Below are positions 1-33,053 of a stretch of DNA of 33,053 nt, piece after piece (position 1 is the first letter of the stretch; each line of letters begins with the position of its first letter). Position numbers and translations under genes: made by a program. Below the pieces are notes generated by a model, which had not been told where the DNA came from, did no database searches, and worked only from the letters and a program-made list of their open reading frames with translations. The stretch is taken from positions 1 through 33,053 of the forward strand of contig PLZG01000090.1 in NCBI GenBank assembly GCA_003152075.1, in the 5' to 3' direction. The DNA is from a candidate division FCPU426 bacterium (GTDB lineage Bacteria > Oederibacteriota > Muellerivitia > Muellerivitales > Muellerivitaceae).

Positions 1-18
1 CCAAGCTTCTTGGCGCAC

Positions 19-42
19 TCCACGAAGGGTCCCCGTCGTGGA
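19..42. repeat. Dispersed HDGDP-coding / hairpin repeat, copy 1
   Basis: TCCACGA (19-25) and TCGTGGA (36-42) can form a hairpin around a 10-base loop. The 16 bases at 27-42 are identical to 2196-2211. On the minus strand both copies read as similar peptides, NIIVHDGDPSW here and GVVIHDGDPRW at the second copy, so they may be coding remnants of one family. The copy-1 reading frame has a stop just upstream and runs off the left edge, so its full extent is unknown. Confidence 0.45.
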
Positions 43-157
43 CGATGATGTTCCAATTATTTTAGGGATGCCCCTGATTCAATAGGCCGGGTTGATACAT
101 ACGCTTTTGAGGGTAATGCTTCGAGGGGCTCGGGCGCTAACCTTTTTTCGCCACGGA

Positions 158-829
158 CTAATTGGCCGTCCATTGGATGTTGTTCACGTAAAGGAGGGGG
201 CCGGAGTTTGGAAAATAAGTCGGCCCGTTTGGGCAATTAAGATCGATCTCAAAAACATTCCCCGTCCATTCCGAAAAATAATTGTAGGTAGGGGGGATTG
301 ACTGAAAGAAAAACAATGGCACAGAAACATGGGTAAAACTGGTTGAGCTTAAAAGGGAAAGGTTAAGGGCATAACCCAAGTTGCCTGTAAAATTATCATA
401 ACGGATATAGATGGAACCATAAGAAGCGGTAGTTAGGGCAAGTTTAATATCCATTTGAAGATGGCCATTGAGGGGGAGGTAGGGAGTGATGTCAATGGGA
501 TCATTCATGTATCCAGTCAAGCTGGGATTACATATGTTTGAGCCATTGCTGTCCCACTCCAAACTGTTACCATTCGTTTGAAAGGTCGTTGGTCCGCCGT
601 TGATGGTCGACAACCGCACTAGGTCCAATAAACAATTGCCTTGGTAACAACCCACGGTGCCATTTTGCCAAATGACAAAAGGCACTAAGGTTGGGACGGG
701 GATAGGGGTTTGGACGGGAAGCGGATATAAGGCCGAGGGAGCCAAGTTACTGTTCGTGCAACCGATAAAAAGGGTGACGGCCATTAGAAAAATCGAAAAA
801 CCAAAGACTATTCTTTTCTTTGAGGACAT
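158..829 (-). CDS. Secreted lipoprotein, unknown function
   Basis: A 223-residue protein that I do not recognise. The N-terminus is a lipoprotein signal: a basic start (MSSKKR), a hydrophobic core and the lipobox FIGC near residue 24, so it should be lipid-anchored in the envelope. A short Pro-rich stretch (PVQTPIPVPTLVP, about residues 37-50) acts as a linker. The rest (about 52-223) is rich in Asn, Tyr, Ser and Gly and looks like a beta-sandwich, possibly a carbohydrate-binding-type fold, but no motif proves this. The start is supported by GGGAGAA a few bases upstream. The neighbour upstream is another envelope protein on the same strand, 93 bases away. Confidence 0.75.
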   Translation of the reverse strand: MSSKKRIVFGFSIFLMAVTLFIGCTNSNLAPSALYPLPVQTPIPVPTLVPFVIWQNGTVGCYQGNCLLDLVRLSTINGGPTTFQTNGNSLEWDSNGSNICNPSLTGYMNDPIDITPYLPLNGHLQMDIKLALTTASYGSIYIRYDNFTGNLGYALNLSLLSSTSFTHVSVPLFFFQSIPPTYNYFSEWTGNVFEIDLNCPNGPTYFPNSGPLLYVNNIQWTAN

Positions 830-922
830 ATTTATTCTCCCAATATCGACGAAGTTACGTGGGAATTACATTCCCCCGCTTATTCACAAAAATGATCTTC
901 TTCTAAAATCAGCTTCCCTTCC

Positions 923-1984
923 TTAAAAGAACCTTACCGTTACATTCAAGCGCAATCCCGAAAGGTCGATTTCCGCGTTGGTTCCGTCGGCATTCGCCAA
1001 GAGATGGGCGGAGCCTGAAGTCCCGTTGACCGTCCGGGTGAACGTGATCGGGCTAATCTTCAAATACCGGTAACCCAAACCCGCGTCTAGGGCCCAGGAG
1101 CTTTTAACCCCCTGGAGGAATTCCAGTTCAACCCCCGCAGCCCCCCCGATATTGGAGCCGTCCAATGTCAGCGTACCCTTATTTCCGTTGGTGTCGCTCA
1201 TGGAGATATGGGAGCCGGCCAGGGCGTAAACCCCACACTCACCGTAAAAGATGAAATTATCCTTGGGGCCCAGGGGCAGGTAGGCCTTTAACCCTAAAGC
1301 CCCGCCGAGGACATAGGTGTCCCACTCATCTGTTTCCGTCCCGGACCCGCTCTCGGTGAAGGAAACTTTTTCCGGGAACCGCGTCATCCCTTGAAATTGA
1401 ATGCCCGCTTGGAAACCGGAAAAGAGGGTGAGGTCCGCTCCCAGGTCCAATTCGGCGCCGTAGGGTGTTTGGGTACTGAAAATAGCGGACCCATAAGCGG
1501 CTTCCAAGTCATCAAAACCAAAAGCCGAACCGGCCAAACCCAGGCTCCAAGCGAGGCTTCCCGGCATGGGTAATCCATTTTCCGCGGGAGTTGAAAGAGG
1601 GGTTCCTGTTAAAGGTTTATTGGGATCTGCGGCAACCGGGGCGGCCTCAGCCACCGAAACGGCGGCCGCTGGGGTTGAGGCCGAAAGATGGCGGATAAAC
1701 TTTTTGAGGGACGGGTTATTGGGATACAGGTCCAGGCTTTGTTGATAAGCCGCACGGGCGTCGTCCGTTTTACCCATGTGGAAATAAGCGTTTCCCAAAC
1801 TTTGGTAAGCCCGCCAATTTTTGGGATCTTTTTCGATAGCCTTCTGGTCATCATCCACCGCGGCCATAAAGTCGCCCTGGTCATAGGCCGTTTTAGCTTC
1901 ATTGAAATAATCCTTCGCCGTTTCCCCCAAAACTAAAGGGGCCACGCCTAACCAGGCGAAAAACAATATAACTTGGAAACGCAT
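923..1984 (-). CDS. TPR domain plus outer-membrane beta-barrel protein
   Basis: A 353-residue exported protein. Residues 1-20 are a signal peptide (MRFQVILFFAWLGVAPLVLG). Residues about 23-100 hold two to three TPR-like helical repeats; the NWRAYQSLGNAYFHMGK stretch is typical. After an Ala/Pro-rich linker (about 105-145), residues about 150-353 alternate hydrophobic and polar residues with many Gly and aromatics and end in RLNVTVRFF; a terminal Phe is typical of outer-membrane barrels. It probably sits in the outer membrane with the TPR part in the periplasm. Substrate or partner cannot be told. AAGG lies upstream of the ATG. Confidence 0.75.
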   Translation of the reverse strand: MRFQVILFFAWLGVAPLVLGETAKDYFNEAKTAYDQGDFMAAVDDDQKAIEKDPKNWRAYQSLGNAYFHMGKTDDARAAYQQSLDLYPNNPSLKKFIRHLSASTPAAAVSVAEAAPVAADPNKPLTGTPLSTPAENGLPMPGSLAWSLGLAGSAFGFDDLEAAYGSAIFSTQTPYGAELDLGADLTLFSGFQAGIQFQGMTRFPEKVSFTESGSGTETDEWDTYVLGGALGLKAYLPLGPKDNFIFYGECGVYALAGSHISMSDTNGNKGTLTLDGSNIGGAAGVELEFLQGVKSSWALDAGLGYRYLKISPITFTRTVNGTSGSAHLLANADGTNAEIDLSGLRLNVTVRFF

Positions 1985-2249
1985 AAAGTGCCTTTTGATA
2001 CGGGATAATAATTTAACTCACTCAACCACGGTTATTTGTCGCTCATCATAATGCCCTCAACCGTTTTTTTCACCACATTCTCAGTGGGCGGACAGAGAAG
2101 AGGTTGGTTCAAAACTCTTTACCGGGATTTCCCAGGTGCCTAGCCCATAAAATCAAAGTTCGGTTCGCCTTTTAGCCCTTCTTTTTGTCCAACGCGGGTC
2201 CCCGTCGTGGATAACTACACCATGTACGCTCATTCTAATACTCCCCCCC
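1985..2249. other. Intergenic region with repeat copy 2
   Basis: No convincing gene. It holds the upstream region of the TPR/barrel gene and the second copy of the HDGDP/hairpin repeat at 2188-2211. A 26-codon minus-strand reading frame, starting MSVHGVVIHDGDPRW and ending near 2160, covers that repeat; it is more likely a decayed fragment than a gene. The rplT operon terminator follows to the right. Confidence 0.5.
2188..2211. repeat. Dispersed HDGDP-coding / hairpin repeat, copy 2
   Basis: TCCAACG (2188-2194) pairs imperfectly with TCGTGGA (2205-2211). Bases 2196-2211 match 27-42 exactly. The minus-strand peptide VVIHDGDPRWT differs from copy 1 (IIVHDGDPSWS) mainly by conservative changes, which suggests a shared coding ancestor rather than a simple hairpin element. 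Confidence 0.45.
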
Positions 2250-2287
2250 AAAAAAAACCCCTCACCGTTTAAACGATGAAGGGTTTT
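2250..2287 (-). terminator. Rho-independent terminator of the infC-rpmI-rplT operon
   Basis: In the minus-strand transcript AACCCTTCATCGTTT (from 2285 to 2271) pairs with AAACGGTGAGGGGTT (2270 to 2256), with two G-U wobbles, and is followed by a run of eight U. The wobble positions would be mismatches on the plus strand, so the signal is strand-specific. It lies 23 bases past the rplT stop. Confidence 0.9.
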
Positions 2288-2310
2288 AAAAACTTGTTAA
2301 AATCTAAAGG

Positions 2311-2679
2311 TTATGAAGCTTTAGCTGGTTTGGCGGCCTTGGCCGCTTCAACCAATTGCACAAAGGCTTTTGGGTCCGTCAGGGCCAAATCAGCCAGCAC
2401 CTTTCGGTCCAATTCGATCTCGGCAAGTTTCAAGCCCTGGATAAATTGGCTGTAGGACATCCCGTGCTCGCGGGTAGCCGCGTTGATGCGGGTGATCCAA
2501 AGGCGGCGGAATTCACGCTTGCGGGCCTTGCGGTCCCGGAAGGCGTAATTGCCGGAACGTTTGGTGGCTTCCCGAACCGTCCGGTATTGGCGGCTTTTCG
2601 CGCCGAAATAACCCTTCGTCAGTTTAAAAAACTTCTTCTTACGTTTTCTCTTGGCGACTGCTCGTTTAATTCTTGCCAT
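2311..2679 (-). CDS. rplT: 50S ribosomal protein L20
   Basis: A 122-residue L20, the usual length of about 115-120 plus a short Ala/Lys tail ([11 protein letters not shown]). The N-terminus [19 protein letters not shown] and the core [19 protein letters not shown] are classic L20. It binds 23S rRNA early in 50S assembly and in many bacteria represses its own operon by binding the infC leader. It is the last gene of infC-rpmI-rplT, 11 bases after rpmI, with AAGGAGAA just upstream as ribosome-binding site, and a strong terminator follows. Confidence 0.98.
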
Positions 2680-2690
2680 TTTCCTTCTCC

Positions 2691-2891
2691 TTAAATTCCG
2701 ATCATTCTTTTAATCTTCTTGGTGTTGGTTGCGTTCAGCATCGGCTGCAGTTTCGCCTGTCGCCTGTTCTTATTCGAAGTACTGGATGCCAAGTGGCGAT
2801 GGCCGGAGGTTTTTTTAATCTTCAACTTCCCGGTGCCCGTGATTTTAAACCGCTTCAAAATACTCTTTTTCGTCTTTGGTCCCTTACCCAT
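2691..2891 (-). CDS. rpmI: 50S ribosomal protein L35
   Basis: A 66-residue L35. [19 protein letters not shown], the central [15 protein letters not shown] and the C-terminal KRMIGI stretch are family hallmarks. A longer open frame extends upstream, but that part is only the infC tail read in another frame. The ATG at 2891-2889 is chosen because it starts the family sequence. It overlaps the infC stop by eight bases (ATGGGTAA), so translation is probably coupled to infC. Confidence 0.97.
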
Positions 2892-3540
2892 TTTTCTCTT
2901 CCTTTTCCAAAGTTTTATCTTCCATAGCGGGTTTTTCTTTTGGCGCCGCTTTCTGCTTTTTCTCTTCCTTTTCCAAAGTTTTATCTTCTTTGGCGGGCGT
3001 TTCTTTCGGCGCCGCTTTCTGCGCTTGGGGTTTCGGGTTAAAGAGAGCCACGATCTGCATCCCCTCATCCTTAGGCGGGGCCTCAATATCAGCCACTTCG
3101 CTCAAATCCGAAACGGCTCGATCCATGAGCTGTCGTCCTAAGTCCTTGTGGCTTAATTCCCTGCCCCGGAACATCAACGTCAGCTTGACCTTATCCCCGT
3201 GCCCAAAAAATTTCCAAGCCATATTGAGCTTGGTTTGGTAATCATGTTCGTCGATCTTGGGCCGCATCTTGATTTCTTTAACCTTAACGACCCTTTGCTT
3301 CTTGGAAGCTTCTTTTTCTTTCTTCCTCTGCGCGTAACGGAATTTTCCGTAATTCAAAATCCGGCAAACGGGGGGGACTCCCTCGGGAGCCACTTCCACT
3401 AAATCCAGGTTTTTTTCAAGGGCCATCGCGATGGCTTTGCTCAAATCAATGATTCCAAGCTGTTCACCCTCTTCACCCACCAAGCGAACTTGACGCGCGC
3501 GAATCTGATGATTGATCTTTAATTCTTTTGTCGAAGAAAT
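2884..3540 (-). CDS. infC: Translation initiation factor IF-3 with ATT start
   Basis: IF-3 binds the 30S subunit and checks the start codon and initiator tRNA. The first standard-type start codon in frame (TTG at 3483) would cut off the conserved beginning. Reading back, the frame opens with ATT at 3540-3538 and gives ISSTKELKINHQIRARQVRLVGEEGEQLG, with GGAGG nine bases upstream. ATT is also the start of infC in E. coli, where it allows autoregulation. The protein is then 218 residues; IF-3 is normally near 175-180. The two IF-3 domains end around EAPPKDEGMQIVALFNPKPQ. The extra tail of about 40 residues is two copies of a 22-residue Lys/Glu/Ala/Pro unit (KAAPKE...EDKTLEKEEK). The gene follows thrS and precedes rpmI, the common bacterial order. 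Confidence 0.95.
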   Translation of the reverse strand: MSSTKELKINHQIRARQVRLVGEEGEQLGIIDLSKAIAMALEKNLDLVEVAPEGVPPVCRILNYGKFRYAQRKKEKEASKKQRVVKVKEIKMRPKIDEHDYQTKLNMAWKFFGHGDKVKLTLMFRGRELSHKDLGRQLMDRAVSDLSEVADIEAPPKDEGMQIVALFNPKPQAQKAAPKETPAKEDKTLEKEEKKQKAAPKEKPAMEDKTLEKEEKNG

Positions 3541-3565
3541 GTGTAATTACCTCCAAAAACAGGAT

Positions 3566-3602
3566 AAAAAAAAGACGAACCTCGCCAGGCAAGGTCCGTC
3601 TT
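3566..3602 (-). promoter_or_regulatory. Leader terminator/attenuator before infC
   Basis: In the minus-strand transcript AAGACGGACCT (3602 to 3592) pairs with AGGTTCGTCTT (3582 to 3572), with one G-U wobble that exists only on this strand, followed by eight U (3573-3566). It ends 25 bases before the ATT start of infC, close to its ribosome-binding site. It could end thrS transcripts, or act as an attenuator of infC-rpmI-rplT, for example under L20 control. A further imperfect stem (ACCC...GGGT around GCCCTTCGGGC, 3645-3672) lies upstream and could be an alternative fold. Confidence 0.75.
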
Positions 3603-3750
3603 TAAATGAAAATATCCAAATCGAATAGTGCGGATACCATCAAAACCCGTTCGCGCCCGAAGGGCTTAGGGTGAGGGACGGAGGCCCCTGCTTGAGGAAA
3701 GGATAGTAACCCTCGCTCTTTTTTTTGTCAAAGGCTTTTTAACCGAAGAC

Positions 3751-5577
3751 TTAAAGCGGAAGGTCGACATCCCCGAAATTGTCCATGATTCGCTGTTGTA
3801 TCATCGCAACCAGGGCCGCCTTGGCTTTTTCCGTTGGTACCTGGGCCTGTTTTTCAACCGCATACCTGCGCCAGGTAACGGTCTGGTCCTTCACCTCATT
3901 GGCGCCCACGATCCAGATATTCGGGATTTTTTTGGTGATGGCGTTACGGACTTTCTTTGAAAAGGAATCGTTGGACTCGTCCACTTCGGCCCGGATCATC
4001 AAGCCTCTTAACTCGGAGGATATCTTTTCCGCGTAACCGCGGAAATCCTCGGCTACCGGTACGATTCGAACCTGAGTCGGGGAAAGCCAGGTCGGGAAAG
4101 CCCCGCCCCATCTCTCAATCAGGAAAGAAATAAACCGCTCGTGAGTCCCCAGGGGTGCCCGGTGGATGATGAAGGGCCGTTGCTTGGAGCCGTCCGGGGC
4201 CGCATATTCCATATTGAAGCGCTCGGGAGAGGTAAAGTCCAACTGGACCGTCGAGGCCGTCTCTTCCCGGCCCAGGACGTTTTCCGTTTGATAATCGATC
4301 TTAGGACCGTAAAAAGCGGCCTCACCCACGGCCTCCTCATATTCCACACCCAAATCCCTCAAGACCTCACGAAGGATGTTCTCGGTTTTAATCCAAAGCT
4401 CCTCGCCCTCGGTAAACTTACCCTTGTCCTGGTCATGCAGGGATAACCGGACCCAGATTTTATCCATGCGGAACTTTTCATAATAAAGCTTGTGCATGGC
4501 GGCGACCTTCTTGATTTCCTCTTTCACCTGGTCGAGCGTGCAATAGATATGCGCGTCATTCATGGCTAACCCGCGAACCCGCAGCAACCCCGCCAATTGG
4601 CCGGATTTCTCGTAGCGGTACACGGTCCCGTATTCCGCCAACCTTAAGGGAAGCTCCCTGTAACTTCGGGGACGGTTCAAATAAATCATGTGATGGTGGG
4701 GACAATTCATGGGTTTCAAATAAAACTCTTCCGCGGGGGAATCAGGATCCTTCTCGATGCTTCGCATAGGAGGAAACATCGATTCTTTATAAAGGGGAAG
4801 GTGCCCGGAGAGTTTATACAAATCACCGTTGGCGATATGTGGGGTTGCAACCCGAACATAACCGTCCTGGAATTCCAGTTCCTTTGCGAACTTTTCCAAC
4901 TCATCACGAATAACCGTTCCGTTGGGCAGCCATAGGGGCAAGCCCTTCCCCACCCTTTCATCAATGGTAAAAAGCTCCAGCTCCTGGCCCAGCTTGCGAT
5001 GGTCCCGCTGGAGCGCAAGTTGGCGGTTTTTGATAAATTCCTTCAATTCATTTTCCGAGGGGAACGCCAATCCATAAATACGGGTCAACATGGGCCTCGT
5101 GGAATCGCCCCGCCAGTAGCTACCCGCGATGGAGTCCAACTTGAAAGACATAACCGGAATTTTAGAGGTGTCCTGCACATGTGGTCCCTCGCACATATCA
5201 ACAAAAGGCCCGCTGGAATAAAAACTGAGGGAATTGTTTGTTTTGAGGAGTTCTTCGGCATATTCGACTTTCAACTTTTGACCCATTCCCGCGAGCTTTT
5301 GGACGGCTTGTTCTTGGGGAAGGTCTTCCCGCTTGAATTCCTGCTTTTCCTGGATAATCTTGCGCATTCGCTTTTCCAGGTCGGGAAGATCGGCTTCTGT
5401 CAGGGGTTCCTCGAGAAGAAAATCATAATAAAAACCAGTCCGGATAGGAGGGCCGAAACCCAATTGGGCTTTGGGCCTGACTTGCAGTACGGCTTCCGCA
5501 AGGATATGGGCCATGGAATGGCGGAGCTTATAAAGCGATTCGTCCATCCTATGTTTGGGTTCGTATTTTTCGGACAT
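3751..5577 (-). CDS. thrS: Threonyl-tRNA synthetase without TGS domain
   Basis: Charges tRNA-Thr with threonine in the cytoplasm. The open frame continues upstream into tRNA-Val, so the start is placed at the ATG at 5577 (MSEKYEPKHR), with AGGA upstream; this gives 608 residues. The sequence begins almost at once with the editing-domain motif RHSMAH. The 60-65-residue N-terminal TGS domain of E. coli ThrRS (642 residues) is absent. The catalytic core shows the zinc-site segment MNCPHHHM, class II motif 2 (TVYRYEKSG) and motif 3 (HRAPLGTHERFISFLIE). The anticodon-binding domain follows (TQVRIVPVAEDF to the C-terminus). It lies between tRNA-Val and infC. Confidence 0.97.
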   Translation of the reverse strand: MSEKYEPKHRMDESLYKLRHSMAHILAEAVLQVRPKAQLGFGPPIRTGFYYDFLLEEPLTEADLPDLEKRMRKIIQEKQEFKREDLPQEQAVQKLAGMGQKLKVEYAEELLKTNNSLSFYSSGPFVDMCEGPHVQDTSKIPVMSFKLDSIAGSYWRGDSTRPMLTRIYGLAFPSENELKEFIKNRQLALQRDHRKLGQELELFTIDERVGKGLPLWLPNGTVIRDELEKFAKELEFQDGYVRVATPHIANGDLYKLSGHLPLYKESMFPPMRSIEKDPDSPAEEFYLKPMNCPHHHMIYLNRPRSYRELPLRLAEYGTVYRYEKSGQLAGLLRVRGLAMNDAHIYCTLDQVKEEIKKVAAMHKLYYEKFRMDKIWVRLSLHDQDKGKFTEGEELWIKTENILREVLRDLGVEYEEAVGEAAFYGPKIDYQTENVLGREETASTVQLDFTSPERFNMEYAAPDGSKQRPFIIHRAPLGTHERFISFLIERWGGAFPTWLSPTQVRIVPVAEDFRGYAEKISSELRGLMIRAEVDESNDSFSKKVRNAITKKIPNIWIVGANEVKDQTVTWRRYAVEKQAQVPTEKAKAALVAMIQQRIMDNFGDVDLPL

Positions 5578-5615
5578 GAAAGATCCTGATGATTTACTCG
5601 AAATTGCGGGAAAAA

Positions 5616-5692
5616 TGGTGGGCGTAACTGGACTCGAACCAGTGACCCCTTCCATGTCAAGGAAGTACTCTAACCAGCTGAGCTATACGCCC
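5616..5692 (-). tRNA. tRNA-Val (GAC)
   Basis: On the minus strand the gene starts GGGCGTATAGCTCAGCTGG and folds into a cloverleaf. Acceptor arms are GGGCGTA/TACGCCC. The anticodon stem CTTCC/GGAAG encloses TTGACAT, giving anticodon GAC. The T arm reads CTGGTTCGAGTCCAG. CCA is encoded (TGG at 5616-5618 on the plus strand). It lies 38 bases upstream of thrS. Confidence 0.97.
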
Positions 5693-5774
5693 CCGCAAAC
5701 CTGAAACAAAATCCCATTTAACCTGAAATGAGTTCTACTTTATAAGCCCTCTCGGTGGACTTTTCAACACTCTT

Positions 5775-6335
5775 TTACTTGAGCCCCCGATAGGATTCGA
5801 AATCTTTCCCCATTTCGGCGAATGTCCTTAAGCCTTTGTCTTTTTCCGACAAAAGGGGGTTTGGGATGGGCCATTGGATTTTCAAATAGGGGTCATTCCA
5901 GGCAACCCCGATTTCATCTTTGGCGTCGTAATAATCGGTACACCGATACTCAACCTCGGCTGTGGGACTGAGAACACAAAACCCATGCAAAAAACCACGA
6001 GGAATGTAAAGTTGAAGGAAGTTGTCCCCGGAAAGCTTATGCCCCTCCCATTTCCCGAAAGTAGGGGAATCGGGCCTGGCGTCCACCGCCACATCGAAAA
6101 TTTCACCCTGGGTTACTCGGACCAATTTTCCTTGAGCCTTGCGGAGTTGGGCATGAAGCCCACGGAGAGTGCCACCCTTGGACTTGGTGTGGTTGTCCTG
6201 GACAAAAGATAGGGGAATGCCCGCTTCCAGGAAATCCTTGCCTTTATAAGTTTCCAGAAAAAAGCCCCTCCCATCCCGGTGGACGGTGGGCTCGATCAAT
6301 AAAACGCTCTCCAGGCGGGTGGGGGAAAAACGCAT
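5775..6335 (-). CDS. rfbC: dTDP-4-dehydrorhamnose 3,5-epimerase
   Basis: Epimerises dTDP-4-keto-6-deoxyglucose at C3 and C5 on the way to dTDP-L-rhamnose or related surface sugars. The 186-residue length fits the family. Recognisable parts are GRGFFLETYKGKDF, FVQDNHTKSKGGTLRGLHAQ (cupin fold with the catalytic His), GEIFDVAVDARPDSPTFGKW, and IPRGFLHGFCVLS. The ATG at 6335 shares one base with the rfbA stop (TGATG), with AGGA six bases upstream; a TTG one codon earlier is less likely. It is the last gene of rfbB-rfbA-rfbC. Confidence 0.96.
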   Translation of the reverse strand: MRFSPTRLESVLLIEPTVHRDGRGFFLETYKGKDFLEAGIPLSFVQDNHTKSKGGTLRGLHAQLRKAQGKLVRVTQGEIFDVAVDARPDSPTFGKWEGHKLSGDNFLQLYIPRGFLHGFCVLSPTAEVEYRCTDYYDAKDEIGVAWNDPYLKIQWPIPNPLLSEKDKGLRTFAEMGKDFESYRGLK

Positions 6336-7207
6336 CAAAAATCCTGTTTTAAAATGGACTCGAGATATTGGCCGTAACTGCTTGGGCTGATCTTTTCAGC
6401 CAGCTTTTTGAGGTCCTTCGCCGTGATAAAGCCCTGCTTATAGGCGATTTCCTCGGGGCAAGATACCTTCAAGCCCTGCCTTTCCTCGATGGCTTGGATG
6501 AATAACGAGGCCTGCATCAAAGCCTCAGGTGTCCCCGTATCCAGCCACGCAATCCCACGGCTCAGCCTTTCGACCGCCAATTGATTTTTTTCCAGGTAGG
6601 CCAAAATCAAATCGACAATTTCAAGTTCGCCACGGGCGGATGGTTTCAAACGAGTCGCGATTTCCACAACACGATTGTCAAAAAAATACAGACCTGTCAC
6701 CGCGAAGGGCGATTTGGGCTTTTTGGGTTTTTCCTCGATGCCAATCGCCTTCCCATCCTTGCCGAACTCAACCACTCCATAGCGTTCCGGATCCTTGACC
6801 CAATAGGCGAACACGGTCGCGCCGTTTTGCCGTCCAATAGCGCTTTTAAGATGGTCGGGCAATCCACCCCCGTAAAAGATGTTGTCCCCCAAAGCCAGCG
6901 CGACAGGGTCTTTCCCGATGAATTTTTTCCCAATCAGAAAGGCTTGGGCGATCCCCGCGGGTTTCGGTTGGGCTGCGTATTGTATCTTGAGGCCCCATTC
7001 CTTTCCGTCACCCAAAAGACGCTTGAAGCTCGCCTGGTCCTGGGGTGTCGTAATGACAAGAATTTCTTGAATTCCCGCCAACATTAAAACCGACAAGGGG
7101 TAGTAGACCATCGGTTTGTTGTAAACCGAGAGTAATTGCTTGCTTACCGCTTTGGTCATGGGATGAAGCCTGGTTCCCGCCCCGCCCGCCAAAAGAATAC
7201 CCTTCAT
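6335..7207 (-). CDS. rfbA: Glucose-1-phosphate thymidylyltransferase
   Basis: Makes dTDP-glucose from glucose-1-phosphate and dTTP, the first step of dTDP-sugar synthesis. 290 residues, the normal length. The nucleotide-binding signature [18 protein letters not shown] is at residues 8-25, followed by [25 protein letters not shown], and the central [16 protein letters not shown]. The C-terminal half ([16 protein letters not shown]) is also typical. AGGA precedes the ATG. It overlaps rfbC by one base and follows rfbB after 39 bases, so the three are very likely one operon. Confidence 0.97.
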
Positions 7208-7246
7208 ATAAATCCTTTCATCCGGTAATGATTAACCGAAAACCCG

Positions 7247-8335
7247 CTATTTATGCCTTATCAAACCCAAACGTTGGCGGTTATATTTTCCCGACTGAAC
7301 CCTTTCGCACCAATCCATACGCGACAAATACCAGCTAACCGTCCTTTTCATTCCCTCGGCAAAACCATGTTGCGGTTTCCACCCAAGTTCCCTTTTAATC
7401 TTGGAAGCGTCAATCGCATAACGTCGGTCATGTCCCGGGCGGTCCTTGACGTAGGTGATGAGATCCTCGTACCGGTTAATTTTCTTCTCAAGAAGGGCGC
7501 GGTTCTTTCGGGAGGGCAACAGATACTCCAGTTGACGACACAGGTTATGGACAACCTGCAAGTTAGTTTGTTCGCTGTTTCCCCCCACGTTGTATTTCTC
7601 ACCGGGTTTTCCGCGAGTGACCGCTTGCCACAAAGCGCCGCAATGGTCCTCAACGTAAAGCCAATCCCTCACATTGAGGCCGTCCCCATACACAGGAAGC
7701 GGTTTCCCCTCCATGGCGTTTAAAATCATTAGGGGAATGAGCTTCTCCGGAAATTGATAGGGTCCGTAATTATTCGAGCAGTTCGTGACGATTACCGGTA
7801 ACCCATAGGTTTCGTAATAGGCCCTGGCCAAATGGTCCGCCCCGGCTTTTGTGGCTGCATAAGGGGAATTGGGGGCATAAGGGGTTTTTTCAGAGAAGGC
7901 CCCGCTCTTGCCCAGGCTTCCATAAACTTCATCGGTGGAAACGTGTAAAAATCTAAACTTCTTGCGGGCGACTGGGATTAACCCACCCCAATAATGCCTT
8001 GCCCCTTCCAAAAGTTGAAAAGTACCCGTTAAGTTGGTCCGGACAAAATCGCCCGCCCCCTCTATGGACCTATCCACGTGGCTTTCCGCTGCCAAATTGA
8101 GGACAAATTGGGGCTGGAATTGGCGGTAAAGCCTTTGGACTGCCTTTCCATCGGCGATGTCGCCTTTGACGAAACGAACCCCGGAATTTTTCAAGGCGTC
8201 AAGAAGGCTATATAAATTCCCAGCGTAAGTGAGTTTATCAAAAACAATGACTCGATCGCCCTTCGTTTTTGAGAGTAAATGGTAAACAAGATTGGAGCCG
8301 ATGAAACCGGCCCCACCAGTGACAATGATTGTCAT
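7247..8335 (-). CDS. rfbB: dTDP-glucose 4,6-dehydratase
   Basis: Converts dTDP-glucose to dTDP-4-keto-6-deoxyglucose with bound NAD. A 362-residue extended short-chain dehydrogenase. It has the Rossmann signature VTGGAGFIGSN at residues 5-15, FLHVSTDEVYGSL with the catalytic Thr-Asp-Glu, and the YAATK active site. NVRDWLYVEDHCGAL and PGHDRRYAID are RmlB-type substrate motifs. GGAGG lies seven bases before the ATG. The start also overlaps the stop of a 42-codon upstream ORF (ATGA). The fourth gene of the rhamnose pathway, rfbD, is not in this window. Confidence 0.97.
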   Translation of the reverse strand: MTIIVTGGAGFIGSNLVYHLLSKTKGDRVIVFDKLTYAGNLYSLLDALKNSGVRFVKGDIADGKAVQRLYRQFQPQFVLNLAAESHVDRSIEGAGDFVRTNLTGTFQLLEGARHYWGGLIPVARKKFRFLHVSTDEVYGSLGKSGAFSEKTPYAPNSPYAATKAGADHLARAYYETYGLPVIVTNCSNNYGPYQFPEKLIPLMILNAMEGKPLPVYGDGLNVRDWLYVEDHCGALWQAVTRGKPGEKYNVGGNSEQTNLQVVHNLCRQLEYLLPSRKNRALLEKKINRYEDLITYVKDRPGHDRRYAIDASKIKRELGWKPQHGFAEGMKRTVSWYLSRMDWCERVQSGKYNRQRLGLIRHK

Positions 8336-8460
8336 AAGAAGTCCTCCCCACTCAGAAACGAAGTCCTGTGATATACCGTTGTTTCGACCCCGTATTCCTT
8401 GGAGGGAGGATAAAAAAATGGGGTGAAACCGGCCCCGCCCGTGACAATGTTTGATTTCAT
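8332..8460 (-). CDS. Small ORF coupled to rfbB, fossil epimerase start
   Basis: A 42-codon reading frame running from ATG at 8460 to a TGA that overlaps the rfbB ATG (ATGA). The first dozen residues, MKSNIVTGGAGF, copy the Rossmann-fold start of rfbB (MTIIVTGGAGFIG) at both protein and DNA level; the remainder (TPFFYPPSKEYGVETT...) does not resemble a dehydrogenase. No good ribosome-binding site is seen before its ATG. It is either the remnant of a deleted NDP-sugar epimerase gene or a short leader peptide whose translation feeds ribosomes to rfbB. I cannot say whether it is expressed. Confidence 0.4.
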   Translation of the reverse strand: MKSNIVTGGAGFTPFFYPPSKEYGVETTVYHRTSFLSGEDFL

Positions 8461-8491
8461 AATAAATCCATTTCTTTAAAAGGTTCGGTCA

Positions 8492-10066
8492 TTATACCTT
8501 CACTTGATGGGCGGGTTTGAGCAAATCGAAAAAGGTCTTTACCGGATTGAAAGTATCAAGTGGGACCTCCACAAACAAAGTGATCCAATCCGCCATGGCC
8601 CCGTTCCAAAGGCCGGGCAGTTCCAAGGCCTTCAATTCCTTTCCTTCCATTGATTTTCGGCTGATAAATACCGCGCGTGAATCCCGAAATCGGTTCAAAT
8701 CAAAAGGCTTGCCATTCCAATGGCGAACCCCGCAAACCAGGTCCACGGGATTGAAGTGGGTGGATTTCTCAAAAATTTTTTTTTGTTTTTTTTGTTTTAA
8801 ATCGATTTGGGCGGACTCAACAATCTGTAGGGTATTCCGGCCATCCAGCCCCCTTACCCAAAAGGGTCCACCACCCGGTTCTCCCGTATTGACCACCACC
8901 CCGCAAACCCTAATCGGCCGGTCAAGCGCTTCCTTCAGACGCCTCCCCTTTTGGGCGGGTGACAGGCTCGAAAAATCATCGCCCAGGTCAATCATCAGGT
9001 TCTTGCGGGTGAATGTCGTGATTTTCAATAAATCCCCGGGCTTTATTTTTTTTATCGAGAGGAGCCGGAGAAATTTAAAGGTTTCCTCCTGGAGCGTGAC
9101 CAAATAGCCTCCCAGGATTTTTTTCCAATTAACGATAGAGTCGGCCGAATGCTCCATTGTCACGTTATCGATATTTTTGATGAAAACCAGGTCGCCTTTA
9201 AGGTCGTTCAAGTTTTCCAAAAGTGATCCGTGTCCGGAGGGCCGGAAAACAAGCCGACCTTCCCTGTCCCGAAAAGGGCGGTTGTCCCCATCCACCGCCA
9301 GCGTGTTGGTACTGGAGCGTTGGATGGAAAATCGCGCATTAAATCTGACTCCGAATTTTTTTTGGTGTTTCTCGCGGACTTCAAGGAAATGGCCCCGGCA
9401 TTGTTTTTGGTGCTCCTCGGAAACGGTGAAATGGATACGGCAACGCGCGCCCCCATCCCTGACCGTTTCAACTGCCTCCACCAAATGTTCCTCCAGGGGA
9501 GTTCTTGCCCCGCCCGAATAGGTGTGGAACCTGATCAAGCCCTTGGGCTTTTGGGAGTAATTAAGGCCATTGGGCAAAAGCAAGGCCTCGAGAATTTCCC
9601 CGAACCGGCCCTCCCGGCGGAGGGTCTCCAAGTCCAAACCCCTTTGGGCCATGACCTTCCCAAGTTCATCGAAAAAAGCGAACTTTGAGATGGATTCCAT
9701 GAATTCAAGGAATTGCCGGCTGTCCTTCTCCCCATTGATTATTTCCCGCTTAAGGTCCTCTGGGGAAAAGGGTTTTCGCTGTAGAAATTTCATTAAAAGG
9801 TGAAACATCCGGCTAGCCGCCCCCGAGGCGGGGACGAACTTAATGAATCTTCCCTTTCGGCGGGCCGTCTCGAATTTTCTTAGAGCGGATTTTTCTTGGG
9901 ACGAATTTAAACGGATAATTCCATCCCCAGTCAGGGCTGGCCGGTCCAGAGAGGCAAAAGGAGGTGGATTCTTAAAAAGCTCAAGTTGGCGATTGGCCTC
10001 GGATGGTTCAATCCCAAGGGTTTTCATCCTTTTTAAATCTTGGGATTTCCATCGGATTGAAGTCAT
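8492..10066 (-). CDS. DUF4301 family protein
   Basis: A 524-residue protein with the hallmark segment FVPASGAASRMFHLLMKF at about residues 76-93, which identifies DUF4301, a family of unproven function. FRPSGHGSLLENLNDLKGDL and VFIKNIDNVTMEHS later in the protein recall sugar nucleotidyltransferases (UDP-sugar pyrophosphorylase type), so a role in nucleotide-sugar or sugar-phosphate metabolism is a reasonable guess. It stands upstream of the dTDP-sugar operon on the same strand, 31 bases before the small ORF, which supports that guess. A Lys-rich segment (KQKKQKK) is coded by runs of eight and nine A at 8771-8788 that could cause slippage. Confidence 0.85.
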   Translation of the reverse strand: MTSIRWKSQDLKRMKTLGIEPSEANRQLELFKNPPPFASLDRPALTGDGIIRLNSSQEKSALRKFETARRKGRFIKFVPASGAASRMFHLLMKFLQRKPFSPEDLKREIINGEKDSRQFLEFMESISKFAFFDELGKVMAQRGLDLETLRREGRFGEILEALLLPNGLNYSQKPKGLIRFHTYSGGARTPLEEHLVEAVETVRDGGARCRIHFTVSEEHQKQCRGHFLEVREKHQKKFGVRFNARFSIQRSSTNTLAVDGDNRPFRDREGRLVFRPSGHGSLLENLNDLKGDLVFIKNIDNVTMEHSADSIVNWKKILGGYLVTLQEETFKFLRLLSIKKIKPGDLLKITTFTRKNLMIDLGDDFSSLSPAQKGRRLKEALDRPIRVCGVVVNTGEPGGGPFWVRGLDGRNTLQIVESAQIDLKQKKQKKIFEKSTHFNPVDLVCGVRHWNGKPFDLNRFRDSRAVFISRKSMEGKELKALELPGLWNGAMADWITLFVEVPLDTFNPVKTFFDLLKPAHQVKV

Positions 10067-10103
10067 GGGTGGGGCTTAGGGAGGTAAAAGGATTGGGGAA
10101 AGA

Positions 10104-10179
10104 TGGAGGCGGCAGGCGGATTTGAACCGCCGAATCGCGGTTTTGCAGACCGCTCCCTTAACCACTTGGGTATGCCGCC
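10104..10179 (-). tRNA. tRNA-Cys (GCA)
   Basis: Minus-strand cloverleaf with acceptor GGCGGCA/TGCCGCC, D arm TACCCAAGTGGTTAAGG, anticodon stem GCGGT/ACCGC enclosing CTGCAAA (anticodon GCA), and T arm GGCGGTTCAAATCCGCC. CCA is encoded as TGG at 10104-10106 on the plus strand. Confidence 0.97.
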
Positions 10180-10281
10180 CCTTGCCCAAAAAAGAAAGGT
10201 GGCCAGTGGAGCAACCGAGCGGGGAATCAAGTTTTCCTCGATCCACCGTTCAACTATTCCAATGATTACCTGAACGAGCCA

Positions 10282-10296
10282 CGGGGCCAAGCCCCG
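10282..10296. repeat. Short GC-rich hairpin between two tRNA genes
   Basis: CGGGGC, a three-base CAA loop and GCCCCG form a perfect six-base-pair stem between tRNA-Gly and tRNA-Cys. It may be a processing or pausing structure in a shared tRNA transcript. A very similar TGGGGC-AAA-GCCCCA hairpin occurs at 25588-25602. Confidence 0.4.
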
Positions 10297-10304
10297 GGAA
10301 TCTA

Positions 10305-10380
<76 letters not shown>

Positions 10381-10451
10381 CGTAAAACTAGGCAAAACCG
10401 TTGAAACGGTGCGAATTATACTTTTCATGGGCGAAGGAGTCAATTCATCAA

Positions 10452-10481
10452 AGCGGGCCAAAATCAGGACCCCTGCCCGCT
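10452..10481 (-). terminator. Possible terminator after the ExeA-like gene
   Basis: AGCGGGC and GCCCGCT form a seven-base-pair GC-rich stem around a 16-base loop, 52 bases beyond the stop of the ExeA-like gene. The U tract on the minus strand is very short (TT), so this is a weak call. Confidence 0.35.
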
Positions 10482-10532
10482 GATTTAACTATTTTTGTTG
10501 AATGAGTTTCTTGGGGAGGCTTGAGGGGAGGG

Positions 10533-11354
10533 TTAATCCTTCTTAAGTCCCAGATCCTTCACTACCTGTTCGATGATATCGGCGTCAATCTGTTCCCTTT
10601 TCAAGAGGTATCCCTCCAGCATGGCGTTGTCGCAGGTGGTGTTGATCAAACGGGGTATTCCCTTGGTGTAGTCAAAAATCTTCTGGAAAGCGGCTTGGGT
10701 GAATATATCCCTTTCGCAACCCGCCACGTTTAAACGGTGGCGGATATATTGCTCGCTGGTATCCAGGGTAAGGGACTTAATGAAAAATTTCATGGCGACC
10801 CGCTGAAGAAGGGGGGGGTCCAACCCAAGGTAGGTTTCCAACTCGGGAAGGCCAAGGAGGACAATGGAAATGAGTTTTCGGCCCGGGACTTCAAGGTTCA
10901 GAAGGCCCCGGAACTCCTCAAAAATTTCTTTTTTCTGGAGCATGTTGGCTTCGTCGATTAAAACGACCGCCTTGCGCCCTTCCTCGTATATTTTCATCAG
11001 GCGTTCGTATAATTGGGAAATCACCTGGCCCTTGGTCTCGCTGGGCGTGTCCACGCCCAATTGGTGGGCGATTTTTTTGAGCATCCACTCGGCTGAGATT
11101 TCACTGTGGACAATGACGAGGAGGGTGGCTTCATATTGGGGGTCCTGCTCGAGTTTTTCCAGGGCCTTGCGGGCCAGAAGGGTTTTCCCCGCCCCAATGT
11201 CGCCCACCACGACCGTCAAGCCCTTCATGGTATCGACGGCGTGCAACATCCGGACCATGGCTTCGGCGTGCTGGCTGCTTTCGTAATAAAAGCGGCTGTC
11301 CGGGGCGTTGGAGAAGGCTTGTTCTTTTAACCCGTAGAAATTTTCGTAACTCAT
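10533..11354 (-). CDS. ExeA-like AAA ATPase
   Basis: A 273-residue AAA ATPase of the ExeA/GspA type, proteins that use ATP to help place secretion or pilus components in the envelope. The start MSYENFYGLKEQAFSNAPDS is the usual ExeA opening (FYGLxxxPFxxxPDP type). Walker A GDIGAGKT is at residues 51-58, Walker B VVLIDEA at about 130-136, and a sensor-type LINTTCDNAM segment lies near the end. No transmembrane helix or peptidoglycan-binding domain is visible, so it is a short, cytoplasmic member. GAGGA precedes the ATG. The TPR protein gene lies 72 bases upstream on the same strand and could be a partner. Confidence 0.85.
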   Translation of the reverse strand: MSYENFYGLKEQAFSNAPDSRFYYESSQHAEAMVRMLHAVDTMKGLTVVVGDIGAGKTLLARKALEKLEQDPQYEATLLVIVHSEISAEWMLKKIAHQLGVDTPSETKGQVISQLYERLMKIYEEGRKAVVLIDEANMLQKKEIFEEFRGLLNLEVPGRKLISIVLLGLPELETYLGLDPPLLQRVAMKFFIKSLTLDTSEQYIRHRLNVAGCERDIFTQAAFQKIFDYTKGIPRLINTTCDNAMLEGYLLKREQIDADIIEQVVKDLGLKKD

Positions 11355-11426
11355 GGGCAGTGTCCTCTAACAGGCTGGCGCGGGACCTTGCGTCTCCGCT
11401 TTTAGGAAATAATTATCCTGTTAAAA

Positions 11427-13889
11427 TCAGACGTAGCCTACCCTATTTGGTTTCTTTTTGCCACCCGAATCTGAAGGTGGGGAGGGCGGGGATGGAGGCG
11501 GCTCTACGGATTTTGAGGAGGGGGGCGGCGGGGCTTCAGGAGGGGTCGCCTTGTTGGACTTTGATTTCGTGAGGTTCTCCAATTCATTTAATTTTTTCTT
11601 CGCCTCTTGGTTGTCGGGCTCCATTTGCAAAATCCGGTGGTAAATTTTGGCAGCTTCCTCATAAAGGCCCTGGCGTGTGTAAATGTCCGCCACGGCAATT
11701 GTCATGAAACCGTCCTTGTCTTCCTCAATGGCCTGCTCCCCCTTGGAGTGCGGTTCGGAGCGAGAGGTTTTTATCTCGTTGACCGGGGCCGCGTTTTTTT
11801 TCGCGCTTTTCTCTTTTTCTTCCCGGAATCTCTTTTCCGCCTCTTCTTTCGCCTTGCTCGCCATTTCCGCTTGCACCTTGCGCTCCGCTTCCTCTCTCAT
11901 CCGCTTAATCGTTTCTTCCTGGACGCGTTTTTCCAGATCTTCCTTGGCCCTCTTTTCGGACTCTTCCTGCAACTTCTTCGAGGCTATTTCCCTCGCCATC
12001 CGCTCCATTTCTTCCTTGGCTTTTTTGTCGGCTTCATCGCGGGCCTTTTTCTCCAGCTCCGCCCTCGCTTGCTTTTCCGCTTCCGCCCTCGCCTTTTGTT
12101 CCATCTCGGCCCTTAAGCGCTTCGCCTCTTCCAAGGCTTTCTTTTCCATCTCCTTGCGAAGATTCGTATCCTCTTCTTCCTTCGCTTTCTTTTCAGCTTC
12201 CAGGGCCCCGATAACGTCATCCCCCGTTTTGACATAAGCCGTGTAGGCTTGGTTCAGTTTTTCCTTCAACTCCGGGAGATTCGGGTGCGCTTCCATTAAT
12301 TGCTGGTAAATTTCGATGGCTTCCTGGACCAATCCTTGATTGACGTAATCATCGGCAATCGCCAGCTGGGCCCTCATTTCATCCTGAAAATCAGCCTCGT
12401 TGGGAACTGGTTTCGCTTTTTCGAGATGCGCCTCAACCAGTGGCGGCGCTTCAGCCTTCGGGGGTTTGACCGTCTCCTGCTCCAGGTCCAGCACGCCCGT
12501 GACCGGAATTTTACCGATTGTCTCTGCGGTCTTGGTCGCCCCCGGAGGGGCTTGGGCCGCCGCCTGTGGCGAGTTGGCCTGCCCAGTCACGTCGCCCATC
12601 ATTCTTTTTTGGGCTTCCGAATGACCCGGATTTAATTCCAGCGTCTTCCGGACAAACTCCATCATGGGTTCTTTTTTATTTTGTTTTTCGTGAAGCAAGG
12701 CGACCTTGAAGAAGGCGTCGGCGGCCCCGTGCTTGTCGTCCGATTGCTTCAAAAATTCCCCGAGCTTGGTTTGGGCCATTATCGAATTCTCATCGAGGGA
12801 AACCAAGTAGCGGGAAAACTCAATGGCTTTGCCCAGTTCGTTCTTTTCCGAGTAACGGTCCACCAAGGTTTTAAGGGTCGTGATGGCATCGGGCTTGTTC
12901 CCCTTCTTGACGCAAAGCTCGACCCAGGCTTCCATGGCCACCAGGTTGTCCTTCTCGATCTTCAGGGCCTTTTGGATATTTTCGGACGCTTTGTCCGGCT
13001 GGTTCATTTCCAGGTAAACTTTTCCCAGGTAGGTCAGGGCGCCCACGTGGTTGACCTTAAAACGCAGCAAGCTCTCGAACTCGGCCTTGGCTTCGGAGAG
13101 CTGTTGTTTCTTGAATAAAACCATGCCCAGAACATAGTGGGCCTCGATGCTCTTGAATTCCACGGCCTTCGTGGCATAAGTATTGGCGTTTTCAATATCG
13201 CCGGTGTTGAGGGCCAGTTCGGCGATTACCAGGAATTCCTTTTTCGCGTCGCTCTCCGAGCCCTGTTTGATGAAGATTTGGGCCAAATTGATCCGGGCCT
13301 CGATATTATTGGGCTCCAGTTGGATGACCCTTTGGAACATTTCCTGGGCTTTTTTGAAGAGGCGGTTCTTGACGAACACCCCGCCCAGCATCTGGTACTG
13401 TTGGACCGCCTTGGCAACCTCGCCTTTCTTCTCAAAAAGCTCTCCCAGTTTGGCGTAAGCCCCCAAGTTTTCGCTGTCCAGCTTGGCGACCTCGCTGAGG
13501 GCCTCAATGGCTTCGTCCACGTTTCCTTGTTCCATCGCCGACTCGGCTTTAATGGACTGTTTGATTAGACTTTGTCTTTTCTGGGCTTCGGCGGGAAGGA
13601 GGCTGGAATCGAGGGCGGCTATTTTTTTATTAACAATAGTGGCCTTATCGGATGAACCCCGGGAGGAGAAATCCGCGGAGACCTTTATATATTCCTCAAA
13701 GGCTTCGCGCGGGGCGCCTTTCTTGACGTAAACGTCTCCCAGCATGTTGTGGGTATTGATATCATCCGGATCCAGGGCGATTAGCTTTTTATATTCTTCG
13801 ATAGCCTTATCCCAGCGACCTTCCTGGAAATAAATATAGGCCATTTTAACGATGTTTTTTTTATCACCACCAGCGGGAGCTGCGCTCAT
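11427..13889 (-). CDS. Long TPR and coiled-coil protein
   Basis: An 820-residue protein when started at the ATG at 13889 (MSAAPAGGDKKN), preceded by GAGG; an ATG 22 codons upstream has no such site. The first roughly 450 residues are about a dozen TPR units (for example YIYFQEGRWDKAIEEYKKL and YLEMNQPDKASENIQKAL), a scaffold for protein contacts. Another TPR pair sits near 530-565. Residues about 575-735 are almost pure Lys/Glu/Ala/Arg heptads, a long charged helix or coiled coil. One more TPR unit (IYTRQGLYEEAAKIYHRIL) follows, then a Pro/Ser-rich tail. There is no signal peptide. With the ExeA-like ATPase downstream it may belong to a secretion, pilus or gliding apparatus. Confidence 0.8.
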   Translation of the reverse strand: MSAAPAGGDKKNIVKMAYIYFQEGRWDKAIEEYKKLIALDPDDINTHNMLGDVYVKKGAPREAFEEYIKVSADFSSRGSSDKATIVNKKIAALDSSLLPAEAQKRQSLIKQSIKAESAMEQGNVDEAIEALSEVAKLDSENLGAYAKLGELFEKKGEVAKAVQQYQMLGGVFVKNRLFKKAQEMFQRVIQLEPNNIEARINLAQIFIKQGSESDAKKEFLVIAELALNTGDIENANTYATKAVEFKSIEAHYVLGMVLFKKQQLSEAKAEFESLLRFKVNHVGALTYLGKVYLEMNQPDKASENIQKALKIEKDNLVAMEAWVELCVKKGNKPDAITTLKTLVDRYSEKNELGKAIEFSRYLVSLDENSIMAQTKLGEFLKQSDDKHGAADAFFKVALLHEKQNKKEPMMEFVRKTLELNPGHSEAQKRMMGDVTGQANSPQAAAQAPPGATKTAETIGKIPVTGVLDLEQETVKPPKAEAPPLVEAHLEKAKPVPNEADFQDEMRAQLAIADDYVNQGLVQEAIEIYQQLMEAHPNLPELKEKLNQAYTAYVKTGDDVIGALEAEKKAKEEEDTNLRKEMEKKALEEAKRLRAEMEQKARAEAEKQARAELEKKARDEADKKAKEEMERMAREIASKKLQEESEKRAKEDLEKRVQEETIKRMREEAERKVQAEMASKAKEEAEKRFREEKEKSAKKNAAPVNEIKTSRSEPHSKGEQAIEEDKDGFMTIAVADIYTRQGLYEEAAKIYHRILQMEPDNQEAKKKLNELENLTKSKSNKATPPEAPPPPSSKSVEPPPSPPSPPSDSGGKKKPNRVGYV

Positions 13890-14701
13890 AAAACCTCGGG
13901 TAATACTGTCTAAAAACCTGATCTTTACTATAACATCGCCATTTTGGGAGCGCAACAGAATGAGGCCTGTTTACGGCCTTTTTGGGTTCTGAACCACCCA
14001 TTTGGGCCTATAGGGCGAATAACTCGATGACAAAAAAGATCGAAGGATTAAACCATTTCAAACCGCGGTCACAACCTGAATTTCCCTTGGTTCACGCCCA
14101 AGAAATGTCACCGACTAAGCGAAAAGAGATTCTGCTATCAATTATTAATTGAAATCGCTATTGAGATTGACTCTGATTAGGGGCTTTTGTGGAAAGACGG
14201 ATTTTTCATCCAGCTTCTCAACGCAAGCAAGGCGCTTACGGATTATTGGGGCGTTCTCTTGCGGTAAAGATCGATTTCCCCGAAGCTCCAAGTCTCTAGG
14301 GGAAAATCCTGCTCTAAGCGAACACGGCATTCTTGTTTTTTGGGGTCCACAAAAACGACCATTCCCACAATTTCAATTTGTCTGTGTTTCACCAAGTCTC
14401 GCAATTGGATTGGTTCTTTCGCCCGAGGCGGCATTAGTAGGGGTCATTGGAAAATTACCCAGAAAAACAACTCCCGGGGTCGCCCGGGACCTTGGATCCC
14501 CCTTTTGTTGCGTGATATATACGAATCCCCACCTGGAAAGGGGTTCCCTGCCCCATAAATCAATACCCCGAAAAGCCGCAATTACAGTAGAATAGCGCCC
14601 CCCTGGACCTTCCGGCTGAATCTGCCGACATTAAGGTTTGTGGCCCTGGCCCAGGTTTTAAACCAGTGTGAGTCGTGAAAAAAAGTACCGATGGAGGGCC
14701 A
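13890..14701. other. Divergent intergenic region before rpoD
   Basis: About 800 bases between the TPR gene (minus) and rpoD (plus), with AT-richer composition. The only coding candidate is a 63-codon minus-strand ORF at 14243-14434, listed separately. A 15-base odd palindrome TCAATTATTAATTGA occurs near 14138-14152 and could be an operator. A weak AGGCC/GGCCT hairpin followed by TTTT lies near 13973-13993. No convincing promoter boxes were found. Confidence 0.4.
14243..14434 (-). CDS. Possible small protein, unknown
   Basis: A 63-residue frame, MPPRAKEPIQLRDLVKHRQ..., with a protein-like composition and alternating beta-type segments (IEIVGMVVFVD, ECRVRLEQDF, FGEIDLYRK). An in-frame stop lies four codons before the ATG, so the frame cannot be longer. 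No ribosome-binding site is visible. It may be a real small gene or a worn fragment; the plus-strand frame over the same bases looks less protein-like. Confidence 0.35.
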   Translation of the reverse strand: MPPRAKEPIQLRDLVKHRQIEIVGMVVFVDPKKQECRVRLEQDFPLETWSFGEIDLYRKRTPQ

Positions 14702-16513
14702 ATGAAGTCTAAAGAACCCAAAAAAAATTCCGAACACGCCCAAAACATTCTTAAGGCGGGGAAAGAAAAGGGCTACATCACGGTCAAGCAGGTTCACGAT
14801 ATCCTGCCGGACGAGGTCGTCTCTTCCGAGGAGATCGACGACATCCTGCTAATGCTGGGGGACAACGATATTAAAGTAGTGGCCCAAGAGGAAAAGGCTT
14901 CCGCCCTTCCCGACGATGAAAAGGGAGGCGAAACCGCCGCTGATGGCGCCCAAAAGGACGACGAGGCGGATGACGAGGAAGAGGAAATCGGCAAGGCCTT
15001 GGAAACCGCCGGGGTTGAGACCCGAGTGGGCGACCCGGTGAAGTTGTACCTCCACCAGATGGGCAAGATTTCCCTTTTAAGCCGCGCCGAGGAAATCGCC
15101 ATCGCCAAGCGAATAGAGTCCGGCGAGTTCAAGGCCGACAAGGCCGTCCTGGGTTCCCTTCTTGGTTTCCAGGAACTGCACAACCTATTCACTTCCATCC
15201 TGACGAAAAAGAAAACTATCCGGGAGGTCCTGAACCTGGATTCCTATGCCGAATTGCCCCAAGGGCCGCCGGAAAAAAAGATCCTTGCCAAGCTCCGGAA
15301 GAACTACTCCAAGCTCAAGAAATTGGAACGCCAGGTCAAATCGCTCCAGCACAAGGCCGGTCTCAAGACCCTGGGCGAGGAAAAACGAAAGGTCCTGTCC
15401 GAACAGTTGGACGCCAAGCTTATCGACCTTATCTGGCTGGTCAAGGACTGCCAGTTCCAGAAGAAAGTGAAGGAAGGTTTGACCGCCGCCTTGCGCGACA
15501 AGGGCGAGGCAGTCGAGGAGCAGGAACATCTCATGCGCCAGCAAGAAAAGCGGATGAAGCTGGCTCCCGAGCTTTACCTCAAATTGCCCAGCCTTCTCAC
15601 CCACGGGGAGTCCTCGAGCTTCAAGACCTTGGAAAAGAAAAGCGCCCTCAAGGGCGAGGACTTTATCCAGGCTTGCCGCCTTTGGGACGGCGCGCGCCGG
15701 GAAATCAAGCGTGTCGAGAAGGAAGCCATGGCCCACCGGGATCACCTGAAGGTCCTGATGCGTCAAATCCGCACGGGCGAGCGAGAGGCCTACCTGTCCC
15801 GGATGGAGCTGGTGGAAGCCAACCTGCGCCTGGTTATTTCAATCGCCAAGAAATATAACAACCGCGGCCTGCCGTTCCTGGACCTGATCCAAGAGGGTAA
15901 CATCGGCCTCATGCGGGGAGTGGAAAAATTCGAGTACCGCCGTGGCTATAAGTTCTCCACCTACGCCACCTGGTGGATCCGCCAATCCATCACCCGCGCC
16001 ATCGCGGACATGAGCCGGACCATCCGTATCCCGGTCCACATGCACGAGGTCATCAACAAGTCCATCCAAACTTCCAGGGATCTGGTCCAAGAATTGGGCC
16101 ACGAGCCCACGGCCGACGAGGTGGCCGAGCGACTGGACATGCCGGTGGAAAAGATCAGGGCCGTTCTCAAGATCGCCCAGAACCCTATCTCACTGGAAAC
16201 GCCCCTGGGCGAGGAAAAAGACAGCCATTTGGGCGACTTCATCGCCGATAAGGAAACCATCAGCCCCGAGGACGCCACGGCGTTCGAGCTTCTCAAGGAG
16301 CGCATTTCCAAGGTCTTGGGAACGCTTAAAGAAAGGGAGGCTGAGGTGTTGCGCATGAGGTTCGGCTTAACCGACGGCACCCCGCACACCCTTGAGGAAG
16401 TGGGCAGCATCTATAAGGTCACCCGTGAGCGGGTGCGGCAAATCGAGGCCAAGGCCCTTCGTAAATTGATGCATCCTTCCCGAAGCCGGATGCTCAGGGA
16501 CTACCTGAATTAA
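14702..16513 (+). CDS. rpoD: Primary RNA polymerase sigma factor (sigma-70, RpoD)
   Basis: The housekeeping sigma factor, 603 residues when started at the ATG at 14702, which has GGAGG four bases upstream; a GTG nine codons earlier lacks one. Region 1.1 ([20 protein letters not shown]) is followed by an acidic stretch, then region 1.2 ([21 protein letters not shown]). A Lys/Leu-rich non-conserved region spans about residues 150-355. Regions 2.1-2.4 run from [20 protein letters not shown] through [19 protein letters not shown] and [10 protein letters not shown]-like [10 protein letters not shown]. Region 3 starts at [16 protein letters not shown], and region 4 ends in [17 protein letters not shown]. 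Its last four bases overlap the convergent PilZ gene. Confidence 0.97.
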
Positions 16514-16881
16514 CTGCTGACGGCCAAGCTTTCTAGGAAAGCCTCCAGCAATTTAATATCCTCTTCCTTCATCGCTAAAAACCGGATACCGGCTCCCGTC
16601 GCGTTGGACCACATCACCTCGGCGAAAGCCGTTGTGGGTGCCGTCCTCCCGGGAATTGATATTTTTAAGGAGAGAATGTCCCCTGTTTTCAGGGGCGTCT
16701 CCGCCACGATATACATGCCCCCCAAGCTCGTATCCATGGTTTGCCCGGTCTTTACCCTCGTTCCCATCTCCCGGACAATCGTGATTTCCTTATGGTCGTC
16801 CATCAAACGGAAGGTCACGGGGATCTTCACCAGAACCCTAGAATGGAGTCTTTTGTCTAAAAATAAATTAGCTTCAGGCAT
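16510..16881 (-). CDS. PilZ domain protein
   Basis: A 123-residue single-domain PilZ protein, the usual receptor for cyclic di-GMP. The RxxxR part is in [14 protein letters not shown] (residues about 11-24) and the (D/N)xSxxG part is DTSLGGMYI (about 50-58), so both ligand-binding motifs look intact. The remaining beta-barrel ends in a C-terminal helix ([13 protein letters not shown]). GGGAAG lies eight bases before the ATG. The gene converges on rpoD with a four-base overlap, so the two transcripts run into each other. The target (motility, polysaccharide or transcription) cannot be told. Confidence 0.88.
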
Positions 16882-17229
16882 GATTGGCTTCCCTTCAAAA
16901 TGTAAAAAATATTTAAAAAAGCGATATAGGTCTGCTTTAGCTAACTTGGGGTTGCCAATTTAACAGCCCCCATCAAAATAGTTTGATAATTTTTTGTTAA
17001 ACAAATCCCAAGGGCAGGGACCATTGGATTCAAAAGAAGCTTGACGGCTTCAACCTTCCTGGATTGATTTTGCCGGATAAAATAGTCCGAATCGCCTCAA
17101 ACCCCTTAATTTAAAGGCTTTCCAATACGTTTTCTCCTCATCCTCAAGAAATTTGAGCCGTTAGGGAATAAAAGCGTTACCAGAAACTCTATATATTGAG
17201 CAGATTAAATTATTAAATTGGGAGTATTT
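16882..17229. other. Divergent intergenic region, AT-rich
   Basis: No gene seen between the PilZ gene (minus) and the thioredoxin-like gene (plus). It should carry both promoters. CTATATATTGAG at about 17190-17201 could supply a -10 element for the plus-strand gene, but no matching -35 is clear. Confidence 0.35.
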
Positions 17230-17928
17230 ATGAAAATCAAGTATTTCTCGTACGCGACAATGGGTCTATTAATTACAGGTTTATTGATGGCAGTGGGTTG
17301 TTCCCCAAGCCAGTTCGCCACTTCCCCCCTGAACACGAATAATTTCCAGGGCCCGGCGATAACACCCCAACCCTCCCCGTCCTATAACCCCTCCACCACA
17401 CCTACCCCGGTCCCCCCTCTACCAACCCCGGTTCCAGTAATTACCGCGACCTTCACTTCAACGGCCGTTCCACCAACCGCCACCCGCACCAGCACACCCC
17501 TTCCGCCCACCCTAATCCCAACAGCCGTTCCACCCACAGCCGTCCCCACGGCGACTTATACCCCGACTAAGACAGGAACCCCTCTCCCCTATGGTCAGGT
17601 CATCACCGGTACGGACGCCAACTTCAGCCAAATACTCGCCAGCGCAACCGTACCCGTCGTGCTGGAGTTCTGGGCCACCTGGTGCCCTGCCTGTACCTAT
17701 TACGCGCCGATAATCACCCAGTTCGCCAAGGATTACGCCGGGAAAGTCATCGTGATTAGGGTCAACGTAGATCTAAACCCTACCCTGTTGAACACTTATG
17801 GCGTATTTGTTTCCCCGGGTGTCTATGGGGTTCCCCAAACGGCCTTCTTTAAGAACGGGTCTTATGACTTCACCATAATGGGTGCCGATAGCGAATCTGA
17901 CCTGGCTCTGGAATTAAGCTCACTTTAA
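17230..17928 (+). CDS. Thioredoxin-like lipoprotein with Pro/Thr linker
   Basis: A 232-residue envelope protein when started at the ATG at 17230 (MKIKYF), with GGAG five bases before it. The lipobox LLMAVGC puts the lipidated Cys at about residue 24. Residues about 45-120 are a Pro/Thr-rich linker (TPVPPLPTPVP, TAVPPTATRTST). Residues about 123-232 are a thioredoxin fold with the active site WATWCPACTYYAP; the pair between the cysteines is Pro-Ala instead of the Gly-Pro of thioredoxin. The cis-Pro region is YGVPQTAFF. It should act in disulphide exchange outside the cytoplasm, tethered by a flexible arm. A terminator follows. Confidence 0.88.
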   Translation: MKIKYFSYATMGLLITGLLMAVGCSPSQFATSPLNTNNFQGPAITPQPSPSYNPSTTPTPVPPLPTPVPVITATFTSTAVPPTATRTSTPLPPTLIPTAVPPTAVPTATYTPTKTGTPLPYGQVITGTDANFSQILASATVPVVLEFWATWCPACTYYAPIITQFAKDYAGKVIVIRVNVDLNPTLLNTYGVFVSPGVYGVPQTAFFKNGSYDFTIMGADSESDLALELSSL

Positions 17929-17943
17929 TCTACCGTCAACTTT

Positions 17944-17981
17944 AATGGCTGGCCGCGAAAACCACGACTAGCCATTTTTTT
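17944..17981 (+). terminator. Rho-independent terminator after thioredoxin-like gene
   Basis: AATGGCT (17944-17950) pairs with AGCCATT (17970-17976), followed by a T run to 17981, 15 bases after the stop codon. Confidence 0.8.
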
Positions 17982-18033
17982 ACCAATACGTTTTTAATTT
18001 CGTCCTGATTCCCCCGGCTGTTATGGTATCCCC

Positions 18034-19221
18034 ATGAATTCCTACGACGTGATGATACTGGGCGGCGGGGCCGCCGGGCTAATGTGCGCTACCGAAGCCG
18101 CGGCCCGTGGGCGAAAAGTCCTCGTTATGGAACAAAGCCAGAAACCGGCTCCCAAGATCCTCGTTTCCGGCGGCGGACGCTGTAACTTCACCAACCTTCA
18201 CGCCAAGCCGGCCAACTACGTTTCCACCAACCCAGCTTTCGTCCACCACGCCCTTGCAAAATTCACCCCGAAGGATTTCATCGCCATCGTCAAGGCGGCC
18301 TCGATTCCCTACCACGAAAAGAAGGATGGCCAACTCTTTTGCGACAGGAGCGCCAAGGCCATCATTGAGCTTTTAGTTTCCCGGGGGGAATCAAAGGGCG
18401 TGACGCTTCTGCTCGGTCAAAAGGTTGAAGAAGTTGTCCATGCGGACGGTTCTTTTTCGGTCAAATCCAATGGGGAAACCTACTCAGCCCCGCGCCTGGT
18501 CGTGGCGACCGGCGGCCTGTCCTGGCCCCAGTTGGGCGCTTCCGACTTAGGGTTTAAGCTGGCGCAACAGTTCGGCCTGAAAATCATCGAGCCCTCCCCC
18601 GCCCTGGTGGGCCTGGCTTTCGCCGAAAAAGAAATGGAGCAATTCAAGGATTTGGCGGGCATCCACCTGCGTGTGGGCGTTTCCTGCGGCGATTGGAAAA
18701 TGGTAGAGGACATCATGATTACCCATAAAGGCTTAAGCGGCCCCGTGATGCTCAACGCTTCCCTTTACTGGAAGCCGGGACAGGAAATCGAGGTGAATTG
18801 GGTGCCAGAGTTCAATGTGGAATCAACGTACGAAAAGCTGAAGAAGGACAAGGCCGAAGGAGGCCGGGGCAAGTTCCGGGTTTGGCTTTCCGAGCGTATC
18901 CCACGCCGCCTAGCGGAACGAATCGCCTGGAACGCGGAAGCCAGAGGTGCCTGGTCGGCCCTGTCCGATGAGCGCCTGATGGCCTTAGCAAAGGCAATCC
19001 ACGCTTACCGCTTCATCCCCGCCGATACCTTCGGCTACCGTATGGCGGAAGTCATGAGGGGTGGAGTGGACACGAGGGAAATTTCCCGGGAAACCATGGA
19101 AGTAAAGAAGGTGCCCGGGCTCTTTTTCATCGGCGAAGTCCTGGATGTGACGGGCCAACTGGGCGGGTTTAACTTTCAGTGGGCATGGGCGTCAGGGTTT
19201 TCGGCAGGCCAAGCCGTTTAG
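18034..19221 (+). CDS. HI0933/YhiN-type FAD-dependent oxidoreductase
   Basis: A 395-residue flavoprotein of the HI0933 family (YhiN-like), whose reaction is not settled. The FAD-binding Rossmann motif ILGGGAAGLMCATEAAARGRKVLVME is at about residues 8-33; I cite GGGAAGLMCATEAAARGRKV as its core. SGGGRCNFTN (about 47-56) and the second glycine-rich segment VVATGGLSWPQLGASDLGF are family hallmarks, as is the C-terminal FIGEVLDVTGQLGGFNFQWA, which contacts the flavin. No signal peptide. No clear ribosome-binding site precedes the ATG. Hairpins follow the stop. Confidence 0.92.
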   Translation: MNSYDVMILGGGAAGLMCATEAAARGRKVLVMEQSQKPAPKILVSGGGRCNFTNLHAKPANYVSTNPAFVHHALAKFTPKDFIAIVKAASIPYHEKKDGQLFCDRSAKAIIELLVSRGESKGVTLLLGQKVEEVVHADGSFSVKSNGETYSAPRLVVATGGLSWPQLGASDLGFKLAQQFGLKIIEPSPALVGLAFAEKEMEQFKDLAGIHLRVGVSCGDWKMVEDIMITHKGLSGPVMLNASLYWKPGQEIEVNWVPEFNVESTYEKLKKDKAEGGRGKFRVWLSERIPRRLAERIAWNAEARGAWSALSDERLMALAKAIHAYRFIPADTFGYRMAEVMRGGVDTREISRETMEVKKVPGLFFIGEVLDVTGQLGGFNFQWAWASGFSAGQAV

Positions 19222-19226
19222 ACACA

Positions 19227-19323
19227 CCTACTGTGAGCCCCCTAGGCGAACAGTGGGAAGATGTGCCTGACAACAGGCACTTTGTGCCAACTGAAAAAAA
19301 CAGTTAGCATACCTGCCGTATGC
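19227..19323. repeat. Cluster of four adjacent hairpins
   Basis: Four inverted repeats lie side by side: CCTACTGT/ACAGTGGG (19227-19257, one G-T pair), GTGCCTG/CAGGCAC (19263-19280), AACTG/CAGTT around seven A (19289-19305) and GCATAC/GTATGC (19307-19323). GTGCC at 19284-19288 can compete for GGCAC of the second hairpin. The cluster sits between converging genes, so it may serve as a two-way terminator; it could also be a structured RNA. Confidence 0.6.
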
Positions 19324-19337
19324 CCCCCGACTCCCTT

Positions 19338-19502
19338 TTAAAGGGGAAGTTTGGACTTGGGGGCCTCGGAGGTTTTGGAGCTTTTAAAAACCGCGTCGAA
19401 GAATCGAAGCAACATGTTCTTTTGTTTTTGTCCGCCTTCCTTTTTCGGCATGGGAATCAGCTTAAAATGATCCGGTAAGTGTTCAAAATCTTTTTTGGAC
19501 AA
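19338..19502 (-). CDS. Small basic protein with TTG start
   Basis: A 54-residue reading frame starting at TTG (19502-19500) with a perfect AGGAGG five bases upstream. It begins MSKKDFEHLPDHFKLIPMPK, continues with a helix-like QKNMLLRFFDAVFKSS and ends in a Lys/Pro-rich tail. About a quarter of the residues are Lys or Arg. I know no family for it. The strong ribosome-binding site and clean reading frame argue that it is real. It faces the flavoprotein gene tail to tail and lies 71 bases downstream of another small minus-strand ORF. Confidence 0.6.
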   Translation of the reverse strand: MSKKDFEHLPDHFKLIPMPKKEGGQKQKNMLLRFFDAVFKSSKTSEAPKSKLPL

Positions 19503-19573
19503 TCGGTCCTCCTAAATTCCCGCGGTTAGTAAATATAAAGTCCTGGGTCAAAGCCCGCCTGGCTCCCCATTCT

Positions 19574-19804
19574 TCACCTCAAGTCAGCGCTGGTCTTGAA
19601 TCCCCACTTATCCCAAGTTTGGGCGCGGGTGTAAAAGGTTCCATCCTTGTGAAGAAACCCGGTGTTTTCCTGGCCCAGATAGTGAGTCCCATCATCCTCA
19701 GCGGCTTGCAGGGCTCCCATGTGGTCGAAACCAGTATAGGTCTTTCCGGTATTGGGGTCGAGAACAGCGGGTTTGAAGTCCGATTTATTAAAGGGTTTAG
19801 TCAT
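19574..19804 (-). CDS. Small hypothetical protein
   Basis: A 76-residue frame with a protein-like composition: PAVLDPNTGKTYTGFDHMGA and NTGFLHKDGTFYTRAQTWDK form two similar beta-turn units, each with an (N/D)xTGxxY or DGTFYTR core, separated by a short acidic helix. Short proteins of this style occur in phages and chromosomes, but I cannot name a family. The ATG lacks a clear ribosome-binding site. Confidence 0.55.
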   Translation of the reverse strand: MTKPFNKSDFKPAVLDPNTGKTYTGFDHMGALQAAEDDGTHYLGQENTGFLHKDGTFYTRAQTWDKWGFKTSADLR

Positions 19805-19879
19805 GTGGTTATTTTAAGGTAAGGGAGGGAAAAAATTAGTTCAAAATTGGTTATGGTACGGGCTAAGGCCCTTGCCTTT

Positions 19880-20971
19880 TTACCTTACCAAAAGGATTCT
19901 TTTCAATTTCCGGGCCTCCGGTTCAATAAGATAAAAAAGGTAAACCCCGCTGGCGCAAGAATCCCCATTTTTGTTGGTGCCGTCCCAAGTGTAAGACTGG
20001 GTCACGGGGGCGTTTAACACCTGGTCGGCCAGGGTCTTAATGTGCTCCCCCGCCGTGTTGTAAATCCTCAGGCTGTATTCCCCCGGATACTTGTTGTAAT
20101 CCACCGTGATGGAAACCGCCTTGCCGAGGGAGGGGTTAAAAAGGTTCTTATCCACGTAAAAAACGTCCAAGGGAACAGGGGTGGGGGTGGGAGTAATGGT
20201 TGGGGTAAAGGTATTGGTGGGAGTTGGGGTGATCGTGGGCGTAAAGGTTATGGTGGGTGTCGGGGTGGGGTTGCAGGCCAGGGTATAACAAAAGTCGTAT
20301 TCGAACCCCTGGTAATTAATGAACCCCGGCCCAATGGGAATATTAACCGCCACCATTGCCAGGGCATTGACCCCAGGCACGAAGTCCCCAGGTGGAATGC
20401 TGACGGTGGTGCAAAGGTTATAGGCCCCCATGTTCGAAACCTCCAAAACTCCGTCCAGCCAGATACTTCCCGTATTGTCGTTCAGGTAGGTCAGGGTGGC
20501 CTGGGTTACCACGCACCCCGCGGGAATAACGAAGCTATTCAGGAAATACTCGTTGACCACATTTGTGGCGGCCCCCCCACAAGGATTGCCACCGGTGAGG
20601 TCCGACCCAATCCAACAGGGGTTGCCCCCGGCCCCCGCGATGACGCAAGGCACGATCCAGTTGCCCACCAGGGGATAATTCACCGACACCGCGCTTCCCC
20701 ACCCGGGCAAAGAAGGCGCGTTATAAGCCGGGCTTAACCAATTTTGCCCGGCACTGTCAGGAGGGGGCAGGGGCTGCCCCACAGTAGTCGGCGAGCAATA
20801 AGCGAGGTTCGCGTACAACAGGTTGGTTGTGTCGCTTTGCAGGCATTGAGTGATGGGAAGGGACGGGGGGGCCTGGGCGAGAAGCGCCGAGGGTAACACC
20901 AGCCCCAACCCTAAAATCCATGTTTTCCATAAAGAAAAGAGATGGTTTGAATTCATAAATTTTAGGGCCAT
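19880..20971 (-). CDS. Secreted protein with FlgD-Ig-like C-terminal domain
   Basis: A 363-residue exported protein. Residues about 10-33 are the signal peptide (WILGLGLVLPSALLAQA). Residues about 35-232 are Gly/Asn/Cys-rich and include several Cys (PCVIAGAGGNPCWIGSD), probably a disulphide-stabilised beta-rich domain. A linker of repeated PTPT/TFTPT units covers about 236-268. The last 95 residues, from DVFYVDKNLFNPS to KLKRILLVR, match the FlgD-Ig/T9SS-type C-terminal fold: YSLRIYNTAGEHIKTL and WDGTNKNGDSCASGVYLFYL are its two signature strands. Such domains often anchor or sort exported proteins. GGGGGA lies before the ATG. Confidence 0.8.
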   Translation of the reverse strand: MALKFMNSNHLFSLWKTWILGLGLVLPSALLAQAPPSLPITQCLQSDTTNLLYANLAYCSPTTVGQPLPPPDSAGQNWLSPAYNAPSLPGWGSAVSVNYPLVGNWIVPCVIAGAGGNPCWIGSDLTGGNPCGGAATNVVNEYFLNSFVIPAGCVVTQATLTYLNDNTGSIWLDGVLEVSNMGAYNLCTTVSIPPGDFVPGVNALAMVAVNIPIGPGFINYQGFEYDFCYTLACNPTPTPTITFTPTITPTPTNTFTPTITPTPTPVPLDVFYVDKNLFNPSLGKAVSITVDYNKYPGEYSLRIYNTAGEHIKTLADQVLNAPVTQSYTWDGTNKNGDSCASGVYLFYLIEPEARKLKRILLVR

Positions 20972-21305
20972 TGTCCCCCACTATTGAGCAAGTCCACAAT
21001 ATAGACAGTTTGAACGGGGAAAAATCCAGGTTTTATCCAAAGAAAATAGTCAGCGAAAATGGGTTTTTCTTAGTTTTAATCGGGAGGAAAGTAATAAGGC
21101 ACGTCTTCTCGGGGACCAGTTTGTTCAACTTCAAGCCTTTGTGGGTTTATCCTCGCCTTCAGCCTGTCATTTTGAGATTATCAAGATGATAGAAACCACT
21201 CCCACATTTTATTGAGGCGAAAAACATGACCCGGGTCATAGCTATCGCGGGGTCTCATGCCTATCCTGTATCAATAATAACGAGATTTCCCAAGGAGAAA
21301 ATTTT
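20972..21305. other. Divergent intergenic region with 14-base palindrome
   Basis: Separates two exported-protein genes transcribed away from each other; no gene seen. It contains the perfect palindrome ATGACCCGGGTCAT (21226-21239), 67 bases before the plus-strand gene, a candidate operator. The ribosome-binding site AAGGAG of the next gene lies at 21292-21297. Confidence 0.45.
21226..21239. promoter_or_regulatory. Palindromic candidate operator
   Basis: ATGACCCGGGTCAT is a perfect 14-base palindrome with no spacer. It stands between divergent promoters, which suits a dimeric regulator. A single site is weak proof. Confidence 0.35.
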
Positions 21306-21635
21306 ATGAAAAGATTATTCGCCGCGCTGATGGTTTTATCGTGCCTGTCCGTCGCCAACTTGGCCATTTCCCAAACCTATAAACCAGGTGTCATAGGTTC
21401 GTCGGGTTATGTTCCGGCGCCCACCTTTACCCCAGCTCCTGTTGTGGTGCCGACACCCCTTTTTGGTAACAATATCGTCTCGACACCGATAGATCAAACC
21501 CAGCTGACAAACCAGCTCCGCATGAAAGTTAGGCGGCACCGCAAAACCGTTGCCACACCCACTGCCACTCCCTATAACTCCGGAATTGTAACGGGTTCAG
21601 GTTCGGTCCAACAAAGTGGGGCCCAACCAAAGTAA
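21306..21635 (+). CDS. Small exported Pro-rich protein
   Basis: A 109-residue protein with a clear signal peptide (MKRLFAALMVLSCLSVANLA, cleaved near SQT). The mature part is short, rich in Pro, Thr, Val and Gln, and carries a basic cluster (MKVRRHRKTV) in its second half. No domain is recognised. AAGGAG nine bases before the ATG supports expression. It could be a periplasmic or cell-surface accessory peptide. Confidence 0.65.
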   Translation: MKRLFAALMVLSCLSVANLAISQTYKPGVIGSSGYVPAPTFTPAPVVVPTPLFGNNIVSTPIDQTQLTNQLRMKVRRHRKTVATPTATPYNSGIVTGSGSVQQSGAQPK

Positions 21636-21772
21636 CGCCTTTTATTTGATCAAAAGCCTTATTAAGAAGCTGTATTTCCACCGGGGCGGATATGCCGGTC
21701 CGCGCGACCGGGCAGGATGAAGGTAAGTGACGCCTGCCAAAAGATAATCGCGTCAAACCACCTAGCGAAGGA

Positions 21773-23044
21773 TCACAAACCATAGGAAAGACCAAAGCTA
21801 TACCCCGAGAAGGTTTGGGTTGAGGCGGCGCTGGAATTCACCGTCTTCTTGGTGATGGGGTTATAACTGACTCCCGCGGGGATGTCTTGCTCACCCTCCT
21901 GCAAGGACAAGCTAAGGGTTAAATGATCCAGGAAAATTATTTCGGAGCCTAGGGTGATCGAGGGGATCGTCTCGGTTTGGTTCAGGGAATGGGGGCGCCT
22001 ATGCAGGATATCCTGCCATTGGTAAGTGGTGGAATAATCCTGTTCCCCGGTCAGCGTGAAGGCCAGGAAATCCCAGGGCATGAAGGTGATGACCGCGCCG
22101 CCGGTCAGGTCCACGCTGTCGATCTCGTCGATCTGGTCCGAAGTCCCCCCCAGAATCGTGAAAAGAGCGCCTTGGTGGTTTTGCGGACTCCCTTCCAAAA
22201 TCAATCCCAATGAAAGCGGCTTGAAAAACTGGAAGGTCAAGGTCAGGGTGCCATCCAGGGAATTCAAGGCTTGCGCCCCCTGTTGAAAAGAAATATCTAA
22301 AGAAGGCAGGAAAAATCCGAAACCCAGACCCCCTCCCAACGAAAAAGCCCCAAAGCTGGTGTTCACGCCTTCCAGAACTTGCTGGCCCCCTCCCGCCTTG
22401 AAGGAAACATAATGGCCGCCCTCGGTAAAACTGTAATTGCCCGAAAGGCTTAGCTCCTGGCTGTACTGTCCTTGGCCTAGGGAAGAGGGCTGAATGGAAA
22501 AGGTGTAGCCCACATCCCCCGTCCAATCGGGTTTGAAGGGTTCCTCCTCGTCCTTTTCCGGGCTGTCCTCCTTTTGGGTTGGGGTGCTTTCCAAATCGGT
22601 CTGCGATTCGTGGGTCGAGGAAGCCTTTTCTTCATCCGGCAGTTGGGTTACCAGCGGGGCCGTGGGGGCGCTTTCCATCCCCGACGGGCTGACCGTCGTT
22701 AAAACGAAACGGTAGGTCTTGTCCATTTTCATTTTTTCAAGGAAGACATGGTTATCGGAAATGGGTTGGGCCGAAATTTTTCTTCCCATTTTTCCCTTCT
22801 CATCGGCCAGGTAAAGGTTGAATCGGAACCCATTTGCGGAGGAAGGGCTATCCCAGCTTAATTGGATGCCGTTTCCTTTTACCGCGGCCGTCAACCCCGC
22901 GGGAACCGGGGGCGCGCTGGGGGCGGCACCAGAGGGGCTTTCCGCCCCCCACCCGAAAGCCGTGACCCCTAGGAAAAGGGCCGCTGATAAAAAATATAAC
23001 TTATCGCGCATCTTGCTGGTCATTTCAACCGCTTCCCTTCTCAT
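21773..23044 (-). CDS. FN3-like domain plus outer-membrane beta-barrel protein
   Basis: A 423-residue exported protein. The signal peptide is in KLYFLSAALFLGVTAFGWG. Residues about 45-135 form a fibronectin-III-like domain (GLTAAVKGNGIQLSWDSP, RFVLTTVSPSG). An acidic Ser/Thr/Glu linker (about 138-170) follows. Residues about 172-423 are long Gly/aromatic beta strands that end in SGYSFGLSYGL, typical of an outer-membrane barrel. The first ATG overlaps the stop of the upstream gene by four bases (ATGA); ATGs at 23023 and 23011 are also possible. The overlap is with a second barrel gene now cut by an island, so the two barrels were once an operon. Confidence 0.78.
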   Translation of the reverse strand: MRREAVEMTSKMRDKLYFLSAALFLGVTAFGWGAESPSGAAPSAPPVPAGLTAAVKGNGIQLSWDSPSSANGFRFNLYLADEKGKMGRKISAQPISDNHVFLEKMKMDKTYRFVLTTVSPSGMESAPTAPLVTQLPDEEKASSTHESQTDLESTPTQKEDSPEKDEEEPFKPDWTGDVGYTFSIQPSSLGQGQYSQELSLSGNYSFTEGGHYVSFKAGGGQQVLEGVNTSFGAFSLGGGLGFGFFLPSLDISFQQGAQALNSLDGTLTLTFQFFKPLSLGLILEGSPQNHQGALFTILGGTSDQIDEIDSVDLTGGAVITFMPWDFLAFTLTGEQDYSTTYQWQDILHRRPHSLNQTETIPSITLGSEIIFLDHLTLSLSLQEGEQDIPAGVSYNPITKKTVNSSAASTQTFSGYSFGLSYGL

Positions 23045-23967
23045 AGGAATAAAGTCCCCTGGATTTCCGCGCCCAACGAGAGGCCGTAATGGCTCACATT
23101 GTCCAAGCTCACCCCCGGGCCCAGGAGGAATTTATTGTCCAGCCTGATTCCCTTGTCCTGGTACCCCACTCCCACCGTCGCCGAAGTATTGATGGAATTC
23201 AGGTTGACGCTTTGGGTGTAAATATCCTCTTCCGCGATCAGTCCCCCCCGCAGGGCCCATTGGGGCGAAAGCCTTTTTTCACCGCCCAAGACAAGCTGGT
23301 AGAGGTCATAGTCGGTGGCCGTGGTGGAACCGGTGGCTACCACCTGAACGTCGTAGATGTAACTTTGGTAGGTGAATTGAAGTCCCAGGGTATGGTCGCC
23401 CGGGGTTTCCATGCCGATGACTTCAACTGCAGTTTCTTTGATCGATCGGAAATCTAAAAAAAGGTGAATCCTATCTGGCGCAATAGAAAGTTTTTCGATG
23501 AGTTCATTAATTTTTTTATTAATCTCGATAACATCCCCGAATTGGTCTTCAACATTAATCCGAAGGCCTAAATCAGAGTTATTTTCCCGAATTATATCTT
23601 CAACGGTTTCAATTTCCTCAAGCGTCCTGTCTATTCCAATTACAGGTATTCCGCTAAGTCCCTTTACATTTAAAAAGTTTGAAAAAATCCGAAAGGGATT
23701 CTTAGTTTTGTATTCCAAATAGATATCGTAAAAATCATAAAAGAAGCCAAACCCTTCACCCCAATAAGTTTCGATTTTACTCGCTATATTTTCTAAGTGC
23801 TCTTCGATTGTGTGTTTCGGAGCTTTGGTTTTGAAATCAACAGGTATGTGAGGAATATCGACTAAAGGAAAAACATCTCTTTTGAATTCATTCTGCAACC
23901 AAGCAATTGCTCGAATATCCCCTTCTTTACCCTTGATGAAGGGTACATATTCAGTGAGATTATTCAC
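23041..23967 (-). CDS. Chimera: Beta-family protein N-half fused to barrel C-half
   Basis: A 308-codon open frame made of two unrelated parts. Residues 1 to about 185 (23967-23413) match the Beta protein family (T4 beta-like): YVPFIKGKEGDIRAIAWL and VFPLVDIPHIP at the start, then GIDRTLEEIE and RIHLFLDFRSI. Family members usually run well past 300 residues, so this one lacks its C-terminal half. Residues about 186-308 are outer-membrane barrel strands (YDLYQLVLGGEKRLSPQWAL, YGLSLGAEIQGTLFL) with no N-terminal part. Base composition changes from AT-rich to GC-rich near 23405-23440. The frame stays open by chance or selection. It overlaps the HigA-like gene by four bases upstream and the next barrel gene by four bases downstream. 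Either product is probably non-functional. Confidence 0.8.
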   Translation of the reverse strand: MNNLTEYVPFIKGKEGDIRAIAWLQNEFKRDVFPLVDIPHIPVDFKTKAPKHTIEEHLENIASKIETYWGEGFGFFYDFYDIYLEYKTKNPFRIFSNFLNVKGLSGIPVIGIDRTLEEIETVEDIIRENNSDLGLRINVEDQFGDVIEINKKINELIEKLSIAPDRIHLFLDFRSIKETAVEVIGMETPGDHTLGLQFTYQSYIYDVQVVATGSTTATDYDLYQLVLGGEKRLSPQWALRGGLIAEEDIYTQSVNLNSINTSATVGVGYQDKGIRLDNKFLLGPGVSLDNVSHYGLSLGAEIQGTLFL

Positions 23968-25169
23968 GCCGTCACCTCGGAAGAAAATAGACGCCTAACT
24001 TTCCCAGTACCAATAAGATCAGTAAAGTTCTCGTATTTTTTCAATTCGTAACGCAACCTCCCAGCAACTATTGCAGGGTGAATTTGTTGAGAATTCGCAA
24101 AACTTATAATTCCCTCTCTTGATCTCGAACGAAAAGCCGGGCTCGTCTTCCAAACCCTATGCGGAATAAATATTTCATCAACAATATCGTTTGTTTCTTT
24201 TTCAAGAATATCCGTTGAATCTTCATCGAATTTAATTGTGTCGAAAAAATATTTGTAAGTGCTTTTGAATAAATGGTTTTTTACGTGCACAAGTTCATGC
24301 ATCAATGTGAACCAAAAATAATCAAGACGGTCATACCTTAGGGTTAAACCAATGACAGGAGCGTTGTATTTGTTAACCATTGCCGCCCCATCTAATTTTG
24401 TTTTTAAAAAGTGCTTTTCAACCACTAAGGCGATTCCGTTTTTCTCCAAAAAATCTTTCGCAAGAAGAGGCCCATTCTCATAGCGGCTCATATGAGCGAT
24501 ATCCCGTAAAAAGTTATCATCCACTATATCTTTTTTATAATTTTTATAAAAATTATATTTTTCGGATTGTTTTTTTACAAACGTTTCCCAGACGCATAAA
24601 GAATTAAGTACCAACGGATCGTCGGTTGAGGTTTTAGAAGATTTTCTCCAGGCAACATCTCCAATACTTTGAAGATTGGACGTTCCAAAAAAATCCGAAA
24701 GTGCAGACCGAAATCCAACGTCGGTTCTGTCCTTAATATTTAAATAATTCCTATTGTTCATCTCTTTCAATGGAAACTGGTCAGCATCAAAGAGAGCTGT
24801 TGAAGGGTTCTTCGTGTCTAAAAGAACTTCCGCAGGTATGTCCAAATATTTGTTTAAGTTTTTTATCATTGGAAGTGATAAAGTAACCTTTCCAGCCAAC
24901 ACTTCGGACACTTTGCTCTTACTACCGATTATTGGAATTAAATCAGATTGTTTCATATTTCTTTCATTCATTCTGAAAATGATAAAATCAATTGGTGACT
25001 TTAACTCAAAAGGATAATGCTCCTTTTCGTATTTTTCGATTAAAGTCGCCAAAAGGGTCATATAGTTGAAATCGGCAGTGCCAACAGATGGGTTTTTATC
25101 CATTAGCAAATCTAATTCCGATTTCATTTTTTTATGTTCGTTTTCAGTTTCAATAATTTTTAAGTTCAT
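23964..25169 (-). CDS. higA: HigA-like antitoxin fused to ImmA/IrrE-type protease domain
   Basis: A 401-residue protein. Residues 1-118 match HigA antitoxins: MNLKIIETENEHKKMKSELD, LLATLIEKYEKEHYPFE, then a helix-turn-helix (MKQSDLIPIIGSKSKVSEVL). Residues about 120-270 are a linker region. Residues about 275-345 are an ImmA/IrrE-like zinc protease: HELVH at 291-295 supplies the two His and the catalytic Glu, and the KETNDIVDEIFIP segment supplies the third ligand. It should bind the HigB-like toxin and the promoter, and could be released by its own or a triggered proteolysis. Its start overlaps the toxin stop and its stop overlaps the Beta-family start, four bases each. AT-rich codons differ from the left flank. 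Confidence 0.85.
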   Translation of the reverse strand: MNLKIIETENEHKKMKSELDLLMDKNPSVGTADFNYMTLLATLIEKYEKEHYPFELKSPIDFIIFRMNERNMKQSDLIPIIGSKSKVSEVLAGKVTLSLPMIKNLNKYLDIPAEVLLDTKNPSTALFDADQFPLKEMNNRNYLNIKDRTDVGFRSALSDFFGTSNLQSIGDVAWRKSSKTSTDDPLVLNSLCVWETFVKKQSEKYNFYKNYKKDIVDDNFLRDIAHMSRYENGPLLAKDFLEKNGIALVVEKHFLKTKLDGAAMVNKYNAPVIGLTLRYDRLDYFWFTLMHELVHVKNHLFKSTYKYFFDTIKFDEDSTDILEKETNDIVDEIFIPHRVWKTSPAFRSRSREGIISFANSQQIHPAIVAGRLRYELKKYENFTDLIGTGKVRRLFSSEVTA

Positions 25170-25465
25170 TTCGGCTTCCTTTTCAAACTTCGCGTGTACT
25201 CAGCGTGGGTCAGTATCCATTCAATACTTACAATATTCGCAGGGTTATAAAGAATCTTCGTCTGCATTCGATATTTATTTCCGTGAACATTGAATACCAT
25301 TTTGTTCCCCCCTATCGGATCGGCCGATGGATAATTCTTTTTGACGTCATGGGGTGAACTCCACGTTGATTTCTCAACATCATTAACCCAATTCAAGAGC
25401 CAATTTTCTGCGTCTTTGTATGTTTTAATAAACTCATGGAGAATGTCTCTCCCCGATAATCGCAT
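25166..25465 (-). CDS. higB: HigB-type toxin
   Basis: A 99-residue HigB-type toxin (RelE-like mRNA interferase family that cuts mRNA on ribosomes). MRLSGRDILHEFIKTYKDAE and LLNWVNDVEKSTWSSP are the usual N-terminal helices. The core NKMVFNVHGNKYRMQTKI and the C-terminal IEWILTHAEYTRSL carry the family's THAEY motif. First gene of a three-gene overlapping operon: toxin, HigA-protease fusion, Beta-family protein. Toxin-first order is typical for HigBA. An inverted-repeat operator lies 61 bases upstream. Confidence 0.88.
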   Translation of the reverse strand: MRLSGRDILHEFIKTYKDAENWLLNWVNDVEKSTWSSPHDVKKNYPSADPIGGNKMVFNVHGNKYRMQTKILYNPANIVSIEWILTHAEYTRSLKRKPK

Positions 25466-25525
25466 CTAAAGGTCACTTTCTTGGGATTCTCCATTGGTTT
25501 ATCCACAATGAAACGATACCACACA

Positions 25526-25556
25526 GTTCCTAAAATAGGAACTAATTAATGTTCCC
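25526..25556 (-). promoter_or_regulatory. Operator-like repeat before the HigBA operon
   Basis: GTTCCTA (25526-25532) and TAGGAAC (25536-25542) form a perfect inverted repeat with a three-base spacer. A third half-site, GTTCCC, follows at 25551-25556. This is where a dimeric HigA-type repressor would be expected to bind. Confidence 0.6.
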
Positions 25557-25587
25557 TAATAATCATTATATTACTCTAAAAAGGGCT

Positions 25588-25666
25588 TGGGGCAAAGCCC
25601 CAGGAGAAGGGGGGTGCGCCGGGGATTACCGAAGGAAGTCGAGGCCAGGGGGAAGGCTTTCCCCCT
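25588..25666. repeat. Two GC-rich hairpins in an AT-rich gap
   Basis: TGGGGC-AAA-GCCCCA (25588-25602) and AGGGGGAA-GGCT-TTCCCCCT (25647-25666) are perfect stems set in a GC-rich island of about 100 bases between the J-domain gene and the HigBA operon. Both genes are on the minus strand, so the hairpins may end the J-domain transcript, although no U tract follows. A structured RNA is also possible. Confidence 0.45.
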
Positions 25667-25707
25667 CAAGAACTGCTAAGCGGAACTCGAGTTTAACGTC
25701 TGCCAGT

Positions 25708-26097
25708 TTATTTAAGTGCGTTGTATGCCTCGTTGATTACCGTCATTTTCCGCTCAGCTTCGTTCCGAACTTCAGGGCCCAAATTTTCAACCGTGTCCGG
25801 GTGGTATTGCTTGGCCAACTTCCGCCAGGCTGCCGTAATCTCGTCTTTGGAAGCTGTCTTCGGGACACCAAGCACCGCGTGATAATCGAGTTGCGGCTTC
25901 GGTACGGTGGTTGCGCTTTGTTGGTTTCTCTGTCTCAGCTCCAGGGCTTGCCTCAATTGTGCAAGATACAACATCTGAAGAATCTGCTCATATGTATAAA
26001 AATATGGATTCATAGGCTGACGATGACCCCGAAATTCAGGTGGCATCGTTGCCCGCTTTCTGCTGAAGCCGTTGTTGTATCTTTTGTAATACGCCAT
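25708..26097 (-). CDS. J-domain (DnaJ-like) protein
   Basis: A 129-residue protein that ends in a complete J domain (residues about 70-129): DYHAVLGVPKTASKDEITAA, then KLAKQYHPD with the HPD motif at 99-101 that stimulates DnaK, and the final helix MTVINEAYNALK. The first 65 residues are Arg/Tyr/Gln-rich with a predicted helix (YEQILQMLYLAQLRQALELR) and lack the Gly/Phe and zinc parts of DnaJ. So it is a small specialised co-chaperone. GGAGGG precedes the ATG. It is the last gene of a four-gene minus-strand cluster. Confidence 0.9.
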   Translation of the reverse strand: MAYYKRYNNGFSRKRATMPPEFRGHRQPMNPYFYTYEQILQMLYLAQLRQALELRQRNQQSATTVPKPQLDYHAVLGVPKTASKDEITAAWRKLAKQYHPDTVENLGPEVRNEAERKMTVINEAYNALK

Positions 26098-26174
26098 TTG
26101 AACCCTCCTACCGCGATGACACCAGTATCCGTCTTACACAAAACCCTATTTGTTAATAAGGTTGAAGGACGTTA

Positions 26175-26447
26175 TCAACACCTAGGAAGAGACAATAGGT
26201 TGTCATTCCAGTAACCATCCGCATGCGTCCGGAGGAATGGAGCACGTCCCGCTTCTCGGACCACCCCAACATTTGCCCCTTTTTGTGCCCTGTCATCGTA
26301 GACATAGAACGAATCGGTTTTCCCGTCGATCCGCGCTATGGCATCCTCCTTGGTAATTTTCCATCCCGCCCCACCGATGTGCGTGATGTGTTCATGCCTG
26401 CTTCCTCCCGACGATAGCGTGATGCATGTGACTCGATGCTCTGGCAT
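26175..26447 (-). CDS. DUF3892 domain protein
   Basis: A 90-residue protein matching DUF3892, a small family often found near mobile or phage genes. HRVTCITLSS, HEHITHIGGAGWKITKEDAI, FYVYDD and the ending THADGYWNDNLLSLPRC are the family's conserved parts. Function is unknown; the fold is probably a small beta-rich unit. It lies between the LRAT-like gene (52 bases) and the J-domain gene (77 bases), all on one strand. Confidence 0.88.
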   Translation of the reverse strand: MPEHRVTCITLSSGGSRHEHITHIGGAGWKITKEDAIARIDGKTDSFYVYDDRAQKGANVGVVREAGRAPFLRTHADGYWNDNLLSLPRC

Positions 26448-26499
26448 CTTGTCCTCCTTGATTTTTATTTTTCTGCCAAAACGTAAATACTAGAACCGA

Positions 26500-26928
26500 T
26501 CAGGCCCGCAAGGCGCGAACGGCTCCTTTGACTGCGACTCCCGCCAAACCGACCACCCCGACAATGATCATTACAACGGCGACCGCCTTGGCGAGGCCCT
26601 CGACAAAATCCCCTACCGCCTTACGCTGTGGACTCCTGGGTTCGCCTTCAAGAACTGCATACAATGAATCCTCGCAGTTGTATTTGAGGAGGTCGTATTG
26701 TTTTGGCCGTTGCAAGGCCGTATTGATCTTGTTAACGACGGTGAAGTAATCAACCGATTCGACCAGTTCATAGGTAATCGGCTTTCCCTCGGAAAATGCC
26801 TGGATGTTAGAAAGATGCTCTCCCTTTCCTGGTGCATTATGGAAAACACCCTCACCCTCGATAAACAGGCCGACATGCTTTCCCCAGGCCTTGTCGCAAC
26901 TGACTTTGTAAATTCTTCCGGTTCCCAT
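26500..26928 (-). CDS. NlpC/LRAT-like protein with C-terminal membrane helix
   Basis: A 142-residue protein that fits the permuted NlpC/P60-LRAT fold: a catalytic-type His in KHVGLFIEGEGVFHN (H18, with H30 nearby) and a downstream NCEDS motif with the Cys at residue 85, which parallels the NCEH motif of LRAT/HRASLS acyltransferases. Residues about 115-136 are a hydrophobic membrane helix (VAVVMIIVGVVGLAGVAV), so the enzyme would face the cytoplasm from a membrane tail anchor. Substrate could be lipid or peptide. GAGG of its ribosome-binding site overlaps the stop region of the upstream SANT-like gene, so translation is probably coupled. Confidence 0.7.
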   Translation of the reverse strand: MGTGRIYKVSCDKAWGKHVGLFIEGEGVFHNAPGKGEHLSNIQAFSEGKPITYELVESVDYFTVVNKINTALQRPKQYDLLKYNCEDSLYAVLEGEPRSPQRKAVGDFVEGLAKAVAVVMIIVGVVGLAGVAVKGAVRALRA

Positions 26929-26934
26929 GGGTGC

Positions 26935-27141
26935 TTACCTCGACCGACGGTTATAGGGGCTTTGGTTTGTTGGCTTGAGGGATATCCCCTGTTGCGATGC
27001 CCGGGAGTAGATAGACTCAGGGGTTCGCCCCAACTTGAAGCCCATCACCCTGGTGGGGGTATTCTGGGAAGCCATTTGACGCAGCTGCTGGACATCAGAT
27101 GGCGACCAATGCTTGCCGGTATTGCGGGTACTCTTCGACAT
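26935..27141 (-). CDS. Small SANT/Myb-like DNA-binding-type protein
   Basis: A 68-residue protein when started at the ATG at 27141 (MSKSTRNTGKHWSPSDVQQL), with GGAGG six bases upstream; an open frame continues to 27234 but without such a site and through the operator repeats. The sequence SPSDVQQLRQMASQNTPTRV followed by GFKLGRTPESIYSRASQQGI is a compact helix-turn-helix of SANT/GcrA style, common in small proteobacterial and mobile-element proteins, ending SPYNRRSR. It heads the four-gene minus-strand cluster, divergent from the XRE regulator, and may regulate it. Confidence 0.82.
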   Translation of the reverse strand: MSKSTRNTGKHWSPSDVQQLRQMASQNTPTRVMGFKLGRTPESIYSRASQQGISLKPTNQSPYNRRSR

Positions 27142-27192
27142 GTACAACCTCCTCAAAACTAAAATTGGCCAATTCCCGTAAGTGTGGAATTG

Positions 27193-27268
27193 ATATCCTG
27201 TAATAGGATATAATCGACCCATAGGCACTGTCAACGTTTTTAGGATATTATTTTCCTAAAAAAGGATA
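27193..27268. promoter_or_regulatory. Array of AGGATA-type operator half-sites
   Basis: ATATCCT/AGGATAT with a five-base spacer (27193-27211), TTTAGGA/TCCTAAA with an eight-base spacer (27239-27260) and a single AGGATA (27263-27268). All share the core AGGA(T/A). They lie between the divergent SANT-like and XRE genes, as expected for an XRE-type repressor of an ImmR-like switch. TATAAT at 27209-27214 overlaps the first site and may be a -10 element. Confidence 0.65.
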
Positions 27269-27286
27269 CATACCTTCGGAGGTTTT

Positions 27287-27658
27287 ATGGACATTTTCGA
27301 ACACGTTGGAAAGAAGATTCAGGAATTCAGGAATGGGATGGGTTTATCTCAAGAGGGCCTAGCAAAGGAACTAAAGGTAGCAACTAACACCATTTCCCGC
27401 TGGGAAACTGGAACGTATAAGCCGGATTTAAAAGATTTGGATTCTGTTGCACGGTTTTTCAAAGTTTCTATCATCGAATTCTTGCCTAAAGAAATGGTAC
27501 CTTCAAATGATCCAGTAAATGCCCTCCTGCGGGCAGCCAAGCAGTTGGAGCCTTCCGATTTGGAAGAATTGCAGCGTTATGCGGAATATCGTAAAGCGAA
27601 ACATCTTTTGAAAGATGCAACTCGTTCACGGCCAGGGAGAAAAAGAAAGGATGCCTGA
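27287..27658 (+). CDS. XRE-family transcriptional regulator
   Basis: A 123-residue regulator. Residues about 8-62 are an XRE helix-turn-helix (KIQEFRNGMGLSQEGLAKEL, then TNTISRWETGTYKPDLKDLD). The C-terminal half has a short helix pair (QLEPSDLEELQRYAEYRKAK) and a basic tail. GGAGG four bases before the ATG. It shares one base with the downstream ImmA/IrrE-like gene (TGATG), so both are made together. The pair resembles ImmR-ImmA, in which the protease cuts the repressor on a damage or quorum signal. Operator repeats upstream support autorepression. Confidence 0.9.
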   Translation: MDIFEHVGKKIQEFRNGMGLSQEGLAKELKVATNTISRWETGTYKPDLKDLDSVARFFKVSIIEFLPKEMVPSNDPVNALLRAAKQLEPSDLEELQRYAEYRKAKHLLKDATRSRPGRKRKDA

Positions 27659-28278
27659 TGGGAAGGTCCGAATATTACGAAGAAATGAAGGATCTAGCCC
27701 GACTCGTTCGAGCGGAATTCGGCATTTCTATCCCACGCGTAATGAAAAGCGACCTTCGCAAGATATTTCGCCATCATGGCATTGAATATGAGTTGTGGCC
27801 GCATAAGTTCAAAAAGCTTCGCGGCGCGTTTATCAATGATGATTATGGACCATCGATAATGGTCGCCAAAGATATGCCTCCTGAGCCTACGGTTTTTACC
27901 ATGGCACATGAGTTAAAGCATTTTTTAAAAGATAAAGATATCGCCACCTCTTATTGTGATCCTTCGAATCAAAAAGCGGAGATTGAAATTGGTGCCGAAG
28001 TTTTTGCGGCTGAGCTTTTGTTCCCTGATGCGGACTTTAAAACTCATATGGCAAGTGCCGGAGTAACCCTAGGAAATTGCACGGCAGAGCACCTGGTGCG
28101 GTTAAAAAACTCAACGAAAACCACGCTTAGTTATACGGGGCTTGCAAAAAAAGCTGTTTTCCTAGGGTTTGCTCCGAAAGGTGCCTTTGATGAGGTCAAA
28201 TGGAAACGCCTTGAGGAAAGCATTTTTGGTGTTCCGTTCTATAAGCGATTTAAAGGACGGCGTCGGAAAAACACCTAA
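27658..28278 (+). CDS. ImmA/IrrE-family metallopeptidase
   Basis: A 206-residue zinc protease. The active-site helix is VFTMAHELKHFLKD, with the HExxH motif HELKH at residues 84-88; the third ligand is expected in the EIGAEVFAAELLFP segment, which matches the family. The N-terminal 75 residues form the usual beta-rich cap. The C-terminal segment (about 130-206) includes a helix-turn-helix-like part (TTLSYTGLAKKAVFLGF). Family members cleave the XRE repressor encoded next to them, here with a one-base overlap. AT-rich codon use agrees with the island. Confidence 0.9.
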   Translation: MGRSEYYEEMKDLARLVRAEFGISIPRVMKSDLRKIFRHHGIEYELWPHKFKKLRGAFINDDYGPSIMVAKDMPPEPTVFTMAHELKHFLKDKDIATSYCDPSNQKAEIEIGAEVFAAELLFPDADFKTHMASAGVTLGNCTAEHLVRLKNSTKTTLSYTGLAKKAVFLGFAPKGAFDEVKWKRLEESIFGVPFYKRFKGRRRKNT

Positions 28279-28299
28279 CAATTGCCCAAGGTATTCAGG

Positions 28300-29208
28300 T
28301 TATTTCTTGAGAATCTTTTCCACTTGGGGCTTCAACTCGTCGATAACCTTTTTATAGGGCGGCAAATCAGGGACCAAAGGCCCAAGCCATTGTTCCCAAG
28401 TCTTTTCCACTTCCACCATGACCACGGCAGGAAAGAAATCCGCCGCTACCTTGAAAACAACACCTTTTGCGGCGCATTTTCTCTCAAGGACCCCACGAAA
28501 CCCGGAAAGCTTCAAGGACCTGGAATAGGTCTTGAAGATACGCCAAAGGTCGTAAAAATCCCTAGCCCTTGACCGGCTCCATCCCCGTTTTTCCAAGACC
28601 CGTTTGTTTTGAAGAATGGCCCTCAGCTTTTCCGCCACGATCTCCTCCAGGGCATAGACCCTGATCTTGGCGCCCAACTTCTCCCCGTATTTGTGGATGA
28701 GGGATTTCTTAACCGTGGGTTTTAGCAGCTTCTCTTTATACGTGATCTCGACCAAAACCCTTGCCATGGGTTCCCTATGCCAAGGGAACTTCGCCCTTAT
28801 CTCGAATGCCTCCTGGCCATAAGGATGGGCTTTCTTTTCCTTGTAAGGCTTGCATACCACCTGAACTGGGGCGTATTCGTTCATGAAGGCGCTGGCTTTA
28901 TCGCAAGCCTCAATGATCGCCATTTCGAGGACTTTTCCCTTGGGAGCCTTGGGAAGGGCTGAGAAATCCAAGTCTTCCGAAAAACGGTAGTCGCCGAAAT
29001 AACACTTCTTGAGTGCCGTTCCACCTTTGAAAACCAAAGTGTCGTTGAGTTCCTTGACCCCGGCTATCCCGGCCAGGATGAAGGACAACAGGTAATCCCG
29101 TTCCAATATCTCCCAAGGCGCTCCTGTGGCCCTTCGGGCTTCTTCCAATCGTTGGCGTAAGGGTTTCAAGACTTGCCCTTTCCGGAAAGATTGTCCTGGA
29201 TCATCCAT
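28300..29208 (-). CDS. abiEii: AbiEii-type nucleotidyltransferase toxin
   Basis: A 302-residue protein of the AbiEii/AbiGii (DUF1814) family, the toxin of type IV toxin-antitoxin systems and of phage abortive infection; relatives add nucleotides to tRNA. The nucleotidyltransferase motif is complete: VFKGGTALKKCYFGDYRFSE followed by DLDFSAL, with GG, S and DxD in place. A later IVAEKLRAIL segment and RARDFYDLWRIF are the other family motifs. The ATG at 29208 lies inside the AbiEi gene (43-base overlap), the normal arrangement. Confidence 0.93.
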   Translation of the reverse strand: MDDPGQSFRKGQVLKPLRQRLEEARRATGAPWEILERDYLLSFILAGIAGVKELNDTLVFKGGTALKKCYFGDYRFSEDLDFSALPKAPKGKVLEMAIIEACDKASAFMNEYAPVQVVCKPYKEKKAHPYGQEAFEIRAKFPWHREPMARVLVEITYKEKLLKPTVKKSLIHKYGEKLGAKIRVYALEEIVAEKLRAILQNKRVLEKRGWSRSRARDFYDLWRIFKTYSRSLKLSGFRGVLERKCAAKGVVFKVAADFFPAVVMVEVEKTWEQWLGPLVPDLPPYKKVIDELKPQVEKILKK

Positions 29209-29996
29209 CGCTTATGGCAAGGCCCATTCGCCGGACCCGAAGGGTCCAGCTTCTGGAAAGCCGGACAGGGAACCTTTGCCAGACGTTCCAGCTTGGCCGC
29301 GCTGAACCCCCGCTTTTCCAATAGCCATCCCAGGCGCTTGCCAACGGCAACGTCCATGCGGATGGCGTATCCGATCATCTTTTCAAGGTCCAGCTTTTCC
29401 TTGAGAAGCCCCAAAGCGTTCAAGACCTCCCCAAAGCCGCCGAAATATTGCGGCATGGCCAGCCCGTCCAAAAGGGTCCTTTCCGGGTCGGTCATTTGGA
29501 TCTTCACTTCCCCTATCCAAACCTTTTCAAACCCAAAAAACCTCTCTGGGATGACCCGGATGAATTGGTAGTAGGTCTTTCCCACGGGATAACCACCCTT
29601 GGAACCGCCTCCCCGGACATAAGGCACCCAGGTGTCCTTGGTGGTCGTGGCGAAAACCTTCCGTGGGATTTGTTCGGTAAGTCCGTGGTGGTGGAGGGCC
29701 GACCAATGGCTGATGGCGCAATTGGGGACCAAGGCCGTGGCGATCTCGAATTCATGGACCGGAGCCCCGCCCGTAAGGGGGCCGGAAAGGCTGTAAAGCC
29801 CGCGCCGGACACCGGCAATCCAGCCGCCCTGGGTAAGCAAGTGCAACGCCTCCGGAAGGTAAGCCTGACGGATTCCCACCTTGGGGGCCAGCTTGCGGGC
29901 TTCCCCCATGGTGAAGACACGGTGGCCTTCCTCGGCCATAAGCCGGACCAATTCCATTCCAACATTTGTTCTTCGGGGTTGCGTAGCGGTCGTCAT
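29166..29996 (-). CDS. abiEi: AbiEi-type antitoxin/regulator
   Basis: A 276-residue antitoxin. The N-terminal winged helix (about residues 10-75: VFTMGEARKLAPKVGIRQAY, then GWIAGVRRGLYSLSG) binds DNA. The middle (about 85-200) is the antitoxin domain with AISHWSALHHHGLTEQIP and DPERTLLDGLAMPQYFGGF. It represses its own operon and neutralises the AbiEii toxin encoded downstream without protein contact in known type IV systems. GAGGTAGG precedes the ATG. ATTGCAAT repeats upstream are likely operators. Confidence 0.9.
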   Translation of the reverse strand: MTTATQPRRTNVGMELVRLMAEEGHRVFTMGEARKLAPKVGIRQAYLPEALHLLTQGGWIAGVRRGLYSLSGPLTGGAPVHEFEIATALVPNCAISHWSALHHHGLTEQIPRKVFATTTKDTWVPYVRGGGSKGGYPVGKTYYQFIRVIPERFFGFEKVWIGEVKIQMTDPERTLLDGLAMPQYFGGFGEVLNALGLLKEKLDLEKMIGYAIRMDVAVGKRLGWLLEKRGFSAAKLERLAKVPCPAFQKLDPSGPANGPCHKRWMIQDNLSGKGKS

Positions 29997-30028
29997 TTCC
30001 CTACCTCAATCGGAGCTTAATTAATGGT

Positions 30029-30063
30029 ATTGCAATAATATGATAATGTCAAATGATTGCAAT
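30029..30063 (-). promoter_or_regulatory. Paired ATTGCAAT operator sites before AbiE operon
   Basis: ATTGCAAT, itself palindromic, occurs at 30029-30036 and 30056-30063, start to start 27 bases apart, in an AT-rich stretch 33 bases upstream of the AbiEi start. AbiEi proteins bind paired repeats in their own promoters. Possible -10 sequences (TATGATAAT) lie between the two copies. Confidence 0.6.
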
Positions 30064-30083
30064 ACATATAAATATAGCCATTA

Positions 30084-30114
30084 CACAAACCCCTTAATAG
30101 TTAAGGGGTTTGTG
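30084..30114. terminator. Perfect 14-base-pair hairpin
   Basis: CACAAACCCCTTAA (30084-30097), loop TAG, and TTAAGGGGTTTGTG (30101-30114) pair without a mismatch. It lies 46 bases past the stop of the orphan AbiEi-like gene and upstream of the AbiE operon promoter, so a terminator between the two is the simplest reading, although neither side has a long U run. Confidence 0.6.
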
Positions 30115-30160
30115 ATTTCTCCTTATTCCCCTCCTGCCCATATCCATGTCCATGACCGGC

Positions 30161-30808
30161 TTAATCACCCTGTATCGCCTCTAGGTATGGCCCCATGACC
30201 TTTTCGACCCGGCAGATTTTCGAGAACCTTGTGAGTTCATCCGTTTTCTTCCATTTGCTTCTCCAATAGTTACGGAGGGCCTCCAGGGCCGTATCCAGCC
30301 CAACGACAGTGCGGCACTTGAAACAATCCGCCAGGGTTTTCTCGCGGGAATAAACCCGGTAGGTTATGCCATCCACCTTTCGTTCCTCGATCCCCTCCGA
30401 AAAGGCTTTGCCCGAAAAATGGAACACCCTTATGGGTGGATTCTCCAGCCGTGGAACCCTGGCACCCATCTTGAGGGCCAGATAAATCTCATGGGGTATT
30501 TGGGTGGTCAGTTCATGAAGGGCAAGCGCCGAAATAAGGCAAAGGACCCCTTCCGGCACCCGTTTGGCTACCGTCACGATGTCTGGGTTTTCCAGGGACG
30601 GCATATCGGAAAGCCGGTAAAGGCCCCTGCTGAGCTGATCCAACAGTTTGGCGTCCCGCATGGCGTAAAGGTCCCTGGGATGGATACCCGCACGCATGGC
30701 TTCGGTGGACGAGAGAAGACCTCCGTGGCCTCGAAAGACCTGAATGGCTTTTTCGTATGATTTGGTTTTGGTCGTCGTTTCCATTCGGATAATATAGCCT
30801 ATAGTCAT
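30161..30808 (-). CDS. Orphan AbiEi-like antitoxin
   Basis: A 215-residue protein of the AbiEi family. The winged helix is FRGHGGLLSSTEAMRAGIHP followed by LLDQLSRGLYRLSD, the antitoxin domain is in LISALALHELTTQIPHEIYL and TYRVYSREKTLADCFKCR. ATG at 30784 (METTTKTKSYEK) is an alternative start. No AbiEii-type toxin lies next to it: downstream are only a hairpin and the other AbiE pair. It could be an anti-addiction gene, a regulator or the survivor of a broken pair. An inverted repeat overlaps its start region and suggests autoregulation. Confidence 0.88.
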   Translation of the reverse strand: MTIGYIIRMETTTKTKSYEKAIQVFRGHGGLLSSTEAMRAGIHPRDLYAMRDAKLLDQLSRGLYRLSDMPSLENPDIVTVAKRVPEGVLCLISALALHELTTQIPHEIYLALKMGARVPRLENPPIRVFHFSGKAFSEGIEERKVDGITYRVYSREKTLADCFKCRTVVGLDTALEALRNYWRSKWKKTDELTRFSKICRVEKVMGPYLEAIQGD

Positions 30809-30819
30809 TTACAACTATA
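30800..30819 (-). promoter_or_regulatory. Inverted repeat at the start of the orphan AbiEi-like gene
   Basis: TATAGT (30800-30805) and ACTATA (30814-30819) flank an eight-base spacer that includes the upstream ATG. Further TATA-rich repeats surround it. It differs from the ATTGCAAT sites of the other AbiE operon, so the two antitoxins probably recognise different DNA. Confidence 0.45.
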
Positions 30820-30926
30820 TACATTTTTATCCTTACCATCCTCAACGTCAAGGGGAGCCCAAGAACCGGGAATGACACCCCTACCCCACACCTAGGTCCC
30901 TCCAATGACACGGGAATGACAACCTA

Positions 30927-30989
30927 TGTAAACGCCGGTCCAAAAGTGTGACGGTCTGAGGGGTCAAAAGGGCGGTCGAAAAGTGTGAC
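30927..30989 (+). repeat. IS21-type multiple terminal repeats
   Basis: GGTCCAAAAGTGTGAC (30937-30952) and GGTCGAAAAGTGTGAC (30974-30989) are direct repeats 37 bases apart, following TGTAAACG at 30927. IS21-family ends start with TGT and carry such repeated transposase-binding sites before istA. This marks the left end of the element. Confidence 0.7.
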
Positions 30990-31049
30990 ACTCCCCGAAA
31001 TTCCCTGGAAGATGTGGGGTTTTTACCACATCTCTGGGAGGAAAAAGGA

Positions 31050-31395
31050 GTGTACAAGGACATGGACCAATGGACTGAAATCCGTAAGAAAATCCTGGTG
31101 GAGGGGGTCTCCAAGCGCCAGGTGATGGAGGAAGAAGGCATCCACTGGGAGACCTTGAAGAAAATCCTCGAAAACAGCCAGCCGCCCGACTACCAGATGA
31201 AGCAGGAGCGGCCCCAGCCAAAGATCGGGCCCTTCCTGGGCCGAATCCAGCAAATCCTCCAGGACGACAAGCACGTCCACAAAAAGCAGCACCACACGGC
31301 CAAGCGCATCTTCGAGCGCCTCAAGGCCGAGGACGGCTACACCGGCGGCTATACGCAGGTCAAAAAGGCCGTCCGGGGCTTGAAACGCAAAAACT
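31050..31395 (+). pseudogene. istA: Truncated IS21 transposase IstA
   Basis: About 115 codons from GTG at 31050 (read MYKDMDQWTEIRKK), with GGAGG eight bases upstream; an ATG at 31014 is also in frame. The helix-turn-helix region WTEIRKKILVEGVSKRQVME and HWETLKKILENS are characteristic of IstA, as are PKIGPFLGRIQQIL and HTAKRIFERLKAEDGY. The frame stays open to 31724, but after about KRKN it is only the antisense of the TraD-like gene. The DDE catalytic domain is absent, so it cannot transpose. Confidence 0.85.
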
Positions 31396-32617
31396 CGTCC
31401 AAAAAGACGAAAAAGGGCCTATCTGACTTCTCAATAAGCCTTTGCCCTATTACCCCTGCCAAGTCGATTAAGGCCGAAATAATTACTGGTTTAGAGTCTT
31501 CCTGGTTCACAAGGGAAGATGTGCCGAATAGAAATATCTGTTCTTTCTCAACCACATCCTTCATCTGGATATCCGGGTGCAAGGTATTGATGAGAGGCGA
31601 CCATTCCCTGCTGGTAAACCGGGAAAGTTTGCTAGTAAGGCCCGATAGGTTCATTTCCCTGTCCTTTTCGGACATATTGACCCACTTCTCCATGAAGTAT
31701 TTCCCTGAGACTGTGTCCTCGTGACGCCTTGCCAAAGCCTTAATCGTGTCAAATGACCTGATCTCATTGGATATAAGGTTCTGGTAATCCATCCGCGTGA
31801 CATGCTTGAACTCCAGGAAAAGAAGGTTTGTCAGGTTGCTCAAAACGTCTGCGGCTTGGTCCCGATAAAATTCCTGTGTCACCGGCCCAAAAAAAATCGA
31901 CTTCATGAGGCCATTAAAAACCTCGTCGGCCTTTTCCTTAAAGTCAGGGTTGTAGGTCTGGCTTCGTTTGATATCCGCTAAGTCAAAGTATTTTAGGTCG
32001 CCAAGCCTTCGGTGCTTTTCAGCGTAATAAGGGATGGTTTTGTTGTAATTGGATTTGGCATCGAAAACAAACATTCCAAGGCCATCCTTGATTCCCTGTT
32101 CAATGAGATAATTGAAAATATTGGTCTTGCCCATGCCTGAAGATCCGATAACTTCAGTGTGGTACTTGAGAAAGTCCCCAGGAATGAAATATTTATATTC
32201 CGCATCCAGGTATAAGGAATATTTCCCTCCTTCCTCTTTTGGTGATTCCCCCTGATGGTCCGGGACATGCCTCATCAAGAAATGAATGAAATAAAAGCAA
32301 AAGCCGATGATGATGGAAATGCCCATCACAACATCACCCGTAAACCCTTCGTTTCCCAGGAACACCCCGAAAAAGTCATGGCAGAAGGCCAGGGCTATAA
32401 CGGCTGGAGCAAAGGCTAGAAGGTGGTCAATGCGGACATGCTTCTCAAACAAGTAGAGAAATCCCACGGAAAGGGCCGCTAGGGTGTCAAAAGGGGTAAA
32501 GGACAGTCCAATGACCCCAAAGACCTCAAGCGTGAATTTAAGACCCGAATAGACCCCAAATCCGACCAGGACAGGGGGAGTGTGCTTCTCAATTGCTTTA
32601 AAAAAATTTGAAAACAT
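31349..32617 (-). pseudogene. TraD/VirD4-like coupling ATPase, C-terminally truncated
   Basis: 422 codons from ATG at 32617 (MFSNFFKAIEKH; a TTG six codons earlier is possible). Residues about 14-118 hold about four membrane helices. Walker A GSSGMGKTNIFNYL is at about 158-171, and FVFDAKSNYNK follows. The C-terminus reaches FFVFLDEF, the Walker B segment, and then runs into insertion-sequence DNA (LRFKPRTAFLTCV). Coupling proteins feed DNA to conjugative type IV secretion; about 150 or more C-terminal residues with the rest of the ATPase core are missing. Some product may still be made, but DNA transfer activity is unlikely. No relaxase is in the window. Confidence 0.8.
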
Positions 32618-32701
32618 CAGGCGGCTTCCACCCAATAGTATTTTGATTACTAACCACGATTAGATTTAAGCCGGGTTGAGGATTCATGCAAGGTAATACT
32701 G

Positions 32702-32777
32702 GGAGGGGACGCGATAGACTAATACTCTATCGCTCTTAGTTAAAACTTGGAAATTCGCAGGAGAGGACGCAATAGAT
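32702..32777. repeat. GGAGRGGACGCRATAGA direct repeats with palindrome
   Basis: GGAGGGGACGCGATAGA (starting 32702) and GGAGAGGACGCAATAGA (starting 32760) are direct repeats 58 bases apart. The first continues into the perfect inverted repeat GCGATAGA-CTAATAC-TCTATCGC (32711-32733); the second is followed by a shorter GCAATAGAC copy. Iteron-like layout suits a replication, transfer or recombination protein. Confidence 0.55.
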
Positions 32778-32857
32778 TTTGCAATAGACTTTTGCTCGTC
32801 AGTTGGTGTCCAACCCGTGTCTTATACGAGTCTTTCGTATCCAGTTTTTACCGGTTT

Positions 32858-32887
32858 TGACTGCCCTTGACTGCCACTGACTGCCAA
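32858..32887. repeat. Three tandem TGACTGCC repeats, period 10
   Basis: TGACTGCCCT, TGACTGCCAC and TGACTGCCAA follow one another exactly at 10-base spacing, one helical turn, so a protein could bind all three on one face. They lie about 110 bases from the 3' end of tRNA-Leu. Confidence 0.6.
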
Positions 32888-32934
32888 AAAGAAAAAGGGC
32901 CTCAGACCAAAAAATGAAATGGTCGGAAGCCCTT
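32885..32934 (-). terminator. Rho-independent terminator of tRNA-Leu
   Basis: In the minus-strand transcript AAGGGCTTCCGACCA (32934 to 32920) pairs with TGGTCTGAGGCCCTT (32909 to 32895) with one wobble and one mismatch, then UUUUUCUUUUU follows. It lies 60 bases after the tRNA-Leu 3' end. Confidence 0.85.
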
Positions 32935-32994
32935 AAATTCTGCTAGGGACAATGATTTTTAGAGTTTTTCCAGACATTAACAAGAGAAAAAAAT

Positions 32995-33053
32995 TGGTGC
33001 CCGAGGTCGGACTTGAACCGACATGTCCGTGAGGACGATAGATTTTGAGTCTA
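32995..33053 (-). tRNA. tRNA-Leu (CAA), 5' part outside window
   Basis: The 3' two thirds of a minus-strand tRNA. The anticodon stem-loop TAGACTCAAAATCTA gives anticodon CAA; the long variable arm (CGTCCTCACGGACA) fits a class II tRNA; the T arm is GTCGGTTCAAGTCCGAC; the 3' acceptor strand is CTCGGGC followed by ACCA. CCA is encoded (TGG at 32995-32997 on the plus strand). The 5' acceptor and D arm lie beyond the window. The accessory island abuts its 3' end. Confidence 0.93.

Follow-up and report, generated by a model that had tools for sequence, protein, structure and literature searches.

Does a HigB-like gene, followed by a HigA-type gene with a protease domain and by a Beta-family gene, form a working three-part defence system in a candidate division FCPU426 bacterium? 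The initial annotation had proposed as much for the window (the whole stretch of DNA analysed, 33,053 nucleotides of contig PLZG01000090.1), with a HigB toxin, a HigA antitoxin that may be self-cleaved or trigger-cleaved, and a Beta protein acting as sensor or effector. We determined the identities, order and overlaps of the three genes (A, B and C), the truncation of the third, the operator and the conservation of the active-site motif. The window locus is very probably a partly decayed PD-λ-2 system. Coordinates are collected in the table.

Features of the PD-λ-2-like locus (positions in the window)
Feature	Position	Strand	Basis
Operator palindrome upstream of A	25525..25543		+ strand AGTTCCTAAAATAGGAACT; perfect match to TTCCYANNNTRGGAA
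Terminator-like hairpin	25588..25602	-	TGGGGCTTTGCCCCA then AGCCCTTTTT; between the operon and the upstream DnaJ-domain gene
A: HigB-like protein, 99 aa (PD-Lambda-2_A)	25166..25465	-	Pfam PF09907 9.6e-24; PADLOC PDLC03981 2e-32
B: HigA-type HTH fused to M78/ImmA-IrrE-like zinc protease domain, 401 aa (PD-Lambda-2_B)	23964..25169	-	PADLOC PDLC03982 2.7e-131 over 1-398
C': 5' half of Beta-family gene, residues 1-176	23440..23967	-	PF14350 profile 1-166 of 342; PD-Lambda-2_C models; GC ~32%
Junction of Beta half and outer-membrane protein tail	23416..23442	-	last residue with Beta homology 176 (23440); outer-membrane protein homology from ~184 (23418); GC step
Outer-membrane beta-barrel protein gene tail, ~125 aa, in frame with C'	23041..23418	-	38% identity to residues 359-485 of a 485-aa paralogue in the same genome (G000:C110); GC ~52%

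The three genes lie on the minus strand in the order A-B-C, and the 4-bp overlaps read initially between successive genes were borne out at both A/B and B/C, while the interval 23964-25556 originally assigned to the operon leaves C outside. PADLOC identified all three proteins as PD-Lambda-2 components A, B and C (the last at 1.2e-20). The A-B-C operon is a member of PD-λ-2, a known anti-phage toxin-antitoxin system that, according to its 2022 description (PMC9519451), was found by E. coli fosmid selection as a three-gene abortive-infection system of a HigB-like protein, a HigA-peptidase fusion and a P4-antitoxin-like protein; the window operon has this architecture. E. coli loci with the same gene order are annotated as HigB, ImmA-IrrE and beta family protein, with a C of 375-377 aa. 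Since PD-λ-2 was published with the same architecture, and HTH-peptidase fusions beside RelE and PIN toxins had been noticed in a 2009 survey (PMC2701414), both the gene association and the three-part idea were already known. Hence the three-gene association is not new, and what the locus adds is a divergent relative of PD-λ-2, from a draft genome of uncultured type, with the warning that it is probably broken.

The A protein belongs to the HigB_toxin family, as had been proposed. In B, the N-terminal ~120-122 aa match solved HigA structures (profile match, 4e-12); Pfam gave no match above cut-off for this protein, and a weak Peptidase_M78 match below the cut-off covers residues 267-332 with the HELVH motif (residues 291-295). 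The AlphaFold model of B (mean pLDDT 86) matches E. coli HigA, and its C-terminal half matches the CapP and IrrE/PprI folds (Foldseek, with weak E-values and high probabilities). Taken together, these matches confirm the architecture of a HigA-type protein carrying an ImmA/IrrE-like domain. Residues H291, E292, H295, H299, D310 and E323 are invariant in 28 aligned homologues and HExxH is intact in 87 of 87 B proteins examined; as the motif is conserved, the objection that the protease domain might be inactive in all homologues does not apply. Window B is 34-41% identical to its relatives and sits on a long tree branch, so that it is uncertain how far function can be carried over from E. coli.

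The operator-like promoter site proposed upstream of A proved real: it is a perfect palindrome with 8-bp arms (shuffle P=0.008; minus strand AGTTCCTA-TTT-TAGGAACT) and matches an operator conserved in relatives. With up to 1 mismatch allowed, TTCCYANNNTRGGAA occurs nowhere else in the window. The operator TGTTCCCANNNTGGGAACA is conserved 5' of HigB-like genes in C-bearing, C-less and plain HigBA loci (relatives L012-L131). Within 2 mismatches, TTCCYANNNTRGGAA was found in 34 of 34 C-bearing loci, a count that is partly circular because the pattern was first derived from such loci, and in 31 of 47 C-less loci, which constitute the independent test; about 1.5 would be expected per set. The consensus also occurs within 2 mismatches in three E. 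coli loci. HigB and HigA-type domains, their order and a conserved operator are present at A/B, a putative HigBA-type pair, and the HigA-type domain of B most likely binds the operator. The genome contains a second HigB-HigA pair (G000:C69:45-719), whose HigA of 123 aa is without a protease domain; the same operator lies upstream of this pair at 1 mismatch.

The third gene was expected to be a Beta-family gene, which holds for its beginning and fails for the remainder. The C ORF (23041-23967, minus strand, 308 aa, GTG start) opens as a Beta_protein (PF14350, 1.5e-20), its likeness to this family extends no further than profile position 166 of 342, and the remaining residues align with the C-terminal end of an outer-membrane protein. 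The frame stays open across the junction, where the GC content jumps in a 25-bp profile. The outer-membrane protein family measures ~485-520 aa, and the same tail was found in same-genus and same-family genomes. Judged by these homologies, C is truncated and chimeric: the 5' half of a Beta gene runs on in frame into an outer-membrane protein tail. In two same-family genomes, by contrast, B is followed directly by an intact C, of 388 aa in one and 375 aa in the other. A genome-wide search did not find the missing second half of C elsewhere, nor was a separate N-terminus of the outer-membrane protein found in the genome. Relatives yielded no ancestral uninterrupted outer-membrane gene beside the 21773-23044 gene; the homologues lay on different contigs. 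Searched against plasmids, the full C ORF had no match, although B led to a plasmid neighbour with C. The most economical event would be a single deletion that brought C and the outer-membrane gene together. The likeness had initially been described as "T4 beta-like", while the literature relates the family to the P4 beta protein and not to a T4 protein (PMC9519451, PMC9122126).

To judge what the truncation removes, we considered the predicted fold of a 388-aa C homologue. Its model (pLDDT 85, pTM 0.85) has the strand-helix order of an eight-stranded barrel followed by a C-terminal domain; the fold search returned generic TIM barrels with moderate scores and one phage protein matching the model over its whole length (TM 0.79), and no credible sequence match to the C profile turned up in the PDB. 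Full C is accordingly predicted to be a TIM barrel with a C-terminal domain. Window C is cut at or after strand 6, so that strands 7-8 and the C-terminal domain are missing, and of nine invariant residues it keeps those up to D172 and has lost five (R233, D257, G292, D324 and H351 in the numbering of the 388-aa homologue). It is very unlikely that window C folds like the intact protein, and because of the truncation the role of sensor or effector proposed for it is unlikely in the window. The PD-Lambda-2_C models of PADLOC include a short one, of 192 positions, so half-length versions of C may occur in other genomes and might be functional there. As the complete Beta-family third gene is missing, the locus is a degenerate PD-λ-2 descendant rather than a complete system; the idea of a three-part defence system is right for the family and falters in the window on the truncated C.

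The initial annotation had also asked whether the neighbourhood of the Beta-family gene might be due to chance. Scanning genome contigs with a B profile retrieved at least 589 relatives, and the best 80 were examined. As these 80 were chosen by score and all carry the one search motif adjoining HExxH, their proportions are not population frequencies: A lies upstream of B in 76, and downstream of B a full C follows directly in 29, a short C in 3 and no C despite room in 39, while in 9 the contig runs out ("no C" denoting no profile match although more than 1.2 kb is available downstream). The 32 C matches comprise 29 of 352-412 aa and 3 short ones, 2 of them at contig ends. A Dehalococcoidales locus (L072) has another truncated C, of 68 aa, despite the 2.8 kb that lie downstream.

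On the B tree, the C-bearing label requires 5 changes, compared with 26.6 when labels are shuffled; full C after B is thus clustered, and the adjacency is not chance. Window B falls in the main C-bearing clade of 29 rows (UFboot 94 / SH-aLRT 98), of which 28 are labelled C-bearing (window included) and one is cut by a contig end; it stands next to a same-family homologue, its exact position being less sure because the row is long-branched. Another, smaller C-bearing group is found elsewhere on the tree. The 39 loci without C, nearly all with A, represent two-gene HigB/HigA-M78 modules, which share A, B and the operator motif with the window, differ in the lack of C and occupy mostly separate branches. 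This separation of C-bearing from C-less lineages is strong, so the role of C can be tested by comparing both kinds. In one C-less branch, a type I restriction R-subunit gene (hsdR) follows B instead of Beta (L053, L073, L093, L101, L110, L116 and L118; two by Pfam and the others by similarity, some cut short). Viral contigs contained no B relative, and B matches in phage records were limited to the HTH part or to distant proteins. Possible, if doubtful, is that the C-truncated form represents a stable end state, in which the A-B pair is kept under its operator as an addiction or regulatory module, and that gain and loss of a Beta-family trigger gene turn two-gene HigB/HigA-M78 modules into three-gene defence systems and back, one branch having become linked to type I restriction instead.

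Which partner is toxic bears directly on the mechanism. The family assignments to HigB and HigA stood, while the polarity drawn from them did not agree with E. coli PD-λ-2, where, according to Vassallo 2022 (PMC9519451), B alone is toxic on overexpression and A rescues, C is dispensable for neutralisation while protection from λvir depends on it, and the mode of action is abortive infection; the sections consulted report no antitoxin cleavage. By analogy, intact A and B would form an autoregulated toxin-antitoxin-like pair, in which the HigA-type HTH of B, alone or with A, would repress through the conserved TGTTCCCA-N3-TGGGAACA operator, the protease-bearing B would be the toxic part and A the antidote. 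Intact C would couple infection to release of the toxic activity and hence to abortive infection, the trigger step being our inference. In the window genome, a deletion or rearrangement would then have broken both C and an outer-membrane protein gene in their middle parts and joined them. Cut mid-gene and fused to the outer-membrane tail, C is not expected to fold, and the operon has probably lost its phage defence; A-B may remain as an addiction-like or regulatory pair.

Other explanations were weighed against this partly decayed PD-λ-2. The cell could have a functional PD-λ-2 whose C is complete and was wrongly joined to the outer-membrane gene during assembly, in keeping with a draft genome in 114 contigs, the sharp GC step and the fact that the junction was seen in no relative searched. 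Nevertheless, the junction contains no Ns, the join is in frame, and after a misjoin the orphan ends would usually turn up on other contigs, whereas neither the missing half of C nor the outer-membrane N-terminus was found in the rest of this genome, which is rated 99.97% complete; we consider such an artefact unlikely. If the junction is genuine, its product might be a functional new protein, as suggested by the single open frame of 308 aa that still overlaps B by 4 bp. However, no signal peptide of its own precedes the barrel tail, only half a TIM barrel is present, the relatives' genomes and plasmids searched gave no second instance, and an in-frame same-strand joining has a chance of about 1 in 6 anyway, which makes a functional chimera hardly credible.

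It is also quite improbable that the system works with the polarity originally proposed, A being the toxin, B an antitoxin removed by its own or a phage-triggered protease activity, and the truncated C still sensing or modulating. The HigB fold of A, the HExxH motif conserved in 87 of 87 relatives and the 2009 proposal that an HTH-fused COG2856 protease cleaves a repressor serving as antitoxin of RelE or PIN toxins (PMC2701414) are in line with it, but the E. coli toxicity and rescue results point the other way, and the truncated C is without strands 7-8 and the C-terminal domain.

The decayed PD-λ-2 can also be placed among related systems. With PD-λ-2 itself it shares the three components, their order and strand, the HTH and HExxH protease in B, the HigB-like A and the P4-beta-like C; it differs in a C of which the first ~176 residues remain, attached to the tail of an outer-membrane protein, and in the low identity of B to other members. 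As in E. coli K-12 HigBA, a HigB family gene precedes HigA and the N-terminal ~122 aa of B match HigA structures, whereas window B has an extra protease domain and a third gene follows. The Beta protein of P4 gop-beta-cII, for which defence against λ and P1 was reported (PMC9122126), is in the same family as C, and the PADLOC beta model matches intact C homologues, but gop and cII are absent in the window, where the partners are HigB and HigA-M78. In CapH/CapP and ImmR/ImmA an HTH repressor and an M78 protease likewise act together, encoded there by separate genes and fused in window B. By-products of the analysis are the fold prediction and nine invariant residues of C, the operator common to the HigB/HigA-M78 group and the distinction of C-bearing and C-less lineages.

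Further along the window, an HTH repressor and an M78 protease, CapH/CapP- or ImmR/ImmA-like, are encoded by two overlapping separate genes (27287-28278). Owing to an AbiEii/AbiEi pair (28300-29996) and a further AbiEi-like gene (30161-30808), the stretch resembles a defence island. Moreover, a type IV secretion coupling-protein-like gene with TrwB/HerA domains (31349-32635) is overlapped by a plus-strand ORF without a Pfam match (31014-31724), which suggests a degraded mobile element.
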